A stretch of 64,000 nt of DNA from Terriglobales bacterium (lineage in GTDB: Bacteria > Acidobacteriota > Terriglobia > Terriglobales > Acidobacteriaceae): positions 1 through 64,000 of the forward strand of contig DASRER010000004.1 of assembly GCA_035651995.1 (NCBI GenBank). The letters run 5' to 3'. The translations under genes and the position numbers were made by a program. Each line of letters starts with the position of its first letter. Positions within the stretch are counted from its first letter, which is position 1. Below the pieces are notes generated by a model, which was not told where the DNA came from, did not search any database, and was given only the letters and a program-made list of their open reading frames with translations. Shown here piece by piece: positions 1 to 64,000 of this stretch.

Positions 1-119
1 AGAATGCCCTCGACGCAGGCGCGGTTGGCAGCCCACGGCCGCCCACGACCGTCCCGTCGTCGCTTCGGTTGCGGAAAAAAATGCTCGATCAGTTCCCACT
101 GCCGGTCGCTGAGCCGCAT
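1..119 (-). CDS. IS5-family transposase, N-terminal part (cut by window edge)
   Basis: Only the first 39 codons and part of a fortieth lie in the window. The translated start reads MRLSDRQWELIEHFFP, followed by a basic RRRDGRGRP stretch and WAANRACVEGI. This is the characteristic opening of IS5/IS427-type DDE transposases (DUF4096-like N-terminal domain). The gene starts with ATG at 119 and reads leftwards off the edge, so catalytic residues cannot be checked and intactness is unknown. The family identification rests on the conserved WxxIEPxFP and GRPWAxxRxxxEGIL pattern. Confidence 0.8.
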   Translation of the reverse strand, partial: MRLSDRQWELIEHFFPQPKRRRDGRGRPWAANRACVEGI

Positions 120-196
120 GGCGCGAGCTTCGCCAATCGCGGCCCTGCCGCGTAAGTGCTTGATTTGAGTACGAATCTATTTATGAAACCAGCTCT
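1..196 (-). mobile_element. Insertion sequence end (IS5/IS427-like), partial
   Basis: The transposase start at 119 is preceded by a short AT-rich leader. On the minus strand this leader begins near 195 with GAGCTGGTTTCATAA, which resembles the terminal inverted repeats of IS427-group IS5 elements. CTAG at 194-197 sits at the junction, and IS5-family elements often duplicate short YTAR/TA targets. The other end lies outside the window, so the boundary and target duplication are inferred. Confidence 0.45.
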
Positions 197-372
197 AGGG
201 ACCCACAGGCAGTCATCATCCAGATTGGTGCTGGTGATGAAGCGTTCGCGGCTTCTTCGAATCGGATCGACGCCGTCAGTGAAGCTTGCTGAATGCAGTG
301 ATCGGCATAAGGCAGTCACTATACGCTGCTCGCCGTTCGGGCGAGCCAACCGAGCGAGCCGAGCGCGCGCGC

Positions 373-399
373 TTGACAAACTATCACATTAGATATATT
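373..399 (+). promoter_or_regulatory. Putative sigma70 promoter of perR-katG
   Basis: TTGACA (373-378) is followed after 15 bp by TATATT (394-399), in an AT-rich island inside otherwise GC-rich DNA. Transcription would begin around 405-408, immediately before the GTG at 409. The stretch TTAGATATATTCCAA (389-403) only loosely resembles a PerR-box 7-1-7 palindrome, so autoregulation is possible but not shown. Confidence 0.5.
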
Positions 400-408
400 C
401 CAAATAGC

Positions 409-3182
<2,774 letters not shown>

Positions 3183-3524
3183 CGTCAGCGGGAAAAGCCG
3201 CCGCGTGGCGCGCCGAACCAACTGCCGATCTTCTCGACGCATTTGACGGACGGCGCCGAGGATCGGCGCGAGTCGGGAATCATTTTGTCGATCGCGGCCA
3301 CTGCGCGACGCGGGGAACCGACGCGCCCTTTCCTGGCGCGGCCCTGGTCGCGGCCGGTCTGTTCATCTTCGCACCGCCGAGGACAACTCGAAGGGGAACG
3401 TTCGGGCGAGGCGCCTCGTCTAGACAGTTCGTGGCGACGTACCGGCGGGCGAGCGCCGCACGCCAGCGCGTGACCCGGGCGGCACGTCGCCACAACGTGA
3501 ATGGCATCTCCGCGATCGCGTTGC
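3183..3524. other. Intergenic region with a degenerate repeat copy
   Basis: The 342 bp between the convergent katG and CapA-like genes hold no credible gene. The segment around 3429-3498 (CGACGTACCGGCGGGCGAGC, then ACGTCGCCACAACG) looks like a decayed copy of the GC-rich hairpin repeat found elsewhere in the window, for example at 35313-35482. No T-tailed hairpin was recognised. Confidence 0.4.
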
Positions 3525-4886
3525 TCAGGCGAGCTGGACGACGCCGGCGCCGTTGCTGAACGCAACGCGGGCGCCGAACGGTTGGGAGAGCCGAGCGACG
3601 CGCTCCACGATTCTTGCTGCGGCGGCCGGTGGCGCCAGGATCGGCGTGCCGCGGCGGGCCCGCGCCAGGTCCTGCTGGAGCGTAATCGGGAGGAGCGTGA
3701 CCGAGGTGGCGCGGCCGCCGCGGAATTCGACGCGCGCGATTGCCGATTCCCAGAAGACGGCATCGCTGAATCCGTTCATGGCGCGGTCGAAGAAATCAGA
3801 CGGATCACGCCCTTCGATGCCGCAGCGCGAATAGATCTCCTGGGGGATCTGCCGCATGCTTTCCGCCTGGAAGATGAAGTTGGCGAGCGAATAGAAGATG
3901 GGGCGCTGCTTGTAGATTTCCACGCCGCGCAGAATGTGGGGGCCGTGTCCGATGAACATGTGCGCGCCGGCGTCGATGCACTTGCGCGCAAAGTCCACGA
4001 GAAAGGCGGCGGGAACTTCGCGTGATGTGCCTGATTCATGCGCGTGGATGCTGACCAGCACCAGGCCGGCGTTGCGCGCGGCGCGGCGCACGGCGGCGGT
4101 GATGCGCGCCAGGTCCGTGGGATCGGGTGCGGTTGCGACGCCCGCGGCGTCGGCGGCAACGAAGCGGTTGCCGAGGAACGAGATGCCCTCCTGCGGGGCC
4201 TGCGGCACCAGTCCGGCTTCGGGATTGGGGAAGAGCGAATGGGAAATTTCTTCGAGCGATTTGAGCTGTGCGGCGGAGAGCTTGTAGGTGGTGCGAAAGC
4301 GCAGCGGGTTCAGCCCGGGGCGTCCGGGGATTTCATCGTTGCCGTCGGCGGCGAGCGACCACGGGCGGATGGTTGAGGCGCATGCGATGAGAGCGACGCG
4401 TCCGCGGCGGGAGTCGTAGAAGGCGGGAGCGGTGGCGTCGGCAAGGTTGCGGCCGGTGCCGGCGTGCGCGATGCCGGCGCGCTCCAGCTTCGACGCGGTG
4501 GCGAACATGCCCTCCTCGCCGTAATCGAGCGAGTGATTGTTGGCGGTGGAGACAATGTCGAAGCCGGCCCAGCGCAGCTCTTCGGCCATCGGGCCCTCGG
4601 CGCTGTTGTTCAGGTCGCCGCAGGCGCCGGTGGCGGCGGGCGCCGTGCCTGGGTCGGGAAAAGTGATCTCCACGTTGGCAAAAGCGGCGTCGGCGTCGCG
4701 AATCGAGCGCAGCAAGGCGAGTGTGGCGGGGTCGTCGTGTTCGAACGGCCGGTTGATGATGCAATCACCAACCGCGGCGATGGTGAAGGCATCGTCGCCG
4801 CCCTGGGCGAACAGGGAAACACGGGAAAGGCCGGCCATCGCGGCCAAGCAAGCGGAGCTGCGGAGGAAGTCGCGTCGTGTGGTCAT
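3525..4886 (-). CDS. CapA-family (PgsA-like) metallophosphatase, Tat-exported
   Basis: Protein of 453 residues of the CapA/YwtB bacterial capsule-synthesis family, which has a calcineurin-like phosphoesterase fold. Typical motifs are present: AAVGDCIINRP near the N-terminus, NVEITF, STANNHSLDYGEEG, and GHGPHILRGVEIY followed by IFYSLANFIFQ. An N-terminal twin-arginine signal (TTRRDFLRSSACLAAMAGLS) predicts export. In Bacillus the homologues act in poly-gamma-glutamate synthesis; most others have no tested substrate. It is the last gene of a minus-strand set behind a TonB-dependent receptor (50 bp) and a D-aminoacylase-like enzyme. A role with gamma-linked or D-residue peptides is therefore a reasonable inference, but unproven. 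Confidence 0.85.
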   Translation of the reverse strand: MTTRRDFLRSSACLAAMAGLSRVSLFAQGGDDAFTIAAVGDCIINRPFEHDDPATLALLRSIRDADAAFANVEITFPDPGTAPAATGACGDLNNSAEGPMAEELRWAGFDIVSTANNHSLDYGEEGMFATASKLERAGIAHAGTGRNLADATAPAFYDSRRGRVALIACASTIRPWSLAADGNDEIPGRPGLNPLRFRTTYKLSAAQLKSLEEISHSLFPNPEAGLVPQAPQEGISFLGNRFVAADAAGVATAPDPTDLARITAAVRRAARNAGLVLVSIHAHESGTSREVPAAFLVDFARKCIDAGAHMFIGHGPHILRGVEIYKQRPIFYSLANFIFQAESMRQIPQEIYSRCGIEGRDPSDFFDRAMNGFSDAVFWESAIARVEFRGGRATSVTLLPITLQQDLARARRGTPILAPPAAAARIVERVARLSQPFGARVAFSNGAGVVQLA

Positions 4887-4936
4887 GGCTGGAAGGAAGG
4901 GTGGACGCGGTCAATGCCGCGCCCACCGCGAGCCGA

Positions 4937-7900
4937 TCAGTAGAGGAACTTCAGCGCGAATTGCAGGATGCGCGGATCGCGCGCTTCCAGCACCCGGCCG
5001 AAGGTGGGCGAACCGATGTTCCCATCGGGGATCACGAAGTTCGGATGGTTGAGGATGTTGAAGAACTCGGAGCGGAACTGAACGCGAGAACTCTCGGTGA
5101 TGCGGAAGTTCTTCGAGATGGAGAAATCGAGGTTCCTGTAAGCCGGTCCAATCAGGCTGTTGCGCCGTTCATTGCCGAACTGCCCGGGATTTGCCGTTTG
5201 GGTAAGGCGCTGGAACGCCGCCGTGTTGAACCACTGCAGATCGGTGCGCGGGCCGGCGTTGGGGTCGCCGATGACGTTCGGCCGGTCGCCGCCGACGCCG
5301 GTGAGGGAAACATCAACCGGCTCGGTCACCGTGAACGGCTGTCCGCTTTGCATGGCGTAAATCCAGTTTGTCTGCCAGCCGCCAAGGAGCGAGCCCGCCA
5401 CGCCGGTGAGGTTGCGCGCGAAGGGCAGGTCGTAGACGCCGGAAAGAACGAACCGGTGCCGCGTGTCGTAGAGCGACGGCCCGTATTCCAGGTCGATGCG
5501 GCTGGGAATCATGGGCGTGTTGACGTTGCCGGCGTTGGTGTTCTGGCTGATGTTGAAGTAGGAACCGGTGTCGAGGCTCTTCGACCAGGTGTAGGACGCC
5601 AGGAACGTGAGGCCGCGCGAGTAGCGCTTGTTGGCGCTCAACTGGAGGCCGTTGTAGTTGGACCCGGCGGTGTTCTCGATCTGGGTGACGCCGCGGAAGT
5701 TGGGGTTGATGCGGCGAGACTGCAGGTTGGCGACCGTGGCGCCGGGGCCGAAGATGGCGGGATTCGCCTGGTTGAAGCGGATCAGCTTCACGCCGCGCGT
5801 GCCGACGTAGGCGGCCTCGAGGAGCACGTCGCCCGGTATCTGCCGCTGGAGGGAGAGGTTCCACTGCTCGTCGTAGGGCATCACGGTGTTCTGCGCAAAC
5901 GACGTGAGGCCGACGGGCAGGACGACATTCTTCGAGGCGAACGGGTTCGCCTGGCCGGCCAGCGGATTGGCGAAGCTGGTGGGCGGCGCGGTCGAGGCGA
6001 AGCTGGGGAAGCCCGGCGGTGAAGAGTTCGCGGCGTTGAATGTGGCGATGCCGGGGATGTACTCGTAGAAGATGCCGAAGCCGGCGCGGACCGACCACCT
6101 TCCCGTGCCGGTCGGATCCCACGCCAGCCCGATGCGCGGCGCGAAGTTGTTGCCATCGGCGTTGTAGGTTCCGCCGGGGATGCCCGGGTCGCCCTGATAG
6201 ACGAGGCCGACCGGCGCGTCGGCACGAAGCGTGGACTTCATGCCCGGCCGATAGGTGGCGAACAACTGGTTGTCGGGAGTCTTGAATGCGCCCTGCCAGG
6301 TGTAGCGCAGGCCGAGGTTCAGGGTGAGGTTTTGCCGGATGCGGTAGTTGTCCTGTGCGTACCACTCATAGGTGTAGCCGTTCAAGTCGAACTGCGCGAT
6401 GGTGCCCTGCGAGAACGACGCCGGCGTCCCCAGGTAGAACTCCGCCAGTGCGTTTTTCGCGATGGAACCGTTGAAGGTGAACTGGCCGTTGATGTTGCTG
6501 CCGAAGACAACGCCGAACTGGGTGCGTCGCAAATCCACGCCGAACTTGGCATCGTGCTTGCCGTGGGCGAGCGCGACCGCGTCGCGGATCTCGTAGCTGT
6601 TGGTGATTCTGATTGCCGGTCCCTGCGGATTGCCCAGCGGTGAAAGGCCGGTGACCTGAATGACCGGGATGGTTTCAAAGTCCGGGCCCTGCGTGGGATA
6701 GGTGAAGCCGAAGTCGGAGAGTTTGTCGCGACGCGTAAACAGCGGGCTGCCAAAGTTCAGGCGCACATAAGAGAGGCGCAGTTCATTGAGGAGCCGAGGC
6801 GTGAAAATGTGCGTGTAGGCGGTTGAAAGCGTGCGCGGCCGCTGCGAAGCCAGGCCGGGGAATCCCGGAACGGTCGCGCCGAAGGGCACGAAGGGCTGTT
6901 TCTGGTCCTGCGAGTTCTGCAGGTAACGGGCCCAGAATGTGTTGCTGCTGTTGAATTGGTGATCAATGCGCACGCCCCATCCATTGCGATCGTCCTGCAA
7001 GGTGGGCGACGAGGTGAACAGGTTTGCGCCGGAATTGGGATTGGGATACAGCGCCAGCAGCTTCTGCGCGATGGGGTTGATGGGCACCACGTTGTTGGGG
7101 AACGGCTGGCCGGTTGCCGGGTTGGTGGGCTTGGTGGCGCTCTGCGAAAAGTCGCCGTTGCGCTCCAGCAGCGTGGGCACGCCTGCCGTACTGGTGATGC
7201 CCTGGCGGTTCCGGAAGCCCTCGTAATAGGCGTAGAAGAACGTCCGGTTCTTGCCGTTGTAAACGCCGGGGATGAGAACCGGGCCGCCGGCGCTGAAGCC
7301 GAACTGGTTCTGCTTGAGTACGGGCTTGCTACCACGAGCGAAGAAGTTGTGCGCGTCGAAAACGTCGTTGCGCAGGAACTCCCACACCGCGCCGTGCAGC
7401 CGATTGGTGCCCGACTTGGTGAGGACGTTCACCACCGAGCCGCCGCCCCAGTACTCGGCGGAGTAGGAGTTGGTGAGGATCTTGAATTCCTGGATGGCGT
7501 CAGGCGGCGGGCGCAGCACGCTTGATGTGAAGAAGATGTCGGTGTCGAGGCCGCCATCAACCATGAAGACATTGGCCTGGGTGCGCAGCCCGTTCACGTT
7601 GAAACCCTGGTCGGCGGCGGCGCCCGAGCCGCTCTTGGCGAGGTTGGGCGTAATCGGCGTGACGCCGGGCTGGAGCGATCCGAGCTGGAGGAAGTTGCGC
7701 CCGTTCAGCGGCAGGTCGGTGACCTTGCGCTCGTCGACGACTTTGCCGAGGGTGGCGACGGTGGTGTCGACCTGGGAGGCATCGGCCACGACTTCCACCG
7801 CCTGCTCCACCGCTCCGGGGCGCATCTGCGCATCGACGCGCGCGTTCTCGTTCACGTTGACGGTGACGCCGTGCTGCACATAGGGCGCAAATCCGGTCGC

Positions 7901-8143
7901 TTCGACGCGCACGGTGTACTTGCCGACGGGCAGGAGCTTGACGGTGTACTCACCGGTGGCGTCGGTGGTCAGGGTACGCTGCGCGCCCGTGCCTTCATTG
8001 GTGATGGTGAGCTTGGCGTTGCTGATGGCGGCGCCAGTCGAGTCGTGCACGGCGCCGAGGATGGTGCCGGTGGTTTCCACGGCGAAGGTGAGCGGAGCGG
8101 CGGCGAGCAGCAGGATGGTGCTGAGAACGAGAAGGCGTTTCAT
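4937..8143 (-). CDS. TonB-dependent receptor, Oar-like, with carboxypeptidase-regulatory domain
   Basis: Outer-membrane receptor of 1,068 residues. After a signal peptide (MKRLLVLSTILLLAAAPLTFA) comes a carboxypeptidase-regulatory-like beta-sandwich (about residues 25-105, TTGTILGAVHDSTGAAI) and a plug with the LPLNGRNFLQLGSLQPG motif. The long beta-barrel ends in the C-terminal strand RILQFALKFLY. This large Oar/CirA-like class is expanded in Acidobacteriota and is thought to import polymer fragments or peptides. The ATG at 8143 is chosen over 8155 because GGAG lies 8 bases upstream. The gene starts 24 bp after the D-aminoacylase stop, so it is probably co-transcribed, pointing to a peptide-like ligand (inference). 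Confidence 0.92.
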   Translation of the reverse strand: MKRLLVLSTILLLAAAPLTFAVETTGTILGAVHDSTGAAISNAKLTITNEGTGAQRTLTTDATGEYTVKLLPVGKYTVRVEATGFAPYVQHGVTVNVNENARVDAQMRPGAVEQAVEVVADASQVDTTVATLGKVVDERKVTDLPLNGRNFLQLGSLQPGVTPITPNLAKSGSGAAADQGFNVNGLRTQANVFMVDGGLDTDIFFTSSVLRPPPDAIQEFKILTNSYSAEYWGGGSVVNVLTKSGTNRLHGAVWEFLRNDVFDAHNFFARGSKPVLKQNQFGFSAGGPVLIPGVYNGKNRTFFYAYYEGFRNRQGITSTAGVPTLLERNGDFSQSATKPTNPATGQPFPNNVVPINPIAQKLLALYPNPNSGANLFTSSPTLQDDRNGWGVRIDHQFNSSNTFWARYLQNSQDQKQPFVPFGATVPGFPGLASQRPRTLSTAYTHIFTPRLLNELRLSYVRLNFGSPLFTRRDKLSDFGFTYPTQGPDFETIPVIQVTGLSPLGNPQGPAIRITNSYEIRDAVALAHGKHDAKFGVDLRRTQFGVVFGSNINGQFTFNGSIAKNALAEFYLGTPASFSQGTIAQFDLNGYTYEWYAQDNYRIRQNLTLNLGLRYTWQGAFKTPDNQLFATYRPGMKSTLRADAPVGLVYQGDPGIPGGTYNADGNNFAPRIGLAWDPTGTGRWSVRAGFGIFYEYIPGIATFNAANSSPPGFPSFASTAPPTSFANPLAGQANPFASKNVVLPVGLTSFAQNTVMPYDEQWNLSLQRQIPGDVLLEAAYVGTRGVKLIRFNQANPAIFGPGATVANLQSRRINPNFRGVTQIENTAGSNYNGLQLSANKRYSRGLTFLASYTWSKSLDTGSYFNISQNTNAGNVNTPMIPSRIDLEYGPSLYDTRHRFVLSGVYDLPFARNLTGVAGSLLGGWQTNWIYAMQSGQPFTVTEPVDVSLTGVGGDRPNVIGDPNAGPRTDLQWFNTAAFQRLTQTANPGQFGNERRNSLIGPAYRNLDFSISKNFRITESSRVQFRSEFFNILNHPNFVIPDGNIGSPTFGRVLEARDPRILQFALKFLY

Positions 8144-8167
8144 CGTATGCTCCATGCGGCCGGCAAA

Positions 8168-9961
8168 TCAGTGGCTACCGGCTGCGATTGAGTTCGTGGC
8201 CTGCGCATGCGCCAGGGCGGTGTTCGGGGTCCCATTGCGGTAGAGCACGCGGCCGGCGGGGTGTCCGGTCAGCCTGCGGTTTTCCAACGCAACGGAGCCG
8301 TTGACCAGCACATGCAGTACTCCGTCGGGGTAGTGCAGGGAATCGGCGTAGGAGCTGCGGTCGGCCATATGCTCCGCGTCGAATACCACGATGTCGGCGG
8401 CGAGGCCCTCGCGCAGCAGTCCGCGATCACGCAGCCGCAGCGACTGCGCGGCCAGGCCGGTCATCTTGCGGACCGCTTCCTCCAGCGAGAGGACCCCTTC
8501 TTCACGCACATACTTGCGATAGACGCGGGCAAAGCTGCCCAGTGAGCGTGGATTGATCCAGCGCGGGCCGAGTGGCGTAAGTTCGCCGTCGCTGCTGAAG
8601 CTGAGCCACGGCTGCTTGAGCACGGCGACCACGTCACGCTCATCACAAGGGCCGATGGAGATGACGAAATGCTCGTCTTCGGTGCGCAACAGCTTCTCGG
8701 CGATGCTGAAGCCGTCGGTGTGCTCCAGGGCGGCGATTTGCGGGATCGTCTTGCCCACGTATTGCGGATTTTTCGTGGAGACCTCGACGCGGAGCCAGCC
8801 GTATCCCCACTTCCTGATCCAGTTGCGGCTGGAGGGGTTGTTGATCCCCTCGTCGTTGGCTTTCCTGATTTGCTCGCGCCTGGCGGGATCGTCGAGCGCT
8901 TTGACGAGTTCGGCGACGTACTGCTTCTGCTCAGCGTCGTTGGCGAAGTCGGGAGGATTCCCGTGGAGGGCGTTGTAAACCTGCTCGAGGTGTCCCATGC
9001 CGGGCGGGATTTGCAGCACCGACGCGACCGATGTGCGCACCGCGCCGTTGGGGAACGGGTACTGGTTCGCGGTGATCTCCTGGCCGCGGGCGCGCGCGGC
9101 GTTGATGAGCGCGACCGCTTCGGCCATCTGGCCCCAGTTGTCCTGGCCCATGACCTTGATGTGCGAAATCATGAGCGGAATGTGCGCGCGCTCGGTGATG
9201 GCGAGCGTTTCGCGCAGCGACGGCATGAATGACGTCATCTCGTCGCGGTGATGGGTGTCGTAAATCCCCCCGTATTCGGCGGCGACCTTGGCAAGTTCCA
9301 CGACTTCATCGGTCGAGGAGTAAACGCTGGGGATGTACACCAGGCCGGTGGAGAGGCCGAAGGCGCCGGCCTCCATACCCTGGCGGACCATCTGCTTCAT
9401 CTGCTCGCGTTCGGCCGGGGTGGCGGCGCGGTCCACGATGCCGATCACTTTCGTGCGAATCGGATTCTGGCCGATGTAGAAGGCCGTGTTCACGCCCATG
9501 CCGGCGCGCTGCCACTGGCGCGCGTCGTCCATCATTTCGACGGTGCCGAGGCCGTCGATTCCCAGGACGACGGTGGTGATGCCCTGGATCAGCCAGAACT
9601 CTGCCGGCCGCAGGTTTGGATCGCGCAGGCCACGGTCGGAGTGGTTGTGCATGTCGATGAAACCGGGCGCGACGTAGAGGCCGGACGCATCGATTTCCTT
9701 CGTGGCGCTGGCAGCATGCAGGTCGCCGATGGCGGCGATCTTGCCGACGCGTACGCCGACATCGGCGTGGAACCAGGGATTGCCGGCGCCGTCGATGACG
9801 CGTCCGTTGCGTATGATGACGTCGTAGCGATCGGCGGCGAGGGCGGGGCCGGTGAGCGCGACAAGGGCGAGCAGCAGCGGGAAGAATGCCCGCCGCGGCG
9901 CAGCAAGGGGCGGGCTTGTGGATGCCAAACCCAGGGCGACGCGAATGTGCCGTGCCCGCAT
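8168..9961 (-). CDS. N-acyl-D-amino-acid deacylase (D-aminoacylase) family amidohydrolase, secreted
   Basis: Metal-dependent amidohydrolase of 597 residues with an N-terminal signal segment (AFFPLLLALVALTGPALAA). It has the D-aminoacylase/dihydroorotase-like beginning YDVIIRNGRVIDGAGNP and metal-site motifs GFIDMHNHSDRG, THHRDEM, ISHIKVMG and SFSSDGELTPLG. D-aminoacylases release D-amino acids from N-acyl-D-amino acids or terminal D-residues; several homologues act on dipeptides instead. The first in-frame GTG (9982) lies upstream of the predicted transcription start, so ATG 9961 is preferred. It leads an operon with a TonB-dependent receptor and a CapA-like protein, which would place uptake and periplasmic hydrolysis together. 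Confidence 0.85.
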   Translation of the reverse strand: MRARHIRVALGLASTSPPLAAPRRAFFPLLLALVALTGPALAADRYDVIIRNGRVIDGAGNPWFHADVGVRVGKIAAIGDLHAASATKEIDASGLYVAPGFIDMHNHSDRGLRDPNLRPAEFWLIQGITTVVLGIDGLGTVEMMDDARQWQRAGMGVNTAFYIGQNPIRTKVIGIVDRAATPAEREQMKQMVRQGMEAGAFGLSTGLVYIPSVYSSTDEVVELAKVAAEYGGIYDTHHRDEMTSFMPSLRETLAITERAHIPLMISHIKVMGQDNWGQMAEAVALINAARARGQEITANQYPFPNGAVRTSVASVLQIPPGMGHLEQVYNALHGNPPDFANDAEQKQYVAELVKALDDPARREQIRKANDEGINNPSSRNWIRKWGYGWLRVEVSTKNPQYVGKTIPQIAALEHTDGFSIAEKLLRTEDEHFVISIGPCDERDVVAVLKQPWLSFSSDGELTPLGPRWINPRSLGSFARVYRKYVREEGVLSLEEAVRKMTGLAAQSLRLRDRGLLREGLAADIVVFDAEHMADRSSYADSLHYPDGVLHVLVNGSVALENRRLTGHPAGRVLYRNGTPNTALAHAQATNSIAAGSH

Positions 9962-9985
9962 ACCGCAACGTGGGAAAGCCACTGA

Positions 9986-10014
9986 TTTCTACTCCGCTAC
10001 TTCGCTGCTGTCAA
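9986..10014 (-). promoter_or_regulatory. Promoter of the D-aminoacylase/receptor operon
   Basis: On the minus strand TTGACA (10014-10009) and TAGAAA (9991-9986) are separated by exactly 17 bp. The start point would fall near 9979, giving a leader of about 18 nt before ATG 9961 and excluding the GTG at 9982. Confidence 0.65.
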
Positions 10015-10044
10015 GCATGTCCGGTACCGCATCTGTATCCCGAT

Positions 10045-10052
10045 GGTATACC
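10045..10052. promoter_or_regulatory. GGTATACC palindrome, candidate GntR/FCD operator
   Basis: A perfect 8-bp palindrome lies about 30 bp upstream of the -35 box of the D-aminoacylase operon. GntR regulators of the FadR/FCD group commonly bind TGGTATACCA-like sites. A related, longer site lies beside the gntR gene of this window at 15991-16010. A position upstream of -35 would fit activation; the function is inferred. Confidence 0.4.
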
Positions 10053-10094
10053 GCCAAGCGGCGCGGCGTCCTATGCAAGGGCCGCGCCAAGGTC

Positions 10095-13000
10095 CTAATT
10101 GCCGGCTGGCTTTTCCGCTGAGGGGCCGACGCCCAGCCGCGCAACGTCCTGCTGCACGGCTTTCCATTCGGCCATGAGCGCGTCGCGCCGCGCGTCGTAC
10201 TCGTGCAGCAGGTCGTAGAGTTGCTGCGGCGGCGCGGTGTCGGCCGCGCCGGCGACGTTCGCCAGTTCCGCGTACTGCGCGTCCAGCAGAATCGGATAAA
10301 CGAGCGCGGCGTCGCGGCTGGTAGAGCGCACCTGCGTCATTTTCCCTTCGATGTCGGCCATCTTGCGCAGCAGGCCGTCGATCGTGCTGCGCCGGCCGGC
10401 GTCGCCGCCTGCCGATGCTTTTTCGACGGAGGCGCGGGAGTTGCGGATCTGGATGACCGCGTTGTGGAGTTCATTGACGCGATCGCGCACCTGCACGCAG
10501 AAGTCATACTGCTTCAGCAAGTCGGCCGTGGTTGCTTTCACACGCGGGTCGGCCTTGATCTCCAGCGGCGCGGTGTGCTGCTGGCCGGCGACGGTGAGGC
10601 GCACCTGGTACGTCCCCGGCGGAACCAGCGGCCCGCCGCCGAGCGTTTCCAGGATGAACAGCCCCGGCACGGGCGTGGGGCCTTGGGCGCGATAGTTCCA
10701 GCGATAGCGGTTCATGCCCGCGCGCGCGGTGAGAGCCGGTTCGCGTGGAGTGGCGGGCTCGGGGCCGCCGGCGGCCGGTGGCGGGCCCGGCTTGGCGCTT
10801 GTTGCGTGGTGCAGAACGGCGCCCTTGGCATCGAGGATGTCGAGGGTGATGGGCGCGGACGGCTCGGAGGCCAGAAAGAAGTCGATCGCCGCGCCGACGG
10901 GCGGATTCTGGCCGGCGTTCCTGACGGGCCCTCCGCCAGCGAAACCGCCGCCGCCGCGCTCGCGATAGGAAACGGCGGGTTTGTACAAGTGTACGCCGGC
11001 GGCGGCAACTTCGGGCGTCGCCTGGCGCAGCGGCGTGATGTCGTCGAGGACCCAGAGGCCGCGCCCGTGGGTGGCGATGATCAGATCGTCGCCATTGACG
11101 GTCGTGTCCCACACGGGGACCGGCGGCAGGTTCAGCTTGAGCGATGTCCAGTTGGCGCCGTCGTCAAACGAGACGTACAAACCGCCCTCGGTGCCGGCGT
11201 AGAGCATGCCGGGCCGCTGCGGGTCGGCATGAATGGAATGTACCCAGTGGCCGGGCGCGATGCCGCGCGTGATCCCGGTCCAGGTCTTGCCGAAATCCGA
11301 CGTTTTGAAAATCATCGGGCGGAAGTCATCGGAGTAGTGAAGATCGGCGGCGAGGTATGCCGTGCCCGCTGCCTTCGAGGAAGGTTCGATCATGCCGATG
11401 CGCGACCACTCGGGCAATTGCTGCGGCGTGACTCTGCTCCAGCTTTTTCCGCCATCGCGCGTGAGCTGCACGATGCCGTCGTCGGTGCCGGCCCACAGCA
11501 GGTCTTTCTGCACGGGCGACTCGGCCAGCGCAAACAGCGTGTCGTAGTACTCGGAGCTGGCGTTGTCGGGCGTGAGCGGCGCGGGACTGGACTGCTGCTT
11601 GCTCTTGTCGTTGCGCGTGAGGTCGGGGCTGATGATGCTCCAGCTCATGCCGCCGGTGGTTGTCTTGAACACGACCTCGCTGCCCACGTACCAGACGCTG
11701 GGATCGTGCGGCGAGATGATCATGGGTGGCGTCCAGTTGAAGCGGTGCTTCAGGCCGGCGGGCGGATGCGCGCGAGCGCCCAGCCAGGGCGCGATGTTCT
11801 GCACCTGGCCGCTGGCGCGATCGAAGCGCGTGATGTGTCCGTTGTGGTCTCCGGAAAAAACGATGTTGGAGTCGCGCGGGTCGGGCCAGTTGTATCCCGA
11901 TTCACCGCCGCCGACGGTGTAGAAGTCGCGGTCGGTGATGGCCGGACCGTCGCCGCGATTCAGGATGGCGAGGCTGGTGTTGTCCTGCTGGGAGGCGTAG
12001 ATGCGGTAGTTGAAATTGCTGTCGGTGGTGACGTGGTAGAACTGGCCGGTTGGCTGGTTATTCTGCGGCGTCCAGGTAGCGCCGCCGTCCATGGAGATGC
12101 TGACGCCGCCGTCGTCGGCCTCGATCATCCGCTTGTTGTTGGTGGGATCAATCCACAGGAAGTGATTGTCGCCGTGCGGCACGGGCACGACTTTGAACGT
12201 GCGGCCGCCATCGGTGGAGCGCAGCGTGTTCAGCGCGAGGCCGTAGACGGTGTCGGCATCCTGCGGGTCGGCATAGATGTGATTGCCATACCACGGGCGC
12301 ACCCAAATGGGCTCGCTGTTGACCACCTGCCAGTTTTCGCCGGCATCGTCGGAGCGGTAGACGGCGTTGGTTTCGGCCTCGATGATGGCGTACACGCGCT
12401 TGGAATCGGCGGCGGAAATCGAGACGCCGATGCGTCCCAGCACGCCCGCCGGGAGACCATGCCCGGAGAGGCGCGTCCAGTGGTCGCCGCCGTCGGTGGA
12501 CTTGTACAGGCCGCTGCCCGGGCCGCCGCTCGTCAGGCTGTAGGCCGTGCGGCGGACCTCATACATCGAAGCGAACATCACATTCGGGTTCTTCGGGTCG
12601 AGCGTGACGTCAACCGCGCCGGTCTTGTCGTCCACGTAAAGAATGCGCTCCCAATTCCTGCCGCCGTCTTTGGAGCGATAGAGACCGCGCTCGGGATTCG
12701 GGCCGAAAGCGTGTCCGATGGCGGCGACGTAGACCACGTCGGGATTCTTCGGGTCGACGACGATGGCGCCGATGTGGCGGCTGTCTTTCAGGCCGATGTT
12801 CGTCCACGTTTTGCCCGCATCGGTGGACCGGTAGACGCCGTCGCCTTCCGAGATGGTGTTGCGCAGGCAGGGCTCGCCGGTGCCGACATAAATAATGTTG
12901 GGATCGGAGGGCGCCACCGTGATGACACCGATGGACCAGATGCCGGCAGCGTCGGTAATTGGCGACCAGGTGATGCCGCCGTTGGTGGTCTTCCACACGC

Positions 13001-13211
13001 CGCCGGTGACGGCGCCGAAGTAGTACGTGAGCGGATCACCGGGAACGCCGGCGGCAGCTTCGGCGCGGCCCCCGCGGAATGGGCCGACCAGGCGCCAACG
13101 CAAACCGTCGTACAAGTTCGCAGGCACCTGCTGAGCGACTGCGTCGAGGGATGCGACGGACAGAACCAAGCTGGCGAGGCAGAGCAGAAGCGCGCGGCAG
13201 GAACGAGTCAT
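10095..13211 (-). CDS. Secreted VPS10/BNR-repeat beta-propeller protein
   Basis: Large exported protein (1,038 residues; signal peptide ends near SVASLDAVAQ) made of sortilin/BNR-type propeller repeats. Many Asp-box-like units recur, such as STDAGKTWTNIG, SKDGGRNWERIL, STDGGDHWTRLSG and TRDGGKSWSRV, over roughly residues 30-720. An Ig-like segment and an alpha-helical C-terminal region near 900-1,030 follow. Such proteins are abundant in Acidobacteriota and are often labelled glycosyl hydrolase or photosystem-stability-like, but no catalytic activity is established, and none of the sialidase catalytic residues can be assigned here. It is the third gene of a tight operon (4-bp spacing) behind the PLP enzyme and the amino-acid permease. 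A long open frame on the opposite strand is a codon-composition shadow. Confidence 0.8.
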   Translation of the reverse strand: MTRSCRALLLCLASLVLSVASLDAVAQQVPANLYDGLRWRLVGPFRGGRAEAAAGVPGDPLTYYFGAVTGGVWKTTNGGITWSPITDAAGIWSIGVITVAPSDPNIIYVGTGEPCLRNTISEGDGVYRSTDAGKTWTNIGLKDSRHIGAIVVDPKNPDVVYVAAIGHAFGPNPERGLYRSKDGGRNWERILYVDDKTGAVDVTLDPKNPNVMFASMYEVRRTAYSLTSGGPGSGLYKSTDGGDHWTRLSGHGLPAGVLGRIGVSISAADSKRVYAIIEAETNAVYRSDDAGENWQVVNSEPIWVRPWYGNHIYADPQDADTVYGLALNTLRSTDGGRTFKVVPVPHGDNHFLWIDPTNNKRMIEADDGGVSISMDGGATWTPQNNQPTGQFYHVTTDSNFNYRIYASQQDNTSLAILNRGDGPAITDRDFYTVGGGESGYNWPDPRDSNIVFSGDHNGHITRFDRASGQVQNIAPWLGARAHPPAGLKHRFNWTPPMIISPHDPSVWYVGSEVVFKTTTGGMSWSIISPDLTRNDKSKQQSSPAPLTPDNASSEYYDTLFALAESPVQKDLLWAGTDDGIVQLTRDGGKSWSRVTPQQLPEWSRIGMIEPSSKAAGTAYLAADLHYSDDFRPMIFKTSDFGKTWTGITRGIAPGHWVHSIHADPQRPGMLYAGTEGGLYVSFDDGANWTSLKLNLPPVPVWDTTVNGDDLIIATHGRGLWVLDDITPLRQATPEVAAAGVHLYKPAVSYRERGGGGFAGGGPVRNAGQNPPVGAAIDFFLASEPSAPITLDILDAKGAVLHHATSAKPGPPPAAGGPEPATPREPALTARAGMNRYRWNYRAQGPTPVPGLFILETLGGGPLVPPGTYQVRLTVAGQQHTAPLEIKADPRVKATTADLLKQYDFCVQVRDRVNELHNAVIQIRNSRASVEKASAGGDAGRRSTIDGLLRKMADIEGKMTQVRSTSRDAALVYPILLDAQYAELANVAGAADTAPPQQLYDLLHEYDARRDALMAEWKAVQQDVARLGVGPSAEKPAGN

Positions 13212-13215
13212 GGGA

Positions 13216-14481
13216 TCACCCCTGAGTCACGAGATTGCGAAGCGCGGCGCCGAAGGCGCGGACTTCGTCGATGGTGTTGTAGTGGACCAGCGATGCCCGC
13301 ACCGTGCCGGAAGCGGGATCAAGGCCGAGGCGGCGGATGAGGCGCGGCGAATAGTTGTGCCCGTCGCGGACGCCAATCCCTCTGGCGGCGAGCGCCTCAC
13401 AGATCTGCGCGGGCCCGACGCCGTCAACGGTGAAGCTGAAGGTGGGCGTGCGCAGCGCGAGCTGCGATTCGCCGCTCAATCCGTAAATATGCGAGCCGGG
13501 AACAGCCCGCAGCGCGGCGAGCATTTCGCGTGACAGCGTCTGCTCGTAGCTGGTGATGGCGTTCATCGCGGCGATGATTTTTTCGCGCCGCGAACCGGCG
13601 CGCGGCTGGACTCGCTTGCCAAGCCACTCCAGGTACTGCACGACGGCGTCCATGCCGGCGACGTTCTCGTACGTGTAGGTGCCGGCTTCGATCTTCCAGG
13701 GCGGCTCGTCGGGGATGAAGTCTTCGCGGAACGTGGGCAGTTCGCGGAGGGCGCCGAAGCGCCCCCAGAGGAAGCCCATGTGCGGCGCGAAGATCTTGTA
13801 GCCGGAGCAAACCAGGTAGTCGCAATCCCAGGCCTGCACGTCGAACAGGCCGTGCGGGCCGTAATGAACTGCGTCGACGAAGACCTGCGCGCCGGCGGCG
13901 TGGGCGCGGCGCGCGACGTCGGCGATGCCGGTGATCGAGCCGAGCGCGTTCGAGGCAAGCGTGCACGCGACCAAACGCGTGCGCGAGGAGAGAAGCGCGT
14001 CGAGGTCCTCGGGGTGGAGCAGGCCGTCGTCGCGGAACTTCCACCAGACGAAGCGCGCTCCTTCGCGCTCCAGCGCGAGCCAGGTGGCGACGTTCGCTTC
14101 GTGGTCCAGGTCAGTGACGATGATCTCGTTGCGCTGACCAAGCGTCTGGCCGATGGCGAGGCTTACGGTCCGAATGAACGAGGTGGCATTCAGGCCGAAG
14201 GCGACTTCTTCCGGGCGATTGGCGTTGAGGAACAGCGCGACCGACTCGCGCGCGGAGGCGATCGTCTCGTCCACGGCGCGCGACTGCGGATAGCGGCCTC
14301 CGCGCTGCACGTTGCGGCGCAACAGGTGGCCCGCGGTGGTATCGAGCACGATCTGCGGCGCCTGCGCGCCGGCGGCGTTGTCGAAGAAGACGAACCCGGG
14401 GTTGTCGCGGACCGCGGGGAACTGGTTGCGGACCTCGGCCACGGGAAAATCAACCTGCGCGGGACTGTGGGCCGCGGGCAT
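13216..14481 (-). CDS. Cysteine-desulfurase-like class V aminotransferase
   Basis: PLP-dependent fold-type I enzyme of 421 residues, related to SufS/NifS and especially to the cysteine-desulfurase-like subfamily (TIGR01976 type). Visible features are FFDNAAGAQAP near the N-terminus, TDLDHEANVATW, VDAVHYGPHGLFDV, the PLP-lysine motif CSGYKIFAPHMGFLWG, and the C-terminal GIGVRDGHNYSP segment. The usual mobile-loop cysteine (xHHCAQP) is absent, so classical desulfurase activity is doubtful; a lyase or aminotransferase acting on an amino acid is equally possible. ATG 14481 follows the permease stop by 4 bp and has GGAG 7 bases upstream. The context suggests catabolism of the amino acid imported by that permease. 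Confidence 0.8.
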   Translation of the reverse strand: MPAAHSPAQVDFPVAEVRNQFPAVRDNPGFVFFDNAAGAQAPQIVLDTTAGHLLRRNVQRGGRYPQSRAVDETIASARESVALFLNANRPEEVAFGLNATSFIRTVSLAIGQTLGQRNEIIVTDLDHEANVATWLALEREGARFVWWKFRDDGLLHPEDLDALLSSRTRLVACTLASNALGSITGIADVARRAHAAGAQVFVDAVHYGPHGLFDVQAWDCDYLVCSGYKIFAPHMGFLWGRFGALRELPTFREDFIPDEPPWKIEAGTYTYENVAGMDAVVQYLEWLGKRVQPRAGSRREKIIAAMNAITSYEQTLSREMLAALRAVPGSHIYGLSGESQLALRTPTFSFTVDGVGPAQICEALAARGIGVRDGHNYSPRLIRRLGLDPASGTVRASLVHYNTIDEVRAFGAALRNLVTQG

Positions 14482-14485
14482 GAAA

Positions 14486-15931
14486 CTACTCCGCTCCTTC
14501 CGCAGCGGTCGGGGCTGAGATGCGCGCGGCGTTCGCCGCCAGTTGGCCGGTCCGCCTGCTCCTGAAATAAGCGATGGAAATCAATCCGAGCATGGGTATG
14601 AACGCGGGGATGGTGTAACGCAAACCGTCTACCCAAAACGTCGTTGCGCTGATGGCGAGCACCGCGGCGATGGCGGTGATGGTCGGCACAGGATGCGCCG
14701 GCAGGCGCAGCGGCAGTCGCGCCGCGAGCTCGGCGCCGATCGTTTTGCGGAAGTTCAGGTGCGAAAGCAGGATCACGATCCAGACAAAGAACATTCCGGC
14801 TACCGCCGTCCCGTAAAGCAAAAGGAAGGCGTTCGAGGGCGCGTAGATCGCCAGCAGGACGGCAGCGGCCATTCCCGCGGTGGAGACCACCAGGGCGCGC
14901 AAAGGAACTCCCGCTGGGGAAACGTTTCCCAGCCACGCGGGCGCGTATCCGCCGCGGGCGAGCGAGAACAGCATGCGCGTGGAAAGATAAAGATTGGTGT
15001 TGGCGCTGGAGAGCGCGGCGGTGATGACCACTGCGTTCATGATGCTTGCCGCAAACGGAATTCCCACCGCCGCGAAGGTCCGCACAAACGGACTGCCGGA
15101 AAGTCCGGCGCCGGCGGTGGCGTTCCACGGCGAAACCGCCAGCGAGATGAAGAGCGCCAAGATGTAAAAGAGGATCAGCCGGAGCACGATGGTGCGCATG
15201 GCGCGGGGAATGCTCTTTTCCGGCTGTTGCGCTTCGCCGGCCGTGACCGCGATCACTTCGACACCCATGTAGCTGGTGATGCCGAGTGTGAGGGCGAGCC
15301 ACACGCCCGACCATCCGTTGGGCAGGAATCCGCCGTGCGCGGTGAGGTTGCGCAACCCGATCGCCGGCCAAGGTCCGATGCCGGCGACGAGCGCGAACCC
15401 GAGCAGGATGAAGGCGACGATGGCGACCACCTTGATCAGCGCGAACCAGTATTCGAACTCGCCGAAGCGGCCGACCTGCATGCTGTTCACGGCAACCAGT
15501 CCGGCGGAGACGGCCAGCACCCAGATCCACTGCGGCACCGCCGGAAACCAGTACGCGAAGTAAATCCCGACGGCGGTGACTTCGGCGCCGATGGCGATGA
15601 TCTGCACGATGCCGTAAGTGGCGCGAACCGCGAATCCGGACCAGGGAGAGAGATATTTTTCCGCGTAGATTCCGAACGATCCCGCGACGGGATGCACGAC
15701 GGCCATCTCGGCCACGGCGCAGGCGAGAATGCCGGCGACGACGGCGCCGGCGACGTAGGTGATGAGCACTCCCGGTCCGGCCAGACGGATGGTGACGCCG
15801 CTGCCCAGGAACAGTCCGACACCGATGGCGCCGCCGATTGCGATCATGCTGAGCTGGCGCTCGGTGAGGCGGCGCTGGAGGCTTTCGCCTTCGCGCGCTG
15901 TCTTGTTGCCGTCCGGTGCCGAGCCGGTCAT
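14486..15931 (-). CDS. APC-superfamily amino-acid permease
   Basis: Polytopic inner-membrane transporter of 481 residues with about twelve hydrophobic segments. The first holds the APC consensus IAIGGAIGVGLFLGSG, followed by GPGVLITYVAGAVVAGILACAVAEMA, the signature of the amino-acid transporter (AAT/GABA permease) group. Such proteins are proton-coupled importers of single amino acids; the substrate cannot be read from sequence. ATG 15931 has a GGGGAGAG ribosome-binding site. It is first in an operon with a class V PLP enzyme and a BNR protein. It is transcribed divergently from a GntR regulator, with a palindromic operator between them, so control by that regulator is likely. Confidence 0.92.
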   Translation of the reverse strand: MTGSAPDGNKTAREGESLQRRLTERQLSMIAIGGAIGVGLFLGSGVTIRLAGPGVLITYVAGAVVAGILACAVAEMAVVHPVAGSFGIYAEKYLSPWSGFAVRATYGIVQIIAIGAEVTAVGIYFAYWFPAVPQWIWVLAVSAGLVAVNSMQVGRFGEFEYWFALIKVVAIVAFILLGFALVAGIGPWPAIGLRNLTAHGGFLPNGWSGVWLALTLGITSYMGVEVIAVTAGEAQQPEKSIPRAMRTIVLRLILFYILALFISLAVSPWNATAGAGLSGSPFVRTFAAVGIPFAASIMNAVVITAALSSANTNLYLSTRMLFSLARGGYAPAWLGNVSPAGVPLRALVVSTAGMAAAVLLAIYAPSNAFLLLYGTAVAGMFFVWIVILLSHLNFRKTIGAELAARLPLRLPAHPVPTITAIAAVLAISATTFWVDGLRYTIPAFIPMLGLISIAYFRSRRTGQLAANAARISAPTAAEGAE

Positions 15932-15990
15932 TGTCTCTCCCCGGGGTCACTCGCCGCGCGATTCGGGTTGCGCGGCGCGCACAACGATAT

Positions 15991-16010
15991 ACAATCGGTA
16001 TGCCAATTGT
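15991..16010. promoter_or_regulatory. Inverted-repeat operator in the permease/gntR divergent promoter
   Basis: ACAATCGGTATGCCAATTGT is a 20-bp inverted repeat with 8 of 10 matching pairs centred on GGTATRCC, the half-site style of FCD-type GntR regulators. It overlaps plausible promoters on both strands. On the minus strand GTGACA and TATATC are separated by 16 bp (16013-15986). On the plus strand TACAAT (15990-15995) follows TTGCGC (15968-15973) by 16 bp. It is the best operator candidate in the window. Confidence 0.65.
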
Positions 16011-16077
16011 CACGTCCCGCGCAGGAGAAAAAGATTTCGTTGCCCGCAACCGCGGGTTCGGATGGTGGAAGGTCGCG

Positions 16078-16839
16078 ATGAAAACCAAGCCCGGCAGGTC
16101 AGCCTTATCTCGAAGCAGCAAGCGGCGCGGCGGCGCGAAGATGCCGGCCATTCCTCCGGTACTGAAGAGCATGACCGCCTCGGCCACTCCGGGCTCGCTC
16201 GGGAGCCGGGTTTACCAGGCGCTGAAGCGCGACATCATCACGGGCGTGTTTCGCTCGGGAGAGGCGCTCACCGAGAGCCTGCTGGCGAAGCGATACCGCG
16301 GCAGCCGCACGCCGGTGCGTGAGGCCGCAGTGCGGCTGCAGCAGGAGAACCTGCTGCTGATCGTGCCCAGCCGTGGATACTTCGTGCGGCACATCACGAT
16401 CAACGAGCTGAACCAGCTCTACGAGTACCGCGCGGCGCTCGAGTCGGCGTGCGCGGACCTGGCGGCGCGCAAGGGCGCCGCTGCCGGCGAGATTGACCAC
16501 CTGAGCAGCCTGGGGCAGGTGCACTTCGAGAAAGACGACCGGGCCAGCTACGAGCGGTTCATCGAGTCGGACACCGCATTTCACATCGGGATCGCGCAGC
16601 TCACGCGCAATCAGCTGCTGACCGAGGCGGTGCGCGACGTGCGCTGCCACATGGAGCGCATCATGTACGCGGCGATCAACATTCACTACTACGGCGAGTC
16701 GCCGGCCAAGGAGCACGCGGGCATTATCCAGGCAATCCGCGATCGCGACGCGGAGCGCGCCCGCCGCCTGATGCAGGAACACATTTACATCTCCAAGGAG
16801 AAGGTGTTCCAGCTGGCAAGCAACTCGCGGGTGCTGTAG
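16078..16839 (+). CDS. GntR-family transcriptional regulator (FadR/FCD subgroup)
   Basis: Regulator of about 253 residues. The winged helix-turn-helix runs from SRVYQALKRDIITGVFRSGEAL through LAKRYRGSRTPVREAAVRL. It is followed by an all-helical FCD effector domain (ITINELNQLYEYRAALESACADLA, FIESDTAFHIGIAQLT, then H and E positions in the last helices) that usually binds a metal and a carboxylate or amino-acid ligand. ATG 16078 is chosen for its GGAAGG at 5-base spacing; the frame runs back to 15916 through the operator and cannot all be coding. It is divergent from the permease operon and probably represses or activates it through the 15991-16010 palindrome. Confidence 0.88.
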   Translation: MKTKPGRSALSRSSKRRGGAKMPAIPPVLKSMTASATPGSLGSRVYQALKRDIITGVFRSGEALTESLLAKRYRGSRTPVREAAVRLQQENLLLIVPSRGYFVRHITINELNQLYEYRAALESACADLAARKGAAAGEIDHLSSLGQVHFEKDDRASYERFIESDTAFHIGIAQLTRNQLLTEAVRDVRCHMERIMYAAINIHYYGESPAKEHAGIIQAIRDRDAERARRLMQEHIYISKEKVFQLASNSRVL

Positions 16840-16938
16840 CGGCCCCGCCAAACGCCAACGTTCCGCAACCGCCATACCAGCGGCGGTATACGGCCTGCAT
16901 CCTCGCCCAGGCTTTGCGTGCCTGGTTCCAGACTTTGC

Positions 16939-18492
16939 CTATTCGCCCTTGAACTGAATGGCAACATCGGTGGAGGACGAAACGGGCCTGCCGTTCAGGG
17001 TGGCCGGACGGTAAGTCCACTCGCGCACGGCCCTGACCGAGGCCGCGACGAGGTATGGATCGCCGCTGATGACGCGCGCGTCGGTGACTTTGCCTTCCGC
17101 CGAAATGGCGATGTGCAGTCTCACGACGCCGGACCGGCGCAGGAGCTTGGCTTGCGCCGGGTACTCGGGAGGCCGTCCCTGCAAGCGCGTGGCGGGAACC
17201 GCGAGCGACTCCTTCGCCACAAGAGCGGCAGCCGGAGCGGCCGCGGCAGGCAGGTCAGGCAGCGGCCTGACCGAGCCGGCCGTGAGTCCGAGGGAAGGCG
17301 GCTCGACGGGCTCTTCCGGCTTTGCGACCGGCTTGCCGGTGCTCAACTGAAGGACGGCGACCGGCTCCTCGGCCTTTTCGGGCGCGTGCGTGTGCGCCGG
17401 CTCAGGCTTCGGTCCTTCCGTCTTGGCAACGACGGGGGAAGCGGCGGGCTGTGGCGAGGCAGTGACTGGGGTTGGGGCCGGAGGTTGTGGGGCTGGGGTC
17501 GCGGGAATCGGCTCGTCCGTCGCTGCCGGAGCCGGCACGGCGGGCGCAGGCGCCTGATGGGCGGCCACGTTCTCCGGCGCGGGGGGCGCAGCCGGCGCGG
17601 TCCTGTGCCGCACGTAGAGGACGAGGCCGAGGCCCAGCAACACGAGCGCGGCAACAGGTCCGGCCAGCAGGAAAACATTTCTCCGGCTCCAGGTTTGCGG
17701 CGCGCGGTTGGCGACGTGCGACGGATGCGGGACAGCGACCGGCGATGTTGCCGGACGAGCGGTGTAAGTGGCGGCCGGTTTCGGTTTGACGAGAGAGCCG
17801 TGCGACGTCGGGTCCTCGGCGAAGCCCAGGACATCGGGGCTCACGCTCGTCGGCGCCGGCTGTTCCTGTTCCTTAACCAACTCCGACACCGGTTTCGGGG
17901 CCGCGGGTTTGGGGGACGGGGCAACCGGCGGAACGCGGACCGGCTCCGGTTCCTGGAGCAGGGAAGTGAGGTCAATCTCGAGGGGCGATTCGGTCGCGGA
18001 CGACCGCAGCGGTTCGGCCGGTTCCGACTCGCTGAGCTTGCTGGCGAGCACGTCGCGCAGGGCCATGAGGATGGCGATGTGCGAGGCGCTGAACGCCTTT
18101 TGCGCCTGGGAGAGCACGGCGAGCACGGCACGCACTTCGCCGCCCCACGGCACAGGAACGCTCATGATGGAGCGCACGCGGAGCGCACGGAAAGCGCCTT
18201 CGAGCTGCGCTTCGGCGTCGGGATCGGCGCAGGTCTGGACCTTCTTTGTGGTGACGCACAGCCCGGTCACGCCGCTGGGAAACGGAATCGTGGCGCCAAC
18301 TTCAGGCGCGATGCCGTCGCTGGTGCGAATTACCAGATCGTTGCGACGGCGGAGAGCGATGACGACGCCGGTGGCGCCGGTGAGACACTGCGCGCGCTCG
18401 GCGATTTCCGACAGCTCTTCCGCGAGCAGAAGGGCATTCGCGCTCAGCGGAGGAGGCGCGACCCGCGATTCGGTCCTGGGGACGGTTGCCAT
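16939..18492 (-). CDS. GAF domain - TM helix - Pro-rich linker - TonB C-terminal domain protein
   Basis: Protein of 517 residues with an unusual order of parts. A GAF-type ligand/sensor domain (about 20-155; SGVTGLCVTTKK, RALRVRSIMSVPV) is followed by an acidic linker and a single transmembrane helix (about 273-294; VFLLAGPVAALVLLGLGLVL). A long Pro/Ala/Glu periplasmic spacer leads to a TonB C-terminal domain (about 435-517; PPEYPAQAKLLRRSGVVRL and AVREWTYRPATLNGRPV). The predicted topology puts the sensor in the cytoplasm and the TonB domain in the periplasm, where it could energise or signal to TonB-dependent receptors. ATG 18492 is preferred (GGGGAGG 9 bases upstream) over 18516. No exbB/exbD lies nearby. 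The architecture is seen directly; its role is inferred. Confidence 0.85.
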   Translation of the reverse strand: MATVPRTESRVAPPPLSANALLLAEELSEIAERAQCLTGATGVVIALRRRNDLVIRTSDGIAPEVGATIPFPSGVTGLCVTTKKVQTCADPDAEAQLEGAFRALRVRSIMSVPVPWGGEVRAVLAVLSQAQKAFSASHIAILMALRDVLASKLSESEPAEPLRSSATESPLEIDLTSLLQEPEPVRVPPVAPSPKPAAPKPVSELVKEQEQPAPTSVSPDVLGFAEDPTSHGSLVKPKPAATYTARPATSPVAVPHPSHVANRAPQTWSRRNVFLLAGPVAALVLLGLGLVLYVRHRTAPAAPPAPENVAAHQAPAPAVPAPAATDEPIPATPAPQPPAPTPVTASPQPAASPVVAKTEGPKPEPAHTHAPEKAEEPVAVLQLSTGKPVAKPEEPVEPPSLGLTAGSVRPLPDLPAAAAPAAALVAKESLAVPATRLQGRPPEYPAQAKLLRRSGVVRLHIAISAEGKVTDARVISGDPYLVAASVRAVREWTYRPATLNGRPVSSSTDVAIQFKGE

Positions 18493-18516
18493 AAGAATGA
18501 GCCTCCCCGTGTTCAT

Positions 18517-18928
18517 TTTCCGTACTGACCGGCTACGAGAGCCGGTGCATATAGATGTTTATCGCGGCGGGACCTGGAGCGATACATCACGAGCGTGCAG
18601 TGTGCTTGTGGATGGGGGAAACGAAGGTGTATGGACCAGTGGGTTAGCGGGCAGGCGCCGGAGGCCAGTGGGACCTTGCGATGAGGGCCCTCCCCGGTCG
18701 AGCGAAGCACGAGGCCGAAGTACTGGGGGTGCTTGGCGACGCAGGCCTGCGCGAGGGCCACACGCATCCATGCTGCCGGCGTGCGCGGTGGGAGTTTAAT
18801 GGCGGGGCGGCTTCCACAAGGGTTGGGAGAAGAGCAACTGCGATTTCGAGCTTGCGGCGGTGTGGTCTTAAACTGGCGGGGCGGCCGCGGCGGGAAGCGG
18901 CGATTCCGAGATCGCAAGAAGAGCGCCG
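18517..18928. other. Divergent intergenic region without recognised features
   Basis: The 412 bp between the GAF-TonB gene and the HAD gene carry only overlapping GC-driven open frames with no recognisable protein similarity. I see no clear promoter or repeat. Confidence 0.4.
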
Positions 18929-19633
18929 GTGAGCGACAAGCTGGTCTTCCTGTTCGACGTGGACAACACGCTGCTGGACAACGACCGGGTGGCCGCAGAC
19001 CTGCGGAACCACCTGGAGCGCGAGGTGGGGCACGAACGGCAGGAGCGCTACTGGAGCATCTTCGAAGGATTGCGCGCCGAAGTGGGTTACGCCGACTACC
19101 TGGGGGCGCTACAGCTCTATCGCGCAAATTTTCCGCGTGATCCGCACCTGTTAACGGTGTCGCACTTCCTGCTGGAGTACCCATTCGCGCATCGCCTGTT
19201 TCCCAACTCGCTCGACGCGGTGGACCATGTGAAGCAGTTCGGCAAGCCGGTCATTTTGTCTGACGGCGATGTTGTCTTCCAGCCGCACAAGGTCTGGCGC
19301 TCGGGGCTGCACGACGCATTTGACGGGGCGGTCCTGATCTATATCAACAAGGAGTTCGAATTGGAGGATGTGGAGCGCCGGTATCCGGCGGAGCATTACG
19401 TGCTGGTCGACGATAAGGTGCGCATCCTGACGGCCGTGAAGCGGATCTGGGGGCGGCGCGTGACGACGGTTTTTCCGCGACAGGGGCACTATGCTCTCGA
19501 CGAGAAGCTGGTGAGCAGTTTCCCGCCGCCCGATTTCACCATCCCGCGGATTGGAGACCTGGTCACGCTGGATTTTGGAGCACTGGTGGAGAAGTCAGGT
19601 GCGGCGGACCGGCAAGGACGGGCACAAGGTTAA
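18929..19633 (+). CDS. HAD-superfamily hydrolase
   Basis: Soluble protein of 234 residues with HAD phosphatase motifs: motif I FDVDNTLLDND (nucleophile and acid/base Asp), motif II PVILSDGD, a basic residue in the core, and motif IV VLVDDKVRILTAVK. The helical cap between motifs I and II is short. The substrate is not evident; members hydrolyse phosphomonoesters or beta-phosphoglucose-like compounds. A GTG start at 18929 with a weak purine-rich AAGAAGAG upstream is the only sensible one. The gene stands alone; downstream lies a decayed outer-membrane-protein end rather than an operon partner. Confidence 0.8.
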   Translation: MSDKLVFLFDVDNTLLDNDRVAADLRNHLEREVGHERQERYWSIFEGLRAEVGYADYLGALQLYRANFPRDPHLLTVSHFLLEYPFAHRLFPNSLDAVDHVKQFGKPVILSDGDVVFQPHKVWRSGLHDAFDGAVLIYINKEFELEDVERRYPAEHYVLVDDKVRILTAVKRIWGRRVTTVFPRQGHYALDEKLVSSFPPPDFTIPRIGDLVTLDFGALVEKSGAADRQGRAQG

Positions 19634-19643
19634 AGTTGCATAA

Positions 19644-19799
19644 CGGCGCTTGAGCGCTTCGAGCGCGCGGCATGTCCGGGACCTTGCCAGCGGCGCCACG
19701 AATACCTGGGTCGCGTATCAGTTGCCCATCAACAATGCCGGCGGGCAGGCAACTTACGATTCGCGGCAGGTAGAGCTGGTGGCGCACTTCACGTTCTAG
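19644..19799 (+). pseudogene. C-terminal remnant of an outer-membrane beta-barrel protein
   Basis: An open frame with no start codon, entered after a TAA at 19641-19643, reads DLASGATNTWVAYQLPINNA and then ATYDSRQVELVAHFTF before a TAG at 19797. Alternating hydrophobic residues and a terminal Phe are typical of the last strands of outer-membrane barrels. Nothing upstream encodes the rest of a barrel: the HAD gene ends 10 bp earlier in another frame. The piece therefore appears to be a decayed gene end that still keeps its terminator. Confidence 0.5.
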
Positions 19800-19816
19800 G
19801 AACGGGAAACGCACCG

Positions 19817-19846
19817 ATAGCGCCGCTTCGGCGGCGCTATTTTTTT
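19817..19846 (+). terminator. Rho-independent terminator
   Basis: A perfect 10-bp stem ATAGCGCCGC / GCGGCGCTAT closed by a TTCG tetraloop is followed directly by a run of seven T (19840-19846). It ends plus-strand transcription from the HAD gene and remnant region, and faces the convergent acetyltransferase gene. Confidence 0.93.
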
Positions 19847-19850
19847 GCAT

Positions 19851-20438
19851 TCAGTCCAGCTTGAATTGCAGGTGCTGTTTCACGGCCGGCCACTCGGCGG
19901 CGATGATGGAGTAGACGACGGTGTCGCGCAGGGCGCCGTTGCTGTGCAGCTGGTGGCTGCGCAGGATGCCATCTTGCTTGGCGCCGAGGCGCTCGATGGC
20001 GCGGCGGCTTGCGTGGTTGAAGAAGCTGGTGCGGAATTCGACGGCGATGCACGCCAGCTTTTCGAAGGCGTAGGCCAGGAGCAGCAACTTGCACTCGGTG
20101 TTGATGGCGGTGCGCTGGGCGGATTGCGCGTACCAGGTGGAGCCGATCTCCACGCGGCGGTTGCGCGCGTCGATGTTCATGAAAGAGGTCATGCCGACAA
20201 TGCCGCCGCCGGCGAGATCGCGAACTGTCCATGGCAGCATGGAGCCGGAGCGTTGCAGGTCGAGGCGGCGCTCGATTTCGGCGCGCATCCCCTCGGGCGA
20301 AGGGACGACCGTGTACCAGAGCTTCCAGAGCTCGCCGTCGCGGGCGGCGGCGACGAGGCCGTCATGGTGCTCGAGCGAGAGCGGTTCCAGAGCGGCGTGG
20401 CGGCCGCGGAGCGTGATGGGGGCGGTGAATGGGTCCAT
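19851..20438 (-). CDS. GNAT-family N-acetyltransferase (RimJ/RimL-like)
   Basis: Acetyl-CoA-dependent acetyltransferase of 195 residues of the Acetyltransf_3 group. It begins ITLRGRHAALEPLSLEH and has IVGMTSFMNIDARNRRVEIGSTWY, followed by the acetyl-CoA pyrophosphate-loop equivalent and the C-terminal ASRRAIERLGAKQDGILRSH segment typical of RimL-like enzymes. Members acetylate protein N-termini, amino acids or other small amines; the target is unknown. ATG 20438 has no strong ribosome-binding site. It is monocistronic and convergent with the terminator at 19817. Confidence 0.85.
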   Translation of the reverse strand: MDPFTAPITLRGRHAALEPLSLEHHDGLVAAARDGELWKLWYTVVPSPEGMRAEIERRLDLQRSGSMLPWTVRDLAGGGIVGMTSFMNIDARNRRVEIGSTWYAQSAQRTAINTECKLLLLAYAFEKLACIAVEFRTSFFNHASRRAIERLGAKQDGILRSHQLHSNGALRDTVVYSIIAAEWPAVKQHLQFKLD

Positions 20439-20567
20439 TTCGGAAGGAGTGGCGATGCGCGGATTCTATCAGCCAGGCCCTAAAGGCCAGAGAGGCACGG
20501 GAGGGCAGCCCCGTCCGGAGCAACTGCCGCGCCGGGCGGGGCATCTTTGGCGGGTGGGGAGATGTCC

Positions 20568-21170
20568 ATGAAGAAACACTTGAATGTAGTACTGGCAATG
20601 CTTGTCCTGATGGCGGCGGGAGTGGCGCAGACGCATATGCTGCCGGAGGGGAGCGAAATCAAGGTAAGGACTGACACGGCAATTCCGGCGAAGCCGGCGG
20701 CGAACGCCCGCTACACGGCGAGCGTGAGCAACGATGTGACCGACAGCTCGGGCGCAGTGGTGATCCCGCGGGGCTCACGTGCCACGCTGGTTGCCGTGCC
20801 GAACCCCGATGGCAAAGACACGACGCTCGACTTGAGGTCGGTCCGTGTCAATGGGCAGAGCTACTTGCTTCAGGCTCCAGGCGAGACCAGTTCGTCGCCC
20901 GAGGGACTGGGCGCCAATAAGCGCACGGCGAAATACGTGGGCGGCGGCGCCGCGATCGGCGCCGTCCTGGGTGCGCTGCTGGGCGGCGGCAAGGGAGCCG
21001 GCATCGGCGCCATCGTGGGCGGTGCAGGCGGAGCCGCGGGCCAAGTCCTTACCGGAAAGAAGAAAGAAATGCCGGCCGAAACCGAGCTGAGCTTCAAGCT
21101 GGCGCAAAACCTGCAACTCCAGCCGGTCAGCAGCGGTGGGAGGAGTCACCGGCCGGCACAGCCTCAGTAA
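20568..21170 (+). CDS. Exported glycine-zipper protein
   Basis: Small exported protein (200 residues; signal peptide MKKHLNVVLAMLVLMAAGVAQ). After a beta-rich region (IKVRTDTAIPAKPAANARYT, ending near SYLLQAPGE) comes a glycine-zipper hairpin (GGGAAIGAVLGALLGGGKGA and GIGAIVGGAGGAAGQ) that can insert into or pack on a membrane. The C-terminal tail is charged, with LSFKLAQNLQLQPV. Similar proteins are common and uncharacterised in Acidobacteriota. ATG 20568 is chosen over 20562 because GGGGAG then sits at a proper 8-base distance. No operon partner is apparent. Confidence 0.75.
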   Translation: MKKHLNVVLAMLVLMAAGVAQTHMLPEGSEIKVRTDTAIPAKPAANARYTASVSNDVTDSSGAVVIPRGSRATLVAVPNPDGKDTTLDLRSVRVNGQSYLLQAPGETSSSPEGLGANKRTAKYVGGGAAIGAVLGALLGGGKGAGIGAIVGGAGGAAGQVLTGKKKEMPAETELSFKLAQNLQLQPVSSGGRSHRPAQPQ

Positions 21171-21187
21171 GCAGCAACCACCGGCAT

Positions 21188-21217
21188 CCTTTGCGGGGCG
21201 ATCCGGCCCCGCAAAGG
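21188..21217. terminator. Strong hairpin, likely bidirectional terminator
   Basis: A perfect 12-bp stem CCTTTGCGGGGC / GCCCCGCAAAGG with a 6-nt loop lies 17 bp after the glycine-zipper gene and about 100 bp from the end of the convergent membrane protein gene. There is no T-run, so intrinsic termination is likely but not certain. Confidence 0.55.
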
Positions 21218-21318
21218 GTGACGGCGCCCGCCTCCTAGCGGCGTGCGTGAAGAGGCGCCAGCGAAACCTGCATCTGACGGAACAGAGCATTCGTGGTGTG
21301 GCCGCTGTGCGGCGCGCA

Positions 21319-23841
21319 TCACGCGGCGACGCTGGTGTCGGCGGGGCGCAGGTCGGCGGCTGCGGCGTGGGCTTGGGCCAGCGCGGTCATGGATTCAGAC
21401 GCGAGCCAGGCGACCGCGTAGCTGGCCAGTCCCAACAGCAGCGCGTTGCTGAAGCCGATGGCCATGCCCGCGACCGTGGCGGCGAGGCTGCCGTAGACCG
21501 AAGCGCATCCGTTGATCCCCCAGGCCCAGGGGACAAAGGCGGGCGCCTGCTGCCGGGCAAACTGCAACCCGGTGGGGAAGAAGATGCCGAGCAGAAAGCC
21601 GACGGGTGCAATGCCGAACAGCACGGCAGCCGCCCGCGCGGGCAGCGGCCAGCGCAGCACCAGGGGCGCCGCGAAATAGAACATTGCCAGGAACATGGCG
21701 AGCGCGACCACCAGGAGCGCCGCCGTGACGCGCACCTTGTGGCGGAACGGCGCCGGCCATCGCGCGGAGACGGCGCTGCCCGCACCCGCGGTAAGCAACA
21801 GTCCGGCCAGCAGGATCGGGACCGAATACATGGGATTGCCCAGCAGCAGGATGCACTTCTGCATGAGCGCGATCTCCAGCAGCATGAAACCGAAGCCGAG
21901 GCCGGCGAAGTAGGTTGCCTGGCCGCGGACGTGCGGCACGCGCAGGCCCTCGCGCTGAAATCCCCAGAGCGGCAGCACGATGGCGCAGATCATCGCGAGG
22001 GTTGCGGCGATGCTGATCTGGAGCAGCGTGCTCTGGACGCTCGAGCCGCGCAGCGTGTCGAGGTCCCAGTTCTGCGGGCCGGTGAGGGCCGAGGTCTCGA
22101 AGAAGAAGGGCGAGTCATCCGTTGTTGGAGTGACTTTGTAGGCGTAGTTGCGGAAGAACTGGCGCTCGTTGCCACTGTCATACGCCGCGATGAGCGCGTT
22201 GAATACGTCTGCCGAGTTCTTCAGGCGGGAACCGTTCATCGCCGTGTAGTAGCGCTCTTCGCGTGCCCGCTGGTCAGCGGCAGGCCACACCTTGGGCCAA
22301 TAGAGGACGCCGACGCCGGAGCGGCGCGCCTGCGCGGCGAGCGTCTCGGCTTCCTGCGGCGTGAAGACGCCATTCTTGAAAACGGAGAGCGCCCAGCGCT
22401 CGTCGCCGATGATCATGATGCGCCCGCCGACTTCGTCCACGCCCATGCGGCGCCAGGCCTGCGCGGCGAGCGACGAAAGACGCAGCGTCTCCTTCGGCGG
22501 ATAGGAATTCCAGCGATAGAAGCCGACGTAGCCGCCCGGCTTCAGATGCGTGAAGTAGTCGCGAAAAGCCTCGACCGTGTAGAGGTAGTTTTCACTGAGG
22601 ACGTAAGCGCCGGCGTTGAGGGCGGCGAACGTGTCAATAGCGACGATCTGGATCAGATCGAATTGCTTCGAGGTGGAACGGATGGCGTGGCGGCCTTCGG
22701 CGCTGAGCGCGGTGACGCGCGGGCTGCCGAGCAGGTTGCCGTTCCACCCGGCGTAACGGCGCCTGGTGAGGTCGAAGGTATAGGGATTCAGCTCGACGGT
22801 GGCGATGGAGTTGGCGCCGGCGGCGAGCGCGTAAGCAACGTCCACGCCGCCACCGGTGCCGATGATGGCGACGTCAGGATGATTGAGCAGCGCGTAAGTG
22901 GCCGCGGAAGGGTGAATGGGGCCGCCCGTGGTCATGCGCCGGCGAATGTCGCTGATGGCAGCGCTGCCGACCAGGCGCGTGTGCGCGTCGGCGTCCTGGG
23001 TGATGATCTTGTAGGAACCAGGCGGATGCTCGGTGTAGTTGAGCAGTTGGGAATTGTGTCCACCGAGAACGTCGATGCGCACCATCGGCGTCCAGCGGGT
23101 GCGCTCGATGCGCGCGCCGGAAGCGAGCATGCGCCACATGTCCTTGTAGCGCTCGGGAAGAAACTGGAAGTGGCGATGGCGAATGCTCATCCAGGTGGTG
23201 GCCACGAGGGCGAGCGCAACGAGTGAGGCCGCGGCCGGACGGCGGATGGCGCCGGCGTTGAAGAGCCATAGAGCGCCGCAGGCGGTGACGATGGCGCTCA
23301 GCAGAAGCAGGCAGCCGGCCGCGCCGAGCACGGGCAGCAGTACAAAGTAGGCGGCGCAAGCGACGCCGGCAGCCGCCAGGTCGGCAAAGTAGAGCTTGCC
23401 GGCGCTCGCCGAACAGCAGGCGAGCAGCAGGGAGAGCGCCGCGCCCGCGAAAACAAACGGCGGCAGCGAGACGGCGTAGCAGAGCATGAGCTTGAGAGCG
23501 GGCGAGGCGGCGTCCATGTGCGGCAGCACGCGCGACGTCACGTAGAGCGCGACGAGCAGGCTTACGCTCATCAGCGACGCGCAGACGCCGATCAGCAGCG
23601 GGGCCTGCAGCCGGGCGCGGCGCAGGACCGTGACCAGCGTCCCGCTGATGCCGAAACCGAGCAGCGCGATCGAGATGGCGAGATAGACGACGTGGTTCCA
23701 AAAGATGAACGAGAGAATGCGCGTCTGCACCAGCTCGAAGGTGAGCGCCGCAAAAGAAATGGCTGCGATGGTGGCGTAGCTGAAAGTGAGGGGGAGCTGC
23801 GCCTGGGTGCTTTGCCGGGGACTGTTTGCTGAATGCGCCAT
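21319..23841 (-). CDS. Multi-pass membrane protein with spermidine-synthase-like domain
   Basis: Protein of 840 residues. About seven N-terminal transmembrane helices (from YATIAAISFAALTFELVQTR onward) precede a soluble Rossmann methyltransferase/aminopropyltransferase-like domain with glycine-rich AIIGTGGGVDVAYALAAGA, acidic VELNPYTFDLTRRR, and SENYLYTVEAFRDYFTHLKP. Several more helices close the protein. This architecture is known from membrane spermidine-synthase-like proteins, whose substrates are mostly unknown. The polyamine-site tyrosine/aspartate pattern is not obvious, so aminopropyl transfer should not be assumed. It starts at ATG 23841 with GGAGAG upstream, 41 bp behind a flavoprotein gene and downstream of a GT39-like gene. 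A cell-envelope role is plausible. Confidence 0.8.
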   Translation of the reverse strand: MAHSANSPRQSTQAQLPLTFSYATIAAISFAALTFELVQTRILSFIFWNHVVYLAISIALLGFGISGTLVTVLRRARLQAPLLIGVCASLMSVSLLVALYVTSRVLPHMDAASPALKLMLCYAVSLPPFVFAGAALSLLLACCSASAGKLYFADLAAAGVACAAYFVLLPVLGAAGCLLLLSAIVTACGALWLFNAGAIRRPAAASLVALALVATTWMSIRHRHFQFLPERYKDMWRMLASGARIERTRWTPMVRIDVLGGHNSQLLNYTEHPPGSYKIITQDADAHTRLVGSAAISDIRRRMTTGGPIHPSAATYALLNHPDVAIIGTGGGVDVAYALAAGANSIATVELNPYTFDLTRRRYAGWNGNLLGSPRVTALSAEGRHAIRSTSKQFDLIQIVAIDTFAALNAGAYVLSENYLYTVEAFRDYFTHLKPGGYVGFYRWNSYPPKETLRLSSLAAQAWRRMGVDEVGGRIMIIGDERWALSVFKNGVFTPQEAETLAAQARRSGVGVLYWPKVWPAADQRAREERYYTAMNGSRLKNSADVFNALIAAYDSGNERQFFRNYAYKVTPTTDDSPFFFETSALTGPQNWDLDTLRGSSVQSTLLQISIAATLAMICAIVLPLWGFQREGLRVPHVRGQATYFAGLGFGFMLLEIALMQKCILLLGNPMYSVPILLAGLLLTAGAGSAVSARWPAPFRHKVRVTAALLVVALAMFLAMFYFAAPLVLRWPLPARAAAVLFGIAPVGFLLGIFFPTGLQFARQQAPAFVPWAWGINGCASVYGSLAATVAGMAIGFSNALLLGLASYAVAWLASESMTALAQAHAAAADLRPADTSVAA

Positions 23842-23882
23842 CAACTCTCCAGGGCAGTTCTAATTTGCGCCAGCGCGCCGGT

Positions 23883-25511
23883 TTAGGCGGCCTCGGACGG
23901 CTGCACAGGCGGTCCCTTCCTGGCCTCGTGATAATCCTGCTCGGTGTTGACTTCCCACAGGTTCGATTTGTCGGTGCGGCCCTCCACGATGTTGTCCACC
24001 GCGATCATGGCGGTGAGCATGGAGTGGTCCTGGTTGTTGTATTTGTGCATGCCATTGCGTCCCACCAGAAACAGATTGGAGAAATCGTCGAGCCAGGCAC
24101 GCAACTCGGGGAAGCGGGCGTAGGTGCCGAAGTAGGCGGGATAACTTTTCGGCATGCGCAGCACGGTGCTGTCGCGCACCGAATCCTTGTCGATGATGCC
24201 GATCTTGTGGAGCTCCGACGCGGCGAAGCGCGAGAGGTCGTCGTCGGGGCGCTTCCAGAGGTCATCGGTCTCGTAGCAGAAGTATTCGACGCCGATCCAG
24301 ACCTTGCTCGGGTCGGCGACCATGCCGGGGCTCCAGTTGTTGAAGATCTGGAGGCGGCCGGCGAGCACGTCGGGTTCCTGGATGTAGATCCAGTTGTCGG
24401 CGATCAGGCGTGAGCCGTTGGCGGAGTCCTGAACCTTGAGGCGGTCCACCAGCAAGCCAACGGTGATGAAGTCGCGGTACTGCAGGCCCTCGCTGACCTC
24501 GCGGACGCTGGCGGGAACTTCGCATTGGAGCGAGTCCACCAGCTCGCGAATGGGCATGGTGGAGAAGCAGTAGTCGCAGGGGAATCGCTGCTCGCGACCC
24601 TCGCGCACGGCAATGACGGCGGTCACACGATTGCCAACGCCGACTTCAAGGCGCGCGACCTTGGTCAGGGTGAGGATTTCGCCGCCCAGGACGCGTACTT
24701 TGCGGGCGACTTCTTCCCACATCTGGCCGGGGCCGTACTTGGGATAGAGGAAACGCTCGATGAGCGACGTTTCCACGTTTTTTTGGCCGACGCCGTGGGA
24801 GCGCGCGGGGAGCAGCTTGCGCGCGGCATGCGCCAGCGACCTGCCGATGGACAGCTTCCTGATGCGTTGCTCGCCCCACTCGGCGTCAATCGAATGGCAG
24901 GGCACGCCCCAGACTTTTTCCGTGTACGACTTGAAGAACGTGCGGTAGAGCTCGCCGCCGAAGCGATTGATGAAGAACTGCTCGAGGTTTTTCACGTTGC
25001 GCAGCGGGAACCAGGCGCGGCGCAGGTAGCTGAGGCCGATGCGGAAGGTCCGCCAAAGGCCGAGGTTGCGAATGGTGGCGGGCGAAAGCGTGATGGGGTA
25101 CTCGAAAAATTTGCGGAGGAAGTAGATGCGCGACTTTCGGTTGCGCACCAGCATGACGCGGTCACGATCGGGCGGGTGATGTCCGTTGCCGTTGACGGTG
25201 CGCGACTTGCGCTGGTAGGTGATCACGTTGTCGCGCGCGCCGTCAGCTTCCTCCATGGGAAGGTGTGAGAGCCACCACTCCATGACGCGATCACTCTTGG
25301 AGAAGAAGCGGTGACCGCCAATGTCGATGCGATTGCCGTTGTGGTTGACGGTGCGCGAGATGCCGCCCATGTAAGTACTCTGCTCGAGCACGATGGGCAG
25401 CACGCTGGTGCGGGTGAGCAGTTCATACGCGGCCGTGAGGCCCGCGGGGCCGGCGCCGATGATGAGAGCAGTCTTGCGGGGGGCCCGGGTCACCATTCGC
25501 GGCGTCACCAT
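23883..25511 (-). CDS. FAD-dependent oxidoreductase (UDP-galactopyranose mutase/HemY-like)
   Basis: Flavoprotein of about 542 residues. The N-terminal FAD-binding GxGxxG is [18 protein letters not shown], followed by [22 protein letters not shown], and the C-terminal FAD motif is [20 protein letters not shown]. These are features of the COG1232-type proteins found in surface-polysaccharide clusters. These resemble protoporphyrinogen oxidase and UDP-galactopyranose mutase but usually act on unknown sugar or lipid-linked intermediates. Two ATG codons are possible: 25511, which overlaps the upstream stop by 7 bp, and 25496. The overlap, with GGAT 8 bases upstream, favours 25511 and translational coupling to the GT39-like gene. 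Function beyond an FAD redox or isomerase reaction is not determined. Confidence 0.8.
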
Positions 25512-27256
25512 CGGCCAGATCCAGGGCCACCCGCCTGAAGATTGCGGGCCCGCAGTGAGGGAGAAGCTGGGCACTGGAACGGCGCCAAGATCGAGTCCAT
25601 GGGAACCAGGCGCGCAAAGGGTTCGGCGTCGGCGAGCACGAACCACACTTTGCGGTGCGGGTAGTAGTTCACCAGCCGGCAGTCATCGGGGGAGTCGTCG
25701 ATGCGCGCGAGCACGACGCGCTGGCGGTCAATGTCAGGCCCGCCGTAGACCCACTCCTGGTGGTAGATGTGCCACGGCGCGTACTTGACGAAAACCAGGT
25801 GCTCGCCGCCGGATTTTTCCAGCTGGTGAATCACGCGCAGGCGCTCGATGTACCAGGGAATTGCCGGCTCGGGGCGTCCATTGATGCCGAATCCCGGGGT
25901 CCGCGCAAAACGATAGAGCTGGCGGCGGGCCCCGTCCTGCAGGGAGGCGATGCCGATCACGAGCAGCACAACGGCGAAACCGCGCACCCAGTACCGACCG
26001 ACGCGCTGGCCGCGAATGCGCGCCGTCCGCAGCAGCCTGAGTCCGAGGAACGCCAGCCCGAAGTAGCTGACCAGTAGCGGAGCGGCATAAGAAGAGAGCG
26101 GCCACCAGACGACGGCGAGCAATCCGAGGAGGACGAACAGAGCCGTCCAGGCAAGCCAGGCGCGGCCCCTGGAACGCACGGCCGCCCACAGCCCGAGCAA
26201 TGCGAGCAGCACGAGCGGAGCCAGATGCTGATGGTAGTAGTAGCTGAGCTTCACGCGCTCCAGCTCCAGGATTCCACTCGGCGTTTGCGCGAGCAGCCCA
26301 GGCACGCCTTCCCAGAGAGCAAAAAACGTACGCAAAACTTCGTAGCGGTAGTGGGGTGCGGGCAGCAATGCCATTCCGAAAAACGGCTGAACGAAGTGGT
26401 ACTGGCGGAAGTTTGCGACGTAGGGCATCTCGGCGGGATTGCCGGTGCCGCGGTAGTTGTAGTAAGCGGCCCATCCGAACAGCAGAATGAGCATTGCCGT
26501 TGCCGGCACCAGAACGCGCACCCAGGCGCTCTCACGCCAGACGTAAACCAGCAGGCCAGCGGCGAGCGGCAGGGCGAACATGAAACCTTCAAAGGGACGG
26601 CTGGTGGCAAGAACGCCGACGCCGAGAGCCAGCCACATCACATCTCGCAGGCGGGCATTGCGGATGACGCGAACGAAGCCGCCGAGGGCCAGCGCGGCGC
26701 CGAGGGCGGCGACCGATCCGCCCCAGTACGAGTCGCTGTACTGCGTGCCAACGCCGTACTTGAAGGCGACGAAGATTCCCGCCAGCAGGGCATAGGGCGG
26801 CCCGATCAGCGGCTGCAGCGCCCAGCAGATGGCGGCGGCCATCAGGCCAGTGTCGAGCCACACGCCCCACCAGTAATGAGCGCCAAACCAGAGCGGCAGG
26901 GCCATGAAGAGACTCGGCGCGGGCTGGTACTGCGTCTGGTACGTGGGGACCATGTTGACGTGGAAGGTCTCGAAGTGCCGCCAGAAAGGATGAACAGGAT
27001 TGGTGAGCCGCCCGTCGGCGAATGTCTGGGCGCCCAGAATGAAGCTGAACTCGTCGGGGATGGAAGCGTCGGGGATTGGAAGCCAGGGGAGGAGGAAGAG
27101 CCGGGGAAGCAGCGCCAGCGCCGCGGTGAGGGCGACGGCGAGCGCGCGGCGATTGGCGAGCCGGGTGAACCAGCGCTCGACGCTGCGTCCGGACCGGTAG
27201 AAAAACAGAAGATCACCAACAACCAGACCTGAAGCCGCCAAAAGCAATTCGTGCAT
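25505..27256 (-). CDS. Multi-spanning membrane protein, GT39/PMT-like glycosyltransferase candidate
   Basis: Polytopic protein of about 583 residues with roughly ten hydrophobic segments. The first periplasmic loop carries acidic residues ([20 protein letters not shown]), the position where GT-C glycosyltransferases of the GT39/ArnT type hold their catalytic Asp/Glu. A soluble C-terminal tail of about 100 residues follows. GT-C enzymes transfer sugars from polyprenyl-phosphate donors outside the membrane. The start is the ATG at 27256, preceded by GGGGA; the frame extends further without support. It leads an operon with a flavoprotein and a membrane spermidine-synthase-like protein. Assignment to GT39 is by topology and loop pattern only. 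Confidence 0.65.
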
Positions 27257-27443
27257 TCCATCCCCAAGGGTGAGCCCGGGACCGCCATCGAGCAGGGCTG
27301 GAGAAGCTGCTCGCAAGAAAAGAAGCGTGAAATTTACGGGAGGTTGGCCGAAGAATCCGGGCCGATTTGGGGGCGAGGGCTGTCGCAACTCGGCGTGGAA
27401 CTTGCCAAGCCGCTGGTCCGCAGCGCGGCCGCGCCTGAGCGGG

Positions 27444-29213
27444 TCAGTTCAGGCTGTAAACGCGAACGTAGGAGAAGTGAGCGGTGAAGCCGGCGCCAGC
27501 CATGGAGACGAGTCCGATCTTCACGTTGCCGCCGAGAGTGTGCGTCCAGGTGGCGCCGCCCTCCCAGCGAATTCCGTCGTGGCTGGAATACGAAGTATAA
27601 GTCTCGCCATTTGCGGTGGCGCGCCGCGCGATGCGCAACCAGGTAAAGTCCGCGGGCGAGGCGAGCAGCGCGCTGCCGTACTGCGGAGAACCGGAGGGAA
27701 CGCCGTTGAGCTGCTTGGCAAACTCGAGCTGGCGCGTCTGGTTGATGGCGACGGACGCGAGCTTCACGTAGTTGGCGTCGTCCTTATATATGAGCAGGCC
27801 GGCCTGCGCGTAGTTGAAGGCGCCGACGGTGGGAACGGTGGTGGAGATGCGCGTTTCGACGATGTAGTCGCCTGCCGGGGCCGCTTCAACCAGCACCGAC
27901 GCGTTGTTCTGGTTCACGTAAATCTGTCCGGCTTGGGTATCGAAGCGGAAGCCTTCGGAGTCGAGGCCATAGCTGCCGGGCGCGGGGGGGCGGATCCAGC
28001 TCCAGTTGGGCGCGAGAGCGAAGGCGGAGAAGTCGTCGGAAGCGGCGCTGACGATGGCGGCGGGAATGTCGCTGGGCGCGGCTGTGGCAACGGGCAACTG
28101 CGACGCGGGCGCCATGAAGGGCGCGGTTTGCGGCGAGTCGGAGGGCCCAGCTCCGCCACGGACGCGCGGCCAGCCGTCGATCCAGTCCACGCGGTCGAGC
28201 ATCGCCGGACGCCGCGTCCAACTGCCACTGAAGTAGGGTTTTTCGGCGCTGATGGCGTGGTAGAGCATCCAGTCCTGGCCGGCGGCGTCGGTGACCATGG
28301 AGTTGTGGCCAGGGCCGATCCAGCGATTGCCGTTCATGGCCAGCACGGGCGTGCCGCCCACGCGCGGTTCCAGCAGCGAGTTGCCGTCACGGTCCAGGTA
28401 CGGCCCGAGAAGGTTCTGCGAGCGCGCGGCGAAGACGCCGTATCCGGAGAGCGGGCCGTTGCAGCACGCGCCGGCGGAGACAAACAAATAGAAGTAGCCG
28501 TCGTGGCGGACGATGTAGGCCGCTTCATAGCGGTCGGCGACGGCGATCGGCGTCTCGGAAGGCGAGGAGGTCATGCCGTCGGCCGAAAGAGCGCGCGCAG
28601 AGATGCCGCCAACGAAACTGCCAAAGAAGATGTAGCGCTGGCCGCCATCTTCGGCGACGAACGGATCAATCGTCCAGCGTGGACTCGAGGGCGGCACAAC
28701 CGGCGTACTCGCGGCCGACCAGGGACCGAGCGGCGAGTCGCTGGTGGCGACGAAGATCGCGCTGCCGCCGAGTTTCGTATCCGACGCCGCATAATAAAGG
28801 TAGTAGCGGCCGTTGAAGAACTGCACGTCGGGCGCCCAGACGTAGCCGTCGTCGGAAACCCAGGAGGGCCGGTCACTGAAGACATCGCCGACGTACGACC
28901 AAGTGACCAGGTCGCGCGAGGCAGAGATGGCGATGTAGTGAAGGCGTCCGCCATCCTGGAAGCGGTCCTCGGTGCAGTACATGTACCAGAGGTCGTCGCC
29001 GGGCTTCTGTCCGCGGATGATGGCGGGATCGGGGCAGCTCTCCACCACGCTGCCGCTGCCGGTGGTGATGCGCAGGGGATTGGAGTACTCCGACGCGCCC
29101 GACGCGGTGACGCTGGCCAGCGATGCGGCCACATTGGGCGCGGCGCGACCGCCGCATCCGAGCAGCACCGCCAGGAAGAACGAAGCAAAGAGCGCGGCCA
29201 GAGATCGCGACAC
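27444..29213 (-). CDS. GH43-family glycoside hydrolase lipoprotein with beta-sandwich module
   Basis: Exported protein of 589 residues with a lipobox (AVLLGCGG), so probably anchored in a membrane facing the periplasm or surface. Residues about 45-370 form a five-bladed GH43 propeller. Likely general base Asp is in ESCPDPAII, the transition-state Asp in TIDPFVAEDGG, and the general acid Glu in RYEAAYIVRHDGYFYLF. The C-terminal 200 residues (DDFSAFALAPNWSWIRP onward) form a DUF1349/concanavalin-like module often attached to GH43 arabinanases and xylosidases. The substrate is probably an arabinan or arabinoxylan-like chain. The start is GTG 29213. It is a single gene; a 97-bp-type repeat separates it from the next. 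Confidence 0.85.
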   Translation of the reverse strand: MSRSLAALFASFFLAVLLGCGGRAAPNVAASLASVTASGASEYSNPLRITTGSGSVVESCPDPAIIRGQKPGDDLWYMYCTEDRFQDGGRLHYIAISASRDLVTWSYVGDVFSDRPSWVSDDGYVWAPDVQFFNGRYYLYYAASDTKLGGSAIFVATSDSPLGPWSAASTPVVPPSSPRWTIDPFVAEDGGQRYIFFGSFVGGISARALSADGMTSSPSETPIAVADRYEAAYIVRHDGYFYLFVSAGACCNGPLSGYGVFAARSQNLLGPYLDRDGNSLLEPRVGGTPVLAMNGNRWIGPGHNSMVTDAAGQDWMLYHAISAEKPYFSGSWTRRPAMLDRVDWIDGWPRVRGGAGPSDSPQTAPFMAPASQLPVATAAPSDIPAAIVSAASDDFSAFALAPNWSWIRPPAPGSYGLDSEGFRFDTQAGQIYVNQNNASVLVEAAPAGDYIVETRISTTVPTVGAFNYAQAGLLIYKDDANYVKLASVAINQTRQLEFAKQLNGVPSGSPQYGSALLASPADFTWLRIARRATANGETYTSYSSHDGIRWEGGATWTHTLGGNVKIGLVSMAGAGFTAHFSYVRVYSLN

Positions 29214-29313
29214 AGCGCCGCCAGCTTAGGTGTGAGCTGGATTGAGGACGATGAGGCGAATCACCGAGGCGTAGCCAGAGTTTCCCCTTAGCCAGAGATT
29301 TGCCGCGACCCAC

Positions 29314-29439
29314 CACGCGGACGGGGGCGTCCGCGCCGCACGGTCCGTGGTGATGTGCCGGCGGGCGAGGGCGCCCGTCGCTACAACGTGCGAAGCAGTG
29401 GAGGGGCGAACACGCGGACGAGGGCGTCGGCGCCGTACG
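29314..29439. repeat. GC-rich double-hairpin repeat, copy A
   Basis: One full unit plus part of a second. ACGCGGACGGGGGCGTCCGC forms the first hairpin, a spacer GGTCCGTGGTGATGTGCC follows, and GGCGGGCGAGGGCGCCCG forms the second, ending in CTACAACGTGCGAAGCAGTG. A truncated second unit begins at 29412. The same order occurs at 35313-35482. Confidence 0.75.
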
Positions 29440-29447
29440 GATCGCGG

Positions 29448-30572
29448 CTACTTCTTCGCTGCTTTCACCGTCTTGGGCGAGGTTGATTGCCGCGCGGTGG
29501 TGAATTCCATCCAGGCCTTCTCAACATCGCCGGCGGTCGCGGTCTTCGACAGAATCAGGATGCGGTGGCGGAAGGTCACGCTCTGGTGAGGGTCGAGCGC
29601 GAAGTTGAGCGTTTCTTTGCCGTCGCTGAGGGCGCTCTGGCCGAGCGGGTTGGCGGCGAACAGGCCGTAGCCGCGCGCGTGCCAGTAGGTCGGGTATCCG
29701 GGATTCTGCGGATGATCGAGGATGGCGATGCTCACCGGCTCCTGATTCACCTTGCCGGTGAGGACGCACCAGCGCCCGCGCGTGCCCCAGGCGTCGTCGC
29801 CGGTTTTGCCTTCGCTGGTGAGGTAATTGCCAGTGACCACGCTGTTGTCCATGGCGGCCACGGTGATGGCGCGGCCGGTTGAGTCGGTAAACGTTTCGTC
29901 CTTCTTGCTGGGCAGCTCGAGCGAGCGCGCCACGCGCATGCCGAGCACGCCTTCCTTGTTGTCGGGGAAGGTGACGCGCTTGTCGAGCGCGATGAGCGTG
30001 GTGATGCGGTCCACGCTGCGGGAATCGGCGGTGCCGCGGAAGACGAACCTGGTGTGCTCGTTCAGCATCGGTTTGCCGTCGGGGCCGAGCCACTCGGTTT
30101 CGACCTCGAGTTCGCCGCTGTCGCTGCCGCTTTTGGCGCTGACCACCTTGCGATGCTCGATCGTTCCCATGTGCGGACGGTCTTCCGGCTTGATGGCGTC
30201 GGAGTTGTTCCAGAAATCAATGCCGTCCACGTTGCCGTAGTTGAACCACAGGCCAACGTGATGCGGATGGTCGGCGCGCTCGCCGGCCCTGGGGGGGAAG
30301 TTGCGCGTGATGACCGTGCCATCAGCCATCGCGAGCGGATACAGCACCGGCTTCTTGAGATTCGTCGGATAGCGGTAGGACGTGAACAGCTCGCTGCCGA
30401 TCACGATGTCAACGCGGCGGCGATCCGGATCGGGGAGGACCTGTACCGGGAGATAGGGTGATTTTGCGGCGATTGTCTTGAGCCTGGGTTTTGTCTCGCC
30501 TGCGGATAGGGCCGAAGCGCCGGCGGCGAGCGCCGCCAGCGCCAGAATTGCCGTGAGCCTAGCCGCGCGCAT
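29448..30572 (-). CDS. PmoA-like (DUF6807) secreted protein
   Basis: Protein of 374 residues with a signal peptide (ending near ASALSAG) and the PmoA-family pattern HPHHVGLWFNYGNVDGIDFW, then RPHMGTIEHRKV and GRWCVLTGKVNQEPVSIAILD. Despite the family name this is not particulate methane monooxygenase; related proteins occur in polysaccharide-degradation loci of Acidobacteriota, Planctomycetes and Bacteroidota, and their activity is unknown. Its ATG overlaps the end of the Gfo/Idh gene by 14 bp, so the two are co-translated. The pairing with a secreted Gfo/Idh oxidoreductase and a nearby GH43 supports a role in sugar processing. The His-rich motif HPHH is a probable metal site. Confidence 0.8.
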   Translation of the reverse strand: MRAARLTAILALAALAAGASALSAGETKPRLKTIAAKSPYLPVQVLPDPDRRRVDIVIGSELFTSYRYPTNLKKPVLYPLAMADGTVITRNFPPRAGERADHPHHVGLWFNYGNVDGIDFWNNSDAIKPEDRPHMGTIEHRKVVSAKSGSDSGELEVETEWLGPDGKPMLNEHTRFVFRGTADSRSVDRITTLIALDKRVTFPDNKEGVLGMRVARSLELPSKKDETFTDSTGRAITVAAMDNSVVTGNYLTSEGKTGDDAWGTRGRWCVLTGKVNQEPVSIAILDHPQNPGYPTYWHARGYGLFAANPLGQSALSDGKETLNFALDPHQSVTFRHRILILSKTATAGDVEKAWMEFTTARQSTSPKTVKAAKK

Positions 30573-31914
30573 TGCCTGCTCCTATCACTACTTCCTGCCG
30601 GGCGTCGTCGAAGCCTACGCGCTGGCCGGTCTGGATGGCGGCGATCGTCATGCAGAGCGCGATGGAGTGGCTGTAGCCGGCTTCGATGTCGGCATTGGGC
30701 TTCTTGCGGCTGCGCACGCACTCCATCCAGTTGCGGACGTTGGCTGAAGTGGAGTCGTCGGCCCCGGTATCGGCCGCGGTTTCCTGCGGGGCGGCTTCGC
30801 CGAGCGACAGGTTGGGCAGCAGGTTCGCCTTCATGTCCATTTCGGAAGCGTACTTCTGCTCCAGGCCGCCCTCGGCGGTGATTACGCGCTTATCGAGATC
30901 GAGCGTGCCGCCGTTGGAGCGGTACAGCTCCTTCACGCCGCCGGCCGAGTTCGTCTGGCGCGACGAGTAAATCACCTGGAAGCCCTTGCTGGGATCGTCG
31001 AGCGGACCGTAGTCGAAGATGGCGGTCATGGTGTCCCAGTTGCGGCGGCCGTCTTTCCACAGATAAATGCCGCCGTTGGCCACGACGCTGCGCGGGTGCG
31101 GCAGCCCGGTGAACCAGTGCACGGTGTCAATCTGGTGCACCATCCACTGGCAGGGAATGCCGGAGGAGTAGGGCCAGAAGAGGCGGAACTCAAGGTGCTT
31201 GCGCGCGTCGAAGGGCTCGTACGGGCGGTTGACGAGGAAGCGCTTCCAGTCGGTATCGGCCTCGCGGAGTTGCGGCACCAGCTTGGGACGGCGCCAGCGG
31301 CCGGGCTGGTTCACGTTCCACGTCATCTCGACGGCGACGATCTCGCCGAACCTGCCGGACTTGATGAACTCGTTGGCCTGCATGTACTGCGGCGTGCTGC
31401 GGCGCTGGGTGCCGATCTGCACGATCTTGCCGGTCTCGTGGACGGCCTTGCGGATGGCGCGCGCGTCGGCCATGGTGTTGGCCAAGGGCTTTTCGATGTA
31501 GGCGTCGCGGCCGGCGCGCACCGCTTCCACGCCGTGCATGGCGTGCTGGAAGTCGGCGGTGGCCACGATGACCGCGTCAACGTCCTTGCGGTCGTAAAGT
31601 TCGTCGTTGTTGCGAACCGTGTCGACCGTGCGGTTGAAGCGCTGCTGGAAGTGCTTTTTCGCCTCGTCGCGGCGCATGCTCCAGATGTCGGAGACGGCGA
31701 CAAAATCGAAGTTCAGCTCGCCGGCCGACTTGTAGAAGGCGGGAATCAACGCCTGCCGGGCGCGGTCGGAAAATCCCACCAGCCCGACGCGGACGCGGTC
31801 GTTGGCGCCGAAGATGCGCGCGTAGCTCTCGGCGGTGGCCGGAATTGCGCCGGCCACCAGGCCTGCGCCGGCAACCTTGAGGAACGTGCGCCGTGGAGTT
31901 TTCTCGGTGGTCAT
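30559..31914 (-). CDS. Tat-exported Gfo/Idh/MocA-family oxidoreductase
   Basis: NAD(P)-dependent sugar oxidoreductase-like protein of 451 residues. A twin-arginine signal (PRRTFLKVAGAGLVAGAIP) precedes the Rossmann fold (RVGLVGFSDRARQALIPAF) and the family motif EKPLANT, with C-terminal active-site residues in WMVHQIDTVHWFTGLPHP. Exported members carry their cofactor folded in through Tat, and several act as periplasmic glycoside-cleaving or sugar-modifying enzymes. ATG 31914 is firm because GGAGG lies 8 bases upstream. It is first in a two-gene operon and overlaps the PmoA-like gene by 14 bp. Confidence 0.9.
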   Translation of the reverse strand: MTTEKTPRRTFLKVAGAGLVAGAIPATAESYARIFGANDRVRVGLVGFSDRARQALIPAFYKSAGELNFDFVAVSDIWSMRRDEAKKHFQQRFNRTVDTVRNNDELYDRKDVDAVIVATADFQHAMHGVEAVRAGRDAYIEKPLANTMADARAIRKAVHETGKIVQIGTQRRSTPQYMQANEFIKSGRFGEIVAVEMTWNVNQPGRWRRPKLVPQLREADTDWKRFLVNRPYEPFDARKHLEFRLFWPYSSGIPCQWMVHQIDTVHWFTGLPHPRSVVANGGIYLWKDGRRNWDTMTAIFDYGPLDDPSKGFQVIYSSRQTNSAGGVKELYRSNGGTLDLDKRVITAEGGLEQKYASEMDMKANLLPNLSLGEAAPQETAADTGADDSTSANVRNWMECVRSRKKPNADIEAGYSHSIALCMTIAAIQTGQRVGFDDARQEVVIGAGNARG

Positions 31915-32176
31915 TGTGCCGCCCTCCTCGCGAATCGTGCCTCGCCGGGGGACCGAGGCGCGTGGAATTCCGGCCAGCGGGGCCAAGGGCGGAGATTGAC
32001 ACCAGGCGTCTCGCATGTCAATCGCGAGTTCCACAATGTGAGAAGAGGCGGGCAGCGGCGCATGCAGCCGCGGCCACGCCGGCCCGCGGCCGGACCTGGC
32101 GAGTTGTGCAGACCCGCGCCGGTGGCGCAACTCGGCGCTAACGCTTTTTTCCGCGACGCCCTACGATGCCAGAATC

Positions 32177-32566
32177 ATGCTGCCGAATTCCCCATTGGCT
32201 GCCAACACCCGCACCCTTCCGCCGAAGCCCGTGGTCTTGTGTGTTTCGCGCGACGCCACGGTCAATTCCGCCCGGGTGAAGGCCGTGGCATCCACCGGGT
32301 TCGCCGCCGCCGTGGCCAGCACGGCGCGCGACGCCACCGACCTGCTCACGTCGCGCTCCTTCGCCGCGGTGATCGTTTGCTCGACGCTGACGCGTGCCGA
32401 ACAATTCGCCGTGGCCCGGCTGGCGCGCCTCGATTACGAGACGCCGGTCATCGTGGTTTACGACGAATCGGTCGATCCCAACATTCCGGCCGACTCGCGC
32501 ATTCCCAAGGACGATGCGCACCGCCTGGTGAGCGCAATTCGCCGGCTGCTGCAGGCCGCGGCCTGA
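32177..32566 (+). CDS. Degenerate response-regulator receiver domain protein
   Basis: Small protein of 129 residues whose alternating strand/helix pattern (KPVVLCVSRDATVNSARVKA, SFAAVIVCSTLTRAEQ, TPVIVVYDES) follows a CheY-like receiver. The usual phospho-acceptor aspartate at the end of strand 3 is replaced (VIVCSTL), and the conserved lysine after strand 5 is only loosely matched. It is best described as a pseudo-receiver that cannot take phosphate in the normal way. It is followed after 14 bp by a small CxxC protein, so the two are probably one transcript. No output domain is attached. Confidence 0.6.
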   Translation: MLPNSPLAANTRTLPPKPVVLCVSRDATVNSARVKAVASTGFAAAVASTARDATDLLTSRSFAAVIVCSTLTRAEQFAVARLARLDYETPVIVVYDESVDPNIPADSRIPKDDAHRLVSAIRRLLQAAA

Positions 32567-32580
32567 GCCTGGGGGTGCCC

Positions 32581-32799
32581 GTGAAAATGATTCCGACCTG
32601 TTGTCCGGTTTGCGGCGCCACCACGATCGAGCGCATTCTGCCGACGCTCGAAGTGCTCGTCCGCGACGCCGGCGTTCATGAAGTTGGCGGGCTCTACAGC
32701 TATCGCTGCCTCAGTGGCGGACACATCTTTTTCGTCCGCGTGGCCGACCTCGATAGCGAAGCGCAGGGCGCGGCGGCGATTTCGTCTCCAGAAACTTAA
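32581..32799 (+). CDS. Small CxxC protein of unknown function
   Basis: A 72-residue protein opening with MIPTCCPVCGATTIERILPT and continuing with SYRCLSGGHIFFVRV. One CPVC pair with a later Cys and His gives a possible zinc-ribbon. GTG 32581, with GGGGGT at short distance, or ATG 32587 may be the start. It lies 14 bp after the pseudo-receiver gene. Its stop (32797-32799) overlaps the beginning of an aminotransferase remnant in another frame. I do not recognise a family. Confidence 0.55.
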   Translation: MKMIPTCCPVCGATTIERILPTLEVLVRDAGVHEVGGLYSYRCLSGGHIFFVRVADLDSEAQGAAAISSPET

Positions 32800-33010
32800 T
32801 GGCGGCCACGGAACCACCGCGATTGACATGGACAGCGCCGGCTTCGCCATTCGCGCCGGCGACCTGGCGGCGTTGCCGCTGCTGAAGCGCTTAGGCGCCA
32901 GCGCGGCCGCGCGCGCGTCGGCGTACATCTACAACACGGTCGAGGAAGCGGACCGCTTCGCCGATGCGCTGGAGCGTGGCGGTGCTGGGCGGCAACTGAG
33001 ACAATTGTGA
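32795..33010 (+). pseudogene. C-terminal fragment of a class V aminotransferase/cysteine desulfurase
   Basis: The frame ending at TGA 33008-33010 reads AIDMDSAGFAIRAGDLAALP then LLKRLGASAAARAS and YIYNTVEEADRFADALER. This matches the last 60 or so residues of NifS/SufS-like class V aminotransferases (the xxAIRAG, ARASxYIYNTxEEVD region). The N-terminal 350 residues and the PLP lysine are missing; upstream DNA encodes the CxxC protein in another frame. An internal ATG at 32828 could still give a 60-residue peptide. Its stop overlaps the GTG start of the M20 peptidase gene (GTGA), suggesting the pair was once a coupled operon. The sequence differs from the complete paralogue at 13216-14481. Confidence 0.6.
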
Positions 33011-34176
33011 GCGTGGCATCGCAGCAAACCGGCGTGGCTGAAGATTTCCTGAGCGAACGGGCTGTGCTCGCGGCGCTGCAGGAGCTGGTCCGGATTCCGT
33101 CGGTGAATCCGGCGCTCGCTCCCGGCGAAGGCACGGGCGAGGGCGCGATCGCGGCGCACGTGTGCCGGTGGTTCCAGCAGCGCGGCGTTCGGAGCTGGCT
33201 GGAGGAGGCCGCGCCAGGGCGTCCCAACGCGGTGGCGCAGGTGGGCAGCGGCTCGGGGCCGGTGCTGGCGCTGTGCGCGCACCTGGACACGGTGAGCACT
33301 GCGGGGATGACCATTCCGCCGTTTGAGCCGCGCATGGACGGCGGGCGCGTCTACGGCCGCGGGAGCTACGACATGAAGGGCGGCGCGGCGGCGATCCTGT
33401 GCGCGGCGGCGTGGCTGGCGAAGAAGGCGCTGCGCGGCACGGTGATGGCGGCGCTCGTTGCCGACGAGGAATACGCCAGCATCGGAGCGCGGGCGTTTGT
33501 CGCCAAGCACCGCGCCGACGCCTGCATCCTCACGGAGGCGAGCGAGAAGCAGCTCATCGTGGCGCACAAAGGATTCGTGTGGGCCGAGATCGTTACGCGC
33601 GGCAAGGCGGCGCACGGCAGCCGATGGGACCTGGGCGTGAGCGCCATCGGCAAAATGGGACGCATCATCGCCGCGCTGGAGAGATTCGATGCCGAAGTTC
33701 TGCGCGCGCGCAAGCATGCGCTGGTGGGTCCAGCCTCGCAGCACTGCGCGCTCGTGAGCGGCGGCGAGGGCCTTTCCACGTACTCGCCCGAGTGCCGGCT
33801 CAAGATCGAGCGCCGTACTTTGCCCGGCGAAACGCCGGAGCAGGTGATAGGAGAGCTGCGAGACGTGGTCGCATCGTGCGGCGAGGAAGCCGAGATCACG
33901 CTGCTGCTCGAGCGCGCGCCCATGGTCACCTCCGACGAAAGCCCGATTGCTCGCATCACGCATGCTGCGATCCACGAGGCCACCGGCAGCGCGCCGGCGC
34001 ATTCCGGGGTGAGCTACTGGATGGACGCGGCGCTGTTTTCGGCGGCGGGCGCCGACACGGTGAACTACGGGCCTTCGGGAGCCGGCGCGCACGAGGCCGT
34101 GGAGTGGGTGGATCTGAACTCGGTGGTGACGTGCGCGCGCGTGCTGGCGCGGGCGGCGGAGAAGTACTGCGGGTAG
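33007..34176 (+). CDS. M20-family metallopeptidase (ArgE/DapE/CPG2 group)
   Basis: Cytoplasmic di-zinc amidohydrolase of 389 residues. Metal and catalytic motifs are LCAHLDTVSTAG (His, catalytic Asp), YGRGSYDMKGG (bridging Asp), ALVADEEYAS (general-base Glu pair), GKAAHGSRWDLG in the dimerisation domain, and a C-terminal His in GAGAHEAVEWVD. The family removes acyl groups or C-terminal residues from N-acyl amino acids or small peptides, for example acetylornithine, succinyl-diaminopimelate or glutamate-capped peptides. The substrate is not resolved. The GTG start at 33007 overlaps the stop of the preceding aminotransferase fragment. Confidence 0.88.
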   Translation: MSVASQQTGVAEDFLSERAVLAALQELVRIPSVNPALAPGEGTGEGAIAAHVCRWFQQRGVRSWLEEAAPGRPNAVAQVGSGSGPVLALCAHLDTVSTAGMTIPPFEPRMDGGRVYGRGSYDMKGGAAAILCAAAWLAKKALRGTVMAALVADEEYASIGARAFVAKHRADACILTEASEKQLIVAHKGFVWAEIVTRGKAAHGSRWDLGVSAIGKMGRIIAALERFDAEVLRARKHALVGPASQHCALVSGGEGLSTYSPECRLKIERRTLPGETPEQVIGELRDVVASCGEEAEITLLLERAPMVTSDESPIARITHAAIHEATGSAPAHSGVSYWMDAALFSAAGADTVNYGPSGAGAHEAVEWVDLNSVVTCARVLARAAEKYCG

Positions 34177-34196
34177 TCCATCAGCGGCAGTGGTTG

Positions 34197-34330
34197 CGCG
34201 GGCACGCGGACGAGGGCGTCCGCGCCACGCGGACCGTGGCGACCCTGAAGAGCAGTGCTGAGTTGCTCGCGGGCGGGGTCGCCCGCGTACACACGGTCGG
34301 TGGTGATGTGCCGACGATATACCTGTATCA
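34197..34330. repeat. GC-rich double-hairpin repeat, copy B (rearranged)
   Basis: Contains GCGGACGAGGGCGTCCGC followed by GCCACGCGGACCGTGG, then a diverged middle. After that come CGCGGGCGGGGTCGCCCGCG and the GGTGGTGATGTGCCG spacer. The order of the parts is changed relative to the tandem copy at 35313-35482. Confidence 0.6.
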
Positions 34331-34339
34331 TCCGGGGCC

Positions 34340-34885
34340 ATGGCGAAGCGAGCCGCGACGAAAACGCCGAGTGCAGATCAAGCGCCTCGCTGGCTGATGC
34401 TGATCTTCACGCTGCCGGCCAAGCGCGCGAGCGAGCGCGTGGAGGTGTGGCGCAACCTGAAGCGGTCGGGCGCGCTGCAGATGGGCACATCAGGCTATCT
34501 CCTGCCTTTTTCGGCGGCGAACCAGGAGCGCTTCGAGTGGCTGGCGTCGGCCATACGGACGTATAAGGGCCAGGCGTCTGTCGTCCAGGCGCATTCCATT
34601 GACGATGCGCCTGACGATGAGCTGCGGCAGCGCTTTCTTCAGGCAAGGGCGGGCGAGTATGAGGAGCTGATGCGCGAGGCGAGGAAGCTGGCGAAGGCGC
34701 ACGGCGCGAACACGGCGGCGCGGCTGCGGCGCCGGCTGGAAGAGATCGCTTCCGTGGACTTCTTCAACAGCCCGCTGCGAAGCCGTGCCGAGGCAATGCT
34801 GGCGCGCGTCGGGCCACCGGCAGAAGCGGGGGCTCCCGCTCGCGGCGTGGTCGCGCGGCGCGATTCCAGAACCGGACCTGGGTAA
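34340..34885 (+). CDS. chrB: Chromate-resistance regulator ChrB, N-terminal part (frameshifted gene)
   Basis: The 181-residue frame matches the ChrB N-terminal domain: RWLMLIFTLPAKRASERVEV, WRNLKRSGALQMGTSGYLLP and the C-terminal helical SVDFFNSPLRSRAEAML. Full ChrB proteins are about 310-320 residues. Here the frame ends early (RTGPG, stop at 34883) while the expected ChrB C-terminal sequence continues without a gap in another frame from 34864. One T appears to be missing at 34864-34865. Either the gene is inactive, the two halves are made separately, or the assembly has an error. No chrA transporter is nearby. Confidence 0.75.
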   Translation: MAKRAATKTPSADQAPRWLMLIFTLPAKRASERVEVWRNLKRSGALQMGTSGYLLPFSAANQERFEWLASAIRTYKGQASVVQAHSIDDAPDDELRQRFLQARAGEYEELMREARKLAKAHGANTAARLRRRLEEIASVDFFNSPLRSRAEAMLARVGPPAEAGAPARGVVARRDSRTGPG

Positions 34886-35280
34886 CGCGTCCGCGGCCGG
34901 GGATCGACCGCGCGGCGTCGGCGTGGTTCATCCGGCGATTCATTGATCCGAAGGCGAAATTTGCCTTTGCAACCGACGCGCGGCGCCAGCCTGATGCGGT
35001 GCCCTTCGACATGTTCCAGCCGGGCGGTTTCGGCCACCGCGGCGACGATTGCACGTTCGAGACGCTGCGCAAGGAATTCGCCATCCGCGATGCGCGCGTG
35101 GCCGCCCTGGCCGAGATCATCCACGATGCCGACCTCGGCGATGAGAAGTTCGGACGCACCGAAGGCCTGGGCCTGGACCGGGTGCTGGTGGGCTGGGCCA
35201 ACCAGGACATCAGAGACGACGAGCTGCTGCGCCGGGGGATGGATCTGATCGAGGGGCTGTACCGATCGGTGGGTGGGTAA
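34863..35280 (+). pseudogene. ChrB C-terminal domain, out of frame with its N-terminal half
   Basis: Read from 34864 the translation gives FQNRTWVTRPRPGIDRAASA, then WFIRRFIDPKAKFAFATDAR, DMFQPGGFGHRGDDCTFETL and EIIHDADLGDEKFGR, the conserved ChrB C-terminal domain. The only in-frame start is GTG 34999, which would lose its first 45 residues. The junction with the N-terminal half is repaired by adding a single T (GATTCC to GATTTCC). Confidence 0.75.
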
Positions 35281-35309
35281 GTTTCGAGTTATCAAGTTTC
35301 GAGTTTCGC
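35281..35309. repeat. Heptameric tandem array (GTTTCGA family)
   Basis: Units GTTTCGA, GTTATCA, (A), GTTTCGA, GTTTCGC begin at the base after the chrB stop codon. The reverse complement of the unit resembles the AAACTTG/AAACCCG array at 60268-60316. Confidence 0.6.
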
Positions 35310-35312
35310 GTG

Positions 35313-35482
35313 CGCGGACGAGGGCGTCCGCGCCACACGGTCCGTGGTGATGTGCCGGCGGGCGAGGGCGCCCGCCGCTACAACGTGCGAAGCAGTGGAG
35401 GGGCAAGCACGCGGACGAGGGCGCCCGCGCAACGCGGTCCGTGGTGATGTGCCGGCGGGCGAGGGCGCCCGTCGCTACAACG
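35313..35482. repeat. GC-rich double-hairpin repeat, tandem copy C
   Basis: Two nearly identical units offset by 97 bp. Each has hairpin 1 (GCGGACG-AGGG-CGTCCGC or CGCCCGC), CGGTCCGTGGTGATGTGCC, hairpin 2 (GGCGGGCG-AGGG-CGCCCGYC) and GCTACAACG. GTGCGAAGCAGTGGAGGGGC joins the units. It ends 12 bp from the winged-helix/TPR stop codon. Confidence 0.85.
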
Positions 35483-35494
35483 CGAAGGTCGTGC

Positions 35495-37291
35495 TCAGAA
35501 GCCAATGATTTCCAGCAGCGACTGGAAGCGCGGATGGCGGCGGAATGGATCGTAGAACGGGTCCTGGCGCGTGAGGACGAGCCAGTAAGAGCGCTCCTCG
35601 ATGCCTTTTTCCATCCACTGGAAGGCGGTGTCGGGATCGCCGAGGCCGAGATAGATCTGGGCGACCAGCGGCGAGGGCAGGTAGCGTCCCACGCTGCGCT
35701 GCTGCGCATCCTGCAGGAGCTGAAGAGCGCGGTCTTTCTGTCCGCCAAAAGCGGCAGCGCAGGCAAGCGCGGCGGTGGCGGAGGGGTTCTGGGAAATGTT
35801 ATCGGCGCGCTCGAACGCTTCGATGGCGGCGGCGTGATTGCCCTGGCAGAGGAGGACGCGGCCCAGGTCGAAGTGACCGGGCGCGAAGCGCGGCTCCCGC
35901 TCAAGCACGTTGCGTATGTACTGCTCAGCGGCGTCGAACTGGCGCCCGTAATAATAAGGATCGGCGATGCTCTTGGCGATGATAAGCGAAAGCGGATCGA
36001 GTTCGATGGCCAGCCGGTGCTGCTCGACGGCCTCCTCGAGGCGCCCCATGGCGGAAAGAAACGAACCCAGCCAGTGGTGGGCGGCGGGGTAACTGGGGTT
36101 CAGTTCGATGGCGCGGCGCAGTTCGCGCTCCGCGTCACTCCAGCGCCACTCGTACCAGAAGTGCATCAGGGCGAGCGAACAGTGAGCGGCGCCGAGCTTG
36201 TCGTCGAGCGCGAGCGCGCGTTGCGCCGCGGTGCGCGCCTTGGGCGCGGCTTCGTGCGGACGTAACGCGCCAAACCAGCTGAGCAGGGAGTAGCAGTCGG
36301 CCAGGCCGGCGTGCGCCGGCGCGTAGTCCGGATCTTCGGCGAGCGCGCGCTCGAAGCATTCGATGCCGGCCAGAAGCGCCGTTTCGGTGCGCTGCATGGC
36401 CAGGAAGCGTCCCCTTAAATAATGTTCGTGCGCGTCGGGATGAAGCTTGCCCGGCGACGAGGCTCCGGGGGCCATCTCAGGCAGGAGTTCGAGCGCGAGC
36501 GAGCGGCCGATGCGGCGGGCGACGTCGTTCTGCAGGCCGAGCATGTCGTCCATTTCGCGCTCGTAGCTCTCGGACCAGAGGTGCGTCTGGTCGGCGACCT
36601 TGATGAGCTGCGCGGCGATGCGCACGCGGTTGCCCGAGCGCCGGACGCTGCCTTCCACGATGTAGTCAATCCCGAGTTCGCGGCCGATGGTGGAGATGTC
36701 CTTGGGGGTGCGCTTGTATTGCATGGCCGAGGTGCGCGCGATGACCCCGAGGCGCTGCGGATCGAGCCGCCCGAGCTGCGCGATCATCTCGTCGGTCATG
36801 CCGTCGCTGAAGTATTCCTGCGCGGGATCCTCGCTGAGGTTTTCGAAGGGGAGCACGGCGAGGCGCAGCTTGGGCAGCGGCGTGGGCGCCTCCTTCGGCG
36901 TGCCGGCGACAACCGGCGCGATGAAGCGATAGCCGCGGCGAGAAACGGTTTCGATGTAGCGCGGCAGCTCGGGACGGTCGCCCAGAGCGCCACGAATCTT
37001 GTTGATGGCCTTGTTGAGGCCGTGGTCGAAGTCGACGAAGGTGTCGGCGGGCCAGATTTTGTTGCGGAGCTCCTCGCGCGTGACCACGTCGCCATGCCGC
37101 TCCAGCAGCAGCGAGAGCACCTGGAACGGGAGCTCCTGCAAGCGCACACGCTGCCCATTCCGGCGCAGTTCCCCGGACTTCAGGTCCGCCTGGAACGGAC
37201 CAAAGCGGACGACGCGATTTACGCTCGCGACGGTAAGCACCCTTGGCCCCTGGTCCTTCGACGTGCAACTCAGCCCGGGGTAAACAGACAT
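35495..37291 (-). CDS. Winged-helix/TPR regulator (CadC-like DNA-binding domain, soluble)
   Basis: Protein of 598 residues. An OmpR/CadC-type winged helix (about 28-105; FGPFQADLKSGELRRNGQRV, REELRNKIWPADTFVDFDHG, YIETVSRRGYRFIAP) precedes a TolB-N/FlgO-like alpha-beta domain (about 140-260; AVLPFENLSEDPAQEYFSDG, YIVEGSVRRSG). TPR repeats fill about 290-590 (AHAGLADCYSLL, ELNPSYPAAHHWLGSF, FAPGHFDLGRVLL). No transmembrane helix is present, unlike CadC. This architecture is highly expanded in Acidobacteriota; ligands and targets are unknown. It is divergent from the Sel1/LytTR pair across a 441-bp gap. Confidence 0.88.
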   Translation of the reverse strand: MSVYPGLSCTSKDQGPRVLTVASVNRVVRFGPFQADLKSGELRRNGQRVRLQELPFQVLSLLLERHGDVVTREELRNKIWPADTFVDFDHGLNKAINKIRGALGDRPELPRYIETVSRRGYRFIAPVVAGTPKEAPTPLPKLRLAVLPFENLSEDPAQEYFSDGMTDEMIAQLGRLDPQRLGVIARTSAMQYKRTPKDISTIGRELGIDYIVEGSVRRSGNRVRIAAQLIKVADQTHLWSESYEREMDDMLGLQNDVARRIGRSLALELLPEMAPGASSPGKLHPDAHEHYLRGRFLAMQRTETALLAGIECFERALAEDPDYAPAHAGLADCYSLLSWFGALRPHEAAPKARTAAQRALALDDKLGAAHCSLALMHFWYEWRWSDAERELRRAIELNPSYPAAHHWLGSFLSAMGRLEEAVEQHRLAIELDPLSLIIAKSIADPYYYGRQFDAAEQYIRNVLEREPRFAPGHFDLGRVLLCQGNHAAAIEAFERADNISQNPSATAALACAAAFGGQKDRALQLLQDAQQRSVGRYLPSPLVAQIYLGLGDPDTAFQWMEKGIEERSYWLVLTRQDPFYDPFRRHPRFQSLLEIIGF

Positions 37292-37732
37292 ACGAACTAT
37301 CTCTGTGAAAAGTTCGGCAGTTCGGGTTGACTGGGACGAACCACCGACCGCAATCAGGCGCGCTCGCGCCAGAGCGAACGCGCTTCTTCACTGGATCGAG
37401 TTTTTCAGATGTGCCCTACAACTTCCCGTAGACGCGGGCGGACGCACACCACCCCGCACTGCCGCTGCGTGCGGCACGCGTCGCCAAGCAGTGATCGTCT
37501 GCTGCTCCTAAGACTTAAGAGATGTTCGGTTTGTTCCAAAGGACTGAAATTTCTTTCGCAGGGGAGCGGCAGGGGAGACTTGTTCCGGTCCTCAGACGTT
37601 TCTTCACTTAGCAACGCACCATGGGTCGGCTGGCGTACCGGAATGTGAGTGTCCGGATTCGGTCATACGGAAAGGCACGCCAGTTGCGGGTTAGGAGGGG
37701 CCCGGCGTGGCGCACGTAGTGGGGAGCGTGCC
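37292..37732. other. Divergent intergenic region
   Basis: The 441 bp between the winged-helix/TPR gene and the Sel1 gene are less GC-rich than their surroundings and contain no convincing open frame. They probably hold both promoters, but no clear consensus boxes were recognised. GGGGAG at 37721-37726 is the ribosome-binding site of the Sel1 gene. Confidence 0.4.
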
Positions 37733-39202
37733 ATGTCTCGGAAACTGTTCTGCGCCGCCGTGCTGTGCATCATCGCTGGAGTTGGTTTTGCGGACGCCAG
37801 CGAACAGTTGAGCCCTGAAGGATATCGAAAGCTGCTGGAAGCAGCGCGCTCCGGAAATGTGGAGGCGCAAAGGAAGCTGGCAATCGCGACCGACAACGGA
37901 CTGGGCGTGCCGAACGGGGCAGAGCCGGCAGCGTACTGGTACCAGAAAGCGGCGAACGCGGGTGATCCGATGGCGCAAAACGAATTCGGCAACATGCTGA
38001 GCACGGGCCGCGGCGTGGCCCGCGATCCGAGCGCGGCCCTCGGATGGTTCCGCCGCTCGGCGACGACCGAGTTTCTACCGGCGCAATTCAACGTCGCCAT
38101 GGCGTACATAACCGGGCGCGGGACGAGGCAGGACTTCAGCGAGGCGGCAAGGTGGCTGCGTCGATCGGCTGACGCCGGGTTTGCGCCGTCGCAGGCGGCC
38201 CTCGCCCTGGTGGAAGTGATGGGTGTCCTGGGAAAGCCCGATTGCGCGGCGGCAGAGAAGCTGATCGCGAAGGCGACGAGGCGTCCCTCGGGAGTGGCCG
38301 AGTACTACGCGGGCGCGGTTGCGGAGAGCGGTTGCCCGGGCGGCGGCGCTGAGCAGGCGGCGCGGTGGTATGAGCGTGCGGCGGGGCACGGCAACACCGA
38401 AGCCATGTACCACCTGGCCTATCGCTACAGCGAAGGCGAAGGCATGGCGCGCGATGACGCGAAAGCGCTGGCCCTGTTCCGCAAAGCGGCCGAAATGGGT
38501 TACGCCAAGGCGCAGTTCTCCCTGGCGTTGTTCTACCAGAAGGGTCGTGGCGGCCTGCCGGCCGACCTGGCGCAGGCCGAGCGCTGGTATCGCGCCGCGG
38601 CCGAGCAGGATTTTGCCGACGCGCAAGTGAACCTGGGCAGCCTTCTGTTCCGGCGCGCCGTAAGTGCCGAGGAGCAGCGCGAGGCGCGGCAGTGGTTCGC
38701 GCGCGCGGCCGAGCAAGGCTCGATGGAAGGCCAGCTCAACCTGGGGCTCTGCCTGGAAGCAGGATACGGCACAACTCGCGATGTCCGCACGGCGGCGGCC
38801 TGGTACCACAAGGCGGCGGCACAGGGTGACGCCGAAGCGGCGCGGCGGCTGGGAACGCTGCTGCTCTCCGGCGAGGGAGTACCGCGCGACGTCGCCGAGG
38901 GCGTGCGCCAGCTTAGCTTTGCCGCCGAGCACGGCGACACCGTGGCCCAATTCACGCTCGGGCAGATGTACCTGAGCGGCGAGAGTGTGCCGCACGACCA
39001 CGCCATGGCGTTCGCGCTGCTCACGCGCGCCGCCGACGGCGGGCTGGGCAGCGAGCAGATGACATCATCGCTGCGCGCCAAGATGAGCGTGGACGAGCTA
39101 AACCGCGCGCAGCGACTCCTGGCGGAGCATCGCTTCGAGAAGGCAGTCAACGCGGGACCGGCGGGTCCCGCATTTTCCCCAATCAACGAGAGGACCCCAT
39201 GA
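37733..39202 (+). CDS. Exported Sel1-repeat (SLR) protein
   Basis: Protein of 489 residues with a signal peptide (MSRKLFCAAVLCIIAGVGFA). It has about ten Sel1-like repeats of 36-38 residues, recognisable by repeated AxxWYxKAAxxGxxxAQxxLGxxLxxGxGVxxD patterns such as PAAYWYQKAANAGDPMAQNE and AERWYRAAAEQDFADAQVNL. SLR proteins form alpha-solenoid scaffolds that bind proteins and often link envelope events to signalling. The final 4 bases overlap the start of the LytTR gene (ATGA), so the two proteins are made together. ATG 37733 has GGGGAG 6 bases upstream. Confidence 0.9.
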   Translation: MSRKLFCAAVLCIIAGVGFADASEQLSPEGYRKLLEAARSGNVEAQRKLAIATDNGLGVPNGAEPAAYWYQKAANAGDPMAQNEFGNMLSTGRGVARDPSAALGWFRRSATTEFLPAQFNVAMAYITGRGTRQDFSEAARWLRRSADAGFAPSQAALALVEVMGVLGKPDCAAAEKLIAKATRRPSGVAEYYAGAVAESGCPGGGAEQAARWYERAAGHGNTEAMYHLAYRYSEGEGMARDDAKALALFRKAAEMGYAKAQFSLALFYQKGRGGLPADLAQAERWYRAAAEQDFADAQVNLGSLLFRRAVSAEEQREARQWFARAAEQGSMEGQLNLGLCLEAGYGTTRDVRTAAAWYHKAAAQGDAEAARRLGTLLLSGEGVPRDVAEGVRQLSFAAEHGDTVAQFTLGQMYLSGESVPHDHAMAFALLTRAADGGLGSEQMTSSLRAKMSVDELNRAQRLLAEHRFEKAVNAGPAGPAFSPINERTP

Positions 39203-39984
39203 GTCTGCAGGTCTATACCCCCGCTCCCAATGCCGCCACGCACACCGAAATACGCGCGGTGGTGGCGACGGCCCTTTCCGGCTCGGCGGAGCTGCGTTCG
39301 GTGCTGCAACACGATCCTGACGTGCATATCGTGGCCGACTGCCTGCATGCGCAGCAGGCGGCGAACGCCATCCATGAACACGCGCCGGACCTGCTGCTGA
39401 TGGACGCGACGCTGGCGGATGCCGACCACGTGGTGGCGCTGGCGAGCGTGTGCGGCGTGCCGGCCATCCTGGTGACGGGATGCGACTCGCAGAGCGAAGC
39501 ACGCTTTGCGACGGTGGCGCTGGAGTGCCTGCCGCGCGCGTGTCCGGGTGAGCGCGTGGAGGTGGCGCTGCTGCGGGCCAAGTGTGCCGTGCAGCGGGCG
39601 CGGCTGGAATCCATCGCGCAACGCGGCCCGGAAAGGCGTGACGCATCGTCGCCGCCGCTGGAGCGGCTGGTGGTGAAGGCCGATCACGCGCTGATCGTGG
39701 TGCGCGTGGCCGACGTGGACTGGATCCGCTCGGCGGGCAACTATGTTTGGATCCACACCGGCAACCAGTGTTACCGGCTGCGGCACACCATCTCCGGGTT
39801 GTTCGCGCTGCTCAACAGTGGACGGTTCGTGCGCGTGCACCGCTGCGCCATCGTGAACCTCGACCGCGTGGTGCGGTTCCACATTCCGTCGCGCGGAAAT
39901 GCGTACGCGCTGCTGCAAACCGGCGTGCAGTTGCCGCTCAGCCGCGGGTATCGGCGGGCGCTGCGGCAGTTGCAGCACCGGTAG
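39199..39984 (+). CDS. LytTR-type response regulator with degenerate receiver
   Basis: DNA-binding regulator of 261 residues. Residues about 15-125 form a receiver-like domain with the strand-3 aspartate retained (DLLLMDATLADADH) and T in ILVTGCD. The N-terminal acidic pair is missing, and the strand-5 lysine is replaced (ECLPRAC), so phosphorylation by a kinase is doubtful. Residues about 150-260 form a LytTR domain (LVVKADHALIVVRVADVDWI, GNYVWIHTG, RFVRVHRCAIVNLDRV). No histidine kinase is adjacent; instead the gene overlaps an exported Sel1 protein by 4 bp. A terminator-like hairpin at 40019 closes the operon. Confidence 0.85.
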   Translation: MSLQVYTPAPNAATHTEIRAVVATALSGSAELRSVLQHDPDVHIVADCLHAQQAANAIHEHAPDLLLMDATLADADHVVALASVCGVPAILVTGCDSQSEARFATVALECLPRACPGERVEVALLRAKCAVQRARLESIAQRGPERRDASSPPLERLVVKADHALIVVRVADVDWIRSAGNYVWIHTGNQCYRLRHTISGLFALLNSGRFVRVHRCAIVNLDRVVRFHIPSRGNAYALLQTGVQLPLSRGYRRALRQLQHR

Positions 39985-39992
39985 GATTGAAT

Positions 39993-40023
39993 ATCGGGTC
40001 ATCGGGCCAGTGAACATCGGGCC
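39993..40023. repeat. Octameric tandem array (ATCGGGTC family)
   Basis: ATCGGGTC, ATCGGGCC, AGTGAAC, ATCGGGCC in series just after the LytTR stop. The same unit (ATCGGGTA/C) recurs at 49467-49498. Confidence 0.55.
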
Positions 40024-40042
40024 GTCGCGATCGCGGCGGCCC
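40019..40042 (+). terminator. Probable terminator of the Sel1-LytTR operon
   Basis: GGGCCGTCGCGA pairs with TCGCGGCGGCCC (11 of 12) and is followed by CTTTGCTTTG, a moderately T-rich tail. It lies 35 bp after the LytTR stop codon. Confidence 0.55.
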
Positions 40043-40099
40043 TTTGCTTTGCCCCGGCAGTCCGGATCGCGAACGTGGGGCAGGGTCGCTTCGCGAGCG

Positions 40100-40786
40100 C
40101 TATAGTCCTCGGCCGTAGACGGGGATCGCGGCGCCGGTCACGTCTGTTCCTGCCTCGGCCAGCCACAAAATCAGCCTGGCGACGGTTTCCGCCTTCACCC
40201 ACTGGCTCACATCGGCATTCGGCATGGCGGCGCGGTTGGCGGGCGTGTCCATGGTGCCGGGCAGGACGGCGTTCACGCTGATGTTCGCGTCCTTGTTTTC
40301 GCGGGCCGCGGTGCGGACGAGCGAGACCAGAGCAGCCTTTGATGCCGAATATGCGGCCACTCCCGGGCCAGGATCTTCGGCGGCGCGGCTGCCGACGGCG
40401 ATGATGCTGCCGCCACCAAGCCTGCGCATAGCGGCGATGGCGGCGCGCAGCACGTAGAACGCGGCGTCCACGTTGACGGCAAACATGCCTCGAAAGCCGG
40501 CGTCGCTGGTTTCGTGCAGCGGGGGCCCGCCGGCGAACCCGCCCACCAGGTGCGCGACGGCGTCAAGCCGCGAAAAGCGCTTCACCACGTCGTCCACCAC
40601 CACTTGCGCCGCGGCCACGCTGTTCAGTTCCGCGGGAAGCGCAACGAATCGAGGGTGGTTGAAGCTGGCGGCGCTGATCTTGCGCGAGACGCCGACGACG
40701 GTTGCGCCGGCATCGAGAAACGCCCGCGTGACGCTGCTGCCCAGGCCGCCGCCGGCGCCAGTGATAAGGACGATGTTTCCTTGCAT
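40100..40786 (-). CDS. Short-chain dehydrogenase/reductase
   Basis: Classical SDR of 228 residues with the NAD(P)-binding TGAGGGLG motif near the N-terminus, the catalytic Ser in IIAVGSRAA and YSASK (Tyr, Lys). The C-terminus (GAAIPVYGRGL) matches the common VxGxxxxVDGG end in altered form. The substrate is unknown. It lies 79 bp from a dehydrogenase and divergent glucarate genes, so a sugar- or uronate-related oxidation is possible, but nothing in the sequence proves it. ATG 40786 has GGAG upstream. Confidence 0.85.
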   Translation of the reverse strand: MQGNIVLITGAGGGLGSSVTRAFLDAGATVVGVSRKISAASFNHPRFVALPAELNSVAAAQVVVDDVVKRFSRLDAVAHLVGGFAGGPPLHETSDAGFRGMFAVNVDAAFYVLRAAIAAMRRLGGGSIIAVGSRAAEDPGPGVAAYSASKAALVSLVRTAARENKDANISVNAVLPGTMDTPANRAAMPNADVSQWVKAETVARLILWLAEAGTDVTGAAIPVYGRGL

Positions 40787-40835
40787 GCGTTTCTCCCAAG
40801 GTGATTCTACGGGTAGTTCATGGTGGCGTTCATGG

Positions 40836-40872
40836 TGGCGTGCCGGCGGGCAGGGCGCGCGCCCGCTACACG
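40836..40872. repeat. GC-rich hairpin repeat, partial copy D overlapping a gene end
   Basis: GCGTGCCGGCGGGCAGGGCG followed by CGCGCCCGCTACACG corresponds to the second hairpin of the 97-bp element. The TAG stop of the downstream minus-strand dehydrogenase (40866-40868) falls in the conserved GTAGCGGGC part of the repeat, so the element supplies the end of that gene. Confidence 0.55.
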
Positions 40873-42455
40873 ACGGCGGCGCGCGTCCATTCGCCGTCTA
40901 TCATGCGCCAGATGCCGCGCGGATTGTCATCCTTCAATTCGTCGGGCAGCCACTCGGCGGGGAAATTCTGGTAGCAGACTGGGCGCACCCAGCGGCGGAT
41001 GGCGGTGGTTCCCACCGAACTGAAGCGCGAGTCGGTGGTCGCCGGATACGGACCGCCGTGCTGCATGGCCGGGACGACTTCGACACCGGTCGGCACGCCG
41101 CCGAAAACGAGGCGTCCAGCTTTCTGGCGCAGGACGTCGAGCAGGGCGGCGTGCTGGCGAAGGTCAGAGGCGCTGGCGTGAATCGTGACCGTCAACTGGC
41201 CTTCGAGCCGGCGGGCAATTTCGAGCAGGCGCGAGGCGGAATCAGACGCGACGACCAGCGTTTGCGGTCCAAAAAGCTCTTCGTGCAGCTTGCGGTTGCT
41301 GAGGTAGGTCTTCGCGTCGGTGGTGAACACGGCGCCGGTGGCGCCGGCATGCGGCGCGGCCGCGGCAGGAGCACAGGCAGTCGCGATGCCGGTCATTCCG
41401 CCGCGCTCGGCGATGCCGCCACGATACCGCTCGGCAATGCCGGCGTGCAGCATGGTGCCGGCGGGCGTGGCGCCCACGGCCTCGCTTAGTCTTCTGGTGA
41501 ACGCGTCCAGTTCTGCGCCGCCGAGACCGACGGCCAGGCCGGGCTTGGTGCAGAACTGGCCAAGGCCTTGCGTCACTGACCTGGCGAGCGCGTCAGCGAT
41601 TTCGGGACCGCGCTCCTGGAGCGCGCCGGGAAGAACAAAGACCGGGTTCAGGCTGCCCATCTCGGCGAAAACCGGAATCGGGTCCGGACGTGCCGCCGCG
41701 GCGTCAAAGAGAGCGCGGCCCGCGGCGAGCGAGCCGGTGAATCCTACGCCGGACGCGAGCGGATGGCGGACCAGCGACTGTCCGACCGCGGGCGATGGGC
41801 CGTGCACCAGAGAGAAAACGCCGGCCGGCATTCCGCAATCGCGCGCCGCCTGCTGGATCACGCGTCCGGCCAGCTCCGACGCGCCTGGGTGCGCGGGGTG
41901 TCCCTTGGCAACGACGGGGTTTCCGGCAGCGAGCGCGGAAGCGGTGTCACCGCCCGCGACCGAGTAGGCAAAGGGAAAATTGCTGGCGCCGAAAACTACG
42001 ATCGGGCCGATCGGAATGAGCATGCGCCGCAAGTCGGGCTTCGGCGCGGGCGTTCGTTCAGGCTGCGCGCGGTCAATGATCGCGCCCACCCACGAACCCT
42101 CGCGCAGCAGCGCGGCGAACATGCGGAGTTGGGCGCAGGTGCGTCCGCGCTCGGAGACGAGGCGCGGAAGAGGCAGGGCGGTTTCGGCAGCGGCGCGGTC
42201 CAGCAGCTCGTCGCCCAGCTGCTCGAGGCCGGCGGCGATGGCTTCGAGGAAGTCGGCGCGCTGCTCGGGCTTGCGGCTGCGGAAGCCGGCAAATGCCTCG
42301 CCGGCGAGTTCGAGGGCGCGCGAGATTTCGCGCTCGGTCGCCTCGTGATAGGCCGGGGCGAGCTGCTCGCCGGTGGCCGGATTCACTCCATGAAATACGG
42401 TCGCACCTGCGCCGCTCGTTTCACTTCCCAAAATGTTGGCGCCGTGAAGTTCCAT
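40866..42455 (-). CDS. Aldehyde dehydrogenase, 2,5-dioxovalerate (alpha-ketoglutaric semialdehyde) type
   Basis: NADP-type aldehyde dehydrogenase of 529 residues. It shows the features of ketoglutaric-semialdehyde dehydrogenases: IGPIVVFGASNFPFAYSVAG, the cofactor-site GNPVVAKGHPAHPG, the catalytic Glu in VFAEMGSLNPVFVLPG, and the catalytic Cys in GLGQFCTKPGLAVG. It oxidises 2,5-dioxopentanoate to 2-oxoglutarate, the last step of glucarate degradation. The two preceding enzymes are divergent neighbours 71 bp away. ATG 42455 is taken rather than GTG 42464. The C-terminal end lies inside a repeat. Confidence 0.9.
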   Translation of the reverse strand: MELHGANILGSETSGAGATVFHGVNPATGEQLAPAYHEATEREISRALELAGEAFAGFRSRKPEQRADFLEAIAAGLEQLGDELLDRAAAETALPLPRLVSERGRTCAQLRMFAALLREGSWVGAIIDRAQPERTPAPKPDLRRMLIPIGPIVVFGASNFPFAYSVAGGDTASALAAGNPVVAKGHPAHPGASELAGRVIQQAARDCGMPAGVFSLVHGPSPAVGQSLVRHPLASGVGFTGSLAAGRALFDAAAARPDPIPVFAEMGSLNPVFVLPGALQERGPEIADALARSVTQGLGQFCTKPGLAVGLGGAELDAFTRRLSEAVGATPAGTMLHAGIAERYRGGIAERGGMTGIATACAPAAAAPHAGATGAVFTTDAKTYLSNRKLHEELFGPQTLVVASDSASRLLEIARRLEGQLTVTIHASASDLRQHAALLDVLRQKAGRLVFGGVPTGVEVVPAMQHGGPYPATTDSRFSSVGTTAIRRWVRPVCYQNFPAEWLPDELKDDNPRGIWRMIDGEWTRAAVV

Positions 42456-42526
42456 CGCTTTCACGCTAGCGGCAACGGCGGCGAGGCGTCAACTCGGCAT
42501 CGTGTATTCTGTTTTTCTTTTCCGGC

Positions 42527-43837
42527 ATGCGCATCGCCGACCTCAGGGTGCATTCGATCGCGATGGCCGACCCGCCGCTGCGCAGCTCGTACGGGCTGCA
42601 CGCGCCGTACGCGCTGCGCACGATCATCGAGTTGGTGAGCGAAAGCGGCGTCACCGGGATCAGCGAAACGCACGGCGGGGATGCGATCGCGCTCGGGTTC
42701 GCGAAACTGCGCGAAAACGTGATCGGCGCCGATCCCTACCAGCTGGCCGGCCGGCTGACGCCGATGATCGAAGCCGACGCGCAGGGAAGCGCGCTCGATC
42801 GCTCGCAGACTTATCACGTGCCCGGCGAAAACCCGGCCGACGCCGGTGCGCGGCTGTATTCGGCGCTGGAGATCGCATCGCTGGACCTGATCGGAAAATC
42901 GGTGGGCAAGCCGGTGTGCGACCTGGTGGGCGGACGGGTGCGCGACCGCATACCGTTTTCCGCGTATGCGTTCTACAAACACGCCGGCGGGGGCGGCGAA
43001 GGCGACGACGCGCGCGAGGACGAGTACGGCGAAGCGCTCACGCCGCATGCGATCGTGGGGCAGGTGAAGCAGATGATCGCGGCGTACGGTTTTCGCGAGG
43101 TGAAACTCAAGGCGGGCGTTCTCGACTCCGAAGTGGAGATCAAGACGATTCGCCAGCTTCGCGCCGAACTGGGAGCGAAAGTCCCGCTGCGGCTCGATCC
43201 GAATTGCGCGTGGTCGGTGGAGACGTCGGTTGGCGTGGGCAAGGCGCTGGCATTGGAGTTGAGCGATGGCGGCTACCTGGAAGATCCCACGGCTTCAATC
43301 GCGTCAATGGCCGAGGTCCGGCGCGGACTGTTGCAGGCGGGGATCACCACGCCGCTGGCGAGCAACGTGGCGGTGACGTCGTTTGCCGACCTGCCGGAGA
43401 GCGTGAAGAGCGATGCGGTGCAGATCGTGCTCTGCGATCCGCACTACTGGGGCGGCGTGCGGCAGGTGCAGCACCTGGGAAAAGTGTGCCGCGCGTTCGG
43501 ACTCGGGCTCTCCATGCATTCGAACTCACACCTGGGCGTCTCGCTGATGGCGATGGCGCACGCGGCAGCGGCCACGCCGCGCCTGACGTATGCGTGCGAC
43601 ACGCACTATCCGTGGCAAACGGAGCGCGATGAGGTGGTCGCCGGCGGGCGGGTGAAGTTCGTGGACGGCTGCGTGGAAATTCCCGACCGGCCAGGGTTGG
43701 GCGTGGAGCTGGACTACGACCAGTTGGCACGCGGGCGCGAGCGCTACACGAAGTGCAAGTACCGTAAGCGCGACGACGAAGCCGAGATGCGCAAGCGCGT
43801 TGATCCCAACTGGAAGCGCGTGCTGCCGCGCTGGTGA
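42527..43837 (+). CDS. gudD: Glucarate dehydratase
   Basis: Enolase-superfamily dehydratase of 436 residues that converts D-glucarate to 5-dehydro-4-deoxyglucarate. Catalytic features are the KxK motif in FREVKLKAGV, the metal ligand Asp in LRLDPNCAWSVE and the following acidic ligands, and the general-base His in LSMHSNSHLG. Its length and the C-terminal DYDQLARGRERYTKCKYRKR match GudD. ATG 42527 is preceded by a poor ribosome-binding site; a TATTCT at 42505-42510 could be the -10 box. It is followed after 9 bp by kdgD and is divergent from the semialdehyde dehydrogenase, giving the full route to 2-oxoglutarate. Confidence 0.93.
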   Translation: MRIADLRVHSIAMADPPLRSSYGLHAPYALRTIIELVSESGVTGISETHGGDAIALGFAKLRENVIGADPYQLAGRLTPMIEADAQGSALDRSQTYHVPGENPADAGARLYSALEIASLDLIGKSVGKPVCDLVGGRVRDRIPFSAYAFYKHAGGGGEGDDAREDEYGEALTPHAIVGQVKQMIAAYGFREVKLKAGVLDSEVEIKTIRQLRAELGAKVPLRLDPNCAWSVETSVGVGKALALELSDGGYLEDPTASIASMAEVRRGLLQAGITTPLASNVAVTSFADLPESVKSDAVQIVLCDPHYWGGVRQVQHLGKVCRAFGLGLSMHSNSHLGVSLMAMAHAAAATPRLTYACDTHYPWQTERDEVVAGGRVKFVDGCVEIPDRPGLGVELDYDQLARGRERYTKCKYRKRDDEAEMRKRVDPNWKRVLPRW

Positions 43838-43846
43838 GACGGACTT

Positions 43847-44752
43847 ATGGAAGCTGATGCTCTGCGTAAACGCCTGCGGGGCGTGATCGCGTTTCCGGTC
43901 ACGCCGTTCCACCGCGACTTCTCGCTCGACGTCGCCGGCCTGCACTCGAACCTGCGCAAACTGATGGAGCACTCGCTCGCGGCGGTGGTCGCAGCCGGCG
44001 GAACCGGCGAGCTTTACTCGCTGACGCCCGATGAGCACCTGCAAGTGGTGAAGGCGACGGTGGAAGAGGTTGGCGGCCGCGCGCCCGTCATCGCCGGAAC
44101 CGGATTCAATCGGCAGGTTGGGATCGAGCTGGCGCGGAGGGCCGCTGATGCCGGCGCCGACGCGATCCTGGCGCTGCCTCCTTATTATCCGAACGCCGAC
44201 GAGGAGGCCCTGGCGGACTACTACGCGGCCATCGGCGGCGCGACGCCCCTGCCGCTGCTGGTCTACAGCCGCGACTGGGTGAATCCGGGACCGGCGTGGG
44301 TGGAGCGCCTCGCGGAAAAAGTTCCGACGCTTACCGCGTGGAAGGACGGCCAGGGCGACGTGCGGCGCTACGCGCAGATCATCCAGCGCGTGGGCGAACG
44401 CCTGCACTGGATTGGCGGCGCCGGCGACGACTGTGTGCCGCCCTACTACAGCATCGGGCTGCGGGTGTACACGTCGAGCATTGCCACGGTGGCGCCCAAA
44501 CTTTCGCTCAAGCTGCACGAAGCGGCGTCGGCGGGCGACGCCGCAACGCTGCTCGCCCTGATGAACGATTACGTCACGCCGCTTTACGCGCTGCGCGCGC
44601 GCCGCAAAGGGTACGAAGTTACGGTGATGAAGGAGATGATGAATGCCATGGGGCTGGCGGCGGGTCCGGTGCGCCCGCCATTGCCGCCGCTGCGGGCCGA
44701 CGAACTGGCCGAAGTGAAGGCGATGATGGAGCGGTGGAGGGCGTGGCTCTAG
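43847..44752 (+). CDS. kdgD: 5-dehydro-4-deoxyglucarate dehydratase (KDG dehydratase)
   Basis: DHDPS/NAL-superfamily lyase of 301 residues that dehydrates and decarboxylates 5-dehydro-4-deoxyglucarate to 2,5-dioxopentanoate. Visible motifs are the substrate-carboxylate loop AAGGTGELYSLTPDEH, the Tyr of LPPYYPNADEEAL, and the Schiff-base Lys in PTLTAWKDGQGDVRRY, which places it with KdgD rather than DapA. It is encoded 9 bp downstream of gudD and lies opposite the semialdehyde dehydrogenase that uses its product. Confidence 0.93.
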   Translation: MEADALRKRLRGVIAFPVTPFHRDFSLDVAGLHSNLRKLMEHSLAAVVAAGGTGELYSLTPDEHLQVVKATVEEVGGRAPVIAGTGFNRQVGIELARRAADAGADAILALPPYYPNADEEALADYYAAIGGATPLPLLVYSRDWVNPGPAWVERLAEKVPTLTAWKDGQGDVRRYAQIIQRVGERLHWIGGAGDDCVPPYYSIGLRVYTSSIATVAPKLSLKLHEAASAGDAATLLALMNDYVTPLYALRARRKGYEVTVMKEMMNAMGLAAGPVRPPLPPLRADELAEVKAMMERWRAWL

Positions 44753-44800
44753 TTTGTTTCCCGTTGCGCCGAAAAACCAAAAGCTCCCCACCTTTTGCGG

Positions 44801-44890
44801 AGGCGTGCCGGCGGGCGGGGGACGCCCGCCGCTACATCGCGAGCCGCGGCGGTGACTTGTTCGCGGGCGGGGGACGCCCGCGCCCACAGC
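44801..44890. repeat. GC-rich hairpin repeat, copy E
   Basis: GTGCCGGCGGGCGGGGGACG followed by CCCGCCGCTACATCGCGAGC, and then a second half CGCGGGCGGGGGACGCCCGC. The two hairpins have GGGGGA loops instead of AGGG, so this copy belongs to a variant of the family seen at 35313-35482. Confidence 0.6.
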
Positions 44891-44906
44891 GGTTGTAACA
44901 AGACAA

Positions 44907-44930
44907 AGGCCCGGGGTTCCGCCCGGGCCT
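44907..44930 (-). terminator. Terminator of the TonB-dependent receptor gene
   Basis: On the minus strand AGGCCCGGG, a 6-nt loop and CCCGGGCCT form a 9-bp stem followed by TTGTCTTG, 21 bp beyond the receptor stop codon. The stem core GGCCCGGGG is shared with the terminator of the other receptor at 54181. Confidence 0.7.
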
Positions 44931-44950
44931 CAAGTCAAAACCAATCAGGG

Positions 44951-47900
44951 TTAGAAGCTGAACTTCAGGCCGAACTGCATCTGGCGGGGATCGCGTGCGG
45001 AGGTGATCTTGCCGAACTGCGCCGAGCTCAGGGTGCCAGTCGGGTTCTGAAGGTTGACGAAGTTGAAAGCGTTGGTGGCTTCGGCGCGGAACTGGAGCTT
45101 CATGCGCTCGCTGATGCTGAAGTTGCGCAGGATGCCGATGTCCACGTTCTTGGCGCCGGGGCCGTCGAAGGAATTGCGGCGGAGGTTGCCGTCGGTGCCG
45201 ACCGGGTTGGCCACCAGGCCGTTCTTATCAACCCATTGCTGCGAGACGATGGAGCGTCCGCGGTTGGGATCGAGGGCGACGTTGCCGACCAGGTTCGGCC
45301 GGTCGTTGTTGGTGCCGTCGCGGTTGTTATCGGTGCCCGTCGTGATGTTGAACGGGATGCCGCTTTGCAGGGTGGTGATGGTGGAGATGGTCCAGCCGTT
45401 CGTCACCCAGCTCAGGGGATTGCTTTTGGGCACGTAGTTAAGGTCCCAGATGGTGGAGATCACGGCCGCGTGGCGGCGGTCCTGGGCGGAACGGGCGCGC
45501 TCCATGTCGAGACGCGTGTAGTCCTGCACCGCGTCGGTGATGGTCTCCAGGTCCTTGCTCCAGACGTAGTAGCCCTTGAGCGAGAAGCCCTTCGACATGC
45601 GCTTCTCAGCGCTGAGCTGGAAGGCGTGGTAGGCATCATTGCCAGGCGACTGCATCAGGAAGATGTTGCTCAGCGTGCCAGGCAGGAACGGACGCCGCGC
45701 GTTCACCGTGGAAGCCGCCGCGGTGGAAGGCGGCACGGCGTTGACGTCGTTGAGGAAGCCCAGGCTGCGGGCCAGGGTCCCCACGTAGGCCGCCGTCACC
45801 GATGTGGTGGCGGTCAACTGCCGCTGAATCGAGAAGTTCATCTGGTAGTTGTAGGGCCAGGCGAAGTTCAGATCGGGGCCGGAGACGGCCGCCGGCACGA
45901 TGAACTTGGGCGCCGACGGGCTGTAGGTGTAAGGGAAGGGGCTGCCCCCAGGCACGTTCTTGTAGGGATCGGAGAGCGTGGCCACGTTGGGGAAGGTCTG
46001 GCGCGCGGCGAAGGGCTGCCGGTCGCCTGACTGGTTCCACTCGTTGCCTGAGACGTTGCCCCAGTAGATGCCGGCGCCGGCGCGGATGGAGGTCTTGCCG
46101 TCGCCGAACGGGTCCCAGGCAAAGCCGAGGCGCGGCGCCCAGTGGTACAGCGGCGTGCCGATGATGCCGCGGGTGATGCCCGGGTCGCCGACAAACAAAA
46201 GACCCGTGGGAGCGGCGGGAACCGTGGTTGACTTCACGCCGGGGACGAAGGTCAGCTTGCGGTCCTGCGGATCGAGCGTGGGAAGCTGCACGTCCCAGCG
46301 GATGCCGATGTTCAGAGTAAGCCGCGGGTGAACGCGGAAGTCATCCTGAACGAACAGCGCCCAGTACCAGTCGTTGTCGATCTTGTCGGTGGGCGCGTCC
46401 TGGTTCATGGTGTTGGGCAAGCCCATGACGAAATCAGCCAGCGCGTTGCCGCCCGAGCTTGCGCCCGTGGGACGCGACTTGCTTCCGTCAAAACCGAAAG
46501 TGCCGTAGTTGTTGAGCAACGTGTTCTGGCGCTGTTTTTCCAGGTAGGCCTCGCCGCCGATCTTGAGCGAGTGCTTGCCCCTGGTCCAGGCGAGGGTGTC
46601 GCGCACGCCGTAGTAGTTGCTGCCCGCCACCGGGCCGGCGATGGCTTCGTTCAAGCGGAAGAAGCCGGTGACGGTGATCTGCGGCAGCGCCTTATCGCCC
46701 TGCACCTGGAACTTGGAGCCGAGATCGCCAAGAGAGATGTCGGGGCTGTTGATGCGCCCGCCAAAGTTGCGGACGAAGTTGACGCGCAACTGGTTGACCA
46801 TGGTGCCGCTCTTCACCCAGGTGTCGCTCAGCGTCAGGTTGTGCTGGGTCCAGTCGAAGGTGCGCGACGACCAGCCGGGCAGGTCGTTGGCGCCGGCGCC
46901 GCCGGAGATGGCGTCGAGCGTGTTGCCGTAGCTGAGGAAGTAGCTGGCGGCGAGCTGGTGCTTGGAGTTCAGCGAGTGGTCGAGCTTGAAGATGAACTCG
47001 TCGGTGTTGGTGGGGCTGGCCAGGGGCGCGCCGCGGAAGCCGTTCGTGCCGGTGTTGGGCAGCGGAATGTAGGTGTCAATGATCCTGCGCGAAACCGGAT
47101 CCACGGGAACGATGTCGCCGGGGAAGCGCTGGCCGGTGGCGGTGTTGATTGGCTTTACGGCTGACGCTGAAAAGTTACCCTGGCGCTCCAGCGCGGTTGG
47201 AACCAGGGCGGAGGCGCCAAGCGTGGTGCTCTGGTGCTGGCGCAGGCCGGAGTAGCTGCCGAAGAAAAACGTCTTGTTCTTGATCACCGGCCCGCCGATG
47301 GTGCCGCCGAACTGGTTGCGATGCAGTGGCGGCTTGGCGAGCTGGTTCCACGGGGTGGCGTTGAACTTGTCGTTGCGGATGAACTCGAACGCCGTACCGT
47401 GCAGACTGTTAGTGCCGCTCTTGGTGATGAAGTCAACGACGCCGCCGGAGAAACGCCCATACTCGGCGCTGTAGCCGTTCGTCGTCACGCGGAATTCCTG
47501 GACGGCGTCGGGATTGGGCGCGAGGTTGCCGGTATTGCGCAGGCCGCCGTTGTTGGCGCCGCCATCAATGTAAAAGCCGACGGCGCTGCCCAGGTTGCCG
47601 GATAAACGGTCCTGCGAGGAGCCGTTCACCAGCACTACCTGCTGGGGAAAACCGAGAGCGTTTCCCTTGAAGGCGTCGCCGCTGGGTAACACGACGCCGG
47701 GAGTGAGAGTAAGGAACGAGTAGGGATCGCGGTTGACGAGCGGGAGCGTGGTGACCTCGACGTTGTTCACCGTGCGGCCGATGCTGGCGTCGACGGTGTT
47801 GACCTGGGGAGCGTCGGAGGTAACGCTCACGGTTTCGCTCACCGCGCCCACCTGGAGCATGGCGTCAATGCGAGCGTTGCGGTCCAGTTCCAGGACCACG

Positions 47901-48196
47901 CCGCTGCGCACGAAAGTTTGAAATCCCTGGTGCTTCACCTCTACCTTATAGCTGCCGACGGGCAGGAAGGTGAGCTCGTAGGAACCTGCTTTGTCGGAGG
48001 CGGCGGAGCGGGTGAAACCGGTGGCGGTGTTGGTGGCGGTGATCTGCGCTCCTACGATCACGGCGCCGGAATTGTCGGTGACCGTACCAAGAATGGTGGC
48101 GGTTGAGGTTTGCGCCACGGCAGTGGCTGATACCAGCAGCATCAGCACCCCAAGCGAAAGCCCCAGGAAAAATCGTCCTGTGGCAGAACGTGTCAT
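44951..48196 (-). CDS. TonB-dependent receptor, Oar-like (second copy)
   Basis: Outer-membrane receptor of 1,081 residues. A signal peptide (FFLGLSLGVLMLLVSATAVA) is followed by a carboxypeptidase-regulatory domain (TATILGTVTDNSGAVIVGAQ), a plug with VTTLPLVNRDPYSFLTLTPG and the glycine-rich YSAEYGRFSGGVVDFITKSG. The barrel ends in QMQFGLKFSF. ATG 48196 is certain from AGGAGG 7 bases upstream. It lies between the glucarate genes and an IclR regulator, so an oligosaccharide or uronate-containing ligand is the best guess. Confidence 0.93.
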   Translation of the reverse strand: MTRSATGRFFLGLSLGVLMLLVSATAVAQTSTATILGTVTDNSGAVIVGAQITATNTATGFTRSAASDKAGSYELTFLPVGSYKVEVKHQGFQTFVRSGVVLELDRNARIDAMLQVGAVSETVSVTSDAPQVNTVDASIGRTVNNVEVTTLPLVNRDPYSFLTLTPGVVLPSGDAFKGNALGFPQQVVLVNGSSQDRLSGNLGSAVGFYIDGGANNGGLRNTGNLAPNPDAVQEFRVTTNGYSAEYGRFSGGVVDFITKSGTNSLHGTAFEFIRNDKFNATPWNQLAKPPLHRNQFGGTIGGPVIKNKTFFFGSYSGLRQHQSTTLGASALVPTALERQGNFSASAVKPINTATGQRFPGDIVPVDPVSRRIIDTYIPLPNTGTNGFRGAPLASPTNTDEFIFKLDHSLNSKHQLAASYFLSYGNTLDAISGGAGANDLPGWSSRTFDWTQHNLTLSDTWVKSGTMVNQLRVNFVRNFGGRINSPDISLGDLGSKFQVQGDKALPQITVTGFFRLNEAIAGPVAGSNYYGVRDTLAWTRGKHSLKIGGEAYLEKQRQNTLLNNYGTFGFDGSKSRPTGASSGGNALADFVMGLPNTMNQDAPTDKIDNDWYWALFVQDDFRVHPRLTLNIGIRWDVQLPTLDPQDRKLTFVPGVKSTTVPAAPTGLLFVGDPGITRGIIGTPLYHWAPRLGFAWDPFGDGKTSIRAGAGIYWGNVSGNEWNQSGDRQPFAARQTFPNVATLSDPYKNVPGGSPFPYTYSPSAPKFIVPAAVSGPDLNFAWPYNYQMNFSIQRQLTATTSVTAAYVGTLARSLGFLNDVNAVPPSTAAASTVNARRPFLPGTLSNIFLMQSPGNDAYHAFQLSAEKRMSKGFSLKGYYVWSKDLETITDAVQDYTRLDMERARSAQDRRHAAVISTIWDLNYVPKSNPLSWVTNGWTISTITTLQSGIPFNITTGTDNNRDGTNNDRPNLVGNVALDPNRGRSIVSQQWVDKNGLVANPVGTDGNLRRNSFDGPGAKNVDIGILRNFSISERMKLQFRAEATNAFNFVNLQNPTGTLSSAQFGKITSARDPRQMQFGLKFSF

Positions 48197-48439
48197 CTTC
48201 TTGCCTCCTGAATCTGAAACTTCAGCTGAGCCGAGTACGAGTTCCTTCACGGTGCCGGCGCGTTTGCCGGCTGCCCCTGGTGGTGGTTCCGTGTGGCGGT
48301 TTCCGTCCCTGTAATGGCCGCGCCGGCTACCGCCTGTGCCAGCTGCTGACCGCGATCCCAGTGTCCCGATGAAGCCCGTGGATGATGCCGAAAGCCCGCG
48401 ATGCCGATTCAGCGACGGAATCGGAAATACCACAATTCG

Positions 48440-48460
48440 GTACGACGTATCACTTCGTAC
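48440..48460. promoter_or_regulatory. Inverted repeat upstream of the receptor gene, candidate IclR operator
   Basis: GTACGA (48440-48445) and TCGTAC (48455-48460) are perfect 6-bp arms separated by 9 bp. They lie in the gap between the receptor start and the end of the iclR-type gene. IclR proteins bind short palindromes near their targets; the link is inferred. Confidence 0.35.
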
Positions 48461-48497
48461 GCAAAACGAACCATCCCCGCCCCATTTCCAACAGCTG

Positions 48498-49355
48498 CTA
48501 GGCGCCGGCGAACTGTCCCCGGGCCGGCGGCGAGGGGCGCGGCTGCTGCGCGATGCGCGACGCCGGCTGCTGATATCCCAATTCGTGCGAGAGCGCAGCG
48601 GCGGTGGCGACGACCGACCGCGCGATGATGCTGACCTTTTCCGTGCTCACGCGGAACGAAGGGCCGGAGACGCTGATGGCGGCGATCAGGGCGCCGCCGA
48701 AACCACGCACCACCGAGCCGACGCAGCGCACGCCCTCTTCGTTTTCCTCGTCGTCAACGGCGAAGCCCTGAGTGCGCACGCGGGCCAGCTCGGTCTTGAG
48801 TTCCGCCAGCGTGCCGATCGTCTTGCGGGTGAGTTGCCGCAGGCCGTGGCGCTGTACGGCGGCTTCCATCTCCGCCTCCGGCAAATGCGCGATGATGGCC
48901 TTTCCGACAGCGGTGCAATGAGCTGGCGAGCGGCGGCCGACGCTGGAGGCGAGGCGCACGCTGCGCGCCGGTTCGACCTTGTCGAGGTAGACGACTTCAC
49001 CGGCGTCATACACGCAGAGATGGACGGTTTCGCCGGTATCGAGTGAGAGGCGCTCGAGGAACGGCCGGGCGCGCTCGCGCAAATCGAGCTGAGACACGGC
49101 GCGCGTGCCCAGCTCGAACAATTTCAGGCCGAGGCGATAGCGCCCGCTCTGCGAATTCTTTTCGACCAGGCGGTGGCGTTCCAGCACCATGACGAGGCGG
49201 TGCGCCGTGCTCTTGTGCAGGCCCAGCGACTGCGAGATTTCGGCGAGGGTGAGGTCGGGACCGTGCTCGCTCAGCTTCTCAAGCAATGCGAGGGCGCGGT
49301 CCAGCACCTGCACCCGATAAGGAGAGCCATTCGCGCGTGTCTTACTATGCGACAC
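48498..49355 (-). CDS. IclR-family transcriptional regulator
   Basis: Regulator of 285 residues with an N-terminal winged HTH (YRVQVLDRALALLEKLSEHG, LTLAEISQSLGLHKSTAHRL) and a GAF-like IclR effector domain (GETVHLCVYDAGEVVYLDKV, GRRSPAHCTAVGKAIIAHLP, GVRCVGSVVRGFGGALIAAI). IclR members commonly sense acids from sugar or aromatic catabolism. The GTG start at 49355 is supported by a near-consensus promoter whose start point falls on it. It sits next to a TonB-dependent receptor and close to glucarate genes, which it may control. Confidence 0.9.
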   Translation of the reverse strand: MSHSKTRANGSPYRVQVLDRALALLEKLSEHGPDLTLAEISQSLGLHKSTAHRLVMVLERHRLVEKNSQSGRYRLGLKLFELGTRAVSQLDLRERARPFLERLSLDTGETVHLCVYDAGEVVYLDKVEPARSVRLASSVGRRSPAHCTAVGKAIIAHLPEAEMEAAVQRHGLRQLTRKTIGTLAELKTELARVRTQGFAVDDEENEEGVRCVGSVVRGFGGALIAAISVSGPSFRVSTEKVSIIARSVVATAAALSHELGYQQPASRIAQQPRPSPPARGQFAGA

Positions 49356-49363
49356 GGCGAGTC

Positions 49364-49391
49364 ATTATATGAGAAATCAACGTTTCGTCAA
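49364..49391 (-). promoter_or_regulatory. Near-consensus promoter giving a leaderless iclR-type mRNA
   Basis: On the minus strand TTGACG (49391-49386), a 16-bp spacer and TATAAT (49369-49364). Only 8 bp separate the -10 box from the GTG at 49355, so the transcript should begin at or next to the start codon. Upstream repeats of the form GTGAAAC and ACGAAAC may be regulator sites. Confidence 0.7.
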
Positions 49392-49466
49392 GCAGAGTTT
49401 CACGTTTTGTTTGGCTAAATTGAGGCGGGTCAAGCGCTGCTGGTTTCTGGCGGCCAGCTGCTGGCG

Positions 49467-49498
49467 ATCGGGTAACTGAGAAATCGGGTCATCGGGTA
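49467..49498. repeat. Octameric tandem array (ATCGGGTA family)
   Basis: ATCGGGTAA at 49467, then ATCGGGTC (49483) and ATCGGGTA (49491) in the gap between the convergently placed LysR gene end and the IclR promoter. The unit is the same as at 39993-40023, about 9.5 kb away. Confidence 0.5.
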
Positions 49499-49563
49499 AA
49501 TCAAAGCAAAAGCTCATCCACAAAGGACACGAAGCGCACGAAGGAAACCGTCCTGGAGCGAGG

Positions 49564-50457
49564 CTACTTCGGCTGGGAAAGTGCGGCGTGAAGGAAGCCG
49601 GCCACGGATTCGGTGAGCTTGCGGGGGTACTCGGTCTTGGGCATGGCGAGCGCCTGCTGGCGCATCAGGCGGTGGCGGCCGATGCGCAACGTCTGGAAGA
49701 AGCGCGGCTGGCCGTGCAGGGCGTGCTCGGGAAGGATGGAGTAGCCGAAGCCGCATTCCACCAGCCGCTTGATGGCCTCGGTGTCGTCGGCTTCCATGAT
49801 CACGCGCGGCTCCAGGCCGATTTCCTTGAAGAAGCGGTCGATGATGGAACGCATGTTGCTTTGCTTGGGATAGAGCAGGAACGGGACCTTCTCCAGGTCG
49901 GCGACGCGCACGGTGCCGACATGGCCGTTGCGGACGCGCGTGGCCGAGGGCCGCAGCACCATCAGCTCTTCCTCGTATAGCGGCAGGATGCGCAGGTTGT
50001 CCTCGGCGACGGGCAGAGAGATCAGCCCCAGGTCGAAGCGGCGCTGCTGGAGCCCGGCAATGATCTCCTCGGTCACGCCCACCGTGACCTGTATCTCAGT
50101 GTTGGGATACTGCTTGCGCAACAAGCGGAGCGGGCGTCCCAGGCGGTAGATGAGCGTGGTCACGCCGGTAGCAAAGTGAAATGGCCGGGTGTCGGTGGTG
50201 GGATCGTTATCGAATTCCTGGCGGATGTTGGTGACCTGCCGAAGCACGCCGCGGGCATGCTCGGCCAGACGATAGGCCGTAGGAGTGGGGATGAGGCGCT
50301 TGCCGGAGCGCAGAAAGAGCTCGGCGTGCAGCTCGTTGGCGAGCGAGTGCAACTGCACACTCACGGCGCCGGGCGAAAGATGAACTTTTTCCGCCGCCCT
50401 GGTGACGCTGGAGGTTTCCATGACGGCGAGAAAGAGCTCGAGCTGGTGGATTTCCAT
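49564..50457 (-). CDS. LysR-family transcriptional regulator
   Basis: Regulator of 297 residues: an N-terminal LysR HTH (MEIHQLELFLAVMETSSVTR, AAEKVHLSPGAVSVQLHSLA) and a substrate-binding-like effector domain (TLIYRLGRPLRLLRKQYPNT, GLISLPVAEDNLRILPLYEE). It is divergent from a TonB-dependent receptor gene, with several TTTAGT boxes in the 310-bp gap, and probably regulates that receptor and the downstream GH31 and alginate-lyase-like genes. ATG 50457 is the only sensible start. Confidence 0.9.
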   Translation of the reverse strand: MEIHQLELFLAVMETSSVTRAAEKVHLSPGAVSVQLHSLANELHAELFLRSGKRLIPTPTAYRLAEHARGVLRQVTNIRQEFDNDPTTDTRPFHFATGVTTLIYRLGRPLRLLRKQYPNTEIQVTVGVTEEIIAGLQQRRFDLGLISLPVAEDNLRILPLYEEELMVLRPSATRVRNGHVGTVRVADLEKVPFLLYPKQSNMRSIIDRFFKEIGLEPRVIMEADDTEAIKRLVECGFGYSILPEHALHGQPRFFQTLRIGRHRLMRQQALAMPKTEYPRKLTESVAGFLHAALSQPK

Positions 50458-50507
50458 CCCAATCCTTCAAGCTGTTGATTCGGTGCTGCTTCACTTCGGG
50501 GCCGAGT

Positions 50508-50577
50508 CCGTTTAGTCATATTAAACGGAACATTTAGTTTTTCTACCTTGACTCCCATTCAGAAACTCAACTAAATG
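50508..50577. promoter_or_regulatory. Clustered TTTAGT boxes, candidate LysR operator
   Basis: CCGTTTA-N7-TAAACGG (50508-50528) is a perfect inverted repeat. A second one is CATTTAGTT (50531-50539) with AACTAAATG (50569-50577). TTTAGT occurs at 50511 and 50533, exactly 22 bp (about two helical turns) apart, and inverted at 50570. TTGACT at 50548-50553 could be a -35 box for the receptor gene. Confidence 0.5.
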
Positions 50578-50767
50578 GCGCCAACGCGGGGAGTGTCTCC
50601 TTGAGCCGCTCGCTTCAGCAGCAGTGTTTCTGTCGCATGACGGTTCCGAGCAGCAAGGACACAGTCTTTCCCTTGCGCACTCAGTCCGCGCCGTCGCACC
50701 TGCCACTGTAAGGGCCCATTACAAACGACATGCTCACGCGCTCCCAGCGCGGAAAGGCAGAGACCGC

Positions 50768-53700
50768 ATGAACAGCCGTATCGTTCGAGTACTTGTGTTG
50801 CTCCTCCTCGGCGCCGTGTGCGCTTCTGCGCAAGGCACGGGCAGCATTGTCGGCACGGTGACGGATCCCTCGGGATCGGTGATCGCCGGCGCCAAGATCA
50901 CTGCCACCGACGCAGGGACAGGCGCCGCCCGATCGGCCACCAGCAATGGTGAGGGATATTACATCATCTCGCTGCTGCGGCCATCGCAATACAACCTGAG
51001 CGTGAGCGCTTCCGGCTTCCGCACCTACGAGGGCAAAGCGGTCACGCTGCTGGCCGACCAGAACCTGACGCACAACGTGAGGCTGGCGGTGGGCGCGGCG
51101 AACGAAGTAGTCGAGGTTTCCGGCGGCGAAGTCACGGTTGACACCACCACTTCGACGATCAAGCAAACGGTGGAGTCGCGCCGCATCACCGAGCTTCCGC
51201 TGAACGGCCGCAACGCGGCCCAGCTGACGCTGCTGGTTGCCGGCGCGGTGCAGGCGCCCAACAGCGGCGCCGACCAGGGCACCACCAAGACCTTCCCCGG
51301 CGCGGTCACCATCTCCGCCAATGGCGCGCGCCAGAACCAGATCAGCTACCAGCTCGACGGCGGAAACTACGTGGACGAGTACACCAACGTCAACCAGCCG
51401 TTCCCGTTCCCCGACGCGCTGCAGGAATTCAGCGTGCAGACCAGCAACTACAGCGCGGAGTTCGGGCAGAACGCCGGCGGCGTGGTGAACGTGGTGACCA
51501 AGAGCGGGACGAATGCGTTCCACGGCAACGTGTTTGAGTTCGTCCGCAACGAGGTGTTCAACGCCAAGCAATTCCAGTCGGTGACCGGGCGCGACAAACT
51601 GAAGCGCAACCAGTTCGGCGGGACGTTCGGCGGGCCCGTGATCCGCGACAAGGTGTTCTTCTTCGCCGGCTACCAGGGCACGCGGCATCGCAACCTGGGC
51701 GCGGCCGCCACGACAGTGACGCCGAGCGCGGCGCAGCGCCTGACGGTCACCGATCCGGCAGTGGCCAACCTGCTGAAGGGAATTCCCGTCGGCGACGCGA
51801 ACGGCAACGTAACGTTCGTGAAGCCCGATCACCAGGACTTCAACGACCTGGTGGGCAAGACGGACATCAACCTGGGGAAAAACGACCGCTTCGCGGCGCG
51901 CTACACCTACGACCGCTTCAGCAAGCTCGGCGTCTTCGACACGTCGAATTTCCTGACCTACGTGGACGGCTCCACGATCGTCTCGCAGAACATCCTGCTG
52001 AACGAAACGCACGTGTTCAGCGGCAACCTGGTGAACGCCGGCCGGTTCAGCTTCTCGCGTGACGCATCGAGCCGCGGGCCGGGCGCGGGCGCGTTCAACG
52101 TTGGCCAGTTGGGCGTTTCGCTGCCGTGGCTGCCGGTGGACGCCATCCAGGCGGTGCGCGTGAGCGGCGGCTTCAGCTTCGGCGACAACCCGAACGCCAG
52201 CTTCGTGCGCAACAACTTCACCTGGAGCGATGACGTGAGCTGGATCCGCGGCGCGCACGACATCCGCTTCGGCGGCGTGGTGGAGCGCAGCCGCGTGGAC
52301 CTGGACAACAAGTTCTTCCAGGTGCCGGAGTTCCAGTTCGCCAACATTGCCGGCCTGCTGGCAGGCAAGCTGGCCACCGGCGGCGGCAACCCCGGATTCC
52401 GCCAGGGCGCCGGAGAATTCAAGAACCATCGCAACACGTTCATGGGTTTCTACTTCCAGGACAACTGGAAGCTGCATCGGCGGCTGACGGTGAACCTGGG
52501 GCTGCGCTGGGATTCGGGCCGCGCCTGGCGTGATACCGGCGAGCGCTGGACCGGCTTCAGCATGGCACGCTTCCTGGCGGGCACCAAGTCCACCGCGTAT
52601 CCGAACGCGCCGGCGGGCATGTTCTTCCCCGGCGACGCCGGATTCCCCGATAACGGCATGCGCGACAGCATGAGCAACTTCGCGCCTCGGCTCGGCTTTG
52701 CCTGGGACGTGATGGGCGACGGCAAGATGAGCGTGCGCGGCGGCGGCGGCATGTTCTACGACACGCGCATCGGCGGCATGAACGACAACCGCATCGTGGA
52801 CTCGACGCCGTTCAGCCCGCAGCTGGTGCTGAACACCGGAGACCTGAATCCGGGGTCGTTCAGCGATCCGCTGTGCACCAAGGCGGCCACGCAAGCGCTG
52901 AACAACTGCACCAGTCTGGCGGCCATCTATCCGTTCCCGCCGGTGCTGCCACCGACCGCGGCCTCAACCTTCCGCGCCGGCGACCTGTACGTGACCTATG
53001 ACACGAGCCGGAAGTGGATGGTGCCGACCATCTACAACTGGAACCTGTCGGTTGAGCGCCAACTGCCGGGCAACACGATTGCGCGCGTGGGCTACGTGGG
53101 CTCGCACACCAGCCACCTGGTGGAAACCATCAACCTCGATCCGTTCCCGGTGGGCGGCGGCCCCTTCCGCCGACTGAACGTGATCGCCGGCAACAAGCTG
53201 GTGTTCGGCGACATTCAGCAGTCGACATACGACATCGACTCGTCGTATCACTCGCTGCAAGTTTCAGGTGAGCGGCGCATGTCGCGCGGGCTGACGCTGA
53301 CCGGCGCCTACACCTGGTCGAACAGCATTGACGACCTGCCGCCGGGAACCGGACTGTTCGGCTTCGACGGCACCTATTCGGCGCGGCCGTGGGACGATCC
53401 GCTGCGGCACGTGTTCGATCGCGGCCCGTCGGAGTTCGACCACAAGCACCGCTTCGTGGCGTCGTATGTGTACCAACTGCCGTTCATGGACAAAACGAAC
53501 GGCTTCGTGAAGGCAGTGTTCGGCGGATGGCAGCTGAGCGGCGTGATGTCCACGCAGACCGGCCGGCCGCTGACTTTGGTTTCCAACGTCAATAATTCAG
53601 GCACCGGCCTGGGCCAGGACCGAGCGCAGTACCTGGGCGGCGAGGTCTATGCGCCGGGCGCCTGCACCAATGCCGGCACCAAGCCCTGCCGCAACTGGAT

Positions 53701-54043
53701 CAACCCGGCGGTGTTCTCCAATAATCCGGCGGGGACGTTCGGCAACGTGGGCAAGGGGCAGTACCGCTTCCCAGGCATGTTCCAGTGGGACACGGGGCTG
53801 CACAAAGACTTCACCTTCACCGAGCGGGCGCGCTTGCAGTTCCGCGCGGAGTTTTTCAATGTGCTGAACAAGGTCAACTGGGATGAAAGTATTGCCTCAG
53901 GCAACAACTTCGTCCGCCGCAACTCGGCGCCGGCCAGCGGCATCGGGAACGCGACCTTCGGCGCGCTGACCACGCAGGGAGACGGAATCACCAATCCCAT
54001 CGGGCCGCGCATCGGGCAGTTGGCCCTGAAGCTTTTCTTCTAG
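50768..54043 (+). CDS. TonB-dependent receptor, Oar-like (third copy)
   Basis: Outer-membrane receptor of 1,091 residues with a signal peptide (MNSRIVRVLVLLLLGAVCAS). A carboxypeptidase-regulatory domain (GSIVGTVTDPSGSVIAGAKI) and a plug (ITELPLNGRNAAQLTLLVAG) precede a barrel ending in IGQLALKLFF. ATG 50768 begins the signal peptide and is preferred over upstream in-frame starts. Together with the divergent LysR and the downstream GH31 and alginate-lyase-like genes it forms a locus resembling a polysaccharide-utilisation system. Its own strong terminator (54181) separates it from GH31. Confidence 0.93.
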   Translation: MNSRIVRVLVLLLLGAVCASAQGTGSIVGTVTDPSGSVIAGAKITATDAGTGAARSATSNGEGYYIISLLRPSQYNLSVSASGFRTYEGKAVTLLADQNLTHNVRLAVGAANEVVEVSGGEVTVDTTTSTIKQTVESRRITELPLNGRNAAQLTLLVAGAVQAPNSGADQGTTKTFPGAVTISANGARQNQISYQLDGGNYVDEYTNVNQPFPFPDALQEFSVQTSNYSAEFGQNAGGVVNVVTKSGTNAFHGNVFEFVRNEVFNAKQFQSVTGRDKLKRNQFGGTFGGPVIRDKVFFFAGYQGTRHRNLGAAATTVTPSAAQRLTVTDPAVANLLKGIPVGDANGNVTFVKPDHQDFNDLVGKTDINLGKNDRFAARYTYDRFSKLGVFDTSNFLTYVDGSTIVSQNILLNETHVFSGNLVNAGRFSFSRDASSRGPGAGAFNVGQLGVSLPWLPVDAIQAVRVSGGFSFGDNPNASFVRNNFTWSDDVSWIRGAHDIRFGGVVERSRVDLDNKFFQVPEFQFANIAGLLAGKLATGGGNPGFRQGAGEFKNHRNTFMGFYFQDNWKLHRRLTVNLGLRWDSGRAWRDTGERWTGFSMARFLAGTKSTAYPNAPAGMFFPGDAGFPDNGMRDSMSNFAPRLGFAWDVMGDGKMSVRGGGGMFYDTRIGGMNDNRIVDSTPFSPQLVLNTGDLNPGSFSDPLCTKAATQALNNCTSLAAIYPFPPVLPPTAASTFRAGDLYVTYDTSRKWMVPTIYNWNLSVERQLPGNTIARVGYVGSHTSHLVETINLDPFPVGGGPFRRLNVIAGNKLVFGDIQQSTYDIDSSYHSLQVSGERRMSRGLTLTGAYTWSNSIDDLPPGTGLFGFDGTYSARPWDDPLRHVFDRGPSEFDHKHRFVASYVYQLPFMDKTNGFVKAVFGGWQLSGVMSTQTGRPLTLVSNVNNSGTGLGQDRAQYLGGEVYAPGACTNAGTKPCRNWINPAVFSNNPAGTFGNVGKGQYRFPGMFQWDTGLHKDFTFTERARLQFRAEFFNVLNKVNWDESIASGNNFVRRNSAPASGIGNATFGALTTQGDGITNPIGPRIGQLALKLFF

Positions 54044-54180
54044 CAGTGTGAAGCGCTGAGCGAGCGCCGGAGAAAGCGCGAGCCAAGCGCGAGGGCGCAG
54101 CAGCGAGGCCTGAGCGAGAGCGAAGGCAAGCGTTGCGGAGCCCTGGAAGCAAGGAGGAGCAGGGGAAACGGGGCAACACC

Positions 54181-54210
54181 GGCCCGGGGCTTCAGGCCCC
54201 GGGCCTTTTT
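54181..54210 (+). terminator. Strong rho-independent terminator
   Basis: A perfect 10-bp stem GGCCCGGGGC / GCCCCGGGCC with a TTCAG loop, followed by TTTTT (54206-54210), lies about 140 bp after the receptor stop. The intervening 54044-54180 is purine-rich and holds no gene. Confidence 0.92.
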
Positions 54211-54235
54211 CAGCCAGTCAGCCGGGAGCGACCTC

Positions 54236-56446
54236 GTGAAACGGACCTTCTTTGTATCTTTCATTCTGCTGGGATTCATCGTTGCGGCAAAAGGGCAGAC
54301 ACTGGAGTCGGCGGCGCTGCGGCTGGAGGTGACGGCGCAGCCGTTCGGTTTCCGCATCATAGAAAAGCCGAGCGGCGACGCGCTGCTGGTGAACACGCGG
54401 ACGGTCTTCGCCAGCGGTAACGCGGTTGAGAGCGCGGGCGAGTTCAAGACCACCGGCAACTCGATGACGGCCGCGCTGCGCGGTTACGCGGCCGCGCGCT
54501 CGCGGGTGACGTTTACCTTCGTGACGCCCGAGGTCCTGCGCGTGGAGTTGACCACGCAGGACGCGCCCGGCAGCGTGACGCAGGAGTTCGCCGACCAGGG
54601 CGAGCATTACTACGGGGTGTGGGAGTATCCGTTTGGCGGCGCGATTGATAATCGCGGCGCCGACTATGACTTTCTCGGATTGCAGCGCCTGCCCGACGTG
54701 AACTACTCCAGCGCGCGCGCGCCGTTCTACATGACGTCGCGCAAATACGCTATTTACGCTGAGACGACCGAGCAGGGCCACTACACCTTCGCGCGCGGCG
54801 GCAAGACCAGCTTCTATTTCAACGGCAACGGCCTGACCTACGACATTATCCACGGGCCCTCGTATGCGGAGATGATGAAGCGCTATGTAGAAATCGCCGG
54901 CGGGTCGCTGATGCCGCCCACGTGGGCGTTCGATTCGATCTGGTGGCGCGACGATCACCACGCCGACCTGCGCGACGTCCGCAACGCGCAGGAAAAAGTC
55001 ATTGACGACGCCGACCGGCTGCGCAAGGCGCGCATTCCGGCGTCGGCCATGTGGCTCGACCGGCCCTACGGCACCGGCACGAACGGCTGGGGCAACTTCG
55101 ATTTCGACTCGTCTTTCCCGTCGCCGGAGAAAATGGTGCGCGAACTGGCCGACCGCGGCATGTACCTGATGGTGTGGGTGGCGAACCGCAACGTGAACTC
55201 GGTGTACGAAGAGGGAATAGCCAAGGGCTATATGTTCGATGGGCCCTGGTCGGCGGCCGACATCATGCGTCGGGAAGTCTACGACTGGTACAGGAAGAAG
55301 CTCGATGCCTTCGTGGACCTCGGGATCAAGGGTTACAAGATCGACCGCGGCGAAGAGGGCGAGATGCCGCGCTCGGTCGAGAACAAGCATGCCATCCTGA
55401 TGGAGAAGCTGGCCGCCGAGGGGCTGATGGCGCGCAACGGTCCCGACTACTTCAACTTCAGCCGCAACGCCAACGACGCCAGCCGCAAGTACACGGCGGT
55501 GTGGAACGGCGACACGCGCGCCACCTGGGGAGGCCTGGCCGTCTCGGTGAAGGGCCTGCTGCGCTCGGGCGCGATCAACTTCCCGATGTGGGGATCGGAT
55601 ACCGGCGGCTACATCGGCGTGCCCGACAAGGAGCTGTTCGCGCGCTGGCTGGAGTTCAGCGCCTACAGTCCGATGATGGAGGTGCTGGTCGGCCCGAAGC
55701 GCACCATCTGGTACGACTACGACGACGAGCTGCTTAAGATCGCGCAGCAGACCGCCGCGGCGCATCACGACCTGATCCCGACGATGCGGTCGCTGATGTA
55801 CCAGGCCACGCAGACGGGCATGCCGGTGGCGCGCGCGCTGGTGTTCGCGAATGCTTCCGATGAAAAGCTCGCCGACCTGTGGGATGAGTTCATGCTCGGC
55901 GACTCGCTGCTGGTGGCGCCGGTGCTGAGTGCCGGAGCGACGAGCCGGCAGGTGTATCTGCCGGCGGGGCTGTGGCTGAACTACAACGAACCCGCCACCT
56001 TATTTAACGGAGGAACAACCGTCGCGGCGGCGGCGCCGCTGGGCACGATTCCGCTGTTTGTCCGCGAGGGCGCGATCATCCCGCGCGGCGACATCGTAAA
56101 GACGAACAACAACTGGGACACGAACTGGTCGCCGAAGCTGCGCATCGAGGTCTTTCCCTCCGCCACGTCGCCGAGCCGCTTCGACTACTTCACCGGCAAG
56201 GAAACGGTGGCGATCACGGCCACGGCGGCGGGGAAGGGCATCGAGGTCAGCCTGCCGGAGTTGGGCGCGCCCGGGGTGCTCGAGGTCTACTGGAAGAATC
56301 CGACGCGGGTGCTGCGCGACGGCAAGCCGCTGCGGGCGAAGCGCGACTACACCTATGACGCGGCCGCTCACAAGCTGAACGTTCCGTTCACCGGCGCGAC
56401 CAGGGTGCAGATCGAGGGCGGCAGCAGCCTGTTTGCGGCGAAGTAG
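54236..56446 (+). CDS. GH31-family glycosidase (alpha-xylosidase/alpha-glucosidase-like), exported
   Basis: Glycoside hydrolase of 736 residues with a signal peptide (FFVSFILLGFIVAA). The N-terminal GH31 beta-sandwich (about 25-220) is followed by the catalytic barrel starting at GGSLMPPTWAFDSIWWRDDH. The nucleophile Asp is in GIKGYKIDRGEEGEMP, the acid/base Asp in TAVWNGDTRATWGGL, and NFPMWGSDTGGYIG is also diagnostic. It probably releases alpha-linked xylose or glucose from oligosaccharides such as xyloglucan in the periplasm. The start is GTG 54236 with GGGAG 7-8 bases upstream. It follows a receptor terminator and precedes an alginate-lyase-like gene. Confidence 0.92.
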   Translation: MKRTFFVSFILLGFIVAAKGQTLESAALRLEVTAQPFGFRIIEKPSGDALLVNTRTVFASGNAVESAGEFKTTGNSMTAALRGYAAARSRVTFTFVTPEVLRVELTTQDAPGSVTQEFADQGEHYYGVWEYPFGGAIDNRGADYDFLGLQRLPDVNYSSARAPFYMTSRKYAIYAETTEQGHYTFARGGKTSFYFNGNGLTYDIIHGPSYAEMMKRYVEIAGGSLMPPTWAFDSIWWRDDHHADLRDVRNAQEKVIDDADRLRKARIPASAMWLDRPYGTGTNGWGNFDFDSSFPSPEKMVRELADRGMYLMVWVANRNVNSVYEEGIAKGYMFDGPWSAADIMRREVYDWYRKKLDAFVDLGIKGYKIDRGEEGEMPRSVENKHAILMEKLAAEGLMARNGPDYFNFSRNANDASRKYTAVWNGDTRATWGGLAVSVKGLLRSGAINFPMWGSDTGGYIGVPDKELFARWLEFSAYSPMMEVLVGPKRTIWYDYDDELLKIAQQTAAAHHDLIPTMRSLMYQATQTGMPVARALVFANASDEKLADLWDEFMLGDSLLVAPVLSAGATSRQVYLPAGLWLNYNEPATLFNGGTTVAAAAPLGTIPLFVREGAIIPRGDIVKTNNNWDTNWSPKLRIEVFPSATSPSRFDYFTGKETVAITATAAGKGIEVSLPELGAPGVLEVYWKNPTRVLRDGKPLRAKRDYTYDAAAHKLNVPFTGATRVQIEGGSSLFAAK

Positions 56447-56503
56447 GCCAACCGAACAGGTGTCCGGCGCGTGCGACAATGCAGCGCGGAGTGGCATCCG
56501 ACA

Positions 56504-57694
56504 ATGGTTTCGCGGCGTGAGTTTTGCGTGGCGGTGGGAGCGACACTCGCGGCTGCGACCGTTGGCCCGTTTGCGTCTGCCTTGCCAACCGTCGCCGGCT
56601 CGGTCCCCGATCTGCGAACCATAGAGCGGAAGCGTGTGCTCGAAGCCGCGCGGCGATACCTGGCCGAGCAGCCCATCACCATCACCGCGTATCGCGCCGC
56701 GCGCAGCGCGGGCGGCGAGCACGACTACTTCTCCGAGGGCGACTACTGGTGGCCCGATCCAAAAAATCCCGACGGACCTTACATACAGCGCGACGGCGAG
56801 TCCAATCCCGACAACTTCAACCAGCATCGCCACGCGCTGATCCGGCTGAGCCTGCACGTGCCGGCGCTGGCGGCGGCGTGGGTGCTGACGCGTGATGCGC
56901 GCTATTCACGCCATGCGGCGGCGCACCTGCGGGCGTGGTTCATCACGCCGGCCACGCGCATGAATCCGAACCTGCAATACGCGCAAGCGATCCGCGGGAT
57001 CACGACAGGACGCGGGATCGGCATTATCGACACGCTGCACCTGGTGGAAGTGGCGCGCGCGGCGTCGCGGCTCGAAAAAGCGCCTGGCCTTGCGCCGGGC
57101 GAGCGCGATGCCGTGAAAAACTGGTTTGCCGAATACCTGAACTGGATGAACAGCTCGAAGAACGGGCAGGAAGAACGCGAGGCGAAGAACAACCACGGCA
57201 CCTGCTGGACGTTGCAGGCGGCCGAGTTCGCGCGCTTCACCGGCGATTCCCTCATCACCCAGCAGTGCCGCGAGCGCATGAAGAACGTAATTCTGCCGAA
57301 CCAGATCGCGGCAGACGGCAGCTTTCCCCAGGAGCTGCGCCGGACCAAGCCCTATAGCTATTCGCTATTCAACCTCGACGCCATGGCCACGGCTTGCCAC
57401 GTGCTCTCCACGCCGGCCGACAGCCTGTGGAGCTTCCAAACTGCCGGCGGTCGCGGCATCGAGGGTGCGATGGCGTTCATGTTCCCGTACATCCGCGACA
57501 AGAGGTCGTGGCCGCACAAGCCTGACGTGCAGTACTGGGACCAGTGGCCGGTGCGGCAGCCCGCGCTGCTGTTTGCCGGCGTGGCGCTGGGCAAGCCTGA
57601 GTACATCGCGTTGTGGCGGGCGCTCAACCCCGATCCCGCGGAGGAAGAGGCAGTTCGCAATTACCCGATCCGGCAGCCTTTATTGTGGTTCTGA
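56504..57694 (+). CDS. Alginate-lyase-family (PL5-like) exported protein
   Basis: Protein of 396 residues with a twin-arginine-like signal (VSRREFCVAVGATLAAATVG) and the alpha/alpha-toroid of the Alginate_lyase family: SEGDYWWPDPKNPDGPYIQR, the catalytic Asn-His stretch AKNNHGTCWTLQAAEFARF, and the Arg/Tyr region RRTKPYSYSLFNLDAM. Relatives cleave mannuronate or other uronic-acid chains by beta-elimination; many family members outside true alginate lyases have untested substrates. ATG 56504 is chosen because it starts the Tat signal. Encoded 57 bp after GH31, it supports uronate-containing glycan degradation feeding the glucarate route. Confidence 0.88.
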   Translation: MVSRREFCVAVGATLAAATVGPFASALPTVAGSVPDLRTIERKRVLEAARRYLAEQPITITAYRAARSAGGEHDYFSEGDYWWPDPKNPDGPYIQRDGESNPDNFNQHRHALIRLSLHVPALAAAWVLTRDARYSRHAAAHLRAWFITPATRMNPNLQYAQAIRGITTGRGIGIIDTLHLVEVARAASRLEKAPGLAPGERDAVKNWFAEYLNWMNSSKNGQEEREAKNNHGTCWTLQAAEFARFTGDSLITQQCRERMKNVILPNQIAADGSFPQELRRTKPYSYSLFNLDAMATACHVLSTPADSLWSFQTAGGRGIEGAMAFMFPYIRDKRSWPHKPDVQYWDQWPVRQPALLFAGVALGKPEYIALWRALNPDPAEEEAVRNYPIRQPLLWF

Positions 57695-57806
57695 TTCGGG
57701 ACCAGCGGCGCGTGCGCCGATTTTCGCCGTTTGCGAAGAAAAGCCGCGAACTGGCCAGTGACTCGGGTTAATCTGTCGCCGAGGGGGAGTTCCACAGCCT
57801 TCTTCC

Positions 57807-60071
57807 ATGCTTCCACAGAAACAGCTCAAGGGCCTCGGCCTGCGGTACGCGCGCAGCCTGCAAATCGCCATTCGCACCGCGGGCATGCTCTCGGTGGACC
57901 ACACCGTGGCCAGCGGGCCGGTGAAGCAGAGCTTCGACCTGCTGACCGGCCTGATGAAGGACGCCGGCACGCTGACCATCGGGTTCGTGGACGGCCGCGT
58001 GATGCTGAACAACGTGCTGACCGTGGACGCCGGCCTGTCGCAACTGGAAAACGAGTTTCTCAAGCGCGGCGTGGGCGCGGTGCGCTTCGATGTGGGCCTT
58101 ACCCTGGCGCGCTACAAGCAGGTGATCGGGCTGCTCTCCACGCCGCTGAAGGAAATTGAAGAGCGCGGCGGGGTGGGCGCGTTCCTGGAGCGCGCTGTAG
58201 TGGAAGGCGTGCGCATTGTTCCGGCGGGCAAGAACCAGAAGCGCACCGACGAGGGCGACACGCTGCTGGAGATGGACCCGGAGGCGTTTTTCCGCGCGCG
58301 CGACGCTTCGACCAATGCGGCCGCCGCATCGCCGCCGGGCCCCGAGCAGGCGCTCATGATGTTCTTCGATTCCGCCGGTGTGCCGCGTCCCGAGGGCGCG
58401 GTGGGCGGGCCGGAAGACATCATGCGGCTGGTCTCGCCGACGATTGAGAGCGCGCTGACTTCGCAGAACGCTGATCCCCAAAAGGCCTACATCGCGCTGG
58501 CCCAGGTGATGCAGGGCATGCGCCTGGATTCAGTGCTCTCCGCCTTCCCGCCGGCACGGCATGAGGAGTTGAAGGGGATGGAGCCCAAGCAGCTTGCGGC
58601 CGAGCTCATCGGCGACGTGTCGCTGGCGTGGGCGTCGAAGCGCCTGGCGGCGGCGCCTTCGGGCGAGAACGCCTTCGTGGTGGAAGAAGAGGTGGTGCGC
58701 GTGCTCGCGCGCAGTCTCTACGCCACGCAGACCGCCGGCAAGCTGGCCAACAAGCTGGCGCAGTTCGTGAAGGAGTATGGGTTTCCCGAGTCCACCAGCC
58801 AGAAGGTGCAGGACGAGCTGCGCTGGGTGGCGCTGCCGCCGGAGGAAAAACACCGGGCGCTGATGAGCAAGGTGCACTATAACGCGGTGGAGTTCCGGCG
58901 GCTGATCGAGCACATCCGCGAGCTGCTCACCAAGGGCCGGGCGCCGGAAGTGGCGGAGCTAGCGCAACACTACTTCGAGTTCTTCAACGGCCCGGTGGAA
59001 GAGGTCACGCTGGAAGAGCTGAGCCGGGCGCCGCAACTGGTGCAGACGATCTCCGGCGTCAAGGCTGGATTGGCGCGCCATCTTACCGAGGTGCTGCTGG
59101 AGCAGCTGCAGCGCGAGGAGTTCACCGGTTTCAAGCATTTCCAGCTACTGAACGCCCTGGCCGCCGTTACCAGCGCCGCCGGTCTGTATGAAGACTTCGA
59201 GATCGCGCAGATCGTGGGCGCGTCGATCGAGCAGCTGATCGCGCGCGATCCGGAGCAGCATAAAGACTGCTGCCGCAAGGCGCTGGTCCGGCTGCTGCCC
59301 GCTTCAGCCTTGCAGCGCCTGATCGAGCTTCACCTGCAGTCGAAAGACGACCCGGCGGCCAGCCGAAACACCGCCACGATGTTGAGACGAGCGGGCACCG
59401 CGGCCATCGAGCTGCTGTTCAAGCGGCTGGAGGACGAAACCGTCGCGGCGAATCGCCTGGCCATGCTGCGGCTGCTGGGCAGGACGGGCAGCGCCGGCAT
59501 CGAAATCGCCCGCCAGCGGCTGGCCGATTCGCGCTGGTACGTGGTGCGCAATGCCTGCCTGGTCATCTCGGAGCTGAAAGACCCGGAGCTGCTGCAGCAG
59601 CTCACGCCGCTGCTGCAGCACGCCGACGACCGCGTGCAGCAGGCGGTCTTCACCGCCATCGTGAAAGGACGCGCGCCGGGGCGCGGGCGCATTCTCGCGG
59701 CGACGTTGCGCTTCCTGCGCGGCAACAGCGTGGAGCAGGCGCTGGATGAGGTGCTGTTCCTCAAGGACCCGGCCACGATTCCCGACCTGGAAGCGTTTGT
59801 TACGGAGCACGCCGCCGGCCGCGGCACGCTGCAGCGGAAAGCCGTGCAGGCGATTGCCGCGATGCCTGCCGCGGCCGGCAGCGAAGCCCTGGCTCGGCTG
59901 GTCGCAACGCCCAAGCTGGACAAGGCCACTCGCCGGGAAGCGCTCACCGCGATCGGGCGCGCGCCTTCACCGCCGGCGGACACGGTGATTTCCGCGTTTC
60001 TTGCCACCGCATCTCCAGACGACGAGATCGCGGCCGAGTGCCGCCAGCGGTCGCAGCGCGCTGCAACCTAA
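57807..60071 (+). CDS. HEAT-repeat protein of unknown function
   Basis: Soluble protein of 754 residues without signal or transmembrane segments. Roughly the first 120 residues form an alpha-beta region (YARSLQIAIRTAGMLSVDHT, GTLTIGFVDGRVMLNNVL). A helical middle follows, and from about residue 560 there are HEAT-like helical pairs (RLAMLRLLGRTGSAGIEIAR, WYVVRNACLVISELKDPELL, HADDRVQQAVFTAIVKG, LQRKAVQAIAAMPAA). Such solenoids are binding scaffolds; similar multi-helical proteins occur next to signalling genes in this phylum, but no partner is encoded here. ATG 57807 is the first in the open frame. Confidence 0.75.
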   Translation: MLPQKQLKGLGLRYARSLQIAIRTAGMLSVDHTVASGPVKQSFDLLTGLMKDAGTLTIGFVDGRVMLNNVLTVDAGLSQLENEFLKRGVGAVRFDVGLTLARYKQVIGLLSTPLKEIEERGGVGAFLERAVVEGVRIVPAGKNQKRTDEGDTLLEMDPEAFFRARDASTNAAAASPPGPEQALMMFFDSAGVPRPEGAVGGPEDIMRLVSPTIESALTSQNADPQKAYIALAQVMQGMRLDSVLSAFPPARHEELKGMEPKQLAAELIGDVSLAWASKRLAAAPSGENAFVVEEEVVRVLARSLYATQTAGKLANKLAQFVKEYGFPESTSQKVQDELRWVALPPEEKHRALMSKVHYNAVEFRRLIEHIRELLTKGRAPEVAELAQHYFEFFNGPVEEVTLEELSRAPQLVQTISGVKAGLARHLTEVLLEQLQREEFTGFKHFQLLNALAAVTSAAGLYEDFEIAQIVGASIEQLIARDPEQHKDCCRKALVRLLPASALQRLIELHLQSKDDPAASRNTATMLRRAGTAAIELLFKRLEDETVAANRLAMLRLLGRTGSAGIEIARQRLADSRWYVVRNACLVISELKDPELLQQLTPLLQHADDRVQQAVFTAIVKGRAPGRGRILAATLRFLRGNSVEQALDEVLFLKDPATIPDLEAFVTEHAAGRGTLQRKAVQAIAAMPAAAGSEALARLVATPKLDKATRREALTAIGRAPSPPADTVISAFLATASPDDEIAAECRQRSQRAAT

Positions 60072-60267
60072 GCCGGCCGGCGCGATCGCGCGGGCAGCCC
60101 GGCTGAAAGCCGCTTCCAGCCACGATTCCGGCCATCAAGCCGCGAACGACTGCGTGACGCCGCGGGACCGCGCCAAGGCGCTCGACCGCGGCCTGGCCAA
60201 GCCGGCGCGCTCGCGCGCGGCGGCCGCGCCGGCGGCTACACCGCCCTTATGGCGAGGCGCGAAGCCA

Positions 60268-60316
60268 AAACTTGAAACTTGAAACCCGAAACTTGAAACC
60301 CGAAACTTGAAACTGG
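60268..60316. repeat. Seven-unit heptamer array abutting a start codon
   Basis: Seven contiguous 7-bp units AAACTTG, AAACTTG, AAACCCG, AAACTTG, AAACCCG, AAACTTG, AAACTGG. The array ends 6 bp before the MATE gene ATG (60323) and occupies the place of a normal ribosome-binding site. The spacing invites slippage. Confidence 0.85.
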
Positions 60317-60322
60317 CTCTTC

Positions 60323-61690
60323 ATGATTGCCGCCATCCGCAGACAAGTGCGTCCCATGCTCGACCTGGCGCTGCCGCTCGTGCTCGCCGAGGTCGGCTGG
60401 ATGTGCATGGGCATTGTGGACACGATCATGGTCGGCCGGCTGCCGAACAGCGCCGTTGCCATCGGCGCCGTGAGCCTGGGCGGCGCGCTCTACTACACTA
60501 CCGCAATCTTCGGCAGCGGGCTGCTCCTCGGTCTGGACACGCTGGTGGCGCACGCCTTCGGACGCGACGATCTGGATGACGCCAACCGATCGCTGATCGC
60601 CAGCCTATGGCTGGCGCTGGCGCTGACGCCAGCGCTCATGACCGTCATCTGGATGTGGACGCCGGTGATGCGGCGCTTTGGCGTCGCGCCCGACGTGGTC
60701 CGCGAGATGGGACCATTTCTGAATGCGCTCAACTGGGGCACTTTGCCGTTGCTGGTGTACTTCGCCGCGCGTCGCTATTTGCAGGCGGTGAACATCGTGA
60801 AACCGGTGACCTTCGCCCTGATCTCGGCCAACATAGTCAACCTGGTGGCGAACTGGGTGTTGATCTACGGGCACTGGGGCGCGAAGGCCTATGGCGTGCC
60901 GGGCTCGGGCTGGTCCACGCTCATGGCGCGCCTGTGGATGGCTGGCGTGCTAGCCGTCACGCTGCTGGTGGCGAACCGCGGCAACCGCTTGCGACTGTCG
61001 AGCGTTTCGCCGCGCCCGGACGCGGCGCGCATGCGCCGGCTGATGGCGCTTGGGGGGCCGGCGGCGACGCAGATCCTGCTGGAAGCGGGCGTCTTTTCGG
61101 CCGCAACGGCGTTGGCAGGGAAACTTGGGCCGATGGCCCTGGCCGGCCACCAGATCGCGTTGAACTGCGCCTCGTTCACCTTCATGGTACCGCTCGGCAT
61201 CAGCTCGGCGGCGGCGGTGCGCGTGGGGCAGAACCTGGGTCGCGGCGATCCCCGCACCGCGCGCGAAGCGGGATGGACGGCGATCGCCCTCGGCGCCGGA
61301 TTCATGGGGGCCATGGCGCTGTTGTTTGTGTCCGCGCCGCGGCTGATCGCGCGCGTCTTCTCACCCGATCCGGCGGTGGTGCGCACCGGCGCCGCACTGC
61401 TGCTCATCGCCGCCGTCTTCCAGCTCTTCGACGGCATGCAGGTGGTGGCGACGGGAACGCTGCGCGGCCTGGGCGACACGCGCACGCCCATGCTGGCGAA
61501 CCTGGCAGCTTACTGGGTGATCGGACTGCCGCTGGGCTGGGTGCTGACCTTCAAGATGGGTTGGGGCGCGGCCGGATTGTGGACCGGGCTGTGCATTGGG
61601 CTGATTCTGGTGGGATCAGTGCTCGTCCTGGCGTGGGAAACCAAGATCAAAGCGGAGTCTGCAGTCAGCGCCGCACGATCAGCGGTTTGA
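60323..61690 (+). CDS. MATE-family efflux transporter (NorM-like)
   Basis: Inner-membrane exporter of 455 residues with twelve predicted helices in two related halves. Family features include LPLVLAEVGWMCMGIVDTIM, GRLPNSAVAIGAVSLGGALY, LLGLDTLVAHAFGRDD, and in the second half QILLEAGVFSAATALAGKLG and PLGISSAAAVRVGQNLGRGD. MATE proteins export cationic drugs or metabolites using H+ or Na+. ATG 60323 lacks a Shine-Dalgarno sequence because a heptamer array lies directly upstream. It is monocistronic. Confidence 0.92.
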   Translation: MIAAIRRQVRPMLDLALPLVLAEVGWMCMGIVDTIMVGRLPNSAVAIGAVSLGGALYYTTAIFGSGLLLGLDTLVAHAFGRDDLDDANRSLIASLWLALALTPALMTVIWMWTPVMRRFGVAPDVVREMGPFLNALNWGTLPLLVYFAARRYLQAVNIVKPVTFALISANIVNLVANWVLIYGHWGAKAYGVPGSGWSTLMARLWMAGVLAVTLLVANRGNRLRLSSVSPRPDAARMRRLMALGGPAATQILLEAGVFSAATALAGKLGPMALAGHQIALNCASFTFMVPLGISSAAAVRVGQNLGRGDPRTAREAGWTAIALGAGFMGAMALLFVSAPRLIARVFSPDPAVVRTGAALLLIAAVFQLFDGMQVVATGTLRGLGDTRTPMLANLAAYWVIGLPLGWVLTFKMGWGAAGLWTGLCIGLILVGSVLVLAWETKIKAESAVSAARSAV

Positions 61691-61700
61691 AGCGAGTCGG

Positions 61701-61788
61701 ATTTGGTGAATTGGTGAAATAACCGACAAACCGGAGTTGGTGATTTGGCGAATTGGTGACTGCACCAAACCACGGAATCACCAAATCC
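61701..61788. repeat. Octameric TTGGTGA array with inverted copy
   Basis: TTGGTGAA, TTGGTGAA, then GTTGGTGAT, TTGGCGAA, TTGGTGAC at an 8-bp period. An inverted AATCACCAAAT follows at 61776-61786. The array fills the gap between the MATE gene stop and a small minus-strand gene. Confidence 0.6.
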
Positions 61789-61790
61789 CG

Positions 61791-61979
61791 CTAGACTCCC
61801 GAGGGCTCGTCGGGCACAGCCTTCTGCCGGCTGATGGCCTTGGCGGCGCGCGACAAGTAGGTCTCGATCAGCGAGGCGGCGTCGTCGGACGCTATCTCCA
61901 GGTGCATGTGACCGCCCTGCGTCTGTTCTGCGGGGAGGACGCGTTTACGGCACTTGAAGCAAGTAAGGACGCGTTCCAT
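61791..61979 (-). CDS. Small CxxC protein of unknown function
   Basis: A 62-residue protein, MERVLTCFKCRKRVLPAEQT followed by QGGHMHLEIASDDAASLIET. The CFKC pair and HxH could bind a metal. It is convergent with the MATE gene. ATG 61979 is taken as start with AAGG close upstream; the open frame extends to 62114 through a heptamer array, which is unlikely to be coding. I do not recognise a family. Confidence 0.5.
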   Translation of the reverse strand: MERVLTCFKCRKRVLPAEQTQGGHMHLEIASDDAASLIETYLSRAAKAISRQKAVPDEPSGV

Positions 61980-62102
61980 AACCTTGTACCTCACTCCAAT
62001 GAACGCAACGTTAACCGCAGGGTCGCGGACAGGCGAGATGTCAGCAGTAACCGCGAGTTGCGCGGAGGTAACGTGGAGGAAGCGGCCTGGATTCAGGGGA
62101 TT

Positions 62103-62175
62103 AGCATTCAGCATTCAACAGTCAGCCTTCAGCCCCTGAAGGCACTCGGCATCCAGCACTCAGCCCCTGAACAGC
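62103..62175. repeat. Heptameric AGCATTC array
   Basis: AGCATTC, AGCATTC, AACAGTC, AGCCTTC, AGCCCCT, GAAGGCA, then after a 10-bp break AGCACTC, AGCCCCT, GAACAGC. The 7-bp period is kept over most of the 73 bp. Confidence 0.7.
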
Positions 62176-62250
62176 ATCGCTGGTCCGCACGGCCCTGGGA
62201 AGCTCGAAGGCGATACGAGCTTTAGAGGTCGCTACGGGCCTTCGCGGGCT

Positions 62251-62285
62251 GAATGCCAAGTGCTAATTGCGGAGTGCTGATTCCT
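62251..62285. repeat. Heptameric array ending at the tRNA-His 3' end
   Basis: GAATGCC, AAGTGCT, AATTGCG, GAGTGCT, GATTCCT: five 7-bp units. Their reverse complement (AGCACTC, AGCACTT, GGCATTC) is the unit type of the array at 62103-62175, and the last unit touches the encoded CCA of tRNA-His. Confidence 0.65.
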
Positions 62286-62360
62286 GGGGCGGGCGGTGGG
62301 ATTTGAACCCACGACAGCCGGAGCCACAGTCCGGTGTTCTACCCCTGAACTACGCCCGCC
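62285..62360 (-). tRNA. tRNA-His (anticodon GTG), CCA encoded
   Basis: The minus strand folds as a full cloverleaf. GGCGGGCG pairs with CGCCCGCC as an 8-bp acceptor including the His-specific G-1:C73 pair. The D arm starts TAGTTCAGGGGTAGAAC. The anticodon stem CCGGA/TCCGG has loop CTGTGGC, and the T arm is GTGGGTTCAAATCCCAC. CCA follows at 62287-62285. Confidence 0.96.
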
Positions 62361-62520
62361 ATATTGCCGGAATCGGTTGCTGAAGAGCGGCGCTGAGGAT
62401 GAACGCCAGGCGCCGCCGGCTATCCGGTTGGAGGAGCGGACACGCGAGCGTATCCGCGACATTGATTATAGCAACGGCGTTTGGGTGTGTCGCGCGCAGG
62501 GGCTTGGCTTGGCGTGGCCT

Positions 62521-62569
62521 GTGCTTCCCACGTTAGCGCCGCAAAGCACGCGGCGCGAACGTGGGGCAC
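62521..62569. repeat. REP-like long hairpin
   Basis: CCCACGTTAGCGCCGC (62527-62542) pairs with GCGGCGCGAACGTGGG (62550-62565) with 15 of 16 matches and a 7-nt loop. Flanking GTGC/GCAC extend the stem past a 2-nt bulge. GCGAACGTGGGGCA recurs at 40069-40082, so it seems to be a dispersed element rather than a local regulator. It lies 41 bp upstream of the hydrolase start. Confidence 0.65.
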
Positions 62570-62609
62570 CGCGGCGTATATTGTTCGCCGCTGACGTGGG
62601 TCCGTCTCC

Positions 62610-64000
62610 ATGAAAAAAATTCCTCTCGCACTCTTACTCATGCTGGCGCCGAACGCGCTGGCGGTCATTCCTGAGGCGCGGCCCGGTGATTACATCGTCC
62701 GCAACTTCCAATTCAAAGACGGCCAGGCGTTGCCCGAAGTCCGCATGCACTACATCACGCTGGGCTCGCCGGCGCGCGACCAGAACGGGCGCGTGACCAA
62801 TGCCGTGCTCATCCTGCACGGCACGGGCGGGTCGTCGAAGCAGTTCCTGGAGGAGCGCTTCGCGGGCGTGCTGTTCAATCCCGGGCAATTGCTCGACGTC
62901 ACCAAGTACTACGTCATCATCCCTGACAACGTGGGCCACGGCAAAAGCTCGCGTCCCAGTGACGGCCTGCGCATGCACTTCCCGCACTACGACTACGACG
63001 ACATGGTCGCGCTCCAGCATGCGCTGCTCGATGGGATCGGCGTGAATCACCTGCGGCTGATCTTCGGCACGTCCATGGGCTGCATGCACGCGTGGGTGTG
63101 GGGCGAAACCTATCCGGAGATGATGGACGCGCTCATGCCCATGGCGTGCGCGCCCACACAGATTGCCGGGCGCAACCGCATGTGGCGCAAGGCGGCAATG
63201 GACGGCATTCGGCGCGATCCGGCATGGGAGAACGGCGAGTACAAATCGCAGCCGGCTTCGCTGATCACGTCGGAGAACTTTCTGCAACTGATGGGCAGCA
63301 ACGCGCTGGAACGCCAGAAGCAGGGCCCGACGCGCGACCAGGCCGACCTGTACATGGAAACGCAGCTCAACAAGGTGCTGCCCGAGCTCGATGCCAACGA
63401 CTTCCTCTACTTCGTCGACGCCTCGCGCAACTATAACCCGGAGCCGGACCTGGAAAAAATCACCGCGCCGGTCATGTTCGTCAATTCGGCCGACGATGCT
63501 ATCAATCCGCCGGAGCTGGGCATCGCCGAGCGGTTGATTCAGCGAGTGAAGCGCGGCCGGTTCATCCTGCTTCCGTACACGGCCGAGACGCACGGCCACG
63601 GTTCGCACACCTGGGCGGCGCTCTGGCAGCAGTATCTGGAAGAGCTGCTGAAGGAGAGTGGCGGGCTTGCGCCGGGGACGGGAAGGGCCGTGACGAACGC
63701 GGAGGGGCTGGTGAACACGGGACCGGTGATGCCGCCGCCACTGCCGCCTGGAACCGCGAATCCCGTCGCTTACACCATCGGCCCGGGAATCACCCCTCCG
63801 CAGAAGATATCCGGAAGCCAGCCCGAGTACACCGAGTCTGCGCGCAAGAGGAAGATCACCGGGACCGTGCGGCTGGCGATCATCGTCGGGACGGATGGCA
63901 CGGTGCGCGTTGTGCAGGTCATCAACTCACTCGAGCCGTCGCTGGACCAGAGCGCTGTCGAGACCATCCGTACCTGGCGCTTCCGGCCGGGCGCCAGGGA
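62610..64000 (+). CDS. Alpha/beta-hydrolase fused to a TonB C-terminal domain (runs off right edge)
   Basis: An uninterrupted frame of at least 463 codons from ATG 62610 with a signal peptide (MKKIPLALLLMLAPNALA). Residues about 25-345 form an alpha/beta-hydrolase of the homoserine-O-acetyltransferase type. HGTGGSSKQF is the oxyanion region, the nucleophile Ser155 is in FGTSMGCMHAW, the acid Asp is in NSADDAINPPEL, and the His is in ETHGHGSHTW. A Pro-rich linker (MPPPLPPGTANP) leads to a TonB C-terminal domain (ISGSQPEYTESARKRKITGT, SAVETIRTWRFRPGA). No stop codon occurs before the window ends. The join is in one frame without interruption, so the fusion is direct sequence evidence; its purpose is unknown. 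Confidence 0.88.
   Translation, partial: MKKIPLALLLMLAPNALAVIPEARPGDYIVRNFQFKDGQALPEVRMHYITLGSPARDQNGRVTNAVLILHGTGGSSKQFLEERFAGVLFNPGQLLDVTKYYVIIPDNVGHGKSSRPSDGLRMHFPHYDYDDMVALQHALLDGIGVNHLRLIFGTSMGCMHAWVWGETYPEMMDALMPMACAPTQIAGRNRMWRKAAMDGIRRDPAWENGEYKSQPASLITSENFLQLMGSNALERQKQGPTRDQADLYMETQLNKVLPELDANDFLYFVDASRNYNPEPDLEKITAPVMFVNSADDAINPPELGIAERLIQRVKRGRFILLPYTAETHGHGSHTWAALWQQYLEELLKESGGLAPGTGRAVTNAEGLVNTGPVMPPPLPPGTANPVAYTIGPGITPPQKISGSQPEYTESARKRKITGTVRLAIIVGTDGTVRVVQVINSLEPSLDQSAVETIRTWRFRPGAR

Follow-up and report, generated by a model that had tools for sequence, protein, structure and literature searches.

For many families of REP sequences (repetitive extragenic palindromes), the mobile unit is taken to be an inverted pair. 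Canonical short REPs, as defined in the passages of PMC6006769 drawn on here, carry a GTAG or GTGG foot within 0-2 nt of a stem of 7-20 bp that is paired throughout and closes a loop of 2-5 nt, and an inverted pair of such REPs constitutes a REPIN. Passages in PMC3733652 and PMC6006769 report how the E. coli enzyme cleaves. In the parts of PMC3733652, a 2013 survey, that are cited here, GTAG repeats are placed in Proteobacteria, Cyanobacteria, Chloroflexi and the PVC group, Acidobacteria are entered for transposases with long terminal inverted repeats, and GTAG feet are reported to supply stop codons often. A table in PMC12306157 gives REP counts that include three Acidobacteriota, and the word 'RAYT' is absent from that article's main text. 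Judged by titles and the beginnings of abstracts, PMC3733652, PMC6006769 and PMC12306157 are the listed papers that bear on both REP or RAYT and Acidobacteria, and no listed paper describes the family considered below in its title or the beginning of its abstract.

The repeats in question lie in a 64-kb stretch of DNA, hereafter the window, from a member of the Acidobacteriota. The initial annotation had described them as a dispersed element of about 97 bp made of two GC-rich hairpins, comparable to REP/BIME elements moved by TnpA-REP transposases. Pattern searches of the window with up to 3 mismatches return eight matches to hairpin 1 (0.79 in shuffled sequence) and four to hairpin 2 (0.19 in shuffles), one of the four being itself a hairpin 1. 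A covariance model, R1, was built from 27 seed copies, which match it by construction. Against R1 the window gives 20 rows at E<=5, of which the best eight are all on the minus strand; weaker rows on the plus strand mostly represent these palindromes in the opposite reading. The sites are as follows.

3420..3499, minus strand: decayed copy with a longer loop (R1 34.9 bits)
29316..29335, minus strand: hairpin 1 adjoining the next copy (pattern match)
29336..29390, minus strand: GTAG-type REP copy (R1 79.2 bits)
29414-29431: decayed further hairpin 1 near the 29.3-kb copies
34205..34224, minus strand: hairpin 1, exact match (pattern match)
34244..34289, minus strand: decayed GTAG-type copy (R1 21.7 bits; too weak for the genome-wide set, which was cut at E<=0.03)
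35312..35333, minus strand: hairpin 1, the related subtype with a GTGG foot (perfect 9-bp stem, loop CCCT, REP orientation)
35333..35387, minus strand: GTAG-type REP copy (hairpin 2), top family match (R1 83.7 bits)
35410..35429, minus strand: hairpin 1, second in the tandem (foot degenerate, one mismatch in the stem; pattern and model matches)
35430..35484, minus strand: GTAG-type REP copy, second of the tandem (R1 73.8 bits)
40821..40875, minus strand: degenerate REP copy at the end of a dehydrogenase gene (R1 25.7 bits; reading frame)
44786..44841, minus strand: GTAG-type REP copy (R1 59.9 bits)
44844..44893, minus strand: weak copy around a related hairpin at 44862-44882, in the same orientation as 44786..44841 (R1 21.5 bits)

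Both hairpins are thus real, adjacent to each other at 29.3 and 35.3 kb and far above the level of shuffled sequence. At 35.3 kb, hairpin 1 (35312..35333) and the GTAG copy (35333..35387) stand in direct, head-to-tail order, and the two GTAG copies of the tandem are 97 nt apart. The proposed 97-bp two-hairpin element does not hold: 97 bp is a repeat period, seen at 29.3 and 35.3 kb only, and the unit is ruled out by conservation that spans about 44 nt around one hairpin (60 of 89 copies genome-wide). The hairpins match the annotation at 35313-35482 and partly at the other sites it named: at 34.2 and 44.8 kb they have another spacing or order, and at 40.8 kb there is one degenerate hairpin. The 34.2-kb hairpins are intergenic, with predicted genes at 33007-34176 and 34397-34885 on either side. 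Short repeats, AGTTTCGAGTT...AAGTTTCGAGTTTCG, adjoin the tandem at 35281-35309, and a similar stretch adjoins a copy at another locus (L025).

Read on the minus strand, the family unit consists of CACGnTGTAG, a 9-bp stem, a 4-nt loop and then GCACGCCACCAC. When copies are aligned on the stem, conservation runs from -10 (CACGnTGTAG) to about +33 (GGCACGCCACCAC) and information content outside falls to background; this alignment holds 60 of the 89 copies, the other 29 having failed the strict stem pattern or lying near the end of a stretch. Hairpin 2 carries its GTAG directly 5' of the stem, and GTAG, 9-bp stem and 4-nt loop recur in most of the 27 aligned copies and in those at the transposase gene described below. 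In the seed copies 97.9% of cells pair; the third stem pair covaries in 9 of the 27 (eight G-C and one T-A, against A-T) and the remaining eight of the nine stem pairs hardly vary. Hairpin 1, with GTGG and a stem of 8-9 bp in the same orientation, appears by eye to be a related subtype of hairpin 2. A GTAG or GTGG foot with a stem and loop of these sizes lies within the rule given for TnpA-REP subclasses in the cited passages of PMC6006769. A GTAG directly 5' of a short stem that changes in complementary fashion is likewise a trait of the GTAG-tagged REPs, or REPtrons, in the cited parts of PMC3733652. With this foot and stem, dispersal through the genome and a RAYT of its own, the element is a REP sequence of the GTAG/GTGG class. 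Several copies, for instance at L003:180-340 and L029:1501-1600, are closely trailed by CAGGAATTGTCATCCC..., which resembles the start of another dispersed repeat. A known RNA family was also considered and is ruled out: at gathering scores, Rfam models find only a tRNA in the window, located away from the hairpins.

The initial annotation named as its refutation a genome-wide search with only these few copies and no shared boundaries, which is not what is seen. The 3.66-Mb genome contains at least 89 copies at E<=0.03 (at least 84 at E<=0.01, and 103 rows at E<=1, from which the 14 with E >0.03 were removed before copies were placed), all told at 78 loci on many contigs and with common boundaries. 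Since 150 of 6961 first-look candidates were scored, 89 is a lower bound. GC-rich DNA yields many short hairpins, 25 with stems of at least 8 bp in the window alone, and one might suspect that the family is a set of chance palindromes in a genome of 65% GC, or an artefact of assembly. The shuffles, the common unit on so many contigs and a reversed-pattern control that matches nowhere in this genome, where the hairpin-1 core matches 18 times, make chance untenable and leave that explanation with next to no probability.

The annotation had placed the window copies between genes, and the family as a whole keeps largely out of them. All six of the best eight window copies that were tested against the gene model, a Markov model trained on stretches of the genome, fall outside predicted genes (0/6 inside), the 40.8-kb copy overlapping a gene end by its stop codon. 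Genome-wide, 82 of the 89 copies are intergenic, six lie inside predicted genes and one at an edge. The window is 87.5% coding, so about 1/8 would be expected outside genes by chance, against 82 of the 88 placeable copies (binomial p ~2e-66). For about half of the 89, a gene's 3' end is no more than 100 nt away. A neighbouring gene 3' end is present for 68 copies; the distance is at most 100 nt in 44 of these, as it is for 34% of places drawn at random from the gaps that the copies occupy, and the median distance is 75 nt for copies and 173 nt for the random places; the gaps behind this expectation come from genome stretches chosen for holding copies.

Such a bias would also be seen if the hairpins were transcription terminators or stabilisers of mRNA 3' ends that had arisen independently at gene ends and been kept by selection. 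This explanation draws further on the copies between co-directional genes, 34 of 51 of which follow the gene's orientation (p 0.024). It leaves 15 of the 89 copies between divergent genes, has no need of a conserved foot and tail, and does not account for the association with a RAYT. Terminator-like sites between 29 and 45.2 kb number 15, compared with 12.0 in shuffles (sd 3.8), which is no clear excess; none is a family hairpin, those at 29432-29448 and 44786-44802 lying beside one or in the tail of the unit. Intrinsic terminators are ruled out on these grounds, and an origin by selection at gene ends is highly improbable, although a secondary role of the hairpins in RNA is possible.

One copy illustrates how close to a gene the repeats can lie. 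The foot GTAG at 40866-40869 on the minus strand supplies the TAG stop of the dehydrogenase gene at 40866-42464, whose protein ends ...TRAAVV directly before it. The annotation was right that a REP copy gives this stop codon, but the other end of the gene is read here as 42464 and not 42455. The nearest homologue found, L181, is 65% identical, in a set of 80 loci that may omit very near genomes, and it continues for eight residues after the matching TRAA- and I until it reaches its own stop. Stops were compared in seven of the 80 homologues, over the 77 nt behind each; R1 has no match at E<=1 in the 50,758 bases of those seven loci, and the strict hairpin pattern is absent from all 80. At L198:4594-4616, GTGG and a GC-rich stretch stand 4 nt past the stop of the dehydrogenase homologue; the two together may represent a hairpin 1 relative that has decayed. 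The 40 relatives considered all belong to genera other than the host's, and only distant homologues of this one gene end were compared. An insertion at the gene end would account for these data, but the comparison is weak and does not prove one.

The window itself encodes no RAYT, as first annotated. The genome has three Y1 transposase genes, on contigs C19, C20 and C25, and the one on C19 (C19:848-1411, L033:848-1411) is a RAYT wrapped in copies of the window's repeat: one forward copy upstream (C19:841-895) and three reverse copies downstream (C19 1419-1473, 1516-1570 and 1606-1660), so that the two sides are inverted to each other. Its product matches NF047646, 'REP-associated tyrosine transposase', at 80.4 bits, only 0.4 bits above the NCBIfam cut-off of 80. 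It reads HVH at the HUH motif and has the catalytic tyrosine. In an alignment of 24 RAYTs, its own included, no variation is seen at the tyrosine (in Y..NP), NP, W, FD, R or the second HUH histidine, and at least 90% retain the first H. The sequence WQ....DH..R is spaced like the residues to which the cited part of PMC6006769 assigns foot recognition, so that W, Q, D, H and R fall on those positions, D replacing E as in some TnpA-REP subclasses described there; across the 24 sequences W, D and R never change, unlike Q and H. Among solved structures the RAYT matches only three IS200-type transposase sequences, all weakly (best E 0.00057), and the comparison with the E. coli residues is therefore one of spacing, not of alignment.

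Intergenic copies near 3' ends, a foot that gives stop codons and a RAYT flanked by copies are all features of the REPtrons in the cited parts of PMC3733652, and short dispersed palindromes linked to a RAYT are shared with the REPINs and BIMEs of PMC3116915, as far as its cited portions go. A difference from the former is the host, an acidobacterium, since Acidobacteria are not among the GTAG phyla named in that part of PMC3733652.

The C19 gene is an open frame lacking a start. From the stop at 848 to the TTG at 1001 it contains no in-frame ATG, GTG or TTG; the ATG at 936 is out of frame, and a start at TTG 1001 would remove the conserved N-terminal block. An ATG lies upstream of or near the conserved N-terminus in 22 of the 23 listed homologues, the other (L173) having only GTG or TTG. 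The missing start may reflect a recent pseudogene or an assembly error, and for want of it present activity of this RAYT is doubtful.

The lack of a start, together with the two further Y1 genes, lends some weight to the idea that the repeats are moved by something else, be it a different IS or the enzyme of C20 or C25, and only happened to land around the C19 gene. The C25 gene (L032:1321-2070) is a second RAYT (NF047646, 103 bits) and the C20 gene (L031:1489-1938) an IS200-type Y1 transposase (68.3 bits). Each is flanked by its own, different repeats, told apart by eye from the window family. Those at C25 are a lower-copy palindromic repeat with 12 genome matches, and those at C20 are other palindromes, one with a GTAG foot, with 14 genome matches, the query places being included in both counts. 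Some C25-type repeats adjoin copies of the first family, for example at C28:52372.

The same flanking arrangement recurs in relatives. At E<=1e-5, 129 of 200 genomes from the class have a homologue of the C19 RAYT; at E<=1e-22, taken to mark a close one, 33 of 120 from the family do. One close homologue, at locus L156, is 57% identical. Thirty loci, the gene's own and others, were taken as the best locus per genome, covering 30 of those 33 genomes. Upstream of the gene, 21 loci have a forward-oriented GTAG/GTGG-foot hairpin; downstream, 22 have one in reverse. Both are present at 17 loci and neither at four, which gives 26/30 with a hairpin oriented as expected on one or both sides. A recount within 400 nt gives 21/30 upstream, 21/29 downstream and 16 on both, compared with control counts of 0/28 and 1/27 at 700-1100 nt and of 0/28 and 0/26 at 1000-1400 nt; under a stricter foot rule the recount gives 17/30 upstream, 15/29 downstream and 12 on both. 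That C19-type RAYTs have such flanks, and hardly any hairpins farther out, and that the C20 and C25 genes have other flanks, argues against a different mover, which we consider very improbable.

The hairpin-1 core also tracks the gene across genomes. It occurs in 24 of the 120 family genomes, 14 of which have at least two matches. Ten of the 24 have a single match, and since the reversed control also matches once in each of five genomes, single matches are weak. Core and close RAYT occur together in 16 genomes, the hairpin without the RAYT in eight, the RAYT without the hairpin in 17 and neither in 79 (Fisher p 7e-6, with relatedness ignored and the two sets of 120 genomes taken as the same draw); a close RAYT is present in 12 of the 14 genomes with at least two core matches.

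Where this genome departs from the described systems is in the orientation of its close pairs. All 11 pairs of copies less than 200 nt apart are direct, and direct pairs are thus the only close pairs found, a difference from the REPtrons in the cited parts of PMC3733652. A REPIN, as presented in the cited part of PMC6006769, is an inverted pair, whereas here a pattern search of the 200 nt around each of the 89 copies finds no inverted family hairpin (0/89); the repeating unit here is not an inverted REP pair. In relatives, the places listed for the hairpin-1 core, capped in number per genome, include seven close pairs, all of them inverted and three adjoining a RAYT gene; these rest on one exact 16-base pattern, with neighbours picked by eye before counting, and the same pattern finds one close pair in this genome, which is direct. 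Neighbouring hairpins of any kind, unrelated ones included, are in the same orientation in 47 cases, in opposite orientation in five and unclear in two. The lineage might have shifted from the inverted pairs of its relatives to single hairpins and direct head-to-tail GTAG-GTGG pairs, a suggestion that we regard as tentative and rather unlikely to be right; on it, the RAYT here may mobilise single hairpins or direct dimers. A direct pair could be either the moving unit or the product of local duplication.

Taken together, the window hairpins very probably belong to a REP family with a GTAG or GTGG foot that was most likely spread by the C19 RAYT/TnpA-REP. The copy number, shared boundaries, intergenic placement, RAYT wrapped in the repeat and association in relatives that underlie this reading are observed, and the C19 gene's flanks, found again around its homologues, support the original comparison with TnpA-REP-moved elements. 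That comparison stands for the REP character of the repeats, but the unit is one hairpin and not two, and the close pairs are direct and not inverted in the manner of BIMEs or REPINs. We infer the C19 RAYT as mover, the cleavage and the duplication in the tandem. Each unit of about 44 nt would fold into a short hairpin on single-stranded DNA, to be recognised, foot and hairpin together, by the C19 RAYT, an HUH/Y1 single-strand transposase. By analogy with the E. coli enzyme, as described in the cited sections of PMC3733652 and PMC6006769, the RAYT would cut at the foot. It would then copy or move units to intergenic sites, often behind genes, and in this way could have dispersed two related subtypes, the GTAG hairpin 2 and the GTGG hairpin 1. 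Local duplication of adjacent units may have produced the direct tandem at 35.3 kb. Given that the C19 RAYT now has no in-frame start, the family may no longer be moving.

The element is of an ordinary kind, a REP family and its RAYT, and is well supported as such. The Acidobacteriota, a phylum missing from the list in the cited part of PMC3733652, thereby gain a canonical GTAG/GTGG REP family and its RAYT. The main interest lies in the finding, elsewhere in the genome, of the transposase that the window lacked, and in the direct arrangement of the pairs. If the RAYT mobilises single hairpins or direct dimers, inverted pairing would be unnecessary for the spread of REPs. The same kind of enzyme, accompanied by inverted pairs in some genomes and by direct pairs in one, offers a natural comparison for how REPs multiply.
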